DNA from: Terribacillus sp. DMT04
Lineage (GTDB): Bacteria; Bacillota; Bacilli; Bacillales; Amphibacillaceae
NCBI RefSeq assembly: GCF_019056395.1
Contig: NZ_CP077639.1
Location: forward strand, 1 to 52,500
DNA: 52,500 nt
Direction of reading: 5' to 3'
The translations under genes and the position numbers were made by a program. Positions 1 through 52,500 of the stretch are shown here, one piece after another (the first letter of the stretch is position 1; every line of letters begins with the position of its first letter). The notes beneath the pieces were generated by a model, which was not told the DNA's origin, did not search any database, and saw only the letters and a program-made list of their open reading frames with translations.

Positions 1-1350
1 TTGGAGAATATTCAAGATTTATGGAAAAAGACGTTACAAGCAATTGAACAGAAAATCAGTAAGCCAAGCTTTGATACGTGGCTGAAAAATACAAACGCAT
101 ACGCACTCGAAGAGGATACCCTAATTATTGAAGCTCCCAATGAGTTTGCCAGAGACTGGCTGGAAAGCAGCTACTCCTCCTTAATTGGAGACACCCTTTT
201 TGAAGTGACCGGTAATCGCCTGCAGACAAAATTCATCATTCCGGAATTCCAGCAGGAAGAAGAAACTGCCAGACCAGCTATGCCTGCAAAAACAGCATCA
301 AAAGATACGGCAGCAGAGTCACCAAAAACGATGCTCAATAGCAAATATACATTTGATACATTCGTTATCGGATCCGGAAACCGCTTCGCACATGCTGCAT
401 CACTGGCTGTCGCAGAAGCACCCGCTAAAGCTTATAACCCGCTTTTCATCTATGGAGGTGTCGGGCTCGGCAAAACCCATTTGATGCACGGAATCGGACA
501 TTATGTCCTTGATCATAATCCAGGTGCTAAAGTCGTGTACTTATCTTCTGAGAAATTCACAAATGAATTCATTAACGCTATCCGAGATAACAAAACAGCG
601 GAATTTCGGGCAAAATATCGAAATATTGATGTCTTGCTTATAGATGATATTCAATTTTTGGCTGGAAAAGAACAAACGCAGGAAGAGTTTTTCCATACAT
701 TTAATGCGCTGCATGAAGAAAACAAGCAAATTATTATTTCCAGTGACCGGCCGCCAAAAGAAATTCCAACATTAGAAGATCGTCTGCGCTCCCGCTTTGA
801 ATGGGGACTAATTACAGATATCACTCCGCCGGATCTGGAAACACGAATTGCAATCTTACGCAAAAAGGCCAAAGCAGAAGGCTTAGATATTCCAAATGAA
901 GTTATGCTGTACATTGCCAATCAAATAGATACGAATATCCGAGAGCTGGAAGGTGCACTTATACGTGTTGTTGCTTACTCCTCTCTTATAAACTCGGATA
1001 TTGATGCTTCTTTAGCAGCAGACGCACTTAAAAATATCATTCCTAGCTCGAAGCCAAAGGTCATTACGATTCATGCGATTCAAGAGCTGGTTGGAGAGCG
1101 CTTTAACGTACGGTTAGAAGAGTTTAGTGCCAAAAAGCGTACGAAGGCTATTGCTTTTCCCCGACAAATTGCAATGTTTCTTTCTCGTGAACTAACCGAT
1201 TTTTCTTTACCTAAAATAGGGGAAGAATTCGGCGGAAGAGATCATACCACTGTTATTCATGCGCACGAGAAAATATCTAAGCTATTAAGTGAAGATCAGG
1301 AATTCCAGCGTGAAATTGATGAGATAAAAGAAAGACTAAAATCTTTCTAA
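1..1350 (+). CDS. dnaA: Chromosomal replication initiator DnaA
   Basis: DnaA is the AAA+ ATPase that binds DnaA boxes and opens the origin. The 449-residue product has the usual length (B. subtilis about 446). Domain I spans roughly residues 1-80, followed by a variable linker to about 110. Domain III carries Walker [10 protein letters not shown] at 152-160 and Walker [10 protein letters not shown] at 211-219. The domain IV DNA-binding signature [14 protein letters not shown] lies at 411-424. The start is TTG at base 1; its ribosome binding site and promoter lie outside the window. The gene is followed by the oriC unwinding region and dnaN, the standard Firmicute order. Identification is certain. 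Confidence 0.98.
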
Positions 1351-1538
1351 CGACAAGGCCCTGTTGATAAACGTGCATAAACTCTTTTTTTATTCACATA
1401 TTATCCACAGGGTGTTTTTGTTGTTGTAACTGGGTTTTTTGGTGGTTATCCACATAATCACAGCCCCTATTACTACTACTGTATTTTTATAAATAATAAT
1501 TAATATAAGAACACCCCTTTAGGAGGCACGCAATTATC
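1351..1538. other. oriC: oriC region between dnaA and dnaN with DnaA boxes
   Basis: This 188-bp gap holds three matches to the DnaA box TTATNCACA: TTATTCACA at 1390-1398, TTATCCACA at 1401-1409 and TTATCCACA at 1446-1454. A weaker inverted copy, TGTTGATAA, lies near 1363. In B. subtilis the corresponding dnaA-dnaN gap is where strands are opened, and the same layout is seen here. The boxes and their spacing are read directly; origin function is inferred from position and synteny. Confidence 0.88.
1467..1507 (+). other. DnaA-trio run and AT-rich unwinding element
   Basis: Thirteen bases after the DnaA box at 1446-1454 there is a run of trinucleotides CTA-TTA-CTA-CTA-CTG at 1467-1481. An almost pure A/T stretch follows to about 1507. 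Box, short GC-containing spacer, trios and AT-rich DNA is the order of the basal unwinding system described for Bacillus, where a DnaA filament extends from the boxes along the trios onto a single strand. The trios are visible; the function is inferred. Confidence 0.8.
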
Positions 1539-2672
1539 ATGAAATTTGTCATACAACGTGATCGACTATTAGCTAGTATCCAAGACGTGATGAAAGCAAT
1601 CTCATCCAGAACAGCTATTCCAATTCTTACAGGAATGAAAATTGAAGCAAAAGAAGACGGCATTACTCTAACAGGGAGTGATTCAGATATTTCAATTGAG
1701 TCCTTTATCCCTAAAGAAGAAGATGGAATTGTGTATGTAGAACAAATAGAACCAGGAAGCATCGTCTTGCAAGCTAAGTATTTCCCAGAAATCGTACGAA
1801 AAGTACCGATGAATGCGGTAGAAATTGAATCGGATGGGCAGTTAAATGTCACAATTCGATCCGGTAGTGCAGAATTTAAATTAAATGGGCAAGATGCGGA
1901 TGAATATCCACAGCTGCCGAAGCTTCATAGCGAAGATAGCTTTGAACTTCCTGCAGATTTATTCAAAAATGTGATAAAAGAAACCGTATTTGCTGTTTCT
2001 ACACAGGAAACACGTCCGTTATTGACTGGAGTAAATGTTCGTGTACAAGATGACCAATTGCATTTTGTTGCGACAGATAGTCACAGACTAGCTTCCCGAC
2101 AGATTCCAATCTCTGCAGCATTTGCTTTCCAAAATGTTGTTATTCCAGGTAAAAGTTTGACAGAACTGAATAAAATTCTTGATGAAAATCAGGACCCTGT
2201 GGAAATTCGAATTACGAACAACCAAATTCTTTTCCGCACAAAACATTTATATTTCCTTTCTCGTTTGCTGGAAGGCAATTACCCAGACACATCTCGTCTG
2301 ATACCAAATGAAAGCAAGACTGTTCTTCAGATCGATACAAAAGAATTACTTCGTTCCATCGATCGTGCATCTTTGCTCGCAAAAGAGAACAGAAACAACG
2401 TTGTAAAACTTGTTACGCAGGAGTCAGGAAAACTAGAAATCAGCAGCAATTCACCAGAAGTTGGCCGAGTAGTAGAAGAAATGTCTGTTGAAGAAATTTC
2501 CGGAGAAGAACTGCGCATTAGTTTTAGCGCCAAATATATGATGGATGCACTGAAGGTTATTGAAAGTGAACAAGTGAAAATTGAATTCACAGGAGCAATG
2601 CGTCCATTCCTCATTCGTCCAACTGACGATGAAGATTTGCTGCAGCTGATCACACCAGTTCGTACGTACTGA
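1539..2672 (+). CDS. dnaN: DNA polymerase III beta sliding clamp
   Basis: DnaN is the ring-shaped clamp that tethers the replicative polymerase to DNA. The 377-residue product matches the family length (B. subtilis 378), starts MKFVIQRDRL and ends LLQLITPVRTY, the typical clamp C-terminus. The start is ATG at 1539, with AGGAGG at 1521-1526, a rather long 12-nt spacing. It follows dnaA across the oriC gap and is closed by a hairpin at 2693-2720, so it is probably transcribed both from the dnaA promoter and alone. No unusual features are seen. Confidence 0.98.
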   Translation: MKFVIQRDRLLASIQDVMKAISSRTAIPILTGMKIEAKEDGITLTGSDSDISIESFIPKEEDGIVYVEQIEPGSIVLQAKYFPEIVRKVPMNAVEIESDGQLNVTIRSGSAEFKLNGQDADEYPQLPKLHSEDSFELPADLFKNVIKETVFAVSTQETRPLLTGVNVRVQDDQLHFVATDSHRLASRQIPISAAFAFQNVVIPGKSLTELNKILDENQDPVEIRITNNQILFRTKHLYFLSRLLEGNYPDTSRLIPNESKTVLQIDTKELLRSIDRASLLAKENRNNVVKLVTQESGKLEISSNSPEVGRVVEEMSVEEISGEELRISFSAKYMMDALKVIESEQVKIEFTGAMRPFLIRPTDDEDLLQLITPVRTY

Positions 2673-2682
2673 GTTATACACA

Positions 2683-2730
2683 TGTGGATAAAGGCACTGC
2701 CAATCGGCGGTGTCTTTTTTCTGTGCATAA
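2683..2730. terminator. Terminator after dnaN flanked by DnaA boxes
   Basis: A 9-bp stem (GGCACTGCC at 2693-2701 with GGCGGTGTC at 2706-2714, two G-T pairs) is followed by six T residues. Inverted DnaA-box matches TGTGGATAA at 2683-2691 and TGTGCATAA at 2722-2730 flank it on both sides. A one-mismatch box (TGTGGATAC) lies near 2776. The boxes may extend the origin cluster past dnaN or serve DnaA titration or regulation; that role is inference. Confidence 0.75.
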
Positions 2731-2829
2731 CATGTTGTCCATTCAATTGGGCATAATGAAAATAACTTTCATTGTTGTGGATACTTTAGTAAAATAATAA
2801 GAAGGCACTTAAAAGTAAGGAGAGCGGAA

Positions 2830-3051
2830 ATGAACGAAGAAATTCAGATTAATACCGAATATATTCAGCTGGGGAAATTCCTGAAGCTGGTGAATGCTGT
2901 GGAAAGCGGCGGAATGGTTAAGTTGTATCTAGCTGACTATCCGGTGCTAGTGAACGGAGAAGAAGAAAACAGACGCGGCAGGAAGCTGTATCCGGAGGAT
3001 CGTGTCGAGCTGCCAGCGACATCCGAGGTGTTTATTGTCAAAAAGGCATAG
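2830..3051 (+). CDS. yaaA: S4-domain RNA-binding protein YaaA
   Basis: This 73-residue S4-like protein is typical of the position between dnaN and recF in Firmicutes. The S4 core is seen as IQLGKFLKLVNAVESGG followed by VLVNGEEENRRGRKL, the usual positively charged RNA-binding turn. AAGGAGAG lies just upstream of the ATG. It is 30 bp from recF and is probably cotranscribed with it. Its B. subtilis relative is linked to ribosome or RNA binding, but the precise role is not well established. Confidence 0.93.
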   Translation: MNEEIQINTEYIQLGKFLKLVNAVESGGMVKLYLADYPVLVNGEEENRRGRKLYPEDRVELPATSEVFIVKKA

Positions 3052-3081
3052 CAGCTTGCCGGATACAGAAAGGACCTGAGC

Positions 3082-4206
3082 ATGCATATTCAAGAGCTAA
3101 CGCTTACGCATTATCGGAATTACGATAAGCTGCAGCTTCAATTCGACGATAAAGTAAATGTCATCATCGGCGAGAATGCACAAGGCAAGACGAATTTAAT
3201 GGAGGCCATCTATGTTCTCGCTTTTTCTAAATCCCACCGGACTCCGAAAGATAAAGAACTTATCCAATGGGACCAAGAATATGCTAAAATAGAAGGGAAC
3301 ATAATAAAGCGAAAACAGCGGATTCCGCTGGAGATTGTATTATCGTCCAAAGGCAAAAAAGCAAAACTGAATCATCTGGAACAAAAACGCCTAAGTGATT
3401 ATATCGGGGCGCTTAATGTAGTCATGTTCGCTCCTGAGGATTTGAACTTGGTGAAAGGCAGTCCGCAAATTCGCAGGCGTTTTATTGATATGGAGATTGG
3501 ACAGATTCAGCCTGTTTACATTTATCACCTTGGGCAATACCAAAAAATATTAAAGCAGCGAAACCATCTGCTGAAGCTGCTTCAGCGGCGGCAAGCTGAT
3601 CCAACGATGCTTGATGTACTCACAGAGCAGCTGATCGAACATGCTGCTATTATTTTAGAAAAACGTTTCTTGTTCCTTGGACTGCTGCGGAAATGGGCAC
3701 AGCCCATCCACCAGGGCATTACTACAGGACTGGAGATGCTTGATATAGAATATCTTTCCAACATTGACGTATCAGAAGAATCCGATAAGGAAACGCTGAG
3801 AATAGCTTATGAAGAAAAATTCTCTGCACTTAGAACGCGTGAAGTGGAAAGAGGGACAACATTAGCAGGCCCCCATCGTGATGACCTGTCTTTTTACGTG
3901 AACGGGAAAGACGTACAAGCCTTCGGTTCACAAGGGCAGCAGCGTACAACAGCATTATCCTTGAAACTAGCTGAAATTGAGCTGATTCACAAAGAAGTGG
4001 GAGATTATCCGATTCTTTTGCTGGATGATGTATTGAGTGAATTAGACGACAGCCGACAATCCCATTTACTTGAAACGATACAAGGAAAAGTACAGACTTT
4101 TGTATCAACAACAAATGTGTCCGGCATCCAGCACGACACATTAAGGCAGGCCGAACTGTTTAACATTCAAGCAGGTAAGCTTGTTCGTGAGTCAGGAGGG
4201 GCCTGA
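3082..4206 (+). CDS. recF: DNA replication and repair protein RecF
   Basis: RecF is an SMC-like ATPase that helps load RecA at single-strand gaps. The 374-residue product has Walker A GENAQGKT at residues 30-37. The ABC-type signature lies near [18 protein letters not shown] and Walker B near [15 protein letters not shown]. The length fits the family (about 370). It sits between yaaA and remB in the standard order, and its 3' end carries the AGGAGG that serves remB. Confidence 0.98.
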
Positions 4207-4207
4207 T

Positions 4208-4453
4208 ATGTTTCTGTCAATTGGTTGGGATAATGTCGTTAGGGCAAGAGATGTGGTGGCTATCTTGGAGTATGACCAAGCAGCCAAAACAGTTGACCCT
4301 GAGCGGGCAGAAAATGACGAAGCGGATGATACAGCAGCCAAATCTATCATTGTCACCATAGATGGGATTTATTCGAGTCCCTTATCTGTGCAAACACTGA
4401 AAAGACGGGCTGCTGTCTCGATTCCGAGAATGATAGAAGAAGATAACCTATAA
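4208..4453 (+). CDS. remB: Extracellular matrix regulator RemB (YaaB)
   Basis: RemB (YaaB) is a small protein that in B. subtilis influences biofilm-matrix gene expression. The start chosen is ATG 4208, giving 81 residues beginning MFLSIGWDN, the same length as the B. subtilis protein. AGGAGG at 4194-4199 supports it; a longer in-frame reading from 4181 would have no ribosome binding site and would run further into recF. The gap to the recF stop is one base, so translation is probably coupled. The next gene, gyrB, starts 20 bp downstream. Confidence 0.92.
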   Translation: MFLSIGWDNVVRARDVVAILEYDQAAKTVDPERAENDEADDTAAKSIIVTIDGIYSSPLSVQTLKRRAAVSIPRMIEEDNL

Positions 4454-4467
4454 AGAAACGCAGGTGA

Positions 4468-6402
<1,935 letters not shown>

Positions 6403-6445
6403 CCAATGTAGAATTGGTACTGGCAATTGACAGGAGGTTTTTCGC

Positions 6446-8971
6446 ATGGCGGATGAATTACGTCCAAGTGTGCAAGATAGAGATATTGGTCAAGAAATGC
6501 GTACATCATTCCTTGACTATGCAATGAGCGTTATCGTAGCACGTGCATTGCCCGATGTTAGAGATGGTTTGAAGCCTGTGCACCGCAGAATTCTTTATGC
6601 AATGCATGATTTGGGTATGCATGCTGATAAAGCATATAAAAAATCAGCTCGTATTGTTGGGGAAGTAATAGGTAAGTACCACCCGCATGGCGACTCGGCA
6701 GTATACGAAGCAATGGTGCGTATGGCGCAGGATTTCAGTTATCGTTATATGCTCGTTGACGGCCACGGCAACTTCGGTTCTGTGGACGGTGACTCAGCAG
6801 CGGCAATGCGGTATACGGAAGCACGTATGTCTAAGATATCAATGGAGCTATTGCGTGATATCAACAAAGATACAATTGACTATGGTGATAACTACGATGG
6901 CACGGAAAGACAGCCACTCGTATTGCCAGCGCGCTTCCCGAACCTGCTTGTAAACGGGGCGTCTGGTATTGCAGTCGGAATGGCTACAAATATACCGCCG
7001 CATAACCTAAATGAGACAATTAACGGTGTCCTAGCCCTTAGTAAGAATCCAGATATCACTGTTGAAGAACTAATGGATGAGCACATATTTGGCCCTGACT
7101 TTCCTACTGGAGCTCAAATATTGGGCAGAAGCGGGATTAGGAAGGCTTATGAAACAGGACGCGGTTCAATTACTGTTCGCGCTAATACAGAGATTATTGA
7201 ACATGACAATGGCAAATCCACTATTCTTGTTTCCGAACTTCCTTACCAAGTGAACAAAGCTCGTTTGGTGGAGAAAATTGCAGAGCTCGTGCGTGATAAA
7301 CGAATTGAAGGTATTACAGATTTGCGCGATGAATCTGACCGGAACGGGATGCGTGTCGTTATTGAGATCCGCCGTGATGCAAATCCAAATGTAATTTTGA
7401 ATAACTTGTATAAGCATACAGCTTTGCAGACGTCATTCGGGATTAACATTTTAGCACTTGTAGACGACAAACCGCAGATTCTGAACTTGAAGCAAGTGCT
7501 TAAACATTACCTGGATCACCAGCAAATTGTTATCCGTCGCAGAACAGAGTTTGAATTGCGCAAAGCAGAAGCAAGAGCTCACATCTTGGAAGGTTTACGC
7601 ATTGCACTCGACAATCTGGATGAAATCATTCGTTTGATTCGCGGATCCCAGACAACAGACATTGCTCGTGAAGCGTTAATGACGAACTTTGAGCTATCTG
7701 ACAAACAAGCACAGGCAATTTTGGATATGCGTTTGCAGCGTTTGACAGGTTTGGAACGTGACAAGATTGAAGAGGAATATCAGGAACTTGTAAAACTTAT
7801 TGCTGAGCTGAAAGCAATCCTTGCTGATGATGAAAAAGTATTGGAAATCATTCGGGAAGAATTGATTGAAATCAAGGAACGCTTTGGTGACGAGCGCCGT
7901 ACAGAGATTGTCATCGGCGGTACAGACTTTATTGAGGATGAAGCACTAATCCCAGAAGAGAATGTGGTCATCACGTTAACACACCAAGGGTATGTGAAAC
8001 GTCTGCCTTCTTCCACTTATCGCAGTCAAGGACGCGGCGGCCGAGGTATCCAAGGTATGGGTACGAATGAAGATGACTTTGTTGAACATCTTATTTCTAC
8101 TAGTACGCATGATACGATTCTATTCTTCTCGAATAAAGGGAAAGTATATCGTGCAAAAGGCTATGAAGTACCAGAGTTCAGCCGGACAGCAAAAGGTATT
8201 CCGATTATCAACATGCTGGAGATAGAAAAAGGCGAATGGATCAATGCGTTGATACCTGTTAAGGACTTTGTTGATGACTGGTATTTGATTTTCACAACAA
8301 AACAAGGTATTTCCAAACGGACAACCCTTTCTCAGTTTGCTAATATCCGCCGAGGCGGTTTGATTGCATTGAATCTGCGTGAAGATGATGAATTGATTTC
8401 TGTTCGTATGACTGATGGTAATAAGCACATCATGATTGGTACGAGAAATGGTTATTTGATTCGCTTCCCTGAAGAACAGATCCGTCCGATGGGCCGGACT
8501 GCTGCGGGAGTGAAAGGAATCAGCTTGCGTGGTGAAGATGATTCGGTAGTATCAATGGATATTATTGATGAAGGCGTGGATATCCTGAATGTCACCGAAA
8601 AAGGATTTGGGAAGCGCACACCGGAATCAGAATATCGGATTACGAATCGCGGTGGTAAAGGTATTCTAACCTCTAAGATTACGGAAAAAACAGGTCAGAT
8701 GGTTGCAGTTAAACCAGTAAGTGGTGATGAAGATATTATGATTATCACTGTTTCTGGTGTCTTAATCCGTATGCCTGTTGCCAGTATCTCAGTTACTGGC
8801 CGGAATACACAGGGTGTTATTTTGATTCGTATTCAAGAGAATGAAGCAGTTGCTACTGTTGCTCGAATTGATAAAGAGCAAGAAGAGGAAATTGAGGGTG
8901 TTTCGGAAGAATTGCTGGATGAACCAGTACAGCCCGAAGCAGACAACTCTGAGGATTCCGAAGAAGTATGA
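6446..8971 (+). CDS. gyrA: DNA gyrase subunit A
   Basis: GyrA cuts and rejoins DNA during negative supercoiling. The 841-residue product has the active-site tyrosine at 123 in [11 protein letters not shown]. The C-terminal wrapping domain starts after the GyrA box QGRGGRGI. The quinolone-determining positions read Ser84 and Glu88 (HGDSAVYE), the susceptible-type residues. The acidic C-terminal tail is common in Firmicutes. AGGAGG precedes the ATG and a strong terminator follows. Confidence 0.98.
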
Positions 8972-8977
8972 TTAAAA

Positions 8978-9013
8978 GCATTCCCGCTCCCATAGTGGGA
9001 GTGCTTTTTTTTA
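8978..9013 (+). terminator. Rho-independent terminator after gyrA
   Basis: GCATTCCCGC at 8978-8987 pairs with GTGGGAGTGC at 8995-9004, with two G-T wobbles, and is followed by nine T residues. It closes the dnaA-gyrA block. Confidence 0.9.
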
Positions 9014-9045
9014 CATAATGTAGTGGAAGAAAGGATGCGTAGGAT

Positions 9046-10119
9046 ATGATCGTCTCAGCTAATCAACTTGTAGCTGGCTGTATTGTAACTGCAGACGTAA
9101 TCGGAAAAAGCGGCTTACCGCTTGTAAAGAATAAAACAACACTGACAGAGTCGGAGATCTTTTATCTGCAAAAATTACTTGTGAAGAAAGTGCCAGTGGC
9201 TAGTCACTTAGAAGACGGTACCAGCTTTGTTCCAAGTAAGGAACCTGTACAGCCAAAGAAACGGAAGAAAGAAGTGCGTTTTCTAGATGCCCTGGAAGCA
9301 GCTGCAGATGTATATCAGAAACAATTTGCTTCTTGGCAGCATGGAGCAGCAGTGGATGTATCTAGCTTGCGGCAAATGCTTCTGCCGGTAATGGAGAAGG
9401 CAGCAAGCTGGGAAGGAAATATCTTTAATCTGCCATCATATCGGATGCAAACAGACTATGTCTCTGATCATGCAATTGGAATGGCTCTGCTTGCAGCAGC
9501 CGTACTGCAGAAAGCAGGTTACACAGAGGCGGATGTGAATCAAACAGCTTTAGCTGCTTTGTTGGCGGATTGCGGAATGGCAAAGCTCAAGCAGCCATAT
9601 TATCTGCAAAAGCGCACCTTACATACTCAGGAACGAGAGGATATAGAGAAACACCCTACACTGTCTTACCGAATGATAGAGCAAGTTTCTCTTCTTTCTA
9701 CCAAAGCAAAACTTACGATTCTGCAGCACCATGAACGGGCAGATGGAACTGGATATCCACTCCGGTTGGGTAAAGATAAAATCCATCCTTTCGCAAGTCT
9801 TGTTTCCATTTGCGATACCTATCATGCACTCATATCCGAACGGGCTTATCAGCAGGCTGTATCTCCTTACAGAGCAGTTGAAATTATACTGGAAGAGCAA
9901 TTTGAACGATTTGATCCTTCCATGGTGCAGGCTTTTATGCAAGCTTTTCTTGATGCACAACAGAAAACAATTGTTCGTTTATCTTCCGGACAGCTTGCTG
10001 AAATTGTTTTTACAGATAGCAGTAATCCGCCCAAACCAATGGTCCGTGAGCTGGAATCTGGAGAAGTGAAAGCGATGAATGAATATCCGGATTTATACAT
10101 TGAGGAAATCATCAAATGA
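9046..10119 (+). CDS. HD-GYP-type protein with altered HD signature
   Basis: The C-terminal half (about 130-320) is recognisably an HD-GYP domain, the family that hydrolyses cyclic di-GMP. It shows DHAIGMALLA, EKHP, HHERADGTGYP at 228-238 and ICDTYHAL near 255-262. The central HD motif, normally LLHDIGK, reads LLADCGM at 172-178. The metal-binding histidine is therefore Ala174, while Asp175 remains. The GYP part is intact. The N-terminal 130 residues hold a small DUF3391-like start and a lysine-rich linker. It sits alone between two hairpins. It may be a nucleotide-binding sensor rather than a working phosphodiesterase; this is inferred from the one lost ligand. Confidence 0.85.
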   Translation: MIVSANQLVAGCIVTADVIGKSGLPLVKNKTTLTESEIFYLQKLLVKKVPVASHLEDGTSFVPSKEPVQPKKRKKEVRFLDALEAAADVYQKQFASWQHGAAVDVSSLRQMLLPVMEKAASWEGNIFNLPSYRMQTDYVSDHAIGMALLAAAVLQKAGYTEADVNQTALAALLADCGMAKLKQPYYLQKRTLHTQEREDIEKHPTLSYRMIEQVSLLSTKAKLTILQHHERADGTGYPLRLGKDKIHPFASLVSICDTYHALISERAYQQAVSPYRAVEIILEEQFERFDPSMVQAFMQAFLDAQQKTIVRLSSGQLAEIVFTDSSNPPKPMVRELESGEVKAMNEYPDLYIEEIIK

Positions 10120-10154
10120 AGAGGCGGAGACATAACTGTTTAAGCTATATAATG

Positions 10155-10194
10155 ATCCAAACAATACTGCAATTACCTGCAGCATTGTTTGGAT
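10155..10194 (+). terminator. Long hairpin after the HD-GYP gene
   Basis: ATCCAAACAAT...CTGCA pairs with TGCAG...ATTGTTTGGAT over about 16 bp around a short AATTACC loop. The tail is TATTTG, a weak T run. It is probably the terminator of the HD-GYP gene. Confidence 0.6.
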
Positions 10195-10447
10195 TATTTG
10201 CATTGAAAATTTAGATGAGCGCATCGCTTCCTGCGGGAGTCTCCGTGTATTTCCTACGCTAATTTTTGTTATGAGAAACCTTCACTGAATAAGTAGACTC
10301 CTCGAAAATAAGAGCCGATTTTCTTGTCGGTGTCTACTTCAAAAGCCATTTCTGTCCGACAATAACAGCTAAAGTTGGAGAGGCAGCAGCCGCCAGAGGG
10401 CTGTATTAGGAAGTATGGATCTAGTCATTGTTCGCATTTAGGATGTA
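10195..10447. repeat. Non-coding gap with imperfect palindrome
   Basis: No convincing gene is seen in this stretch. It contains a hairpin with AAGTAGAC at 10291-10298 pairing with GTCTACTT at 10332-10339, and a nested GAAAAT/ATTTTC pair at 10304-10309 and 10318-10323. Just upstream lies a phrase of the type TGCGGGAGTCTCCG. The wording resembles decayed copies of dispersed palindromic repeats common in Bacillaceae intergenic DNA. Only this copy is visible in the window, so the assignment is tentative. Confidence 0.4.
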
Positions 10448-11419
10448 TTAATCTTGTTTTGTTCTAGGCTCTTTTTTTGTATCTAAAAAGCGTTGCAGCA
10501 TAAAAGATCCGATTAGCAGTGGGATTTTCTCACAAGTGGTTTCTAGAAAACGAACAATTAGCGGATATTCATGCGGTTTACTCACATGCAGGAAATCTGT
10601 CCACCATTCTGTTTCATAACGGCAAATCATGCTCAGATTATATAACAGTACATAATGGGCCATGCACTCGTGAATAGCCGTTAAGCTTCGCTGTTTGAGA
10701 AAGTGGTATTGCTGATCTGTTGTGCTGTAAAAAAGCGGACCAGCTGCTTGCCAACTTGTATCTGGAGTCTGGATAGTCAGCTGGTCGTCACTGGTTAGTT
10801 GCAGCGAGGAAGCTTGCAAAAGTTCACGGAAACGTCGGTGCGTGCACTGATAGTAATCTGGCAAGGATGACGGCAGATGAATAGTACCTTGCTGCTGTGC
10901 TGCTGGAGTCAAATGCTGCTTCTCTTCTTGCATCAGTAAAAGATCTTGTAACTCTGGGATTAGACCAAGCATATCGCCCATAGAAAGCTTATGGATGGAA
11001 AGTAAATCTTTCTGGCAAACATATCGCGAGAAATAGGGAAATAGGCCGCGCTTTTGTACAAGTACTTCATCAAGACTGAACTGATAATCCCGTTTTTTAC
11101 GTTTTCTAGATGACAGCCCATGTGCCAATTCAGCTGTTGATTCTGGATATCCCGGCCTCACCAGCAGTAAACTAGCTTTCATAAAATGTGTCATCCCGTA
11201 AAACAATAAGACAGGCTTCATGAAAAGCGGGGCATCCTTACCATAGGAATTATAAGCCTTACCATAGTTTAAATAGGCCATGAAAGCAGCTATATTCTCA
11301 TAGCTCCGGCTCTCTGCATCGGGGATAGCGAGTTGCTGGTAGTTATTTTGCAGAAGAGATAGGGCTGCATCTTCTGCTTCCAGGTAGGTTAGAAAGGTGG
11401 AGACGTTTTCATCTTTCAT
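10448..11419 (-). CDS. yaaC: YaaC-like protein of unknown function
   Basis: The 323-residue product has the length and position of B. subtilis YaaC (about 315 residues), encoded divergently next to guaB. The sequence is leucine- and glutamine-rich, without an evident signal peptide, and contains the tyrosine-rich stretch FMAYLNYGKAYNSYGKDAP and a helical C-terminus. The start codon is preceded by GGAGG on the minus strand. Function is not known for the family; its conserved pairing with guaB is the only hint. Transcription is divergent from guaB across 135 bp. Confidence 0.85.
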   Translation of the reverse strand: MKDENVSTFLTYLEAEDAALSLLQNNYQQLAIPDAESRSYENIAAFMAYLNYGKAYNSYGKDAPLFMKPVLLFYGMTHFMKASLLLVRPGYPESTAELAHGLSSRKRKKRDYQFSLDEVLVQKRGLFPYFSRYVCQKDLLSIHKLSMGDMLGLIPELQDLLLMQEEKQHLTPAAQQQGTIHLPSSLPDYYQCTHRRFRELLQASSLQLTSDDQLTIQTPDTSWQAAGPLFYSTTDQQYHFLKQRSLTAIHECMAHYVLLYNLSMICRYETEWWTDFLHVSKPHEYPLIVRFLETTCEKIPLLIGSFMLQRFLDTKKEPRTKQD

Positions 11420-11527
11420 ACAGAATCCTCCATTAATTTTTCAATGCTTATATAGTTGAAAAACCGCGCATCTTGGCGTATTGTAAGTAACAATAGGTTT
11501 TTATAGAAGTATTTTAACCATATATAG

Positions 11528-13030
<1,503 letters not shown>

Positions 13031-13039
13031 TTTAAAACG

Positions 13040-13073
13040 GAAACGACGTCATTATAGGCGTCGTTTCTTTTTT
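13040..13073 (+). terminator. Rho-independent terminator after guaB
   Basis: GAAACGACG at 13040-13048 pairs perfectly with CGTCGTTTC at 13059-13067, followed by six T residues. Confidence 0.92.
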
Positions 13074-13188
13074 ATAGTACATAATCTAACAAATGAACAG
13101 ACTTTTTTCAATAGAAATAATATTGTAATAATTGAAAGGGTTTGCTACATTTATAAAGAACTGATTTAGAAATAGGGGGTATGAAGTG

Positions 13189-14181
13189 ATGAGAAGGCAG
13201 AAAAGATCTTTTATTGTAATTAGTATGATAGCGGCGTTGACCTTTATTTTGGCAGCATGCGGCGGTGGTACAAGTGACAGCTCTTCCTCTGAAGGCGGTC
13301 CGCAATTCATTGACTTGCTGACAGGCGGAACGGAAGGTACATATTATCCGCTAGGGGGCAGCTTGGCTGAGATTATCAACTCAAACGTGGATGATGTAGA
13401 AGCACGTGCTACATCTACAGGAGCTTCTGTAGAAAATATGAATACATTGAGTGAAGGTAACGACGATGTGATTGCCTTTACCCAGACAGATATTGCTGCA
13501 TATGCAGCAGAAGGAACATTGATGTTCGAAGGAGAAGCCATAGATAATATTCAAGCGATTGGTTCTCTCTATCCGGAGACAATCCAGATTGTTGCCACCA
13601 AAGCTAGCGGCATCGAAACGATAGAAGATCTAAAAGGAAAGACGGTATCCATTGGTGCACCAGGATCCGGTACTAGCGCAAGTGCAGAGGATATTTTAGC
13701 TATCTATGATTTGACAGTGGATGATATTGAAGTGCAGAATCTTGACTTTGGTGAGTCTACAGCTGGCATGCAGGATGGGACGATTGATGCTGCTTTCATC
13801 ACAGCGGGTACACCAACAGGAGCGGTAGAAAGTCTATCTGCAACGACAGATATAACTGTTGTCGGCTTGGATAAAGAAAAGGTCGATCAATTGATTGAAG
13901 AGAAACCATATTATGCACCTTATACAATCGAAGAAGGCACCTACAGCTTGGAGCAGCCTGTAGAGACAGTTTCTGTTAATGCAATGCTTGCGACAACGTC
14001 AGGTATGGATGAAGACCTGGTTTACAATATCACGAAGTCTATTTATGAAAATACAGATGAGATTGGTCATCAAAAAGCTGAATTTATTAAACCAGAGAGC
14101 GCAGTAGAAGGTGTGAGCATCGATTTCCATCCAGGTGCATTGCGTTACTTTGAAGAAGCAGGAGTAGAAGTACCGCAATAA
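13189..14181 (+). CDS. TAXI-family TRAP transporter substrate-binding lipoprotein
   Basis: This is the extracytoplasmic solute receptor of a TRAP transporter. It starts with a lipoprotein signal ending in LAAC (Cys24), then a Ser/Gly-rich tether. The TAXI core follows, with LLTGGTEGTYYPLGGSLAEI near the mature N-terminus and later VSIGAPGSGTSASAEDIL. ATG 13189 is preferred to GTG 13186 because the AGGGGG at 13174-13179 is nine bases from it. The substrate is unknown; relatives often bind dicarboxylates or glutamate. A terminator separates it from the membrane genes, consistent with more binding protein than permease. Confidence 0.93.
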   Translation: MRRQKRSFIVISMIAALTFILAACGGGTSDSSSSEGGPQFIDLLTGGTEGTYYPLGGSLAEIINSNVDDVEARATSTGASVENMNTLSEGNDDVIAFTQTDIAAYAAEGTLMFEGEAIDNIQAIGSLYPETIQIVATKASGIETIEDLKGKTVSIGAPGSGTSASAEDILAIYDLTVDDIEVQNLDFGESTAGMQDGTIDAAFITAGTPTGAVESLSATTDITVVGLDKEKVDQLIEEKPYYAPYTIEEGTYSLEQPVETVSVNAMLATTSGMDEDLVYNITKSIYENTDEIGHQKAEFIKPESAVEGVSIDFHPGALRYFEEAGVEVPQ

Positions 14182-14195
14182 CGTATATGTATGTG

Positions 14196-14229
14196 ATCGC
14201 CGGTATACCTCGGTTACCGGCGATTTTTT
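14196..14229 (+). terminator. Intra-operon terminator after the TAXI receptor gene
   Basis: ATCGCCGGTA at 14196-14205 pairs perfectly with TACCGGCGAT at 14215-14224, followed by a T run. It sits between the binding-protein gene and the membrane genes, so it probably sets the expression ratio by partial read-through. Confidence 0.88.
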
Positions 14230-14251
14230 AAGGTTGAAAGGGTGTTCGAGT

Positions 14252-14770
14252 ATGAAGCTGCTTCGTTTAAAATACGGGCTGCTGGTAATTCCTTTTGGAG
14301 CTTTATTTCTGTGGTATTTAGTCTACCCATCTCACCAAATTCTTGCTTTGGAGAATCCGGATAGTGGGGAGCTGCTGTGCTATTTGCCGGTAGCAGATGG
14401 TGATCACTTCCAAATCAAATACACGCATTCTATTCACTTATCAGATGTACGCGAAGAGTATCGTGTGCAAGCGGGGCGTTTATATCCTTATCAGCTGATT
14501 TATGAAGACACAGGAGTAGGGATGCCAGCAAATGCGGAAGCAGGTCAAACTTTCACGATGGAAGACGGGAAATACATTATATCCAATCTACAAGGTTCAA
14601 CAGACAAGCTTTATCTCACGATTGGAGCTGTAAAAGCTAATCATCAAATTGTTTATAATAATACCTCTTACTCGCTGCAAGATAACATCGGTCCAGGCGA
14701 GACCATTGCGATTAAAACTCGTAACGTAAATAAATGGATGCTTTGGAAAGGAGACAGATTATATGAGTAA
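14252..14770 (+). CDS. DUF1850-type protein of the TRAP locus
   Basis: The 172-residue protein has one N-terminal membrane segment (about 7-25) and an extracytoplasmic domain with the DUF1850 hallmarks FQIKYTHSIHLSDVREEY and EDTGVGMPANAEAG. Such proteins are repeatedly found next to TAXI-TRAP permeases and may take the place of a small DctQ-like subunit or assist the receptor, but this is not proven. ATG 14252 fits the AAAGGG upstream; an upstream TTG at 14234 lacks a better site. It overlaps the permease gene by 8 bp. Confidence 0.85.
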   Translation: MKLLRLKYGLLVIPFGALFLWYLVYPSHQILALENPDSGELLCYLPVADGDHFQIKYTHSIHLSDVREEYRVQAGRLYPYQLIYEDTGVGMPANAEAGQTFTMEDGKYIISNLQGSTDKLYLTIGAVKANHQIVYNNTSYSLQDNIGPGETIAIKTRNVNKWMLWKGDRLYE

Positions 14771-16871
14771 CAAGCTAGCACAAGCAGAAAGAATGACAGA
14801 AGAACAACAGCAGCAGCTGATTGAGAAATATGACTCCGAATCGAATTTCCGAAGACTTGCTGGATTCATGAGCTTGATTGTCTTTTATGGGTTACTTGCT
14901 TTCTCCATTTATCAGCTGTATACATCAACTTACGGAAATATTCCTACCCAGATTCACCGTTCCATTCACTTAGGTTTCGGCCTTGTATTAATATTTCTGC
15001 TTTTTCCAGCTTCTAAGAAAAGCAGCCGGACAAAAATAGCTTGGTATGATTATCTGCTGGCTGTTCTTGGATTCGTCGTAGGTGCTTATTGGCCGGTGAT
15101 GTACAATGAGATAATATCACAAGCCGGACAGATTACAACGATGGACTTCGCCGTTGGCACGCTGGCTGTCCTTCTTGTATTAGAAGCAACACGTCGGACG
15201 GTCGGTCTGCCGATTGTCATCATCGCAGTCGCTTTCTTGGCTTATGCGTATTGGGGACGGCAAATGCCGGGATTCCTGTTGCATCCAGGTGTGGACGTTG
15301 ATACTTTGGTACAGTCACTATTCTTTACAACACAAGGAATCTTAGGCACTCCAATTGGTGTATCAGCTACATACATATTTCTATTCTTGCTGTTTGGGGC
15401 CTTTCTTGTTAAGACTGGTGTTGGACAGTACTTTAATGACTTGGCGTTGGTTATTGCCGGCAGAAGAATTGGCGGTCCAGCAAAGGTTGCCATCTTCTCA
15501 AGTGCTTTGCAAGGGACAGTAAGCGGGAGTTCTGTTGCTAACGTTGTGACATCGGGATCATTCACAATTCCGATGATGAAGCGACTTGGTTATTCGAAGA
15601 ACTTTGCAGGAGCTGTGGAAGCATCCTCATCTACAGGAGGACAAATTATGCCGCCCATCATGGGGGCAGCAGCCTTCTTAATGGTCGAATTCATTGGAGT
15701 AAGCTACTGGACGATTGCCAAAGCAGCAATCATCCCAGCCATTCTTTACTTCTCGGGTATCTGGATTATGACTCATTTTGAAGCGAAGAAAACGGGACTG
15801 CGCGGATTAAAGAAAGAAGAGATGCCAAATAAGAAAGAAGTGCTGCAAAACCTTTATCTGCTTCTCCCCATCGTCGCCATGGTGTTTTATTTGAGTTCTG
15901 GTTTAAGTATTATGCGCGCTGCGGTATATGGTATTATTACATGTATTTTAATTGGTTTACTGCGGAAAGAACGTTACAAACACCTTTATCCAATTGTGTT
16001 TGCGGCAGCCTTCGCTGCTTATCTTATATACGGTGCAGTGACAAACGGAATATCAATTGAAACAGCTTTAATAGTGGCCGCTCTGGTTACAGTTATTGTT
16101 AGTTACTTTTTCGATGAGAATTTCATTGATACGATTCAGGCATTAGCCGAAGGAGCAAGAACAGCTCTAAGTGTTATCGCAGCAACAGCTGCAGCCGGAA
16201 TCATTGTTGCTGTTGTGACAAAAACAGGCCTTGGGCTAAGCTTGGCGAACAGCCTTGTCGACTTGGCTAATGAGAAATTGCTGTTAACATTGTTCTTTAC
16301 GATGATTGCAAGTTTAATTTTAGGGATGGGAGCCCCAACAACGGCCAACTATATTATTACATCAACAATTGCAGCTCCGGCAATTATCTTACTAGGTGTA
16401 AATGATTTATCGGCTCATATGTTTGTGTTCTATTTCGGTATTATGGCGGATATCACTCCACCTGTAGCGCTGGCGGCATTTGCAGCAGCAGGAATGTCTG
16501 GAGGAAGACCGATTGCTACCGGACTGAACTCTGCGAAGTTATCCATTGCTGCCTTTATCATTCCGTACATGTTCGTACTGGAGCCACAGTTATTACTCTA
16601 TGATATAGATGGTAACTATCTGCATGTTATTTGGATCTTCCTCACAGCGTTTCTCGGTATGATTAGTATTGGAGCGGGAATTATCGGCTACTGGTACCGA
16701 AAGTTACATATCGTAGAGCGATTTGCAGCTATAATTGGAGGTCTGGTGCTCATTTATCCGAATCTATGGACAGGAATAGCAGGTATTATTACTTTTGCAG
16801 CATTGATTGCCATTCAGTACTTCGTTAAACGTTCCGAATGGAATGTGCCTGTAACAAAGCCATCTTCTTAA
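14763..16871 (+). CDS. TRAP transporter fused permease (4TM/12TM)
   Basis: The 702-residue membrane protein is a fusion of the small and large TRAP permease subunits. The DctQ-like part spans about 30-160. The DctM-like part follows and includes the conserved GTVSGSSVANVVTSGSFTIP and the scoop-motif region LGMGAPTTANYIITS. It should use a sodium or proton gradient to move the TAXI receptor's ligand inward. It overlaps the DUF1850 gene by 8 bp, so the two are translationally coupled. Its stop codon lies inside its terminator. Confidence 0.95.
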   Translation: MSNKLAQAERMTEEQQQQLIEKYDSESNFRRLAGFMSLIVFYGLLAFSIYQLYTSTYGNIPTQIHRSIHLGFGLVLIFLLFPASKKSSRTKIAWYDYLLAVLGFVVGAYWPVMYNEIISQAGQITTMDFAVGTLAVLLVLEATRRTVGLPIVIIAVAFLAYAYWGRQMPGFLLHPGVDVDTLVQSLFFTTQGILGTPIGVSATYIFLFLLFGAFLVKTGVGQYFNDLALVIAGRRIGGPAKVAIFSSALQGTVSGSSVANVVTSGSFTIPMMKRLGYSKNFAGAVEASSSTGGQIMPPIMGAAAFLMVEFIGVSYWTIAKAAIIPAILYFSGIWIMTHFEAKKTGLRGLKKEEMPNKKEVLQNLYLLLPIVAMVFYLSSGLSIMRAAVYGIITCILIGLLRKERYKHLYPIVFAAAFAAYLIYGAVTNGISIETALIVAALVTVIVSYFFDENFIDTIQALAEGARTALSVIAATAAAGIIVAVVTKTGLGLSLANSLVDLANEKLLLTLFFTMIASLILGMGAPTTANYIITSTIAAPAIILLGVNDLSAHMFVFYFGIMADITPPVALAAFAAAGMSGGRPIATGLNSAKLSIAAFIIPYMFVLEPQLLLYDIDGNYLHVIWIFLTAFLGMISIGAGIIGYWYRKLHIVERFAAIIGGLVLIYPNLWTGIAGIITFAALIAIQYFVKRSEWNVPVTKPSS

Positions 16872-16890
16872 TGGAAGGTGGCTTTTTCTT
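16856..16890 (+). terminator. Terminator overlapping the TRAP permease stop codon
   Basis: AAAGCCATCTTC at 16856-16867 pairs with GAAGGTGGCTTT at 16874-16885 with one G-T wobble, followed by a T-rich tail. The left arm is coding sequence. Confidence 0.88.
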
Positions 16891-16939
16891 TCGGGTAATC
16901 CGGGTATAGGTTTGGTACAATGGCCGGGAGGTGAAAAGT

Positions 16940-17620
16940 ATGGTAAAACAAATGATTGATAATGACTGGCAGGAGATATTGCAAGATGAATTTGATAAGG
17001 AGTATTACCAGAAACTACGAATCTTTCTAAAAACGGCTTATCAGGAACGGACAATTTATCCAGATATGCATCATATATACGAAGCTTTGCAGATGACATC
17101 TTTCCAGCAGACAAAGGTCGTGATTCTTGGGCAGGACCCGTATCACGGTCCAAATCAAGCACATGGACTCAGCTTTTCAGTCCAGCCAGAAGTGAAAGTG
17201 CCAAGATCACTTGTAAATATTTATAAAGAACTAGCTGACGATATTGGATGTTCCATCCCAAATCACGGCTATCTGAAGCACTGGGCTGAGCAAGGTGTGC
17301 TTCTCTTAAATACGGCGTTAACAGTAGAAGCACATCAAGCTGCATCTCATCGCGGCAAAGGCTGGGAACATTTCACCGATCGTGTAATTCAGTCACTCAA
17401 TGACAAGCAAGATCCAGTTGTCTTTATCTTATGGGGAAAACATGCACAGGAAAAACGGAATCTGATAGACACCGACAAGCATTATACACTCACATCTGTT
17501 CACCCAAGCCCATTATCAGCAAGACGCGGATTTTTTGGCAGCAAGCCATTTTCTAAAACGAATGACATATTGAAAAGCAATGAACTGCAGCCAATTGATT
17601 GGTGTGTGCCGGACTTGTGA
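16940..17620 (+). CDS. ung: Uracil-DNA glycosylase
   Basis: Ung removes uracil from DNA to start base excision repair. The 226-residue product has the family-1 active site GQDPYHG with the catalytic Asp66, and the DNA-intercalation segment [16 protein letters not shown] 16940 is chosen because GGGAGGTG at 16926-16933 is its ribosome binding site and overlaps the alternative GTG 16931. Length matches B. subtilis Ung (225). Confidence 0.97.
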
Positions 17621-17727
17621 ACAAAATGTAGAATCGTCACAAAGTACGTTCCCCTCTAGCTGCCCTATATGGTAAAATAGCGAGGATATAAAATAACGAT
17701 TCTATATATTTGTGGAGGTAGAAACAC

Positions 17728-19056
17728 TTGAAACATCTTTTGAAAGCATCGATGATCGGTTTATTCGCGATGCTGATTACGTTTAGCACTTTTACAGCAA
17801 AGCCACTAGACACACAAGCTGCGGGAAGCTTGAATATCGAAGCGGAATCCGCAATTCTAATAGACGCCAACTCTGGTGAGATATTATATGCGAAGAACCC
17901 TGATCTCACTTTACCTCCAGCAAGTATGACAAAAATGATGTCGGAATATCTTATCTTAGATGCGATTGAAGCTGGGACTATTTCCTGGGATACAACAACG
18001 CAAGTGAGCGATTATCCGTATGCCATTTCAGCTAATAAGGATTTCTCCGGTACAGGGCTTACACAGGACAAAGATTACACAGTGCGTGATCTTTACAATG
18101 CAATGGCTATCTACTCGGATAATGCTGCTACTGTCGTGTTAGCAGAACTTGTAGCTGGCAGTGAAACAGAATTCGTCAAAATGATGAACAATAAAGCCGA
18201 AGAAATCGGCATGAAAGAGTACAAATTCGTTAATGCTTCTGGTCTTGCTAACTCTGACCTTGGTGATAAGCGTCCTGAGGGAACGGGAGCTAACGATGAC
18301 AACCTTATGTCAGCCAGATCAACTGGTATTCTTGCTTATAACCTAATCAAAGATCATCCGGAGGCACTCGAAGTTGCCGGCACAACACAAACAGAGTTTG
18401 ATGGTAAAAAAATCACAAACTGGAACTGGATGCTGCCGAATATGCCTGGCTACCTAGAAGCATATGGCTATGAAGGCATGGATGGCTTAAAAACAGGGCA
18501 CACCGATGCAGCTGGTTACTGCTTTACAGGTACAGCTGAAAGAAATGGACAGCGATATATTACTGTTGTGATGAAGACAGCGAGCGAAGAAGCACGTTTC
18601 CAAGAAACAGCGAAATTGCTGGATTACGGCTTCAATCAGTTTGAACAAACAGAGCTTTATAAAGCCGGCACAGAAATCAAAGACCATGAATCTATATCTG
18701 TTGCAAAAGGAAAAGAAGATACAGCAGCCATTGCAACAAAAGATGCAATCACAACATCTGTTAAGAACGGTGAAGAAGATAAATATCATCTTGAATTCAA
18801 AGTCGATGAGGACAAGCTGAACAAAGATGACGAGCTAGTAGCTCCAGTGAAAAAAGGCGATAAAGTGGGTACAGCTACACTTGTCTATGATGGTGATGAC
18901 TTAGGAAACATCAACGGCGGCTCTTACACTGTCGACATCGTCGCATCAGAAGACGTTGAAAAATCAAACTGGTTCATGCTTACCCTAGGAGCCATCGGAG
19001 ACTTCTTCTCCGGCATCTTCACTAGCGTAGCAGACACAGTTAAAGGCTGGTTTTAA
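17728..19056 (+). CDS. dacA: D-alanyl-D-alanine carboxypeptidase (PBP5-type)
   Basis: DacA trims the terminal D-alanine from peptidoglycan pentapeptides at the outer membrane face. The 442-residue product begins with a signal peptide cleaved near AQA-type residues at about 30-32. It has the penicillin-binding triad SMTK (Ser66-Lys69), SDN (130-132) and KTG (255-257). It ends in an amphipathic anchor, WFMLTLGAIGDFFSGIF. The start is TTG 17728 with GGAGG ten bases upstream. Its position two genes before serS matches the origin region of B. subtilis. Confidence 0.95.
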   Translation: MKHLLKASMIGLFAMLITFSTFTAKPLDTQAAGSLNIEAESAILIDANSGEILYAKNPDLTLPPASMTKMMSEYLILDAIEAGTISWDTTTQVSDYPYAISANKDFSGTGLTQDKDYTVRDLYNAMAIYSDNAATVVLAELVAGSETEFVKMMNNKAEEIGMKEYKFVNASGLANSDLGDKRPEGTGANDDNLMSARSTGILAYNLIKDHPEALEVAGTTQTEFDGKKITNWNWMLPNMPGYLEAYGYEGMDGLKTGHTDAAGYCFTGTAERNGQRYITVVMKTASEEARFQETAKLLDYGFNQFEQTELYKAGTEIKDHESISVAKGKEDTAAIATKDAITTSVKNGEEDKYHLEFKVDEDKLNKDDELVAPVKKGDKVGTATLVYDGDDLGNINGGSYTVDIVASEDVEKSNWFMLTLGAIGDFFSGIFTSVADTVKGWF

Positions 19057-19058
19057 AT

Positions 19059-19355
19059 AAGAAAAGCGGAGAAAGCCGTTTAGGAACGTAAGGATAAGCA
19101 AGGGAGCACGGAGTGGGTGATTTTCCCCACGCAGAGATTCATTGCTTATCCTCTAGTTCCTGGCTTGTGCAGCTGGACAAAAAGAAAAGCGGAGAAGACC
19201 GGTTAGAAACGGAGGAATAGGTGAGAAAGCCCGGAATGAGGTGCTTTGTCTCATGCAGGGATTTATCGCCTATACCGCAGTTTCTGGTCTGTGCAGCTGG
19301 ACATCAAAGAAAAGCGGAGAAAGCCGTTTAGGAACGTAAAGATAAGTAAAAAACC
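19059..19355 (+). repeat. Two and a half tandem structured repeats after dacA
   Basis: Units beginning AAGAAAAGCGGAGAA start at 19059, 19182 and 19307, so the periods are 123 and 125 bp; the third is cut off near 19355. Units 1 and 2 each end GTGCAGCTGGACA and fold into a long imperfect hairpin. In unit 1, AGGAACGTAAGGATAAGCAA faces ATTGCTTATCCTCTAGTTCC. In unit 2 the same positions read AGAAACGGAGGAATAGGTGA against TCGCCTATACCGCAGTTTCT, so both arms changed together. Similar GCGGAG...CAGCTGGAC units are dispersed in Bacillaceae genomes; the function is unknown. Confidence 0.8.
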
Positions 19356-19382
19356 CGGAGAGTTCATCTTTTCGGGGTTTTT
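19347..19382 (+). terminator. Terminator at the end of the repeat block
   Basis: AAAACCC at 19350-19356 pairs with GGGTTTT at 19375-19381, with a T-rich tail. It replaces the missing second half of the third repeat unit and probably ends the dacA transcript. Confidence 0.6.
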
Positions 19383-19465
19383 ACGTATAAATCACCTTTT
19401 CTTTGTGGAAGATAGATTCAGAATTGCATATCATACTTGCATAATCACCTGGAATTAGCTATTCT

Positions 19466-19706
19466 TTAGGAAGAATAACAACAACGTGATGATAGGAACT
19501 AGTAACCCATAGCATGCTAGAGAGAGTCGACGGCTGGTGAAAGTCGATGCAGCGCTGTGAGTGAATCCATCCTGGAACGGTATGGAGACATACCCGGTAC
19601 AAACCGTTATCTTGTTGAGCCGGAAGACAGTTCTTTTGTCTTCAATCAGGGTGGTATCGCGGGTGAAACATCTCGTCCCTTTTTTTAAAGGGGCGGGGTG
19701 TTTTTT
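19466..19706 (+). promoter_or_regulatory. T-box leader of serS
   Basis: This untranslated leader carries the T-box sequence AGGGTGGTATCGCGGG at 19648-19663, which captures the free end of uncharged tRNA. A terminator follows, with arms at 19668-19680 and 19689-19701 and a T run to 19706. In the stem I region, GAATCCATCC offers a TCC (serine) specifier at 19566-19568, as expected for serS. When uncharged tRNA-Ser binds, the antiterminator forms and serS is transcribed. T-box and terminator are read directly; the specifier position is inferred from pattern. Confidence 0.93.
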
Positions 19707-19732
19707 GTTTAAGAAAAAAGGAGGAAGCATGT

Positions 19733-21007
19733 ATGCTGGATATGAAATATCTGCGCTCTAATTTTGAAGAAGTAAAACAGAAGCTTACAAATCGTGGTGA
19801 AGATTTAAGTGACTTGGATAAGTTCGGGGACCTGGATGAACGTCGCCGTAAGCTGATCAATGAGACAGAAGAACTGAAAGCAAAACGCAATGAAGTATCA
19901 AAACAAATTGCTGTACTGAAGAAAGAGAAACAAGATGCTGATGCACAGATCAAGGAAATGCGTGAAGTAGGCGATCAAATCAAAGCTTATGATGAGGAGC
20001 TTCGTGAGGTGGAAAGCGAGCTGGATATGCTATTGCTCTCTATCCCGAATATTCCGCATGAGAGCGTTCCTGTAGGCGAATCTGAAGATGATAATGTAGA
20101 AGCACGTATGTGGGGCGAGGTGAAGCAGAAAGATTTCGAAGAGAAAGCACATTGGGATCTTGCTGCTGATTTAGAAATTCTTGATTTTGAACGTGCTGGT
20201 AAAGTGACGGGAAGCCGCTTTGTATATTACAAAGGATTAGGTGCACGTCTGGAGCGCGCTTTGATCAACTTCATGATGGATCTTCATGCAGATGAACATG
20301 GATACGAAGAAATGCTGCCTCCTTATATGGTAAACAGAACAAGCATGACAGGAACAGGTCAGCTGCCGAAATTTGAGGAAGATGCCTTTAAGGTAGAAGG
20401 ATGGGATTACTTCCTTATCCCAACAGCAGAAGTACCTGTTACCAACTATTATCGAGAAGAGATTTTAAAAGGGGAACAGCTGCCGCAGAAGTTTGCAGCG
20501 TTCAGTGCATCTTTCCGTTCTGAAGCTGGTTCTGCTGGCCGTGATACACGTGGCCTTATTCGCCAGCATCAGTTTAACAAGGTAGAATTGGTGCAGTTCG
20601 TTAAACCAGAAGATTCTTATGCTGTGTTAGAAGAAATCACTGGTCATGCAGAAAAAGTCTTACAGCTGCTCGGTCTGCCATATCGAGTGATGAGCATGTG
20701 CACAGGTGATCTTGGTTTCACTGCTGCGAAAAAGTATGATTTAGAAGTATGGCTGCCAAGCAGCGGCACATACCGGGAAATCTCTTCTGTATCTAATTTC
20801 GAGGACTTCCAAGCTCGCCGTGCTGGCATTCGGTTCAAACGTGATGAAAAGAGCAAACCAGAATTTGTGCACACATTGAATGGATCTGGTTTGGCATTGG
20901 GACGCACAGTTGCTGCAATTATGGAGAACTACCAGCAAGCAGATGGATCCATTAAAGTACCAGAAGTATTGGTATCTTACATGGGTGGCAAAACAGAGAT
21001 CCGCTAA
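19733..21007 (+). CDS. serS: Seryl-tRNA synthetase
   Basis: SerS charges tRNA-Ser. The 424-residue class II enzyme has the N-terminal antiparallel coiled coil (about 25-105). Motif 2 lies at [14 protein letters not shown] and motif 3 at [19 protein letters not shown] 19733 is eight bases after AAGGAGG. It is regulated by the T-box just upstream and is followed by two tRNA-Ser genes, as serS is followed by a tRNA-Ser in B. subtilis. Confidence 0.98.
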
Positions 21008-21068
21008 TCTTCGTTTCTTGACAGAGATAGAGAAAATATGGTGAGATAGTTTTTGGAGACAAAAGCAT

Positions 21069-21162
21069 GGAGGGGTACCCAAGTTCGGCTGAAGCGATTG
21101 ATCTTGAAAACCGACAGGGGTCTAATAAGGCTCGCGGGTGTTCAAATCCCCCTCCTTCGCCA
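21069..21162 (+). pseudogene. Degenerate tRNA-Ser(UGA) copy
   Basis: This is clearly related to the intact tRNA-Ser at 21222 but damaged. The anticodon TGA is at 21105-21107 and CCA is encoded at 21160-21162. The anticodon stem has an A101-C111 mismatch. The T-stem GGGTG cannot fully pair with the C run, and the 3' half is one base shorter than in the intact copy. The acceptor stem still pairs using two G-T wobbles (GGAGGGG with CTCCTTC). It may be dead, or transcribed but poorly charged. Class II long variable arm is retained. Confidence 0.7.
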
Positions 21163-21221
21163 TTTTTTCATTTTTTCTTGACATCACTAGAGTGTACATG
21201 GTATATTATATCTTGTCTTAC

Positions 21222-21314
21222 GGAGGAATACCCAAGTTTGGCTGAAGGGATCGGTCTTGAAAACCGACAGGGGCTTAACGGCTCGCGGGGGTTCGAATCC
21301 CTCTTCCTCCGCCA
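21222..21314 (+). tRNA. tRNA-Ser (anticodon UGA)
   Basis: A 93-nt class II tRNA including an encoded CCA at 21312-21314. The acceptor stem GGAGGAA pairs with TTCCTCC, with discriminator G as expected for serine. The anticodon stem TCGGT/ACCGA is perfect around CTTGAAA, with anticodon TGA at 21258-21260. A long variable arm is present. It lies directly after serS and its degenerate neighbour. Confidence 0.95.
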
Positions 21315-21350
21315 TATTTTACAAACGCATAAAATTGGAGATATACAAAA

Positions 21351-21378
21351 TCGTTACGTTTTCGTAACGGTTTTTTTT
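21351..21378 (+). terminator. Terminator after the tRNA-Ser genes
   Basis: CGTTACG at 21352-21358 pairs perfectly with CGTAACG at 21363-21369 around a TTTT loop, followed by eight T residues. Confidence 0.92.
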
Positions 21379-21422
21379 ATATATTGATTTCCGGACAGCA
21401 GCGTTAGATAATACAACAAACG

Positions 21423-21438
21423 TGTTTCACGTGGAACG
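21423..21438. other. parS: parS-like site (ParB/Spo0J binding)
   Basis: TGTTTCACGTGGAACG matches 14 of 16 bases of the parS palindrome TGTTTCACGTGAAACA and keeps its CACGTG core. ParB (Spo0J) nucleates on such sites near the origin to load SMC and segregate chromosomes. It lies about 21 kb from dnaA, immediately before the proC ribosome binding site. I saw no second parS-like word in the window. Confidence 0.72.
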
Positions 21439-21447
21439 GAGGCTTTT

Positions 21448-22269
21448 ATGGATAAAATAGCTTTTATAGGAGCAGGAGCGATGACAGAAGCTATTGTTAG
21501 GGGTGTAATTAAAGCCGAGCTTCTGCCTGCCTCGCATATTTGGGTGACAAATCATGCCAATGAGGAAAGACTGCAGCACATGCAAGCTGCATACGGTGTC
21601 ACAGTAACTCGTAATCAAATTGACTTGCTGCAGGAGACAGATATTATTATTTTATCTGTAAAGCCAAAAGATGCTGAACAGGCATTACATAGCTTAGGGA
21701 AAGCACAGCTGAAAAAGCAGCAAATTGTTGTGTCCCTCATGGCAGGTATAACTAGTGCTTACTTGGAAAGCTTCCTGCCTGTAGGACAGCCAGTCATCCG
21801 CGTGATGCCCAATACGTCTGCAACAATTCTAGAATCTGCCACAGCAATAGCTGCCGGAACATTTACTGACAAGCATCAGCTGCAGCTTGTACAGCAACTG
21901 TTTGGGACTGTTGGTTCTGCTGTTGAAGTAGGAGAGGAATCAATGGATGCTGTTACTGCAATATCCGGAAGCGGGCCTGCTTATATCTATTATCTAATGG
22001 AAGCATTAGAAGAAGCCAGCCTCAAAGTTGGATTAGATGAAGAAGTCGGGAAACAGCTTTTGATTCAAACTTTTAAAGGGGCAGCAGCCATGCTGGAGCA
22101 GTCTGATTTATCTCCTGCACAGCTGCGGGCTAACATTACCAGCGCCGGCGGGACTACTGCAGCGGGAATTTCTGTGCTGGAGGAGCAACATGTGAAAGCG
22201 GCTGTTACAGCGTGTGTACAGGCAGCTGCAGCACGTTCTAAAGAGATGGGACAAGCATACAGCAAATAA
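21448..22269 (+). CDS. proC: Pyrroline-5-carboxylate reductase
   Basis: This enzyme reduces pyrroline-5-carboxylate to proline with NAD(P)H. The 273-residue protein has the Rossmann motif IGAGAM near residue 7, the conserved VIRVMPNTSA, and the dimer-domain signature SGSGPAYIYYLMEAL. GGAGG precedes the ATG. The gene stands alone and converges on dck across a shared terminator. B. subtilis has several such paralogues, so proC rather than proI or proG is a family-level symbol. Confidence 0.93.
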   Translation: MDKIAFIGAGAMTEAIVRGVIKAELLPASHIWVTNHANEERLQHMQAAYGVTVTRNQIDLLQETDIIILSVKPKDAEQALHSLGKAQLKKQQIVVSLMAGITSAYLESFLPVGQPVIRVMPNTSATILESATAIAAGTFTDKHQLQLVQQLFGTVGSAVEVGEESMDAVTAISGSGPAYIYYLMEALEEASLKVGLDEEVGKQLLIQTFKGAAAMLEQSDLSPAQLRANITSAGGTTAAGISVLEEQHVKAAVTACVQAAAARSKEMGQAYSK

Positions 22270-22270
22270 A

Positions 22271-22293
22271 AAATCCGCCACAAAGGCGGATTT
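22271..22293. terminator. Bidirectional terminator between proC and dck
   Basis: AAATCCGCC at 22271-22279 pairs perfectly with GGCGGATTT at 22285-22293. A and T runs on the two sides let it work for both converging genes. The dck stop codon begins at the next base. Confidence 0.9.
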
Positions 22294-22974
22294 TTAGTTA
22301 GGCTGACGGGATGTCCATTTACGTGAATGCTGAATAAAGTGGCCAACCTTTTCTAAGATCGGCTCTATTGATGTATTTGGATCGAGCAGATCATAGTCGG
22401 CAATGTTTACCCGCAATACAGGACAAGCATTGAAGTTATTAATCCATTTCTCATAACGATGGAACATTCCTTCCCAATAACTGATTGGTGTTTGCTGTTC
22501 CATTTCACGGCCGCGCTGTTTAATACGGCTGATAATGTGGTCAAAGGAACCTTCCAAATAGATTAGCAAATCTGGATGCGGAAAGTAAGGTGTCATCACC
22601 ATGGCATCAAAGAGAGAACGATACGTTTCATAATCTACATCAGACATATTTCCTTCTTCATAAGCCATGCGGGCGAATATACCGGTGTCTTCGTAAATAG
22701 AGCGGTCTTGAATGAAGCCGCCGCCGTATTCGAAGATTCGCTTTTGCTCCTTAAATCGTTCAGCTAGGAAGTAAACCTGCAGATGGAAGCTCCAGCGTTC
22801 AAAGTCAGCATAAAACTTATCCAAGTATGGATTGCCATCTACTTTCTCAAAACTTGTGCGAAAATCCAATGCTTGAGACAATGCTTGCGTCATAGTTGAT
22901 TTTCCAACACCAACAGTACCTGCAATGGTAATGACACTGTCAGCAGGAATCTGATATTTCTCTCTAAAATTCAT
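22294..22974 (-). CDS. dck: Deoxyadenosine/deoxycytidine kinase
   Basis: Dck phosphorylates deoxyadenosine and deoxycytidine for nucleotide salvage. The 226-residue product has the P-loop GTVGVGKST near residue 18 and the family motif FQIQDRS-like region read as GGGFIQDRSIYEDTGIFARM. The long match to B. subtilis Dck in DFERWSFHLQ and FNACPVLRVNIADYDLL decides Dck over Dgk. Its ATG overlaps the dgk stop by four bases, so the pair is translationally coupled. Confidence 0.94.
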   Translation of the reverse strand: MNFREKYQIPADSVITIAGTVGVGKSTMTQALSQALDFRTSFEKVDGNPYLDKFYADFERWSFHLQVYFLAERFKEQKRIFEYGGGFIQDRSIYEDTGIFARMAYEEGNMSDVDYETYRSLFDAMVMTPYFPHPDLLIYLEGSFDHIISRIKQRGREMEQQTPISYWEGMFHRYEKWINNFNACPVLRVNIADYDLLDPNTSIEPILEKVGHFIQHSRKWTSRQPN

Positions 22975-23612
22975 GATGATGTTACTCCTTTATCCAAGTG
23001 AGAGGAAATCTCTTCACATATATACTTCCAATCTTGTTCGTTTTGCACAAAGTCCAATTTATCACCGCTAAGACGAAGCACAGGGATATGTGGATTTTCT
23101 TTTTCAAATTGATCCATGAAGTTCCGATAATCAGCAGCCAAGTGCTCTAAATAGTCAGACTGGATATGCTGCTCGGCAGTACGGGCTCGCATCTCAATTC
23201 GTTTCAGCAATGTTTCCAAGCTGGCATCCAAATAGATAACCATATTCGGCAATGCAACATCCTCTGTTAAGATAGAGAAGATTTTGCTGTATTTATCAAA
23301 TTCTGCTGATGCAAGTGTACGCTGTGCAAAGATCATATTTTTAGCAATATGATAATCTGCTACAACTGGCTTTTGCTGGGATAGATAATCCCTGCGAATG
23401 TCGTTTAGCTGTTTGTATCGATTTGTTAAAAAGAACATTTCCAGCTGGAAGCTCCACTCATCAATATCTTCATAAAACTTTCCTAAGAATGGATTTTCTT
23501 CAACGATTTCCTTCAATAGTTCGTAATGAAAATGGTCTGCAATTTTTTTAGCCAATGATGTCTTTCCGACACCAATCGGCCCTTCCACTGCAATAAAAGG
23601 CAGCTGGTGCAT
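22971..23612 (-). CDS. dgk: Deoxyguanosine kinase
   Basis: Dgk phosphorylates purine deoxynucleosides, mainly deoxyguanosine. The 213-residue protein has the P-loop GPIGVGKTS near residue 11 and the sequence EWSFQLEMFFLTNRYKQL, typical of the Dgk branch. A conserved R-A-R lid region (RIEMRARTAEQHI) is present. It is first in the dgk-dck operon, with GGAGG upstream of the ATG. It is divergent from the tRNA-Arg gene. Confidence 0.94.
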   Translation of the reverse strand: MHQLPFIAVEGPIGVGKTSLAKKIADHFHYELLKEIVEENPFLGKFYEDIDEWSFQLEMFFLTNRYKQLNDIRRDYLSQQKPVVADYHIAKNMIFAQRTLASAEFDKYSKIFSILTEDVALPNMVIYLDASLETLLKRIEMRARTAEQHIQSDYLEHLAADYRNFMDQFEKENPHIPVLRLSGDKLDFVQNEQDWKYICEEISSHLDKGVTSS

Positions 23613-23762
23613 GCTGTATCCTCCAAACTAAAACGTTGTATGGCAAATAAATATAGTTTACCATAGAAGAGCTTGTGCTTCGATATTGCAAAGCGAGAAA
23701 CTGCTGGAAAATACAGCAGACTTTGCAAGGAAGCTGCAATTCGCTATAATGTATCTTGTCGT

Positions 23763-23835
23763 GGCTCCGTAGCTCAGGGGATAGAGCATCGGTTTCCTAA
23801 ACCGTGTGTCGCAAGTTCGAATCTTGCCGGGGCCG
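23763..23835 (+). tRNA. tRNA-Arg (anticodon CCU), integration target
   Basis: A 73-nt tRNA without encoded CCA. The acceptor stem GGCTCCG pairs with CGGGGCC with one T-G pair. The anticodon loop TTCCTAA gives anticodon CCT, reading AGG. Its 3' half from 23790 is repeated at 37657, so an integrated element begins inside the gene and the crossover restored an intact tRNA. The native terminator is now found after the right repeat at 37711. Confidence 0.95.
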
Positions 23836-23836
23836 T
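23790..23836 (+). repeat. attL: Left attachment site (attL)
   Basis: These 47 bases are identical to 37657-37703. The identity starts at the last-but-one base before the anticodon-stem GGT and ends one base after the tRNA discriminator. The flanking bases differ at both ends (T against G on the left, T against A on the right), which fixes the limits. Confidence 0.95.
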
Positions 23837-23992
23837 TATATAACCTTTATGTAGCGGTTTTAAGCCGTTTCTCTCTCGCGTTAGCTAAACCGAAGGGATA
23901 CGGTTTCTATTGTCCTCATTGCACCGAACATTAACGTCATTTCACGTTCCTTATCCGTATTGGAATAAGTTACGAAAGGTGGCGTTTTTGTT

Positions 23993-25036
23993 TTGCCCTC
24001 AAACAGTCGCAAAGGTAAACCCATTGTTACTACTCGTAAAGCACGAGAAATTAGCGACTATATTCCATTACAAGCGACAATAGAAGAATCATTTCAAAGC
24101 TTTCTATCACTTAAAAAGAGTTTAGGTGTTCGGAAACGCACTGTATCGGACTATCATCATTTGATGGATTACTTTCTTTCATGGTTAAACGAAAACCATC
24201 CAGAGATAGAAATGATTCATGAAATTAATACAGCGATTATCCGTGAGTACCTTCTTTACTTGCGAGAGGAAAGGTATAACGACCGTACAAAAAGTGTAGG
24301 GTTATCGCCATTCACTATAAATGTGAGGATACGCTTCTTGAAGACGTTCTTCAATGCGTTATACAAGGAAGAAGTCATTAATAATAACCCGACTAGGAAT
24401 ATTCAGCTTATGAAGGTCGATGAAGACGGGCTAACGCCTCTCACAGATGAAGAAGTCAACAAGCTGATAAGCGTTCCAGATGAACAGTATTATGCCCAGT
24501 TTAGAGACTTAGTAATGATGTATCTCATGTTGGACACAGGTATGCGAATAAACGAAGTATGCGAACTTGAAAACCGCGATATCGACTTCAAGACGAGGGC
24601 TATAATTCTGCCCGCTACTAAGAACAAAAATCGTAAGCCAAGAATACTCCCACTTTCCAATCAAGTAGTAAAGCTACTTTTGGAGTTGGTGGCAGAAAAC
24701 AAAGCTAACTTTGATACGGAGTATGTCTTCGTTTCGAATATAGGTACACGATACAACCCTAATTCCTTTCGTAAGAGGTTGAACAACTATAAAGACTTAG
24801 CAGGTATAACAAAGCGTGTTTCACCCCATGTATTTCGCCATATGTTTTGTAGGAATTACATTATGAATGGTGGTGATATATTTACACTACAAAGGATTGT
24901 CGGACACGCAGATATATCGACAACACGTAAGTACATTCAACTAGATGACAAGGCTATACGGCAACAACACACGCTGTATAGTCCTGCTATAAAGCTTAGG
25001 AGGAACAGAAATGGAAAGTCGTCTTCAGATTTTTGA
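23993..25036 (+). CDS. int: Tyrosine recombinase (integrase)
   Basis: This 347-residue site-specific recombinase is the probable integrase of the element. A SAM-like arm/core-binding domain spans about 30-135. The catalytic domain shows Arg185 (TGMRINEV), His279-x-x-Arg282 (HVFR), His305 (GHADIS) and the nucleophile Tyr314 (TRKYIQ). It starts with TTG 23993 about ten bases after AAAGGTGG. It lies 157 bp inside attL, the usual place for an integrase acting on its own tRNA site. Its 3' end overlaps the next gene by 26 bp. Confidence 0.95.
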   Translation: MPSNSRKGKPIVTTRKAREISDYIPLQATIEESFQSFLSLKKSLGVRKRTVSDYHHLMDYFLSWLNENHPEIEMIHEINTAIIREYLLYLREERYNDRTKSVGLSPFTINVRIRFLKTFFNALYKEEVINNNPTRNIQLMKVDEDGLTPLTDEEVNKLISVPDEQYYAQFRDLVMMYLMLDTGMRINEVCELENRDIDFKTRAIILPATKNKNRKPRILPLSNQVVKLLLELVAENKANFDTEYVFVSNIGTRYNPNSFRKRLNNYKDLAGITKRVSPHVFRHMFCRNYIMNGGDIFTLQRIVGHADISTTRKYIQLDDKAIRQQHTLYSPAIKLRRNRNGKSSSDF

Positions 25037-25265
25037 TTCTAATGGTGATAAATCGTTTGTGAAGGTTTCTAACAACTATTTCAACTTGTCGGAAGCCAAA
25101 GGAGTCTACGGAGTAGCGAAGGAAGAGGAAGGTGCAGATAATACTATTCGCTTGGAGTATTACGAGGAAAGTGATGAGAAGTCTTATTACATTACATTTG
25201 GTGTGGAAGAAGCTGAACAACTAGCACTTACATTACTCAATCTCTCAGACGCTATAAAACGCTAA
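25011..25265 (+). CDS. Small hypothetical protein after the integrase
   Basis: The 84-residue product starts inside the 3' end of the integrase gene, with AGGAGG about six bases upstream, so the two genes are probably coupled. It is acidic, with alternating beta-like stretches (KSYYITFGVEEAEQLALTLLNLSDAIKR), and has no membrane segment. Its location suggests an excisionase-like or integrase-accessory role, but there is no recognisable HTH, so this is only position-based. A small hairpin at 25279-25296 follows. Confidence 0.7.
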   Translation: MESRLQIFDSNGDKSFVKVSNNYFNLSEAKGVYGVAKEEEGADNTIRLEYYEESDEKSYYITFGVEEAEQLALTLLNLSDAIKR

Positions 25266-25278
25266 TAAAAGAAAAAGC

Positions 25279-25296
25279 CGCCTATTGCAGTAGGCG
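25279..25296. terminator. Hairpin after the integrase operon
   Basis: CGCCTA at 25279-25284 pairs perfectly with TAGGCG at 25291-25296. The A run lies on the left (25272-25276), so as a canonical terminator it would serve the minus strand better than the plus strand. Confidence 0.45.
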
Positions 25297-25399
25297 ACCC
25301 AAACACACAAGATAAATCACAATTTAATATGACTTATCATTCACTTACCTTCATGTTATCGAAAAAAATACGATATTGCAAGGCTTCTTAACTATACCC

Positions 25400-25868
25400 T
25401 TTTTTCAGTGAATGGTACGTCCGTCGTGGATTTGCCAGCTAGCACGACGATAATCAAAACACGAAAGGTTACGACTTAGCCGCCGCACAAACTAAGTCTA
25501 GGACATGTAAGCATACCCTATCATGCTTGTGTCTGAAAGGAGAAAGCTGCCATTAAGTGCTGAATGAAGGAAAGACAGACCGTTTACGGACGGTGTAGGT
25601 TATTCCATGAGTAATTAGAAAACCTTCTCCTAGTCCTCCAATATGCGAGGTACGGGGTTAACTAGTCGAAAAGCCAAAGTGTAAGACGTAGAGGACTAAT
25701 GAAACTGCCAGGGCTGTTTGAAGCAGTAGGAATAACAAAGAGGAATCTTTTCGTTGATAGGGATACACTGCGGATACCTCAATAATTCCCGACAGATGTT
25801 GTCCAAGTATAAGCGACTATTCTTATAGCAGATTATTTTTAAATCTTGCTTATAAGGTAGTCGTTTTT
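25400..25868 (+). ncRNA. Large structured RNA candidate, family unknown
   Basis: No open reading frame fits this stretch, but it is full of exact complementary pairs. Local stems are 25422-25428/25443-25449 (CGTCGTG), 25473-25479/25492-25498 (GACTTAG) and 25505-25514/25523-25532. A long-range stem, GTTATTCC 25599-25606 with GGAATAAC 25729-25736, encloses TAGTCCTC 25631-25638 with GAGGACTA 25691-25698 and ACTGC 25704-25708 with GCAGT 25723-25727. Further stems are 25740-25747/25773-25780 and 25791-25794/25800-25803. A long terminator hairpin (25814-25863) with five T residues closes it. The 5' end is uncertain. Large ornate phage-linked RNAs such as ROOL and GOLLD are possible relatives, but I recognise no consensus. 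Confidence 0.72.
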
Positions 25869-26263
25869 ATGCCTTACGTTTTCCCAAACAAGCCCTCAAG
25901 ATGCTGCCAAAGAGAAAACCAAAAAGCAAGATTAAATACTAAAAAACATAAGAATATTTAATGAAATTAACGACAATTAGGATAACTTACTATAGAAGAG
26001 ATTATATAAAATATGGATAACGGACGTTAGGATTACATGTTATTAGCATGTAATGGTATAGGTTTAGATAATAAAATGGTAAAGAAGATAAAAGGGCTAT
26101 GTATTTCGAATTTGATATGAAAACAGAGGAAGAAGCCGAAGAACTAGGGCATAATTGGTATTGCAATTCACAAGACTAAAGTTGTATTAATAGATTGGTA
26201 GAATTAAAGCATTTATATGAACTTGCTTTCTCTGATGAATTTCTTAGTTGAATCTATTGACTA
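25869..26263. other. AT-rich gap before the methyltransferase
   Basis: This AT-rich stretch has no supported gene. A 26-codon frame from ATG 26100 (MYFEFDMKTEEEAEELGHNW) lacks a well-spaced ribosome binding site and is probably a remnant or chance. A small inverted pair, TTACATG/CATGTAA, occurs at 26033-26053. The region presumably holds the promoter for the methyltransferase gene. Confidence 0.5.
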
Positions 26264-26308
26264 AAGCTTATGATTAGCTTATGTTTAACATAAGCTAATC
26301 ATAAGCTT
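26264..26308. promoter_or_regulatory. Perfect 20-bp inverted repeat, likely operator
   Basis: AAGCTTATGATTAGCTTATG at 26264-26283 is followed by TTTAA and its exact reverse complement at 26289-26308. Each arm itself contains AGCTTATG twice, giving four half-sites. It ends 27 bp before the methyltransferase ATG and has no T run, so a protein-binding operator or translation-blocking RNA hairpin is likelier than a terminator. Control of restriction-modification timing is the obvious hypothesis. Confidence 0.75.
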
Positions 26309-26335
26309 ACAGAGAAGAGGTATTAATCTATCACT

Positions 26336-27892
26336 ATGGAAAAAAATAATAAGGATAAAAATCTATATAGTTCCTATTATACAAAGTCAGAATTCATCAC
26401 TGATTATATGATTGAAATGTTGAATTTAAATGAGACTCACTCAGTTCTTGAACCCTCTGCGGGTGATGGTGTATTTATTGACGCACTATTAAAGCAAAAA
26501 CCAAATACAAATATTGATGCCTACGACTTAAACCCTCAAGCAATAGATGTCTTGAACAACAAGTATGATGGATATTCAAATATTCAAGTAGTAGAATCAG
26601 ATACTTTGTTAGATATGGAACTTGATATGAAGGTGTTTATGAATGGAGATTATGACAGAGTGATTGGTAATCCTCCCTATGGTGCTTGGCAGGATTATGA
26701 AAAACGGGCAAAACTCAAAAATATTTATAAGGGATTTTATGTGAAAGAAACCTATGCTTTATTTTTACTACGTTGTATCTCTTTGCTAAAAGAAAATGGA
26801 GTATTAACATTCATTATTCCTGATACATTTATGAATCTTCATATGCATAGAAATCTACGTGAATTTTTATTGCTTAATACAAAAATACATGAAATTTTGA
26901 TGATACCATCTAAATTCTTTCCGGGAGTAAACTTTGGTTACTCTAACCTAACTATAATTACTCTTGAAAAGACTAATAAAGAACAAGCATTATCAAATAC
27001 AGTGAAAATTATTAGTAATTTAAACAGGGCTTCAGATATTGAAGATATAACTAATAGAACAAATTTTGATAAATATAGTGTGGTGGATATTCCTCAAAAG
27101 GAAATTTTTGATTCGATAGACATGGCATTTTTAATTAAGGCTGGGGACAAAGTTAGATACCTTATAAATAATCCTTCTTTGACACTAAGCGATGTTGCAG
27201 ATTGTGTGACGGGAATTTATACGGGAAACAATAGAGAATACTTCAAAGTGTTAAATTCACAAGTGAGAAATCCTACAAAATGTGAATTAGTTGATAAGAA
27301 TAAAGTAGAATACAATTACTTAAAATATAGAAACTTACTTGATGGTATAGAAGGTGATAAGCACTTTATTCCTGTCACAAAAGGAAATGCCGGTATGTAC
27401 CATAGAAATAATGAATGGTTTATCGATTGGGGAGAAGAAGCATTAAAACATTATAGAACAGACAAAAAGGCAAGATTACAAAACTCCAAATATTATTTCA
27501 GAAAAGGTATTGCAGTGCCGATGGTTAAGTCTAGTAAAGTTAAAGCAAGTATAATAGATAATCAAGTATTTGACCAATCTGTAGTTGGTATATTTCCTAA
27601 AGAAGAAAAGTATTTAAACTATTTACTAGCGTTACTTAATTCTGATATTGTTAACACCATAATTCAGACAATTAACCATACGGCAAATAACTCAGCAAAT
27701 TACCTAAAGAAGATTCCAATAGTACTACCAAAGAATGAGAATGATTTAAAATATGTAAACAATTTAGTTAATAAAATGATTAAACATATAAAGGATAAAA
27801 ACGCATTGGATGAAAAATTACAAATAGAACTAAATCAAATTTTCAACACTCTATATGAATATGAAGAATTACCAACGAAGGTACTGGGATAA
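26336..27892 (+). CDS. Adenine-N6 DNA methyltransferase (type II-like)
   Basis: This 518-residue protein is a gamma-type N6-adenine DNA methyltransferase. Motif I is VLEPSAGDGVF near 37-47 (the SAM-binding loop) and motif IV is NPPYG at 112-116 (catalytic). SAM-binding Asp64 lies in AYDLNP. The C-terminal half (about 270-500) should be the target-recognition domain. The gene is distinctly AT-rich. It converges on the endonuclease gene and overlaps it by 24 bp, forming an apparent type II restriction-modification pair. The recognition sequence cannot be predicted. Confidence 0.9.
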   Translation: MEKNNKDKNLYSSYYTKSEFITDYMIEMLNLNETHSVLEPSAGDGVFIDALLKQKPNTNIDAYDLNPQAIDVLNNKYDGYSNIQVVESDTLLDMELDMKVFMNGDYDRVIGNPPYGAWQDYEKRAKLKNIYKGFYVKETYALFLLRCISLLKENGVLTFIIPDTFMNLHMHRNLREFLLLNTKIHEILMIPSKFFPGVNFGYSNLTIITLEKTNKEQALSNTVKIISNLNRASDIEDITNRTNFDKYSVVDIPQKEIFDSIDMAFLIKAGDKVRYLINNPSLTLSDVADCVTGIYTGNNREYFKVLNSQVRNPTKCELVDKNKVEYNYLKYRNLLDGIEGDKHFIPVTKGNAGMYHRNNEWFIDWGEEALKHYRTDKKARLQNSKYYFRKGIAVPMVKSSKVKASIIDNQVFDQSVVGIFPKEEKYLNYLLALLNSDIVNTIIQTINHTANNSANYLKKIPIVLPKNENDLKYVNNLVNKMIKHIKDKNALDEKLQIELNQIFNTLYEYEELPTKVLG

Positions 27893-28774
27893 AGAATTTT
27901 CTCTTAAATAAGTTATTGTTTCATTATCTAAATCATTTTCCCAATCAATGTTTTCTATTATCCATTTTTTTAGTGGGAATCCAGTCAGATGTTCTATCTT
28001 TTCGTAAGTTTCATGTCCGCAATAGACTTCCCATTGACTAGAATTTTTAAGGGTTTGAAGGTAGTGGTTATTTTCACTTTCTTCAGCCCTAACTAATAAT
28101 AAATTTTGGTAAGCTGGGTCTAATTTTTTGTATATACTTCCTACCATAAGTAATCTATTGGTATTCCCCTTTTCGTTTGAATTGAATCCACTTTTGAAAT
28201 CAATATTATATTTTGTGCTATATGAGGCATTTTCTTCTTTAACGAAGTGTAAGTCGCTTTCCAGCTTTATTTCACCAGAAGCTACAAGTTCCCAAATTAA
28301 ATCTAAATACTTATTTAGTTCTTGCCTTTCTTCTTTAGTTAGTGGCGTAGAATCCAAAAATTCATTCAAGTTTCCAAGAAGTTGTTCCTTTGCTTCTTCA
28401 AATTTAGGTGGAATAATTTCCGCGATACCTTTTAAAGAGGTATATTCCCAACACAGTTTACAAAAAGGTTCCCATAATTCACCTATTCTGCGAGTGAAAT
28501 CCATGTACTCGTACGGTCGCATTCTATTCCTATATTCAATCATTACAATATAAGAACAGTAATGAACCATTAAGACTTTATTTAGACGCTGTTCATTAGT
28601 TAATTCCTCATCTTTAATCAAGGTGTCTAGTAAATTCTTAGTTAATTTCTTAATTCTACTATTCCATTTATCAATTGGCTTTTTATTATATTTAACTTCT
28701 TCATAAACTTCCTCCCCGAATTCTCGATAAATTTTTAGTAAGTTTTCTTTAGAGAAGTTATCAACCTTGTACAT
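27869..28774 (-). CDS. Probable type II restriction endonuclease
   Basis: The 301-residue protein is not assigned to a named family by eye. Its overlap with a DNA methyltransferase and a PD-(D/E)XK-like core support a restriction enzyme. The core is acidic SDLHF near Asp174, then YNIDFKSGF with Asp192 and Lys194, as in the EcoRV-type D...DxK site. The N-terminal half is helical. AGGAGG precedes the ATG on the minus strand. Base composition is AT-rich like the methyltransferase, so the pair was probably acquired together. Alternative: an unrelated gene adjacent by chance. Confidence 0.72.
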   Translation of the reverse strand: MYKVDNFSKENLLKIYREFGEEVYEEVKYNKKPIDKWNSRIKKLTKNLLDTLIKDEELTNEQRLNKVLMVHYCSYIVMIEYRNRMRPYEYMDFTRRIGELWEPFCKLCWEYTSLKGIAEIIPPKFEEAKEQLLGNLNEFLDSTPLTKEERQELNKYLDLIWELVASGEIKLESDLHFVKEENASYSTKYNIDFKSGFNSNEKGNTNRLLMVGSIYKKLDPAYQNLLLVRAEESENNHYLQTLKNSSQWEVYCGHETYEKIEHLTGFPLKKWIIENIDWENDLDNETITYLRENSLSQYLRW

Positions 28775-29084
28775 TCAACTTCCTCCTTGAAATAGTTTAT
28801 AAAACACCATAATAATACCATAAATCACAAAAACACTTTGAAAACATAAACCTCTTAGAGGGGGATATAATATGTCTAATCTTGGAATTAGCTTTCACAA
28901 AAAAGTTTTATTAAGTATAGGAATTTAATAATGGAACTAATTTTCTACAAGTGTTATGTCCCTTTGTAACAAAAAATTAACAATCTCTATAACCGTGGGG
29001 GACAAAGGGTTCAGCCGTTTTGAAGAGTGTGAATCAATTCAGCACTTGTAATTCAGCCTAATACAACGCCTATATAATAGAAAC
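28775..29084. other. Gap upstream of the endonuclease gene
   Basis: No gene is supported. CCCTTTGT at 28970-28977 is complementary to ACAAAGGG at 29002-29009. TATAAT at 29073-29078 could be a -10 element for the RNA that follows, though no good -35 is spaced correctly. The divergent promoter of the endonuclease gene must also be here. Confidence 0.4.
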
Positions 29085-29324
29085 ATATGATAACTTATAA
29101 AGTTAAAGTTATTCGTTCTTAAAACAAATTGCGTTAGCGATTCGGCGAAGTCGATAAGATTCAAGGAGTTAGTAGACTGTTCTTTTGTCAAAGAACCAAA
29201 GTAATTACGCCTAAGGCATGTTCTCGTAAACTCGAACTATATTTACAAACAGTAACTAATATTGTTGATTTATATACGATAATACTTGCTAGATGCCGCG
29301 AGACGCTTTAGTCTCGTTTTTTTT
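29085..29324 (+). ncRNA. Possible second non-coding RNA with terminator
   Basis: This gene-free stretch begins just after a TATAAT and ends in a clear terminator, CGAGAC 29299-29304 with GTCTCG 29311-29316 plus eight T residues. Between them a GTTCTTTTG...CAAAGAAC hairpin is seen near 29187-29205. A terminator with no gene before it on this strand implies a transcript of about 240 nt. Structure is less dense than in the RNA at 25400, so confidence is modest. It could also be the leader of the XRE operon. Confidence 0.45.
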
Positions 29325-29450
29325 GTACCCAAACGCAGGAAATGTTCTCTATTTAACTTGTATTAGATGCGATTTGTTTGCTTAGTAGGTAGGAAATAAT
29401 CATGCATGGTGTTTCCTTTTACTCCTCTTGTGTTGACTATCATATAAAGT

Positions 29451-29490
29451 ACCAGACGGCGTACGGTTGCTGTCTGGTTATTTTATTTGC
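29451..29490 (+). terminator. Hairpin with T-rich tail before the XRE gene
   Basis: ACCAGACGGC at 29451-29460 pairs with GCTGTCTGGT at 29469-29478 with one G-T wobble, followed by TATTTTATTT. A TTGACT at 29432 may be a promoter -35. It may attenuate the XRE operon. Confidence 0.6.
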
Positions 29491-29543
29491 GTTGTAAAGT
29501 TACACAAATACGGATAGGAGTACAAATCAAAGGAGGGAGAAAA

Positions 29544-29810
29544 GTGAAGAACGATACATTCGTATTGAAAGGACAAGCGGTAAAGGTAGCACGTTACTTA
29601 AAGGGAATGAAATTGAATGATTTTGCTAAGAAAGTCGGCATTGACCCTGACTACTTGTCCAAAATCGAAAATGGAGAACGAGGTATATCAGAACGTAATC
29701 AAGGGTTATTGTTGCGGGGATTAATCTATAAACTCAAGCTATCTTACGAAGAGATTGCGGCAATACACATTCTTGTTGAATATGTGAAAGGAGGAATAAA
29801 GAATGGATAA
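29544..29810 (+). CDS. XRE-family helix-turn-helix regulator
   Basis: The 88-residue protein is a Cro/CI-type DNA-binding regulator. The HTH reads MKLNDFAKKVGIDPDYLSKIENGERGIS, a textbook XRE helix pair. The start is GTG 29544 with AGGAGGG seven bases upstream; the longer in-frame reading from 29487 lacks a site. It overlaps the next gene by 8 bp, so it is the first gene of a phage-type operon. It probably controls the element's gene expression. Confidence 0.9.
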   Translation: MKNDTFVLKGQAVKVARYLKGMKLNDFAKKVGIDPDYLSKIENGERGISERNQGLLLRGLIYKLKLSYEEIAAIHILVEYVKGGIKNG

Positions 29811-30240
29811 GACACAGCGATTAAATGATAAACAGCTTCACATCATAAAGGATATGTTTAAACGGAGGCTTGATGGAGAACGCATGGAAGATATCGCTAC
29901 TTATCATGGTATTAGCAGAAAAACATTAAGCACCTATAAGAATAGCTTCCATGGACGTCAATTATATGCAGAATTCCAAAAGGAAATGAGTATTGATGAT
30001 ATTCCGAAGTTCTATTCCATTCTGTCAGAACGGATGCAAACAGGAGGGGTCAAATATCTAGAACTTTTCGCTAAGATTCATGGTCTCTTAAAAAATGAGA
30101 AACAATCAGGTTCTGTAGATGATAGTAAAAGCGACATTGCCAAGAACGGACTATCCGGAGATATGTTAGCAGACATTCAGAAAATGCTAAGAAAAGGTGA
30201 TAAGAATAACCATTCCAACAACATTAAGCGAATCAAGTAA
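29803..30240 (+). CDS. phBC6A51-type HTH protein, small-terminase-like
   Basis: The 145-residue product has an N-terminal HTH (about 12-48, with RMEDIATYHGISRKTLSTYKNS) and a helical C-terminal part with GGVKYLELFAKIHGLLKN. This layout matches the phBC6A51-like HTH proteins of Bacillus phages, several of which are annotated as small terminase subunits. In phage satellites a lone terS redirects packaging, which would fit an element without a large subunit. Assignment is by pattern only. AAGGAGG precedes the ATG. Confidence 0.65.
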   Translation: MDKTQRLNDKQLHIIKDMFKRRLDGERMEDIATYHGISRKTLSTYKNSFHGRQLYAEFQKEMSIDDIPKFYSILSERMQTGGVKYLELFAKIHGLLKNEKQSGSVDDSKSDIAKNGLSGDMLADIQKMLRKGDKNNHSNNIKRIK

Positions 30241-30261
30241 TCATAAAAGGAGAGAGAGAAC

Positions 30262-30882
30262 GTGGAAACAGTAAATGAATTGAAACAGTTAATAGAAAAT
30301 GGCGAAGAAAGGAAGCAGCTACTTGCCCAACAAATCAGTGATTTAAACGATGAAGCTAATTCATTATCAGAGGCACAACAAGAGGATTTTAATAAAGCTA
30401 TCCTTAACGGCAAGGAACCTAATGAGGAGTTAGCCAGTCGGTTAGAGAATGTTCAGCGGGATATTATCATAAAGCAAGGTCATCTACAACAGATTGATGG
30501 TGTGATTGAGAAAGAACTAAAAACCAAAAAACACGAAGTAGACATTGAACGTCGTAATTTTGTGAATGAAAAAGATGAAATATTCCGTAATCATTTCGAC
30601 AAGATGAATGAATTGAAGCTAGCTTACCTTGAGACCCTAGTTGATTACAGCAAGATGAAAAGGAAGTATGAAAGTGAATATAGTAAGACATTTCGTGAAA
30701 TGGAGGAGAAAGTAGGACTACGTAACCGCGATACCTATTATGATTTCCACCTTGGATTGAATCAGACTGGACAGCTTGATGATGAAAGGTATAATCCAAT
30801 GATTTATCGTGATGAAATAAAAGAAGCATGGCATGGAAAGATTCACCCTTTGACCGAAAGAAACAGAAACAAGTTCAAATGA
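30262..30882 (+). CDS. Coiled-coil protein of the phage-type operon
   Basis: The 206-residue product is almost entirely charged helix, with a likely coiled coil from about residue 1 to 155 (ENGEERKQLLAQQISDLNDE and similar heptads). There is no membrane segment or enzymatic motif. The C-terminal 45 residues are less regular and contain DTYYDFHLGLNQTGQLDDER. It starts with GTG 30262 after AAAGGAGAG and is the last gene before a terminator. Scaffold-like or packaging-related functions are conceivable but unsupported. Confidence 0.75.
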   Translation: METVNELKQLIENGEERKQLLAQQISDLNDEANSLSEAQQEDFNKAILNGKEPNEELASRLENVQRDIIIKQGHLQQIDGVIEKELKTKKHEVDIERRNFVNEKDEIFRNHFDKMNELKLAYLETLVDYSKMKRKYESEYSKTFREMEEKVGLRNRDTYYDFHLGLNQTGQLDDERYNPMIYRDEIKEAWHGKIHPLTERNRNKFK

Positions 30883-30912
30883 TAATTTAATAGCTAAATC
30901 AGTGAAGGCACA

Positions 30913-30947
30913 AGAGGCGAGGAGTTAATTCCACGTCTCTTTTTTTA
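30913..30947 (+). terminator. Terminator of the XRE operon
   Basis: AGAGGCG at 30913-30919 pairs with CGTCTCT at 30934-30940 with one G-T wobble, followed by seven T residues. Confidence 0.88.
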
Positions 30948-30974
30948 TTAATCAGCACAACGGAGGTAAGCGGC

Positions 30975-31052
30975 ATGGATGGAGTAAAAAAGACGCTAGA
31001 TACAACAGTTTTAACTGTTTTTACAGTTATAGCATTTCAAATAATTTTCTAA
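30975..31052 (+). CDS. 25-residue single-span membrane peptide
   Basis: A very short frame, M-D-G-V-K-K-T-L-D then a hydrophobic tail ending AFQIIF, is preceded by an excellent GGAGG nine bases before the ATG. It encodes a short charged N-terminus and a roughly 16-residue hydrophobic segment. Similar tiny membrane peptides occur in phage operons and as toxins of type I systems. The good ribosome binding site and the position right after a terminator argue that it is real; function is unknown. Confidence 0.55.
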   Translation: MDGVKKTLDTTVLTVFTVIAFQIIF

Positions 31053-31082
31053 TCAACACAACAGAACATGGGGGTATTACTG

Positions 31083-31685
31083 ATGGGAGTAAGAACAATA
31101 GAAGGGCATAAAGAACTCATACTATTCAAAAGGAGTACAAATAAAAACCGTATTTGTACAAAGTGTAGACGACTATTACCGATTAGTAAGTTTGGTAAGA
31201 ACCGTAAGGAGAGACGAACTGATTGTAAAGAGTGCATGGCGAACTACAAACGCATGAAAAGGATGGAAGATGGCTACCTATCGCAATCAGTTATTAATCA
31301 TAGGAGTAGGGCGTTAAGGGAGGGCTTACCTTCTAAAATGTCTGTGAAAACGCGAGAGAAGATTCTGCGGGAACAGAACAGTATTTGTATTCTAACAGGT
31401 TCACCAGAAATTACAGTGGAACATTTTATTCCAATCTCTTGGGGCTACGGCTTAGGGGATGTGTATGAGAATGTAATATACCTCAGCAAAAGAACGAATA
31501 TCTCCAAAGGCAATAGGTATCCTTTTCACTGGATAGATTCACAACCCATAGAAGTCCAGGAGAGATTCCATGGTGTTTTAGTACCTATGCTAGCTAAACG
31601 TAACCAGATGACAGTACGAGACTATAAAGCCTACGTAAAGCATTGTTTTCATATGTATAGTCAGCAGCCGCAAAAAACTTCTTGA
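31083..31685 (+). CDS. HNH endonuclease-like protein
   Basis: The 200-residue product has a zinc-knuckle-like N-terminus with Cys25-x-x-Cys28 and Cys48-x-x-Cys51. An HNH-type core follows: CILTG near 102, VEHFIP with His114, ENVIYLSKRTNISKGNR with Asn130 and Asn139. In phages such proteins assist packaging or act as homing or defence nucleases. ATG 31083 is chosen over 31068 because a GGGGG lies eight bases upstream of it while the earlier ATG has no site. Confidence 0.82.
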   Translation: MGVRTIEGHKELILFKRSTNKNRICTKCRRLLPISKFGKNRKERRTDCKECMANYKRMKRMEDGYLSQSVINHRSRALREGLPSKMSVKTREKILREQNSICILTGSPEITVEHFIPISWGYGLGDVYENVIYLSKRTNISKGNRYPFHWIDSQPIEVQERFHGVLVPMLAKRNQMTVRDYKAYVKHCFHMYSQQPQKTS

Positions 31686-31727
31686 ATCAAACATAGCCAA
31701 TAAAAATCATTAAAGGGGAAAGATATT

Positions 31728-32147
31728 ATGAAAACTAACAAGCAAAAGCATATCGAGGAACTACAAATGAAAGCACTCAACGGAGATGAAGACGCTTTGG
31801 AATTATATAACGAATATGTGAACAGAGGAGAAGCCACGGCTATCCACATAAGTACTAAAAACACCTCACTAAACAGTCAGAAACTAATGAGTGAAGCATA
31901 TAATCAAAACGCAGAGAAGCGTGGGGATGGGTTATTCGATAGTATGTTCAGTCAGGAGATAACGAAGGAGAACATTCAAAAGGCTAACCCTCTTATCAAA
32001 ATCCAATACGGGATGACTGAAAGAGAACGGCTAAAGAAAGAACATATGGAGAAGGTGAAACAACAGCAGTCCAAGGTAGGTAAGGAAAGTGGTACTAGTC
32101 AGTTAAAGAGTAAGACATTTGGAGAACTGATAAATAACGGTAAATAA
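31728..32147 (+). CDS. Hydrophilic hypothetical protein
   Basis: The 139-residue product is highly charged, with an N-terminal helix (KQKHIEELQMKALNGDEDALELYNEYVNRG) and a lysine/glutamine-rich C-terminal third. No domain is recognised and there is no membrane segment. AAAGGGGAAAG precedes the ATG. It follows the HNH gene by 42 bp and may share its transcript. A hairpin (GTAGAGGT/ACCTCTAC near 32181-32215) follows. Confidence 0.7.
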   Translation: MKTNKQKHIEELQMKALNGDEDALELYNEYVNRGEATAIHISTKNTSLNSQKLMSEAYNQNAEKRGDGLFDSMFSQEITKENIQKANPLIKIQYGMTERERLKKEHMEKVKQQQSKVGKESGTSQLKSKTFGELINNGK

Positions 32148-32227
32148 AAGCTTTTTGAAGAATATTATTCAATATGACCAGGTAGAGGTGATAGGCTTCA
32201 TTGCCCGTACCTCTACTTATACATACA

Positions 32228-32587
32228 TTATTCGTCACATTGTTTATGTTTGTCTTTGATAATTCGAAGGTATTCGTTCTCATTATCTAATAATCTACTT
32301 TGTTTGGACAGCTGTTGGTTTATATCGTCTAGGCGATTCATATTGTTGGTTAATTTATTGCTAATTCCATTGAATCCTTTCCCTAGGCTGTCATTAGTTT
32401 CACCAAGCTTTTCATCAATTCTATTTAAACTCTCGTCAAATCGGTCGAATTTCTCGTGCATCCTATCAAAGTGTCCATGCATATTTTCTTTCAACTTATT
32501 TAATTCCTCAAGTATTCTTTTAGCCCCTTCCTCTGTTATACCTTCTGAATCTGTGTTTACTACCTTGTTGTTATCCTCTTTAGTCAT
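32228..32587 (-). CDS. Coiled-coil hypothetical protein
   Basis: The 119-residue product is a predicted coiled coil from about 18 to 110, with repeating units of the type HFDRMHEKFDRFDESLNRIDEKL, resembling DUF1640-like or tail-needle-type heptads. No membrane anchor is present. GAAAGGAGTG precedes the ATG on the minus strand. Direction is opposite to its neighbours, which suggests a separate cargo or regulatory gene. Function unknown. Confidence 0.7.
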   Translation of the reverse strand: MTKEDNNKVVNTDSEGITEEGAKRILEELNKLKENMHGHFDRMHEKFDRFDESLNRIDEKLGETNDSLGKGFNGISNKLTNNMNRLDDINQQLSKQSRLLDNENEYLRIIKDKHKQCDE

Positions 32588-32687
32588 ACTAATAACACTC
32601 CTTTCATTGCTAGTTTATGGTATCAAATACACTGCTAATGTAAAGGTATGGGTTTTGCTTATATATGAAATATCGTATAATGATGGG

Positions 32688-32801
32688 GCTTCGATTTCTT
32701 TTTCTGTAAATCGGAGTTCTTCCTAATTTGTTGTGTGTTTGGCTAACTTACACAACTCAAAGTCCTCTATTCTTTGACATGGGAATAGGGGGCTTTTCTT
32801 T
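32688..32801 (+). ncRNA. Three-hairpin small RNA, antisense to 32757-33164 gene
   Basis: A TATAAT at 32676-32681 is followed by three successive hairpins. The first is CTTCGATTT 32689-32697 with AAATCGGAG 32708-32716, the second GTTGTGT 32730-32736 with ACACAAC 32750-32756. The third is a 12-bp terminator, 32761-32772 with 32783-32794, followed by a T-rich tail. No reading frame uses it. The terminator lies over the last codons of the opposite-strand gene, so the RNA is also antisense to that 3' end. The -35 (TTGCTT, 15-bp spacing) is poor. Confidence 0.55.
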
Positions 32802-33164
32802 TACTTCTTTCGCCCCTTCTGAATCACGCAACAACATACCAACGCGAAGGATTGCCCGGCGTGGGAATAAGCGTAAGCCGCGGTTTGCTAACTCAAGTTT
32901 TTCCCCACTAGCAAGCGTCACAACTGCCTTTCCCATCTTATTTTCTAAAAGCTGAACTTCAACCTTTAACTCGGAAATGATTTCGTCACGGGTATATCTA
33001 CGTAAACCGTCCTCGGCTAATTCCTCTTTGTTGTAGCCCATTGTCGATGTTAGTGTTTCGAATCCTACGTTATAGAAGTCTGCTACTTGCTTAACCGTAG
33101 CCAATTCCGTGCCGGGCATTAGTAGAAGGCCTTTCACTTTGTCCAAAACGTCCACGCGTTCCAT
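32757..33164 (-). CDS. Phage-type HTH protein with RGL-RRAILR motif
   Basis: The 135-residue product has an N-terminal HTH-like part (PGTELATVKQVADFYNVGFETL) and the C-terminal motif NRGLRLFPRRAILRVGMLLRDS. This combination is familiar from many Firmicute prophage and plasmid proteins of unknown role. The frame stays open 22 codons upstream of the ATG and reads TQEQFLTDKATREQH, wording usual in longer relatives. The N-terminus may therefore be truncated, or an unusual start may be used. No good ribosome binding site is seen at the ATG. Confidence 0.65.
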   Translation of the reverse strand: MERVDVLDKVKGLLLMPGTELATVKQVADFYNVGFETLTSTMGYNKEELAEDGLRRYTRDEIISELKVEVQLLENKMGKAVVTLASGEKLELANRGLRLFPRRAILRVGMLLRDSEGAKEVKEKPPIPMSKNRGL

Positions 33165-33397
33165 GTGCTGTTCTCTTGTTGCCTTGTCTGTTAGGAATTG
33201 TTCTTGTGTAATGGAGTATCTTCAGACCCACTATAGGGAGGCATAAAGGTACGCATTCCTCTCTTCACCGATGTAACTTACGACTTGTAAATGCCTTTAT
33301 ATCAAGCCCTAGAAGCCATTTGAGAGGTGTTTGGATAGTTCACATGAGAAAGTTAGATAGAAAGAGGAGAACGGTGAGAGTGGCTATATAAGCACAC

Positions 33398-33429
33398 AAA
33401 AAGACACAGCTAACAATTAGGGCTGCGTC
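33398..33429 (-). terminator. Terminator of the broken integrase gene
   Basis: On the minus strand GACGCAGC pairs with GCTGTGTC (plus-strand 33422-33429 and 33403-33410), followed by five T residues. Confidence 0.85.
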
Positions 33430-33439
33430 TACGTGTTTG

Positions 33440-33991
33440 TTATAATACGAAGCTATTCAAGTCTGCTTCAATTTCTTCATCTGTAATGCCAATATATATA
33501 AGGGTGATTTCCGGGCGGGAATGGTTTAATATTCTTTGCAACTTGGCAACATCTTTTGTCTGCTTGTAGAACCAGTATCCAAAGGTCTTACGCATTGTAT
33601 GGGTTCCTATACCTTCCTCTATATCAACCATTCTTCCTGCCTTATTAAGTTGCCTATATGCTTGTGTCGGTGTAATGGGTTTGTCTCCTTTACGGGAAGG
33701 AAATAGCCACTCACTATCAAGCCCTTTTAAGTAATCTTGTATCTCTGTATAGATGTTGGAAACATTTATTGTTCGAGGCTTCTTGGTCTTTCCCTCATAT
33801 ATTACTATCTTTTTCTTCCTTCTAAGTTCACTTGCTTTTAGCTTCAATAGGTCTCCTACACGTAAGCCGGTGTTTATTCCAAGTAAGAATAATATGTAGT
33901 CACGTTCCCCTCACCATTTCTTCAAACTCCATTTCATATCATCAATAATCTCTTTACTACGGATTGGTTGTACATCCTTTACTTGATTCAT
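33440..33991 (-). pseudogene. Short tyrosine recombinase broken by in-frame TGA
   Basis: Read through one stop, this is a 183-residue catalytic-domain-only tyrosine recombinase. It shows the first arginine in TGLRVGDLLKLK, then HTMRKTFGYW (H-x-x-R), LNHSRPEITLIYIG with the second histidine and the tyrosine nucleophile. GGAGGA precedes ATG 33991. Codon 27 is TGA (33911-33913), in the same frame, directly after KKW and before GERDYILFLLGINTGL. A TTG-started remnant (33440-33847) would lack the first catalytic arginine. It is separate from the intact integrase at the left end. Confidence 0.82.
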
Positions 33992-34025
33992 AGCCATTCC
34001 TCCAGACCTTTAAAAACGGTGTTTT

Positions 34026-34128
34026 GAATGTATGTTTTTTTCGTACAATCTCATTTTACCTAAAATTATCACTTAGTACAATGAAATCAATTAATTGAAT
34101 GTATGTTTTTGCATATATTCATACATTC
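34026..34128. repeat. Three copies of GAATGTATG, two forming a palindrome
   Basis: GAATGTATG occurs at 34026-34034 and 34097-34105 in direct orientation and as CATACATTC at 34120-34128. Each direct copy is followed by TTTTT. They occupy the gap between the broken integrase and the next operon, whose promoter must lie here. They look like operator sites for a regulator, or short iterons. The rest of the 300-bp gap (34129-34310) shows nothing further I can support. Confidence 0.5.
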
Positions 34129-34310
34129 GCGAAAAAGAGACCCCGGGTACATGGCGGAAGGGGTTGTGTGTTGAGTGATTTGGGGGCTTGGAGAAAATAG
34201 GCATCAAATTTTTATGCCGGATGTAACCATCAAAATATGTTTCGCGATTCTTGTCACACTAGCTAAGTATCCTTTCCAATAGCACACACAAAGCGAGAAA
34301 GGAGGAAAAA

Positions 34311-34646
34311 ATGACCAGTATTTTTAATTTATACTCACCAGAAGAAATTATGGGTAACGAGAAGCTAGAAACTTTTCTTTTAATGGAACTGGATAACAGT
34401 AGAAGGGTTAGGGATATGGTACAAACTATATTAGCGATTCCTCGAAACAGTTTTATCAGCGTAGAACGCTGTGCAGAACTGTATGAGGTAGAAGAGGAGT
34501 TAGTCCGAGAAATGCTTGAATTAAGTGAAGGACTATACGAACATCCAAACGTACTTATTACAAGGCGTGAGTGTATTAATCTATCAAGACTACTACACGA
34601 ATCGAAAGTAGCTAAGGAACTGAGGATTCAATACTGTCTAGGTTAA
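34311..34646 (+). CDS. Small HTH-like protein, relative of the 32757 gene
   Basis: The 111-residue product is preceded by AAAGGAGG. Its core IPRNSFISVERCAELYEVEEELVREML aligns by eye with MPGTELATVKQVADFYNVGFETLTS of the 32757-33164 protein. Its end, VLITRRECINLSRLLHESKVAKELR, aligns with LRLFPRRAILRVGMLLRDSEGAKEV. It is therefore a divergent member of the same family. Function is unknown; DNA binding is inferred from the HTH-like pattern. Confidence 0.75.
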   Translation: MTSIFNLYSPEEIMGNEKLETFLLMELDNSRRVRDMVQTILAIPRNSFISVERCAELYEVEEELVREMLELSEGLYEHPNVLITRRECINLSRLLHESKVAKELRIQYCLG

Positions 34647-34706
34647 TGCCCCTAATTACTTTGAGATGTAAGAATATAACAGAAAAATAAGGAAGGATGA
34701 CGAATT

Positions 34707-34949
34707 ATGAACTTAACGAACCGTGCCCAACAAATGAGAGAAGAGGAAGATACAATTTTACTTCCCCCTACAAGCTTCTCAAGCCTTAGTGAAGTGACTA
34801 AATACTACAACATCACGGAAGAATCGGTATTATCTATGTTAAGCCTGATAGTTGCTTCAAAAGGGAAATTGGATATTTTATTATCACAAGAAGACTTATG
34901 GAAGATACAGTATCTTTTAAGTGAGAATGGAATAAAAGAACATCTATAA
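34707..34949 (+). CDS. Small HTH-like protein, third family member
   Basis: The 80-residue product contains LLPPTSFSSLSEVTKYYNITEESVLSML, which matches the Pro-x-x-Ser/Thr-Phe-then-helix core of the 34311 and 32757 proteins. The rest is a short helical tail. AAGGATGA is a weak ribosome binding site. It is 60 bp downstream of the related gene and ends just before a terminator at 34959-34992. Function unknown. Confidence 0.7.
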   Translation: MNLTNRAQQMREEEDTILLPPTSFSSLSEVTKYYNITEESVLSMLSLIVASKGKLDILLSQEDLWKIQYLLSENGIKEHL

Positions 34950-34958
34950 AATAGGAAT

Positions 34959-34992
34959 ACCGTCGTAGCTTATTCTGCATGACGGTTTTTTT
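34959..34992 (+). terminator. Terminator after the small HTH-like genes
   Basis: ACCGTC at 34959-34964 pairs with GACGGT at 34981-34986, followed by seven T residues. Confidence 0.82.
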
Positions 34993-35072
34993 AGTCACAA
35001 ATCAATTCACCGCCTTCCAATAGTTGATGTACCCGCTACAAGCGGAGAATCAACGAAAGAAGGAATCTTGTT

Positions 35073-35438
35073 ATGGAAAAGGACAATATCAACAATGGTG
35101 TTTTTTTGAAGGTACACATTTCATTGTTCACAAGCGGTGTAGCAGCAAAACTAGGTAAGTACTTGACGACCTTACTTGCTATAGCTTCATACATGGACGA
35201 GAAGGGGGAGTGCTACCCAACACAGCGACAACTTGCCGAACGGACAGGAACGACCAAAAACCTTATTAACCGCCATATAAAGGCGTTACTAGATTTTGAA
35301 GTGGATGGTAAGCCGATTATTACCAGAAGAATTGTATACAACAATAGAGGCTACGCTAACTCCATCTATACTATTCATCCGATATCGCAGGTTTCGATAT
35401 TCCACGGAGAAGTAGCAGCTGTTCAAAAGCAATCATAA
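35073..35438 (+). CDS. Helix-turn-helix protein of phage replication type
   Basis: The 121-residue product has a winged-helix/HTH_36-like core (KLGKYLTTLLAIASYMDEKGECYPTQRQLAERTGTTKNLINRHIKALL) followed by a beta-rich segment and the phrase ISQVSIFHGE. This matches the N-terminal domain of many Firmicute phage and plasmid replication or regulatory proteins. Full replication initiators are longer, so this is either a small regulator or a truncated initiator. GAAAGAAGGA precedes the ATG. Short direct repeats follow it. Confidence 0.7.
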   Translation: MEKDNINNGVFLKVHISLFTSGVAAKLGKYLTTLLAIASYMDEKGECYPTQRQLAERTGTTKNLINRHIKALLDFEVDGKPIITRRIVYNNRGYANSIYTIHPISQVSIFHGEVAAVQKQS

Positions 35439-35653
35439 GGGAACGTGTCCCTATATGTGTGATGGACTTGTATTCATAGTAGTGAGTGGAGTGTATTTGT
35501 TTTGTATATACCTAGTACACACCTTAGATACTTAACTAGAACCAATAACTAGAACCATATAACAATAACCAATAACAAGAGGGAAGGGGGATAACCCCCC
35601 TTCTAATAAACAATAATATTTAGTAAGAGTAGAAATAGGAACTACAACAAAAT
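35439..35653. repeat. Short direct repeats and hairpin, possible element origin
   Basis: AACTAGAACCA occurs at 35534-35544 and again at 35547-35557, a 13-bp period, followed by AACAATAACCAATAAC in the same style. A hairpin, GAAGGGGG/CCCCCCTTC with an ATAA loop, lies near 35583-35603. No gene is supported. Repeats next to a replication-type HTH gene could be an origin of the excised element, but two copies are thin evidence. Confidence 0.4.
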
Positions 35654-36478
35654 TCAGTTATTGTTAATGATGTTAAGCTTCAATGACTTACAGAAACCCT
35701 CTAAGCCAGGATAAATTGTTTCGTGAGTAATATTCATTTTCTTTAGCTGAGACCAACATTCGTTTATTTGGTCTTTTTTAAAAATAAGTTTATGACCTAC
35801 TTCATTACCGTCAAGTTTGCCCTCAACCATGCCATTAGCCTCCAATATCTCTTGGATAGATTTATCCAATACACTAGGTACTAGAAATAGCCCTTGTTGT
35901 TTTCGGATTCTTTCATTCTTCTCAAGAGGTTCATGAAACCAGACGTACGGATGATTATTATCTCGTGTGCTAATCTTTGCGAGTGCTTTGTAACGATAAT
36001 CAGCTGAAAAATAGACTCTTCCCAACTTCTTTGAATAATATTTTTCTAATGCTGTAGAGTCTATTGTATATACACAAAAATCACTCATTGCACTATCTAT
36101 TGCAAAAAATGCAGCAATATAAGGAGAGTATGTCCAATCAAGTAACCTTGTAGGTGTTCCGTAGTGCTGCATCATAGATAGATAACCTAGTCTTGCTTCT
36201 AACCATGCTTTTCTCTCTTCATTTTGTGAATGTTCTATAATATGGGTTGCTGAGTATAGCTTATATGATGAACGAAATTCCTTGTATATACTTTTTTCTA
36301 TTGTCAGTCCTTCTCTATTTGTATAGTCGCCTAGTGATTTTTTACACTCACGATAAAAAGAAGTCTCCAAGTCCCATTCCGTTGAACTCTGCCCCCTGAA
36401 AATCCAACTTCCACCATAATCATTATGTATCAAAGAAACAAAATGCTGCCAATTCTCTATCTGAATTTCTTTCCACAT
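35654..36478 (-). CDS. FRG-domain protein
   Basis: The 274-residue protein carries the FRG domain, named from its FRGQ motif (Phe27-Gln30). The second hallmark, QHYGTPTRLLDWTYSPYIAAFFA, is at 104-126, and the third, RIRKQQGLFL, at about 193-202. The domain is common in phages and in bacterial defence loci; its biochemical activity is not established. AAGGAGG precedes the ATG on the minus strand. It is divergent from the broken membrane coiled-coil gene, at the right-hand cargo position of the island, where satellites often keep anti-phage genes. Confidence 0.88.
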   Translation of the reverse strand: MWKEIQIENWQHFVSLIHNDYGGSWIFRGQSSTEWDLETSFYRECKKSLGDYTNREGLTIEKSIYKEFRSSYKLYSATHIIEHSQNEERKAWLEARLGYLSMMQHYGTPTRLLDWTYSPYIAAFFAIDSAMSDFCVYTIDSTALEKYYSKKLGRVYFSADYRYKALAKISTRDNNHPYVWFHEPLEKNERIRKQQGLFLVPSVLDKSIQEILEANGMVEGKLDGNEVGHKLIFKKDQINECWSQLKKMNITHETIYPGLEGFCKSLKLNIINNN

Positions 36479-36542
36479 TAGCTTTCCTCCTTATCTTCTA
36501 ATATAACCAACAAATTTGGATAGCTAAGAACAATTAAATCTC

Positions 36543-36561
36543 AAAAGGTATATTACCTTTT
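36543..36561. promoter_or_regulatory. Palindrome in the divergent FRG/membrane-protein promoter
   Basis: AAAAGGTA at 36543-36550 and TACCTTTT at 36554-36561 form a perfect palindrome around TAT in the 131-bp divergent gap. Half-site-like TAAGGTA and AAAAGTACCT follow. It is a likely operator acting on one or both genes. Confidence 0.55.
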
Positions 36562-36609
36562 ATCTTATTGTAAGGTATTATGGTTAAAAGTACCTAATGG
36601 AGGTTAATT

Positions 36610-37440
36610 ATGTCAAAAGAAAAGGTTAAAAATTCGAGAATTGAGAAGAAGGATATGGGTTATTGGATTGTAATATTAGTCTTAATAATGGTAGGTCAGT
36701 TCACATTCTTTTACGGGGATAAAAATGATATTGTTTCTCATATTGGTTTTGGAGGTACGATTGTTTCAATTCTCTTAGCGGTTGTAGCAATTATTTATTC
36801 ATTTTACTAAAGTAGCACGTATGAAAATGCTAATACTAAACTGGATGCATCTGCTAATCAAATTAAAGAGGCTGCCGACAACCTTTCAGTAGTAAATGAG
36901 ATACGACCCATGCTAGAAACCTTCAAGAATGAGGTTGGAGTTCTGAATGAAAGCATAAGCGGCATCAAGGAGATTACTGGTAGAGTAGATGATGGAGTTA
37001 CTACCTTAAAGGAAAGCTTAATATTTAAAAACTCCAATTCGGAAAACACTCAAGAGTGGTCTGCAAGTTACTTTGATGAGGATTTCTTTCGTAAGCTGCT
37101 GGTTGGGGCAAGTCCATTAATTAAGATATCTATGTTCATTGCGTATAAGTTCTATAAATCTGAGGAAGAATTTTCAGTCAGGAATGCTGTAAAAGAGGTC
37201 TATATAGAATATAATGAGGAATTCGACGAGTCTATGGCTTTAAGAGTAACTGATGGTGTTTTGTCTACCTTATCAATGTCTACTCAATTAGGCTTCGTAC
37301 ATGTTGAAAACTCTTACGAAAATACGAAAGTGGCATACGTGAACGAGAGTCTTGAAAGCTATTTAGAGAAAGAGATATCAGAAATTAAAAGAAGTCCCGA
37401 TAATGCCTACTATAATGTAATTACTTACCTTTTCTCGTAA
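36610..37440 (+). pseudogene. Membrane coiled-coil protein broken by in-frame TAA
   Basis: Two adjacent frames read as one 276-residue protein interrupted by TAA at 36808-36810, in the same frame. The first 66 residues give two membrane spans (WIVILVLIMVGQFTFFY and GGTIVSILLAVVAIIYSFY). The sequence after the stop continues SSTYENANTKLDASANQIKEAADNL, a coiled coil, then a globular C-terminal domain (about 140-276). A CAA-to-TAA change would explain the break. An internal ATG at 36910 could still express the C-terminal part. AATGGAGG precedes the first ATG. It is divergent from the FRG gene and may be its membrane partner. Confidence 0.8.
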
Positions 37441-37656
37441 TCACTAAAGTAATCTATGTACTGACATGTTCGACAGCCATAACAATAGTGTATTTACAGA
37501 GAATGTTAGTTGCTTTATAATGACTATAACAAACGGATAAAAAGAACGTAATTCCTATGCATGAACAACGCCCCTTCTCATTGTAGCTAACGTGTTAGGG
37601 AATCGTATTCTAAATAGGGTTAGACGTTAAATGAACGGAATAATGATGGCTTTTTG
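37441..37656. other. Right end of the element, no gene
   Basis: Between the broken membrane gene and attR I see no gene. The stretch is where integrase arm sites would be expected, but no clear repeat shared with the left end (23837-23992) was found by eye. Confidence 0.4.
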
Positions 37657-37703
37657 CGGTTTCCTAAACCGTGTGTCGCAAGTTCGAATCTTGCCGGGGC
37701 CGT
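37657..37703 (+). repeat. attR: Right attachment site (attR)
   Basis: These 47 bases are an exact copy of 23790-23836, the 3' half of tRNA-Arg(CCU). Preceded by TTTTTG, not by a tRNA 5' half, it is not itself a tRNA gene. It marks the right limit of the element. Confidence 0.95.
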
Positions 37704-37710
37704 ATGAAAA

Positions 37711-37749
37711 AACAGTCGCAGCCTAGTCTAGGTTGTGACTGTTTTTTTT
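37711..37749 (+). terminator. Terminator originally serving tRNA-Arg
   Basis: AACAGTCGCAGCCT at 37711-37724 pairs with AGGTTGTGACTGTT at 37730-37743 with two G-T wobbles, followed by a run of T residues. It starts eight bases after attR, the right place for the terminator of the uninterrupted tRNA-Arg gene. Confidence 0.92.
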
Positions 37750-37750
37750 G

Positions 37751-37915
37751 TTATTTATACAGAGTTAGGAGAATCGGGCTGACAACTGCAGCTAGTATAA
37801 GAAAGATTACTGCTATCAAACCCATCTTATTTTTCTCCTTATAAATCTTATAAGCGAATAGAGACGTATAACATACGATGAATAAAGTGATAACTGATAA
37901 ATAAAAAATAGGCAT
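37751..37915 (-). CDS. Small two-span membrane protein of the ger operon
   Basis: This 54-residue frame directly abuts the stop of the GerC-type gene. It starts M-P-I-F-Y-L-S-V-I-T-L-F and contains two hydrophobic segments (about 2-22 and 31-50) joined by a lysine-rich turn YKIYKEKNK. Small two-span D proteins of about 70 residues accompany some gerA-type operons and modulate germination, so this is a plausible short member. It has no strong ribosome binding site of its own and would depend on coupling to gerC. The tRNA terminator lies just past its stop. Confidence 0.65.
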   Translation of the reverse strand: MPIFYLSVITLFIVCYTSLFAYKIYKEKNKMGLIAVIFLILAAVVSPILLTLYK

Positions 37916-39160
37916 CTAATCCCTCACATCTGTAATGGATGATTCACGCAACATCTTACCAAATTCCAACCCTCTTAATTGAAAGTGAACACGGACCTTT
38001 GCGTTAGGGTAGATTTTCTTGGACCAATCTGCTTCTTCATATTGTTTGATAGTCAGGAACTTAGGCCGAATATGCAAGGACCAATAAAACGGTTCTCCTT
38101 TGTACTTGTCTTGTGTTCGCCGTATAAATCGATCGGCGCGTTGTCCGAGCTGTTTATTAATAGATTGCTCCAGTATTTGTCTGTTCTTATCGTTTGTAGT
38201 GTAGTTTACAGTGCTGGGAATGGCATACACATTTAAGCTGTAGTTCACAAACACATCAATTGTTGATTGTTTATCTTTTTTATAATCAACCTTCGTTTTT
38301 ACTTTGTTTATTTCCAGACGTCCTGCTATTTGATAACTAGGTTTAATTGGATCATTGTAGGAAGCAATTATATCTTTTTGGGATAGTGTAGAATCAAACA
38401 TAAGGCAGAATCTAGTCTCTTCTCCAGTTAATGTGTCAATCATCTGTCCTTCTTTAAAAACAGCCGATCCCATAAATTGTGTGTGATTCTTCCCTTTTAT
38501 CGGGATTTCTCCAGCCTTGTAATGATCTTCTTCTCCAAACTTTGGATCTTTATCTCTTTCTGTTGTAGCCAAAGGAGCAATAAAGAGATCGGCATCTCCC
38601 TCTGTAATTAGAAAGTAGCGAACTAAAGGTGCATCTGGTATCACACCTGTCTCCTTGGCTCTATCCAGCATGTACTGGTAAAACTTATGCGGTCTGGATT
38701 CTAATTGCGGTTTATTTTCCTGGATAAATGTTTCTGCATTTTCTTTTGAAACTACTAACTGGGCATTTAATTTCAAATCCACTGTACTTGGCGCTGATTG
38801 CATCAAATAAAGAAAGTCTTTCGAGCGCGCAAGTTCTTCAGATACAATGACTACTCTAGCTTGCTCTAATGCAATCTGCTTTGCGACAGTAGCATTTGCC
38901 GCATTTGTAGCTGTAAGAAAATCAGTACCAAGAACACTGATCACTTCTTGCGGAGGTTCATCTGTAGTCGAACCAGATGCGGAACTGCCAACTTCCGGAT
39001 TTGCGATTTGAAAGGAAAATCGGTAAATCCCACTTCGGTCCGTTTTGTCTACACCAATACTTACTACGAAAGCTTGCTCTTCCAGCTCTTTTTGATCAAA
39101 GCAGCCTCCCAATAATAGTGGCATTAAAAGCAGAAGCAGAATTAATATATTCCTTTTCAT
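37916..39160 (-). CDS. Ger(x)C-family spore germination lipoprotein
   Basis: This is the C subunit of a gerA-type nutrient germinant receptor in the spore inner membrane. The 414-residue protein has a lipoprotein signal ending LLGGC (Cys20) and then the family start FDQKELEEQAFVVSIGVDKTD. Three domains of the GerBC type follow. Its ATG overlaps the gerB-type stop by four bases. Several receptors exist per genome, so a specific letter cannot be given. Confidence 0.94.
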   Translation of the reverse strand: MKRNILILLLLLMPLLLGGCFDQKELEEQAFVVSIGVDKTDRSGIYRFSFQIANPEVGSSASGSTTDEPPQEVISVLGTDFLTATNAANATVAKQIALEQARVVIVSEELARSKDFLYLMQSAPSTVDLKLNAQLVVSKENAETFIQENKPQLESRPHKFYQYMLDRAKETGVIPDAPLVRYFLITEGDADLFIAPLATTERDKDPKFGEEDHYKAGEIPIKGKNHTQFMGSAVFKEGQMIDTLTGEETRFCLMFDSTLSQKDIIASYNDPIKPSYQIAGRLEINKVKTKVDYKKDKQSTIDVFVNYSLNVYAIPSTVNYTTNDKNRQILEQSINKQLGQRADRFIRRTQDKYKGEPFYWSLHIRPKFLTIKQYEEADWSKKIYPNAKVRVHFQLRGLEFGKMLRESSITDVRD

Positions 39161-40248
39161 TGTCTCCTCCTTTCACGCCACATCGAAGACACCAACAGGA
39201 TGAATGGAAAACATAGATAGACTGGAGAAATCCAATGTAAGCCTGTTTTTCGAACAATCAATTCGTTTACGATAAAATTAGTAGGTATTAGCGATATAAC
39301 CATAGCAAGAAAGCTTATTGGCAAGAGCAGTCCTTCAAAGCGCTTAATCTGAAACAACGCTCCGTAAAGCCAGCAAATCAAGTACAAGAAAATGGCGAAT
39401 CGCAGAAAGTTTGAAAAAAGCCAGCCGACCATAAATAACGTGCTAATATTGGTGAAAAAGTGACCTAAAGGGACTGATTCGGTTGATTCTTGATAAAGAT
39501 AGGCGATGCCGTTTATGGAGTTGTAGTCAAAAATTAAAGTGTAAATGATATAGAAGGAGACAATTAAAAGTATGGAAAGACTCCCTCCGATATAGATGCC
39601 AATGTGAAACTGTCTTGTATCATGGAATGCCTGGTAAGCGATAGTCAAAAGAAAAAACTCTAAGAAAACAGAAGAAAGGGAGATGCCATCCTTTATTACA
39701 ACGTCTGCACCGCTTCCGAATAGGGGAAATAGACGCTGCCATACAGTATCTTGAAGGTCAACAAACAAAACGGAGACAATGGTTAACACAACGATCGGAA
39801 TAACCGCCCATGCAAGACTGCCAATTGTCTCAAATCCTTTATTTGCTACAAATAAGATGATCAATAAGAAAGTGATGTAGATAAAGGAGGTAGGAGCGTT
39901 AGGAAAGTAAAGGTAATTTAATTCTTCTACAACATTACGCATATCAGTTGCCATTGTAAAAAAGCCGCCGAAGAACAAGAGAAGACCGATGAATGTACCG
40001 AATTTTGTTCCAAGCAGATGTTTCAGCAATTCTACAAGATTTTTCGTTTTATACTTTTTAAGTAAATGCATAAGCGTAAGAAATGGAGGTAAGATGACAA
40101 TTGTAGAAATAATAGGTGAAATCCACAGAGCATTTTGTGCATTGTCGGCAAATAAGGCTGGTGTTGTATCACCGCCTTTTAGACCGATTACCATAAAGAT
40201 GATTGCTGTTAATTCACGAGCGCGCATTGGTTTTTTGATTAGCTCCAT
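39157..40248 (-). CDS. GerAB-family germinant receptor transporter subunit
   Basis: The 363-residue protein is an APC-superfamily transporter-like subunit with about ten membrane spans. It starts MELIKKPMRARELTAIIFMVIGLKGGDTTPAL, typical of GerAB/ArcD/ProY-like proteins. In the receptor this subunit binds the germinant, often an amino acid. It lies between the A and C genes, 14 bp from the A-subunit stop. The ligand cannot be predicted. Confidence 0.93.
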   Translation of the reverse strand: MELIKKPMRARELTAIIFMVIGLKGGDTTPALFADNAQNALWISPIISTIVILPPFLTLMHLLKKYKTKNLVELLKHLLGTKFGTFIGLLLFFGGFFTMATDMRNVVEELNYLYFPNAPTSFIYITFLLIILFVANKGFETIGSLAWAVIPIVVLTIVSVLFVDLQDTVWQRLFPLFGSGADVVIKDGISLSSVFLEFFLLTIAYQAFHDTRQFHIGIYIGGSLSILLIVSFYIIYTLIFDYNSINGIAYLYQESTESVPLGHFFTNISTLFMVGWLFSNFLRFAIFLYLICWLYGALFQIKRFEGLLLPISFLAMVISLIPTNFIVNELIVRKTGLHWISPVYLCFPFILLVSSMWRERRRQ

Positions 40249-40262
40249 TTGATTTCACCCCT

Positions 40263-41741
40263 TTAATTTTTGTCCATGTCTTTTGGCTTGAGGTAGCCAG
40301 GTCTCCATTTAATATTTTTAAGAAGTTTGCGGAAATAGGTGTCATCTGATGATTTGGTATGCGGTGTTTGTGGTGAAAAATAAGGAACACCGAAGGAATT
40401 TAATGAAACAACGTAAGCAAGCCAAATAATAATGGCACCTAGTAAGCTGAAAGCTCCAAAAAAACCAGCAGCAAGGATGAATAAAAAGCGCGAAATGCGT
40501 AATGTATGGTTAATGCTGTAGTTTGCAGCACTAAAAGAAGATAAGCCACTCAGTGCAACAAGGATAACAACAATAGGACTAACGATATTTGCCTCTACAG
40601 CTGCTTGTCCGAGAATGAGCGCGCCGACGATTCCGATTGTAGGTCCTAATGGATTGGGTATTCGGACACCAGCTTCTCGGATCAACTCGAATGCTACTTC
40701 CATCAGCAGCACCTCAAATGTGATGGGTAAAGGAACTTTCTCCCTGCTGGCAGCGATAGCCAGCAGTAAATCAATCGGCACCAGCTGGCTGTGAAAATTT
40801 GTTATCGCAACATAAGCGGCTGAAACAAATAGAGTGATGAGATAGGCAAATACCCTAATCAAACGGCTGAAATTCCCAAATGCCCATCGGAGGTAGATGT
40901 CCTCTGGGGAGTGGAAAAATCCCCATATTGTCATCGGAGCAATCAAGCAGGATGACGAGTTATCCATCATGATCACGATGAAACCATCTGAAATATAATT
41001 AGCAGCATTATCTGGGCGCTCGGTGTAGAGCATAGTGGGAAATAGTGACCGCGGTCTTTCTTCTAAAAATTGCTCCAGTACTTCTATATTTCGGATATTA
41101 TCTACAGTAATACTCTTGATTCGACTCTTAATATTCTCAAGCACCTTATCATTCACCAAATCGCGCGTGTAAACCAAGGAAACTGGATCGACAGGCCTTA
41201 CCCCGACGTCTATACTCTCCACGATTAGATCCTTGGAAGGCATTTTTTTTCGTATCATCGAAATATTTGTCGTTAAGGATTCAGTAAGAGCATCCTTTGG
41301 TCCCTTTACTGTCCTTTCATTATCTGCTTTTTCTATGGAACGGTGTTTAAAGTCTGGAATGCTGGCTTCGTATGCCTCGGAGACTCCATCCTGGAATATA
41401 ATGACACTTCCTGTATTTAAACCTTTCTCTACATCATCCATATTTTTTAACGAGTTCAAACTCGATACGGTAACGATACGATCTATCGGAATAGGTTTCT
41501 TAGATGCTAACAGAGGTGTGATGATATCATCGTTGAGCTGTTTGGTACTGACTGTCGTGGTATAAAAGAATATATGATACTTGACTGCTGGTCCTTGTAG
41601 TGATCGAGACTCAAAATCAAAGTTAACTCCATACGAATACTGCTCTTCAATATAAGTTACATTATCTTTCATATTCCTGGATATCTTTCTGGCTTTTCGC
41701 TTCTCAATTGCCTCTGTCTTGTTTTTCTGCCATGGAAACAT
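40263..41741 (-). CDS. GerA-family germinant receptor A subunit
   Basis: The 492-residue protein is the GerAA-type subunit. A hydrophilic N-terminal domain (about 1-255) contains SVDVGVRPVDPVSLVYTRDLVN-like wording (VESIDVGVRPVDP), followed by VIMMDNSSSCLIAPMTIWGFFHSPEDIYLRW and about five membrane spans. It is the first gene of the gerA-gerB-gerC operon. The family oligomerises and is thought to form an ion channel during germination. Expression is expected in the forespore; I did not identify a sigma-G promoter. Confidence 0.94.
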   Translation of the reverse strand: MFPWQKNKTEAIEKRKARKISRNMKDNVTYIEEQYSYGVNFDFESRSLQGPAVKYHIFFYTTTVSTKQLNDDIITPLLASKKPIPIDRIVTVSSLNSLKNMDDVEKGLNTGSVIIFQDGVSEAYEASIPDFKHRSIEKADNERTVKGPKDALTESLTTNISMIRKKMPSKDLIVESIDVGVRPVDPVSLVYTRDLVNDKVLENIKSRIKSITVDNIRNIEVLEQFLEERPRSLFPTMLYTERPDNAANYISDGFIVIMMDNSSSCLIAPMTIWGFFHSPEDIYLRWAFGNFSRLIRVFAYLITLFVSAAYVAITNFHSQLVPIDLLLAIAASREKVPLPITFEVLLMEVAFELIREAGVRIPNPLGPTIGIVGALILGQAAVEANIVSPIVVILVALSGLSSFSAANYSINHTLRISRFLFILAAGFFGAFSLLGAIIIWLAYVVSLNSFGVPYFSPQTPHTKSSDDTYFRKLLKNIKWRPGYLKPKDMDKN

Positions 41742-41927
41742 TTCCGCTCACCTCTTTTCCGTTTCCTTAGTGTGGCTAACTTGCTAACTTTTATGACACC
41801 ATTCGTCCCTATCATTCGATACTAATTGCAGAATGGGTTGTGAAATTGTGACATCAACCGCTTTTATTTAGTACAAGGCTGCATAAGGTACCACATGGCA
41901 GTCAAATAAAGAAAGGGAGATGGTCGA

Positions 41928-42677
41928 ATGGTGAAAATTTATGTAGATCCAGGACATGGAGGATCGGATCCAGGGGCAACGGCGAATGGCCTTCAGGAGA
42001 AGAATGTAACTCTAGCAATTGGGACATCTATTCGGGATATTCTGCAGCTGGAGTATGAAAACGCAGATGTTCGTATGTCACGTACAGGTGATACATTCCC
42101 GTCACTTTCTCAGCGGACGAATGATGCAAATGCATGGGGAGCGGATTTCTTCCTTAGCATTCATATCAATGCTGGCGGAGGAATTGGTTATGAAGATTAC
42201 ATCTACACAAAACTTTCCGACAGTTCCGAAACAGGCGTAATGCGTGCCCGCATTCATGAAGAGGTAATGAAATTAATCGATATGCCAGATCGAGGCAGAA
42301 AGAAAGCAAATTTCCATGTGCTTCGGGAAACCGCAATGCCTGCTGTTTTAACAGAAAATGGTTTTATTGATAACAGCGCGGACGCAGCGAAAATGAAAAA
42401 TAACGGCTGGATTCAAAATGTGGCGCGAGGTCATGTGAATGGTTTAGAGCGTGCACTTGGACTTCGTAAGAAAGCGAATTCTACTTTCTTAATTCGTGTA
42501 AAGGCGCAGTCACTTTACTATTACAATGCACCTGATTGGAATGCGCGTGCAGGAGTGGTAAGTCAAGGAGAAGTATTCACTGTGGTAGAGACGTTGACAG
42601 TATCAGGTTCTACCATGTATAAGCTGAAGAGCGGAAATTATATTACAGCAAATACACAGTATGTAGAGATAATCTAA
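41928..42677 (+). CDS. N-acetylmuramoyl-L-alanine amidase (Amidase_3)
   Basis: A zinc peptidoglycan amidase cutting the bond between MurNAc and L-alanine. The Amidase_3 domain (about 3-176) has ligands His10 (DPGHGG), Glu24 and His79 (SIHIN) and catalytic Glu143 (LTENGF). A bacterial SH3-like domain occupies about 185-249. There is no signal peptide, so it is released by lysis or acts from the mother cell, as for CwlC-type sporulation amidases or phage lysins. GGGAGATGG precedes the ATG. It is outside the attR repeat. Confidence 0.93.
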   Translation: MVKIYVDPGHGGSDPGATANGLQEKNVTLAIGTSIRDILQLEYENADVRMSRTGDTFPSLSQRTNDANAWGADFFLSIHINAGGGIGYEDYIYTKLSDSSETGVMRARIHEEVMKLIDMPDRGRKKANFHVLRETAMPAVLTENGFIDNSADAAKMKNNGWIQNVARGHVNGLERALGLRKKANSTFLIRVKAQSLYYYNAPDWNARAGVVSQGEVFTVVETLTVSGSTMYKLKSGNYITANTQYVEII

Positions 42678-42682
42678 ACAAA

Positions 42683-42710
42683 AAGGGCTGCCAATTTGGC
42701 AGCCCTTTTT
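42683..42710 (+). terminator. Terminator after the amidase gene
   Basis: AAGGGCTGCC at 42683-42692 pairs perfectly with GGCAGCCCTT at 42698-42707, with a T run. Confidence 0.93.
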
Positions 42711-42841
42711 GCGTTAGAAATTTAGGGGAAATCTTATGAGATAAGTGTAGCACGAAATTTGACGAAATAGGATGCTTACCTGACTTTCCCAAGTTCCCCT
42801 GTTATTTTGTAAGTTTATCTAACCAACTGTAAGTTTCTTTC

Positions 42842-43033
42842 TTAGTGACGGTCAGGATTTTCTTTCACTTTACCGGCGACATCCTGTAAATTCCCTTTTG
42901 TCTTGTCCTTTTTCCCATCGGCTTGCTGCCCCTTATCATTTCTTGCGTTGCCGATTTGATCTTTTGCTTCACCTTTTACTTTAGATACGGTACCTTTCAC
43001 CTTATCGCTAAGACTTTGTTTATTTTCTGCCAT
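42842..43033 (-). CDS. CsbD-like stress protein
   Basis: The 63-residue hydrophilic protein has two CsbD-type repeats (SLSDKVKGTVSKVKGEAKDQIGN and KGNLQDVAGKVKEN). CsbD belongs to the general stress regulon in B. subtilis; its biochemical role is unknown. The start is ATG 43033 with AAGGAG upstream; a longer frame to 43084 has no site. It stands alone. Confidence 0.9.
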   Translation of the reverse strand: MAENKQSLSDKVKGTVSKVKGEAKDQIGNARNDKGQQADGKKDKTKGNLQDVAGKVKENPDRH

Positions 43034-43183
43034 GATAATCCACTCCTTTTGGTATTGTTGTATACAAGTTGTGTTCCCGCGCAAAATATTTGTAAACTAT
43101 TTTAAGAAATATGTTTATTTCTTTGGCAGAGGGGTATAGTGATAGCAGGTATCCCCCATACCACTAATCTGCTAAGTGTAAGG

Positions 43184-43216
43184 AAAGGTCCATTCCGGCG
43201 AAGGAATGGGCCTTTT
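43184..43216. terminator. Hairpin between csbD-like gene and aldA
   Basis: AAAGGTCCATTCC at 43184-43196 pairs with GGAATGGGCCTTT at 43203-43215 with G-T wobbles, and A/T runs lie on both sides. No gene precedes it on the plus strand, so a short transcript from about 43100 may end here, or it may be a leader attenuator for aldA. Confidence 0.65.
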
Positions 43217-43278
43217 TGTGTTTGTAACACTCCTCTTTGTGGAAATACGTTACCAAGTACAAATAGAGGAGGATACAC

Positions 43279-44721
43279 ATGGAAACGCATCAGCTGTATA
43301 TCAATGGACGTTTTGTCACCTCGCAAGCAGAAGAATCAATCGACATTTTGAACCCGGCAACAGAAGCAGTCATCTCAAAGATTCCGAAAGCAACAGAAGA
43401 TGAAGTGAATCAAGCAGTGGAAGGCGCAGCCGCTGCCCAAAAAGACTGGGAGCAGATGCCGGCGATTGAACGTGCTAAAATTGTTCGCCAGCTTGGCGAT
43501 GAGCTGGAAAAACGGAAAGACACTTTTGTAGCCTTACTGCAGGAGGAACAAGGGAAGAATTATGAGCTTGCTACAGGCGAAGTGGACATGGCAATTGACT
43601 TCTTTCGTTATACATCGGAATGGGCCCGCCGTATAGAAGGTGAAATTGTTCCAAGTGACCGGCCAAACGAAAATATCTTTATCTATAAGAAGCCAATTGG
43701 AGTTGTTGCGGGCATTGTGCCATGGAACTTCCCGGTATTTATTTTGGCACGCAAAGTCGCTCAGGCGCTAACGGCAGGTTGTACATTAGTGCTTAAACCG
43801 AGTCAGCAAACACCGAATACAGCTTATGCATTTACAAAGATGGTCGATGAATTAGGGATCGTACCAGATGGTGTGTATCAATATGTGACAGGAACGGGCT
43901 CAGCATTAGGAAATCAGCTTGCTTCTCACAATAAAGTAGACATGATTTCGATTACAGGTAGTGTTACAGCAGGTACAAAGGTTATGGAAGCTGCTGCCCA
44001 GAACATTACGAAAGTGAATCTGGAATTAGGCGGCAAAGCGCCAGCAATCATAACGGAAAATGCGGATATAGATTTAGCAGTGGAACAGGTGAAAGCATCA
44101 CGTCTTTTGAATAACGGACAAACATGCACCAATGCAGAGCGTGTTTATGTACATGAAAGCATTGCGGAAGACTTTACAGAAAAACTGAAACAGGCATTTG
44201 AGCAAGTATCTTATGGAAATCCAGCAAAGGATCATAATGTGGAATTAGGACCGCTTGTAAGTCAGGATCGTTTAGAGACAGTAGAGAAGATGGTTGCGGC
44301 AGCACAAGAAGAAGGTGCGGAATGCATTATCGGAGGAAGAAGAGCAGAAGCAGACTCCGGCTACTTCTACGAGCCAACTATCTTAACAAGCGTGCAGCAG
44401 GATTCTTCGATTATTCAAGAAGAGATTTTCGGTCCAGTTGTCCCAATTGTGACATTTACAAGTCTTGAGGAAGCAATTGAAATGGGCAATGACACAGACT
44501 ATGGTCTTTCTTCTTCTGTATACACGGAAGATATTAACGAAGCAATGAAGGTAATCAATGAACTTAAGTTCGGTGAAACATATGTGAATCGTGAAAATAT
44601 GGAAGCTGTACAAGGATACCATGCGGGGATTCGCAAGTCAGGGCTTGGCGGTACAGATGGCAAGCATGGCGTGGAGGACTACTTGGTTACACAAACTGTT
44701 TACATGCAGTATAAGAAATAA
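43279..44721 (+). CDS. aldA: AldA-type aldehyde dehydrogenase
   Basis: The 480-residue NAD-dependent dehydrogenase is close by eye to E. coli AldA (lactaldehyde/glycolaldehyde dehydrogenase), sharing NPATEAVIS, EWARR, EGEI, SDRP and the C-terminal GETYVNRENMEAVQGYHAG. Catalytic residues are Cys283 (NGQTCTNAERVY), Glu249 (LELGGKAP) and Asn150 (PWNFP). It oxidises short aldehydes to acids; the acetyl-CoA synthetase gene follows, so an aldehyde-to-acyl-CoA route is plausible. GAGGAGG precedes the ATG. Confidence 0.9.
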   Translation: METHQLYINGRFVTSQAEESIDILNPATEAVISKIPKATEDEVNQAVEGAAAAQKDWEQMPAIERAKIVRQLGDELEKRKDTFVALLQEEQGKNYELATGEVDMAIDFFRYTSEWARRIEGEIVPSDRPNENIFIYKKPIGVVAGIVPWNFPVFILARKVAQALTAGCTLVLKPSQQTPNTAYAFTKMVDELGIVPDGVYQYVTGTGSALGNQLASHNKVDMISITGSVTAGTKVMEAAAQNITKVNLELGGKAPAIITENADIDLAVEQVKASRLLNNGQTCTNAERVYVHESIAEDFTEKLKQAFEQVSYGNPAKDHNVELGPLVSQDRLETVEKMVAAAQEEGAECIIGGRRAEADSGYFYEPTILTSVQQDSSIIQEEIFGPVVPIVTFTSLEEAIEMGNDTDYGLSSSVYTEDINEAMKVINELKFGETYVNRENMEAVQGYHAGIRKSGLGGTDGKHGVEDYLVTQTVYMQYKK

Positions 44722-44728
44722 GCGGAGG

Positions 44729-44760
44729 GCACCTGTATTTTTCCTGCAGGTGCTTTTATT
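44729..44760 (+). terminator. Terminator after aldA
   Basis: GCACCTG at 44729-44735 pairs perfectly with CAGGTGC at 44747-44753, followed by a T-rich tail. It separates aldA from acsA, which has its own control site. Confidence 0.85.
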
Positions 44761-44853
44761 GTTTTCCTTTCACTGGTAAAGAAAACAAGGTACAATAAGA
44801 ATAACCTACTTGCCTTACGATCATAGACAAAGGCCTTTTTTATTTCAGTTTAT

Positions 44854-44867
44854 TGAAAACGCTTACA
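44854..44867. promoter_or_regulatory. Catabolite-responsive element (cre) before acsA
   Basis: TGAAAACGCTTACA matches the Bacillus cre consensus TGWAANCGNTNWCA at every position. It lies 25 bp before the acsA start, between the likely promoter and the ribosome binding site, where CcpA would block transcription in sugar excess. acsA is a known CcpA target in B. subtilis. Confidence 0.85.
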
Positions 44868-44891
44868 AATTAAAGGGAAGGATGTCGAATC

Positions 44892-46595
44892 ATGAAAATG
44901 TTAGCACCTCTCGCTGGAAAGCATAATGTATCTGATTTTGAAACGCTTTGTAAGTCTTTTGAATGGAGTCAAATGGAACGGAACTTTTCTTGGTTTACAA
45001 CAGGTAAAGTGAATGCAGCGTATGAGGCAGTCGATCGTCATGCAGAAAATCCTGCTAAAGCCAACCAGCTTGCCTTAATTTATCAAGACGGAGACAAGGA
45101 AGAGAAATGGACGTTCACGCAACTAAAGGAACGGAGCAATCAGGCGGCCAATATGCTTACATCTCTCGGTGTGACAAAAGGTGACCGAGTATTTTTGTTC
45201 ATGCCTCGCTGTCCTGATTTTTATGCAAGCTTCTTTGGTATTCTCAAAACTGGTGCTGTTGCAGGCCCTTTATTTGAAGCCTTTATGGAACAGGCGGTAG
45301 AAGATCGTTTAAAGGATAGCGGTGCAAAAGTTTTAATTACAACAGCAGAATTGCTGCCGCGTGTAAATCGGGATAACCTGCCAGATCTGCAAGAAATCAT
45401 TGTACTTGATTGTGAACCAGCAGATGACTTATACGATTATGAAAAACTGATGACTGCTGCTTCAACAGCGTTTGAACCTGTGTGGCTGGATAAAGAAGAT
45501 GGGATGCTGCTGCATTATACTTCAGGTTCTACTGGTAAACCGAAAGGGGTGTATCATGCTCATCGTGCTATGATCCAACATTATGCTACAGGTAAATGGG
45601 TGCTGGATTTGCAAGAGGATGATGTGTATTGGTGTACTGCTGATCCCGGCTGGGTAACCGGAACAAGCTACGGTATTTTTGCACCCTGGCTGAATGGCGT
45701 AACGAATGTCATTGCTGGCGGACGTTTTACGCCGGAAGCTTGGTATAAGACAATTGAAAAGCACAAAGTAACCGTATGGTATACAGCGCCGACTGCATTG
45801 CGAAAGCTGGCTGCTGCAGGAGATGAGGTAGCGCATTCCTTTGACTTGTCCTCACTTCGTCATGTCCTCAGCGTTGGGGAACCTCTAAACCCGGAAATTA
45901 TCTATTGGGCCGAAGAAGTGTACGGAAAACGAATCCACGATACGTGGTGGATGACTGAGACCGGCGCAATGCTAATCGTCAATCATCCAACGCTGCCGAT
46001 TAAACCGGGTGCCATGGGAAAACCAATTCCGGGTGTTGAAGCTGCCATTATAGATGACGCAGGCAACATCCTGCCGCCGCATAAGAGCGGAAATTTAGCA
46101 GTGAAGGCTGGCTGGCCATCCATGATGAAGACCATCTGGGGCAATCAAGAGAAGTTTGACAGTTATTTTATCAATGGCTGGTATGTTTCCGGAGATAGCG
46201 CCAAGATGGATGACGACGGCTATTTCTGGTTCGAAGGGCGTTTGGATGATGTTATTAACACGTCGGGCAAACTCGTTGGCCCATTTGAGGTAGAAAGCAA
46301 ACTGATTGAACATTCTGCTGTTACAGAAGCTGCAGTGATTGGAAAGCCCGATGAAGAACGTGGAGAAATTATCAAGGCATTTATCACACTGGATAAGGGG
46401 CATAAAGACTCCATTGAACTGCGTGAAGAAATTCGTCTGTTTATTAAGAAGGGTTTAAGTGCACATGCGGCTCCACGCGAAATCGAGATTGTCAGCTCCA
46501 TTCCAAAGACAAGAAGCGGCAAGATTATGCGCCGCTTACTTCGTGCTAAAGAACTCGGGCTTCCGCTAGGGGACACGTCCACTTTAGAGGAATAA
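44892..46595 (+). CDS. acsA: Acetyl-CoA synthetase
   Basis: AcsA makes acetyl-CoA from acetate, ATP and CoA. The 567-residue ANL-family enzyme follows B. subtilis AcsA closely, sharing HFSWH-type FSWFTTGK, GPLFEAFMEQAV, WVLDLQEDDVYWCTADPGWVTG and LRHVLSVGEPLNPE. The phosphate loop is TSGSTGKPKG and the acetylatable lysine is in PKTRSGKIMRR. AAAGGGAAGG precedes the ATG. It is preceded by a perfect cre site. Confidence 0.94.
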   Translation: MKMLAPLAGKHNVSDFETLCKSFEWSQMERNFSWFTTGKVNAAYEAVDRHAENPAKANQLALIYQDGDKEEKWTFTQLKERSNQAANMLTSLGVTKGDRVFLFMPRCPDFYASFFGILKTGAVAGPLFEAFMEQAVEDRLKDSGAKVLITTAELLPRVNRDNLPDLQEIIVLDCEPADDLYDYEKLMTAASTAFEPVWLDKEDGMLLHYTSGSTGKPKGVYHAHRAMIQHYATGKWVLDLQEDDVYWCTADPGWVTGTSYGIFAPWLNGVTNVIAGGRFTPEAWYKTIEKHKVTVWYTAPTALRKLAAAGDEVAHSFDLSSLRHVLSVGEPLNPEIIYWAEEVYGKRIHDTWWMTETGAMLIVNHPTLPIKPGAMGKPIPGVEAAIIDDAGNILPPHKSGNLAVKAGWPSMMKTIWGNQEKFDSYFINGWYVSGDSAKMDDDGYFWFEGRLDDVINTSGKLVGPFEVESKLIEHSAVTEAAVIGKPDEERGEIIKAFITLDKGHKDSIELREEIRLFIKKGLSAHAAPREIEIVSSIPKTRSGKIMRRLLRAKELGLPLGDTSTLEE

Positions 46596-46661
46596 CAGGT
46601 TTAGCCAGCTTCACAGGTGGAACTATACATTGTGTAATACTTTTAAAAGGAGTGTTAAACA

Positions 46662-47174
46662 ATGGCTAAAATTGCAACAGTAATTACTGACATGTTCGAA
46701 GACGTAGAATACACAGACCCAGCTAAAGCATTCAAGGAAGCTGGTCACGAAGTCACAACGATTGAAATGGAAGCAGGTAAATCCGTTACAGGCAAGCAAG
46801 GAGATGCAACGGTATCTATTGACAAAGGCATCGATGAGGTAAATCCATCTGATTTTGATGCACTATTCATTCCTGGCGGTGTATCACCAGATAACTTGCG
46901 GGCAGACGACCGATTCGTAAATTTCGCAAAGCATTTCATGGATGAAAAGAAACTTGTATTTGCGATTTGTCACGGTCCACAGCTCCTTATTACAGCTAAA
47001 ACACTAGAAGGGCGTAAAGCAACAGGGTTTAAATCCATTCAAGTAGATATGGAATATGCAGGCGCTACAGTCGAAGATAAGGAAGTTGTCGTATGTCAGG
47101 ATCAACTGGTTACAAGCAGACAGCCTGATGACATTCCAGCTTTCATCGAACAATCTTTGAAACTAATCAAATAA
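46662..47174 (+). CDS. DJ-1/PfpI-family protein (YfkM-like)
   Basis: The 170-residue protein is a DJ-1/PfpI-type member with the nucleophile elbow FAICHGPQLL (Cys103-His104) and the conserved N-terminal acidic motif FEDVEY. YfkM of B. subtilis (a general stress protein) is the closest relative recognised. Possible activities include deglycase or protease; none is certain. AAGGAGTG precedes the ATG and a perfect terminator follows. Confidence 0.92.
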   Translation: MAKIATVITDMFEDVEYTDPAKAFKEAGHEVTTIEMEAGKSVTGKQGDATVSIDKGIDEVNPSDFDALFIPGGVSPDNLRADDRFVNFAKHFMDEKKLVFAICHGPQLLITAKTLEGRKATGFKSIQVDMEYAGATVEDKEVVVCQDQLVTSRQPDDIPAFIEQSLKLIK

Positions 47175-47184
47175 GTACAATTTA

Positions 47185-47210
47185 CTCCCGGCGATTGCCG
47201 GGAGTTTTAT
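47185..47210 (+). terminator. Terminator after the PfpI-family gene
   Basis: CTCCCGGC at 47185-47192 pairs perfectly with GCCGGGAG at 47197-47204, followed by TTTTAT. Confidence 0.9.
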
Positions 47211-47224
47211 GTAGGAGGGAGAAT

Positions 47225-47938
47225 ATGATTGTAAGAAAAAGCGACAAGGGGACTATACTCATTCCGCAGCATGCACATGCCGCTATTTCCGGGGAAATAG
47301 CCAGGCATTGGCGTACAGATGACCCAGAATCACCTGCGCAGCGCCCGGAGGCAATCATGGCAATTGAGCAGCATGATCGAGCTTGGATACCATTAGATAA
47401 AATGCCAAAGAAGAAGCCAGATGGGGGATTTTTCAGCTTTATTGATTACCCGATTGCTGATAAGCTTCGTGCATATCAACAAGGTATTATGGAAGTGAGA
47501 GAGCATTCTCGTTATGCAGCTATTTTATGCAGCCGTCATTATTGCTCCTTCTTTTCTGCAGATACAGATGACCAACGAATTAAGGCATTTCTGGAACGAG
47601 AGAATGGCTTGCAGCAAGCAGATGAGCAAACACTATCACCCCAGGAAAGAGAAACATTAGCATTTGATCAGAAGCTTCTCGAATTCTGTGATGATGTTTC
47701 CCTTTATATTTGTATGAACGAACCTGGTGCATCAAAAAAAGAGGAAGTAAGTTGGTTCAGAGATGGGTTTCGACAGCACTTCTCTTTTGCCGATAAGGTA
47801 ATCGGAACATGGGTATCAGCCAATCAAGTCACACTTACTCCTTCTCCGCTGCAAAGTCCGCTGAACGTCTCTGTTCCGATGTATCTTGCAGATGGAGGTC
47901 AGTGGACCGAAGAAAAGTACTTGGTAACAGTAACATAA
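47225..47938 (+). CDS. DUF3891-family protein
   Basis: The 237-residue protein starts MIVRKSDKGTILIPQHAHA and carries IAIEQHDRAW-type wording (MAIEQHDRAWIPLD) and YAAILCSRHYCSF. Conserved His residues (QHAHA, QHDRAW, SRHY) suggest a metal-binding all-helical, HD-like fold. Function is not established. ATG 47225 is preferred because GGAGGGA lies eight bases upstream; an earlier frame start lacks a site. It converges on sleL across a shared hairpin. Confidence 0.8.
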   Translation: MIVRKSDKGTILIPQHAHAAISGEIARHWRTDDPESPAQRPEAIMAIEQHDRAWIPLDKMPKKKPDGGFFSFIDYPIADKLRAYQQGIMEVREHSRYAAILCSRHYCSFFSADTDDQRIKAFLERENGLQQADEQTLSPQERETLAFDQKLLEFCDDVSLYICMNEPGASKKEEVSWFRDGFRQHFSFADKVIGTWVSANQVTLTPSPLQSPLNVSVPMYLADGGQWTEEKYLVTVT

Positions 47939-47941
47939 GAA

Positions 47942-47968
47942 AAAGAGCAGTAGTGAACACTGCTCTTT
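47942..47968. terminator. Bidirectional terminator between DUF3891 and sleL
   Basis: AAAGAGCAGT at 47942-47951 pairs perfectly with ACTGCTCTTT at 47959-47968. A run on the left and T-rich tail on the right serve both converging genes. Confidence 0.88.
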
Positions 47969-49253
47969 AAAGTTTTCTAATCGTGAAATTGTCCTGAAGC
48001 AGCAGCCAGTTTTGCGGGAAAGAAAGACCTAGCTTCCAATAACTAATACCACGCAAGTTCAATTCCTTGATCAAATCAAACTTGGCTTGTATAGATCGGG
48101 CATCTTCAAACCACACCTCGTGCTGGGCACCGTCAGCATCTGTATAGGTAAAGAACGGTGCTTGTGCTGTTGTGTCGTATTGAATGGATACATTATTTTC
48201 GCGTGCAATTGCGATAGCTCGCTGCGGGCTTACGGCCTTGGCATAATCTCCGCCAGGTTCATAGGGAAGTGTCCAGTCATATCCATATAAGTTTTGGCCA
48301 AGCACTATTTTATTTGCTGGCATTTCCGTCAGCGCATACTCTACAACGTCGCGTACATTCGGTAAAGGAGAAACTGCAAGCGGCGGTCCTCCGCTGTATC
48401 CCCATTCATAGGTCATCAAAACGACAAAATCCACAATCTCACCGTGTGCAGCATAATCATGCGCTTCATACCATTGTCCTTGCTGAGAAGCACTTGTTTT
48501 CGGCGCTACCGCTGTAGATACACGCAGTCCTTGAGGACGAAGTCTGGCGACAGCGCGACGAAGGAAGTTGTTATAATCCTCTCGATTTTCTGCCGGAAGA
48601 AATTCAATATCAAAATGTACTTCGCGAAACCCAACATCATCGGCAACATCAATAATATTTGTGAATAAGCGATCCTGAACCGCTGTATCTGTCACAAGTG
48701 TCTTACCAAGTTCTTCGCTGAACTGTCCACCTTCAATTGTAGAAATAGCCAAACTTAGTGTTGTATTGTTATTTTCCGCTATGGTGGCAAAGTCATTTAA
48801 TGGCGGAGCAGTCAGATTACCTTGACGGTCCACTTTGTAGCTGAACGGCATTAAATAGGTCAAATAAGGTGCGCGTTGTCTAGCTGCAGTCTCCAGTGTT
48901 TGGGAAACTGTATTTCCTGATGGTTCGATGTAGGCATTGGAATCAAGTTCTGTCTTTGGTTTGGCAGGCAGATAAAGACGCAGGCCAGGCTGAAGGATAG
49001 CGGTCTCTGAAATGTTATTAATACGAGCTATTTCTGCTGCAGTCAGATCATTTTTTCTGGCAATGCTGTAAAGACTGTCTCCTGTTTGGACATAATAAAA
49101 GGATCCGATAATGGGGATTACTAATGCTTGGCCAATAACAAGGTTATTAGGGGCTTCAAGTTCATTTGCTGTAATTAATTCCTGACTAGTCGTTCCATAC
49201 CGGCTTGCAATACTCGTTACTGTGTCTCCACGCTGAACTGTATAGATTTGCAA
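47967..49253 (-). CDS. sleL: Spore cortex-lytic enzyme SleL (YaaH-like)
   Basis: SleL is an N-acetylglucosaminidase that breaks down spore cortex fragments during germination. The 428-residue product has two LysM domains (about 2-46 and 52-96) and a GH18 domain (about 128-428). The catalytic sequence is VHFDIEFLP with Glu217. There is no signal peptide, as usual for YaaH. Length matches B. subtilis YaaH (427). It is followed upstream by yaaI in the same order and strand relation to tadA, scr and dnaX as in B. subtilis. Confidence 0.94.
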   Translation of the reverse strand: MQIYTVQRGDTVTSIASRYGTTSQELITANELEAPNNLVIGQALVIPIIGSFYYVQTGDSLYSIARKNDLTAAEIARINNISETAILQPGLRLYLPAKPKTELDSNAYIEPSGNTVSQTLETAARQRAPYLTYLMPFSYKVDRQGNLTAPPLNDFATIAENNNTTLSLAISTIEGGQFSEELGKTLVTDTAVQDRLFTNIIDVADDVGFREVHFDIEFLPAENREDYNNFLRRAVARLRPQGLRVSTAVAPKTSASQQGQWYEAHDYAAHGEIVDFVVLMTYEWGYSGGPPLAVSPLPNVRDVVEYALTEMPANKIVLGQNLYGYDWTLPYEPGGDYAKAVSPQRAIAIARENNVSIQYDTTAQAPFFTYTDADGAQHEVWFEDARSIQAKFDLIKELNLRGISYWKLGLSFPQNWLLLQDNFTIRKL

Positions 49254-49313
49254 AACGACTCCTCCTTTAAGTAGCCTCTGTAGAAAAGCTATGCTCGGAG
49301 GAGCCGTTCTATG

Positions 49314-49838
49314 TTAAATTGGATCGGTTTGAGCATTGAGTGTACTTTCAATGACACGCAATGCATCTTCGTTTTCTTCTTTGGTATTAGAAGCTACACA
49401 GTTTCTCGGCACATCTAGCTTGAATTCCCGCATATGTGCATCATTTGCAGAGAAAATAACACAGATATTGCCTGCAACACCAGCTAGTATAACGCGCTCG
49501 CAATCCAATTCCTTCAGTAATGACGGAAGAGATGTTTGGAAGAATGCGGAGTGTTTGGGTTTTAAAAGAAAGTAATCATCTTCACTCGGCATCATTTTAT
49601 CAATGATTTCTTTATTGTCATCTGTTCGGGTATGATCAGCAATTTTTTTAAAGTTATCCTGCCAAATTCCATAGTGATCGTTTACATAGATGACAGGCCA
49701 GCTGTTCTCTTTTGCTTTATTGCGCAGCTTCTCCCAGTTAGGGAGAATTTCCTTCGTATTCTCAAGCAGCTTATCACCGCCGGGAAAATCGAATGTATTG
49801 AATACATCTATAAATAAAACAGCTTTTTTATCGCTCAC
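49314..49838 (-). CDS. yaaI: Isochorismatase-like hydrolase YaaI
   Basis: The 174-residue cysteine hydrolase has the expected triad: Asp11 (LFIDVFNTF), a lysine at about 93-95 (LLKPKHSAF) and Cys126 (AGVAGNICVIFSANDA). Position next to sleL and tadA fits yaaI. The family includes nicotinamidases and isochorismatases; the substrate is unknown. GGGGAC precedes the ATG on the minus strand. Confidence 0.9.
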   Translation of the reverse strand: MSDKKAVLFIDVFNTFDFPGGDKLLENTKEILPNWEKLRNKAKENSWPVIYVNDHYGIWQDNFKKIADHTRTDDNKEIIDKMMPSEDDYFLLKPKHSAFFQTSLPSLLKELDCERVILAGVAGNICVIFSANDAHMREFKLDVPRNCVASNTKEENEDALRVIESTLNAQTDPI

Positions 49839-49940
49839 AGCTATCGTCCCCTTTACTTCATAGTAGAAAGCTTCTTATACTTATACATTATCTACTTCAG
49901 GTAACTTCAAACCTTATAAATAGAAATGTGGGATATATAT

Positions 49941-50420
49941 ATGACAACAGATGCTTACTGGATGGAACAAGCAATAAAAGAGGCAAAGCGGGCAGAGCTT
50001 CTTGAGGAAGTGCCAATTGGGGCTATTATCGTAAAAGACGGAGAAATAATCGCCAGCGGATACAATCTAAGAGAGACAACACAGCAGGCGCAGTCGCACG
50101 CTGAGATGCATGCTATTCAGTCAGCAAATGAAAAAGTCGGCAGCTGGCGGCTGGAGGATTGTGATTTATATGTCACACTTGAGCCTTGTCCTATGTGCGC
50201 GGGAGCTATTATCCAATCGCGGATTCGCCGCGTGATATTTGGTGCGTATGATCCGAAAGCAGGATGTGCAGGTACATTATATAATTTGTTGGATGATTCC
50301 CGATTCAATCATCAAACAGAAGTGATAGGCGGCGTCATGCAAGATGAATGCGGCGGTATGCTCACCTCCTTTTTCCGGGATCTGCGGAAGCGTAAAGCTG
50401 CGAAAAACAGCCGGGATTGA
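49941..50420 (+). CDS. tadA: tRNA-specific adenosine deaminase
   Basis: TadA converts adenosine 34 to inosine in tRNA-Arg(ACG). Zinc ligands and catalytic Glu are in HAE (53-55) and PCPMC (82-86). The 159-residue form from ATG 49941 (MTTDAYWMEQAIKEAKRAE) matches the start of the B. subtilis protein; ATG 49926 would add five residues, and neither has a strong ribosome binding site. It precedes the SRP RNA gene. Confidence 0.95.
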   Translation: MTTDAYWMEQAIKEAKRAELLEEVPIGAIIVKDGEIIASGYNLRETTQQAQSHAEMHAIQSANEKVGSWRLEDCDLYVTLEPCPMCAGAIIQSRIRRVIFGAYDPKAGCAGTLYNLLDDSRFNHQTEVIGGVMQDECGGMLTSFFRDLRKRKAAKNSRD

Positions 50421-50486
50421 TTTTTCATTCTAAACAAGCTATACTATAAATTGCGCTAACAAATGCGCCTAACTTTATTCACAACT

Positions 50487-50760
50487 TAGCCGTGCTAAGC
50501 GGGGAGGTAGCGGTGCCCTGTACTCGCAATCCGCTGTAGCGAGGCCGAATTCCCGCCCGAGGTAATACGGCTTTAAGGTCTGCCATAAGGAATTGGTGTT
50601 GACACCCGGGTCCTGCGCAACAGGAACCTGTGAACCCTGTCAGGTCCGGAAGGAAGCAGCAGTAAGCAGTTCCTCCTGTGTGCCGCGGGGAAGCCTGGGT
50701 CGAGCCATGAACTTATGTAACGCTTAGATCCGTATTATCGACGGTGGGTGCACGGCGCTT
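50487..50760 (+). ncRNA. scr: SRP RNA (scRNA)
   Basis: This is the RNA of the signal recognition particle in the long Bacillus form of about 270 nt. The Ffh-binding domain shows GTCAGGTCCGGAAGGAAGCA at 50639-50658 and the AGCAGTAAGC side of the symmetric loop. The ends close with GCCGTGC 50489-50495 pairing with GCACGGC 50750-50756. It sits between tadA and dnaX as in B. subtilis. Exact ends are estimated from this closing stem. Confidence 0.95.
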
Positions 50761-50775
50761 AATCAATAAATAATC

Positions 50776-50808
50776 AGAGTCCTTGCCATTTGGTAAGGGC
50801 TCTTTCTA
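50776..50808 (+). terminator. Terminator after the SRP RNA
   Basis: AGAGTCCTTGCC at 50776-50787 pairs with GGTAAGGGCTCT at 50792-50803 with two G-T wobbles, followed by a T-rich tail. Confidence 0.88.
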
Positions 50809-50870
50809 TGTAGTAACAGGTATCTAATTCCGTTATAATGGAATAACAAAGAAAAAAGGAGCGCGGCCTG

Positions 50871-52500
50871 ATGAGTTATCAAGCGTTATACCGTGTTTGG
50901 CGGCCGAGGACATTTTCTGATGTAGTAGGTCAGGAACCGATTATCCGCACGTTAAAGAATGCCATTATGCAGGATAAATTTTCACATGCCTACTTGTTTT
51001 CCGGACCGCGTGGTACAGGGAAGACAAGTGCGGCGAAGATCTTTGCGAAGACGATCAACTGCGAGCACGCACCTGTAGAGGAAGCTTGCAATGAGTGTGC
51101 TGCCTGCAGAGGGATACAAGACGGATCTATCTCGGATGTGATTGAGATAGATGCAGCGTCCAATAATGGAGTTGAGCAGATACGGGATATTCGGGACAAA
51201 GTGAAATATGCTCCCACTGCGGTAAACTATAAAGTATATATTATTGATGAAGTTCACATGCTCTCAATCGGGGCATTCAATGCGCTTTTAAAGACATTGG
51301 AAGAACCGCCGAAGCATGTAGTCTTTATTTTAGCAACAACAGAACCGCATAAGATTCCGCTGACGATTATTTCGCGCTGTCAGCGTTTCGATTTTAAGCG
51401 AATCAATCAGCAAGCAATGGTCAACAGAATGCAGGAGATTCTGGATAATGAGCAGATAACTGTATCGGATGAAGCGGTAGAATCTGTTGCGCTTGCAGCA
51501 GAAGGCGGAATGCGGGATGCGCTTAGTCTTTTAGATCAGGCAATATCCTATAGTGAAGAAACCGTCCAGCTGGAGGATGTCTTGGCTGTTACAGGTGCTG
51601 TTTCGCAAGATCGACTCACAGCAGTCATTCGGGCGTGTGCGAAGCAAGATGTGCAAACAGCACTCGAGCAAGTGGATTTACTTATCCAAGATGGGAAAGA
51701 TCCGGGACGTTTTGTCTTTGATCTTATCTATTATTTACGGGACTTGCTTATGTTTCAAAGTGCTCCGGGAATGGAGAATATATTAGAACGCGTGCTGGTT
51801 GACGATGCGTTCAAGCAGCTGGCAGAGGAAGTGAATGCAGCTTGGATCCAAGATGCCATTGTAGAGCTCAACCGCTGCCAGCAGGAAATTAAATGGGCGA
51901 ACAGTCCAAAAGTCTTTGTTGAGATTGCTATTCTTCATATTGCTGATCAAAGCGCTCCGACAGCGAGTGTAGAAGCAGAGGCTGTGCAGCAGCTGACACG
52001 AAAGCTTGCTCAGCTCGAGCAAGAGCTGAAGCAATTGAAGCAGCAGCCACAGCAAACAAACGCGCCCGCTGCAGCAGAGCAACCGAAACGGCAAGTGCGG
52101 ACAGGCGGTAAGAACAACTACCGTGTGCCGTTTGAGCGAATTCGCCAAGTGTTATCGGAAGCGACAAAGGATGAACTGAAGCTAGTAGCGGAACATTGGG
52201 CGAGTTTCATGGATGCGTTGAAGCGGCAAAATGCCCCTGCTCATGCCACTATCTTGAATAGTAAGCCAAGAGCAGCATCTTCTAACAGCATTATTATTGG
52301 ATTTAAATATGAGATTCACTGTTCACTTGCCTTAGAACATAAAGACACGATAGAATCATTACTAGCAGAGCGCATCGGACATCAAGTCGCGATTATACCG
52401 ATTCCGGAAGAGAATTGGACGGAGCTGCGAGAAGATTTCTTAAAGAATCAAAAGCAACAAGATCCGGCAGAGGCTGCGAACCAGGAAGAAGATCCAATTA
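50871..52500 (+). CDS. dnaX: DNA polymerase III subunits gamma/tau, 3' end missing
   Basis: DnaX is the AAA+ clamp-loader subunit. It starts MSYQALYRVWRPRTFSDVVGQ; Walker A is GPRGTGKT near 44-51 and the zinc module shows CNECAAC. Walker B is VYIIDEVHML, the sensor region ATTEPHKIPLTIISRCQRFDFKRI. A tau-like glutamine-rich linker follows (about 370-405). The frame is open to the window end, 543 codons; about 20 residues should be missing by comparison with B. subtilis (about 563). AAAGGAG precedes the ATG and TATAAT lies at 50833-50838. Confidence 0.97.
   Translation, partial: MSYQALYRVWRPRTFSDVVGQEPIIRTLKNAIMQDKFSHAYLFSGPRGTGKTSAAKIFAKTINCEHAPVEEACNECAACRGIQDGSISDVIEIDAASNNGVEQIRDIRDKVKYAPTAVNYKVYIIDEVHMLSIGAFNALLKTLEEPPKHVVFILATTEPHKIPLTIISRCQRFDFKRINQQAMVNRMQEILDNEQITVSDEAVESVALAAEGGMRDALSLLDQAISYSEETVQLEDVLAVTGAVSQDRLTAVIRACAKQDVQTALEQVDLLIQDGKDPGRFVFDLIYYLRDLLMFQSAPGMENILERVLVDDAFKQLAEEVNAAWIQDAIVELNRCQQEIKWANSPKVFVEIAILHIADQSAPTASVEAEAVQQLTRKLAQLEQELKQLKQQPQQTNAPAAAEQPKRQVRTGGKNNYRVPFERIRQVLSEATKDELKLVAEHWASFMDALKRQNAPAHATILNSKPRAASSNSIIIGFKYEIHCSLALEHKDTIESLLAERIGHQVAIIPIPEENWTELREDFLKNQKQQDPAEAANQEEDPI

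Follow-up and report, generated by a model that had tools for sequence, protein, structure and literature searches.

The window, by which we mean the whole 52,500-nt stretch of the Terribacillus sp. DMT04 genome that was analysed, carries a 13.9 kb tRNA-integrated element flanked by two identical 47-bp copies of the 3′ end of tRNA-Arg(cct) (left, 23790-23836, +; right, 37657-37703, +), in agreement with the tRNA-integrated, satellite-like element proposed in the first-pass annotation. Inside the left border, a tyrosine integrase gene (23993-25036, +; PF00589, E 5e-40) is followed by an 84-aa open reading frame with no Pfam or PHROG family (25011-25265, +) and then by the member of the structured RNA family described here, which spans 25413-25935 on the + strand, about 500 nt, with both ends placed approximately from alignments. 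Downstream of the RNA lie an Eco57I-like methylase, regulators and an HTH protein that weakly matches terminase-small families (E 0.001), and further along the element are HNH/endonuclease VII-like, replication-initiation-like HTH and FRG-domain proteins. The FRG domain is often met in anti-phage defence, and the FRG-domain protein at 35654-36478 (-) is cargo of the island. A second tyrosine recombinase fragment, judged by its sequence to be a C-terminal part, is located inside the element at 33440-33847 (-), and an AT-rich, perfect 20-bp inverted repeat with a 5-nt spacer occupies 26264-26308 between the RNA and the methylase gene.

As previously described, the stretch 25400-25868 contains no open reading frame of at least 50 aa on either strand. 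Single-sequence folding gave a z-score of -1.37 for the + strand, with 10 of 100 shuffled sequences folding equally well, and of -2.56 for the - strand, which is lower relative to its shuffles than the + strand. Folding energy is thus unremarkable and does not discriminate, and the case for an RNA therefore rests on comparison. Homologous loci (46) were reduced to 38 by removing eight near-duplicates (at least 92% identity) and, by leaving out L117, L128 and L096, to the 35 sequences of a MAFFT alignment that was fitted to no structure (A2). Across 65 pairs in 12 helices, 76.9% of 2182 cells were paired in A2 compared with 33.8-46.5% when partners were displaced by 1-3 columns (slid controls), cells with changes on both sides numbered 417 compared with 103-145, and none of 500 shuffles reached the observed value on any of five measures. 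A scan for further helices gave PK2, P10 and a longer PK1 (25573-25578/25714-25719); the two pseudoknots and P10 together were 92.9% paired against 38-60% in slid controls, with 64 double-change cells against 7-20. For one measure of the five, that of further pair types, the observed value was attained in 28 of 500 shuffles.

We also applied a test of our own, modelled on R-scape but distinct from it, in which parsimony substitutions were redistributed on the tree to give 40 null alignments and the tail was extrapolated. Among the 180901 column pairs that it covered in 38 sequences, six reached E<0.05, all of them in P2, P3, P4 or PK1; four of the six have at least 85% standard pairs, and only two score clearly above every null value. 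No pair of P1, P5, P6, P8-P11 or PK2 reached E<0.05 among these 180901. Compensatory base changes exceed the slid and shuffled controls, which bears out the large multibranched RNA of the first-pass annotation. On this comparative evidence a genuine structured RNA is almost certainly encoded here, and the knotted shape that relatives keep although their sequences differ indicates a real, apparently undescribed RNA family.

Alignment A2 supports most of P1-P6 and P8-P11, plus the two pseudoknots; P3, P4 and P6 are paired in 90-98% of cells and P1, P2 and P3b in 65-72%, and we attribute the low pairing of the latter three and of inner P11 to the alignment. All parts lie on the + strand. The three hairpins noted earlier upstream of the junction correspond to P1, P2 and P3/P3b. 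P1 (25422-25449) pairs CGUCGUG with CACGACG around a conserved GGA..GCC loop, with 72% of cells paired, double-side changes in six of seven pairs and some rows misaligned. P2 (25473-25498) pairs GACUUAG with CUAAGUC around a conserved CCGAUGCA-type loop and is 70% paired, again with double-side changes in six of seven pairs; its pairs 25476-25495 and 25477-25494 have E 0.015 among the 180901 tested. A competing helix, 25493-25496/25717-25720, conflicts with P2 and was not adopted. Within 25501-25534, P3 (25501-25506/25529-25534) has 97.8% of cells paired in its segment 25502-25505/25530-25533, where pairs 25503-25532 and 25504-25531 reach E 0.02 and 0.003, and it is continued by P3b (25509-25514/25523-25528), which is 65% paired. 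The loop of P3b holds the 5′ strand of PK2, CCCUAUC (25516-25522), whose partner is 25756-25762. PK2 is 98.3% paired with double-side changes in six of seven pairs, for example CCUUGUU/AACAAGG, and the distant member L131 keeps it with different letters, CCCAAUC/GAUUGGG. P4 is a short hairpin around AAAGC (25539-25551), 90.5% paired, and its best pair, 25541-25549, has E 0.03 but is standard in only 29 of 38 sequences. The 5′ strand of PK1 (25573-25578) pairs with 25714-25719 in the loop of P8, with 85.2% of cells paired, and its pair 25577-25715 has the best E of all pairs tested, 0.0005. P5, an ACCGU/ACGGU hairpin, follows directly (25579-25594; 85% paired, double-side changes in five of five pairs).

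P6 (25599-25606/25729-25736) closes the three-way junction, with 95.3% of cells paired and double-side changes in seven of eight pairs. Of the two stems that it had been said to enclose, P8 (25704-25708/25723-25727) holds up, with 87.5% of cells paired and double changes in two of five pairs, while P7 (25631-25638/25691-25698) belongs to an insertion present in 10 of 35 aligned rows, where the helix is variable and, on visual inspection, can be made out in no more than about half of the ten carriers, in some only after a one-base shift. The two pseudoknots come in addition to the stems of the first-pass annotation. P9 is a hairpin at 25737-25750, whose helix 25738-25741/25746-25749 is 81.2% paired with double-side changes in four of four pairs. 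P10 (25752-25755/25812-25815; 94.3% paired, double-side changes in three of four pairs) overlaps the two outermost pairs of P11 and encloses both the 3′ strand of PK2 (25756-25762) and a conserved segment that ends in CGGAUACC (25771-25778). P11 is a long hairpin with a U-rich apical loop (25814-25863); its outer helix is 74.6% paired and its inner helix 41.3%, no better than slid controls in this alignment, which was fitted to no structure. A helix 25595-25598/25817-25820 competes with P11 and was not adopted. Beyond P11, alignments define a conserved, single-stranded-looking tail (25870-25935) that reads CGUUNUCC and later CAAG. The U-rich loop of P11 (25832-25840) and the A-rich conserved part of the tail (25900-25930) offer possible pairing or a U-A-U triple helix. 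Some members are incomplete, with L091 lacking P11, L117 lacking the usual 5′ half and L040 ending within the 3′ core.

The kinds of pairs in these helices point to RNA rather than DNA, and to the + strand. The listed helices contain 238 G-U and 61 A-C cells. A G-U pair becomes A-C when the opposite strand is read, so the folded molecule is the RNA of the + strand. The nominal p of 7e-26 for this difference is too small, as it treats cells of related sequences as independent; 58 of the 238 G-U cells are located in PK1, and another 276 non-pairing cells represent remaining misalignment.

Signals for the start and end of transcription were sought around the RNA. A consensus scan found no sigma-70-type promoter just upstream on the + strand, and it listed no + strand terminator at 25200-26400. 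Ahead of the RNA, a conserved leader (25348-25405, +) allows alternative pairing of AAGG 25380-25383 with CCUU 25348-25351 or with CCUU 25398-25401, and the latter precedes a T run, an attenuator-like arrangement that in its strict form occurs in 11 of 38 members (27 do not have it) compared with 0.1 expected in shuffles. The region 25345-25405 reads as a hairpin with an A-rich loop followed by AAGGC..GCCUUUUUU. Leader similarity also occurs without the RNA in L004 and L006, between the integrase module and an HTH-like open reading frame, and the leader is a possible attenuator of this element family. At the 3′ end, the first-pass annotation had placed a closing terminator hairpin with a T run, and this does not stand. 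We considered P11 for that part and rejected it as a conserved terminator, because its loop holds the conserved U run, a T run behind the stem occurs only in the window and a few relatives, and family similarity continues about 70 nt past P11, to ~25935; the alignments show no conserved terminator at the 3′ end of the RNA. On the - strand, three terminator-like sites lie in and before the RNA compared with 0.5 expected in shuffles (25275-25300, 25499-25520 and 25579-25594; consensus scan). The first of these may end a leftward transcript, the second overlaps P3 and the third is P5 reversed.

Relatives were collected by blastn and with a covariance model of the 3′ core (R1; 173 positions, 18 pairs). 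Within the host family, blastn matched G052 at 77% identity over 540 nt (E 5e-94), as well as G046 and G123, and in G047 and G082 the match was limited to the leader; 54 of 159 genomes were listed at E<=0.1, mostly for short chance matches. Two plasmid records matched, one of them a Sutcliffiella plasmid of 15 kb and the other assigned to B. velezensis, with 807 kb. Two other plasmid matches, H5 and H6, have only the leader and the 5′ end in common with L031 and were set aside, being without an R1 match. R1 gave E<=0.01 in 8 of 156 host-family genomes (five strong, the window's own included) and in 23 of 397 genomes of the order, 22 of these at E<1e-8, again with the window's own. Nine of 398 genomes at class level comprised the window's own, three already known, the strong new G859 and four weak ones; at phylum level the two matches in 299 genomes were the window's own and one weak, and further family samples, with partly overlapping genomes, gave 5 of 193 and 4 of 24. 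Weak matches with E 0.001-0.01 (G126, G086, G154, G354, G553, G642, G757, G867 and G936) were left unused. In the genome search R1 missed the diverged L003 of G046, which scored 17 bits as a locus.

A pattern scan added 15 partly redundant IMG/VR contigs, each matched by R1, and 14 GTDB contigs, 10 of them matched by R1; the other four (L084, L085, L090 and L093) lack an R1 match and were dropped as chance. The R1-matched GTDB contigs come from Cytobacillus, Virgibacillus, Siminovitchia, several Bacillus and one metagenome-assembled genome labelled Candidatus Paracaedibacteraceae, whose contig may be a misplaced Bacillus contig. The pattern GGGATACACTGCGGAYACC was absent from the viral contigs scanned, and a blastn search of phage genomes with three members (the window's, L032 and L031) gave no match. 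Ten R1-matched loci (L033, L036, L037, L039, L040, L041, L092, L094, L098 and L104), mostly same-type copies or contig-end pieces, were left out of the 46, and the counts given here are not all independent, as several viral contigs duplicate contigs that also enter other counts (L037 and L087 are examples). Comparison places members in prophages, in small integrative (satellite-like) elements and on plasmids, mostly from Bacillales, and within our sample the family looks largely restricted to that order and to elements that are temperate or integrative.

Of 46 loci, 28 (25 of 38 once near-duplicates are removed) have a homologue of the window's integrase, assigned by blastp clustering, immediately upstream of the RNA and in the same direction, and in these 28 the integrase gene ends 255-766 nt before the RNA core. 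Six more of the 46 loci have an integrase elsewhere within 9.5 kb, including L099 and L091 with the gene upstream at 1006 and 911 nt, and an integrase homologue was not found in the remaining 12; several loci are cut contigs or Bacillus prophages. In Bacillus prophages, for example L035-L042, the RNA is surrounded by small genes and lies close to the end of the phage. Distances between RNAs and those between integrases show a weak correlation (Mantel r 0.27, p 0.002, 25 loci), and L107 and L115 carry RNAs 73% and 72% identical to that of the window next to integrases only 28-29% identical. This weak co-inheritance leads us to regard the RNA as an exchangeable module at the integrase that is not tuned to one integrase. 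The first downstream open reading frame of at least 100 aa, called mechanically and uncurated, is on the same strand in 34 of 45 loci and on the opposite strand in 11.

Elements with defined borders are 13.9 kb (window), 10.8 kb (L118), 7.8 kb (L119) and 4.4 kb (L091) long. In the 7.8-kb element every part of the RNA is present, and a search of some of its listed open reading frames recognised no capsid gene. Attachment sites include tRNA-Arg and tRNA-Leu at the end of host tRNA clusters, and tRNA genes occur in 9 of 45 related loci, 8 of these 9 being a host-type tRNA cluster adjoining the element. Other attachment sites are at what we take, from B. subtilis gene names, to be yneF beside sirA (11 and 9 loci), and L118 has a 195-bp duplication of the yneF end. 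RNA-bearing elements at yneF were noted in L088, L108, L109, L118, L122, L123, L125, L129, L132, L133, L134 and L091, and the gene appears to be a hot spot at which small elements integrate. Six non-redundant loci (L089, L097, L099, L125, L129 and L135) encode a phage major head protein of the 292-aa type (phrog_1328) 3.1-7.0 kb downstream of the RNA, and all except L099 also encode a small protein of phrog_2429, which we presume to be BhlA-like; it is suggested that these integrase-RNA elements are small phages or capsid-bearing satellites.

Our working interpretation, to which we give about an even chance, is that the locus encodes a stand-alone, doubly pseudoknotted + strand non-coding RNA of about 500 nt that helps its element persist or propagate in a manner like that of ROOL and GOLLD. 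The occurrence of the RNA in prophages, in islands with no recognised capsid gene and on plasmids, together with its stand-alone position and elaborate fold, is why we take it to act in trans, most likely as a stable folded particle, alone or with protein. It would aid the element once excised or induced, with the long RNA of Ligilactobacillus salivarius described below as a precedent. Transcription would come from the direction of the integrase or from a promoter that the scan did not recognise, and the attenuator-like leader may gate it. In the predicted particle, PK1 would tie the P8 loop to the P4-P5 linker in a compact body, PK2 would tie the P3b loop to the P10 domain, and the exposed conserved segment 25764-25778, the U loop of P11 and the tail would serve as contact sites. 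The 11 loci with an oppositely oriented next reading frame speak for a stand-alone RNA, while the 34 co-directional ones are what a leader would also give, and the lack of a recognised sigma-70-type site just upstream and of a conserved 3′ terminator counts against our interpretation. The role in the element's life cycle that the first-pass annotation had called likely is suggested by context only. A more speculative variant, which we consider rather doubtful, is that PK2 or PK1 forms between molecules and yields an RNA-only multimer by which the element would protect or maintain itself; if this is true, the multimer would be a further natural class of self-assembling RNA beside ROOL, GOLLD and OLE.

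The alternatives differ in what they make of the surroundings of the RNA and of its size. The RNA could act in trans as a sponge, an antisense RNA or a protein-titrating RNA that controls genes of the host or a helper phage and has no part in element maintenance; its occurrence in a defence-bearing island (FRG, methylase) and in prophages alike would suit such a regulator, and highly conserved unpaired segments such as CGGAUACC could bind targets, but its size and elaborate fold exceed the needs of a sponge, and we rate this clearly below the particle interpretation, though ahead of the remaining alternatives. The co-directional integrases (28 of 28 where adjacent), the same-strand majority of downstream reading frames and the attenuator-like leader are also what would be expected if the RNA were a leader or antitermination element in cis through which polymerase reads from the integrase operon into cargo genes. 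A cis-regulatory leader should, however, always be upstream and co-directional, and the 11 of 45 opposite cases, although counted on mechanical reading frames, do not show this; Bacillus prophage copies such as L035-L042 have a different position, in a group of small genes close to the end of the phage, and to our knowledge leaders of the antitermination kind are far smaller than this fold. We consider a cis role unlikely.

Two other proposals assign the locus to DNA processing. The mobile-element context and the plasmid records that carry the sequence would be compatible with DNA that is itself functional, as a single-strand origin, a transfer origin or a packaging site, but folded DNA is not expected to be so one-sidedly tolerant of G-T, and the excess of G-U over A-C cells (238 to 61) makes this very improbable in our view. 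Bridge RNAs serve IS110 recombinases, and the direct adjacency in 28 of 46 loci and the partial correlation of RNA and integrase distances (r 0.27) could mean that the tyrosine integrase uses the RNA as a partner or guide in an analogous way. That correlation is weak, however, L107 and L115 combine similar RNAs with divergent integrases, and no match between RNA and attachment site clearly beyond chance was found in four elements, the best being 11 nt in L119, a length reached in 6% of shuffles; we reject an integrase guide or cofactor on the weak co-inheritance and the lack of a clear attachment-site match, and regard it as the least probable reading of all.

An independent family in Bacillus and in islands down to 7.8 kb would make the role of giant RNAs in mobile elements testable. 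Apart from rRNA and tmRNA, bacteria are known to have few large RNAs, and with two long-range contacts predicted by covariation the RNA offers a new target for structure determination.

Comparison with described RNAs places this family apart. A cmscan of Rfam 15 returned no family over 25413-25935 at the gathering threshold, consistent with the first-pass annotation, which had recognised no known family, and the permissive matches over the RNA, such as SAM_alpha at 16 bits and mir-791 at 17.7 bits, are at chance level and far below gathering. In a cmscan of 16 loci the sole Rfam match was BsrF, beside the RNA in L083, and ROOL was not matched by cmscan in the window or in 23 loci, 20 of which are RNA-bearing. 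Covariance searches with ROOL (RF03087) and GOLLD (RF02032) each gave no match over the cut-off in 25 carrier genomes, and no control genome was matched either; the GOLLD model produced four chance-level matches (E 0.3-0.6) at other places. By covariance model the RNA is neither ROOL nor GOLLD, so that of the likeness to these RNAs raised by the first-pass annotation the working style remains apt and family membership does not. No description of the family was found in the literature searched, which comprised titles and abstract openings and had most subscription papers and preprints outside its range. Judged from genes alone, the window element resembles PICI-like satellites and IMEs in having an integrase, a regulator, a replication-initiation-like HTH protein, a weak terminase-small-like HTH protein and cargo; large structured RNAs are not known to us as components of such elements.

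The closest likenesses are with three large RNAs. Like the RNA described here, ROOL is an orphan RNA that is large and pseudoknotted and occurs in phages and prophages, and ROOL and GOLLD form RNA cages of unknown function (PMC12286853). The Rfam model of ROOL has 574 positions, a length similar to that of our RNA. A long RNA of Ligilactobacillus salivarius, which we take to be the ROOL named for that species (PMC12286853), is reported to be both abundant and stable; when it was deleted, the copy number of the megaplasmid fell, an effect that the authors state may be indirect (PMC5643018). GOLLD is likewise a large ornate prophage RNA, is often found near tRNA islands and increases in expression during lysis (PMC12286853), whereas the loci related to ours rarely have tRNA genes (9 of 45). 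OLE is also an ornate, large RNA of Gram-positive bacteria (PMC11332333); the RNA described here differs from it in having no Rfam match, in being borne by mobile elements and in its varying downstream neighbours. We file it as a new family of large ornate RNAs of mobile elements.
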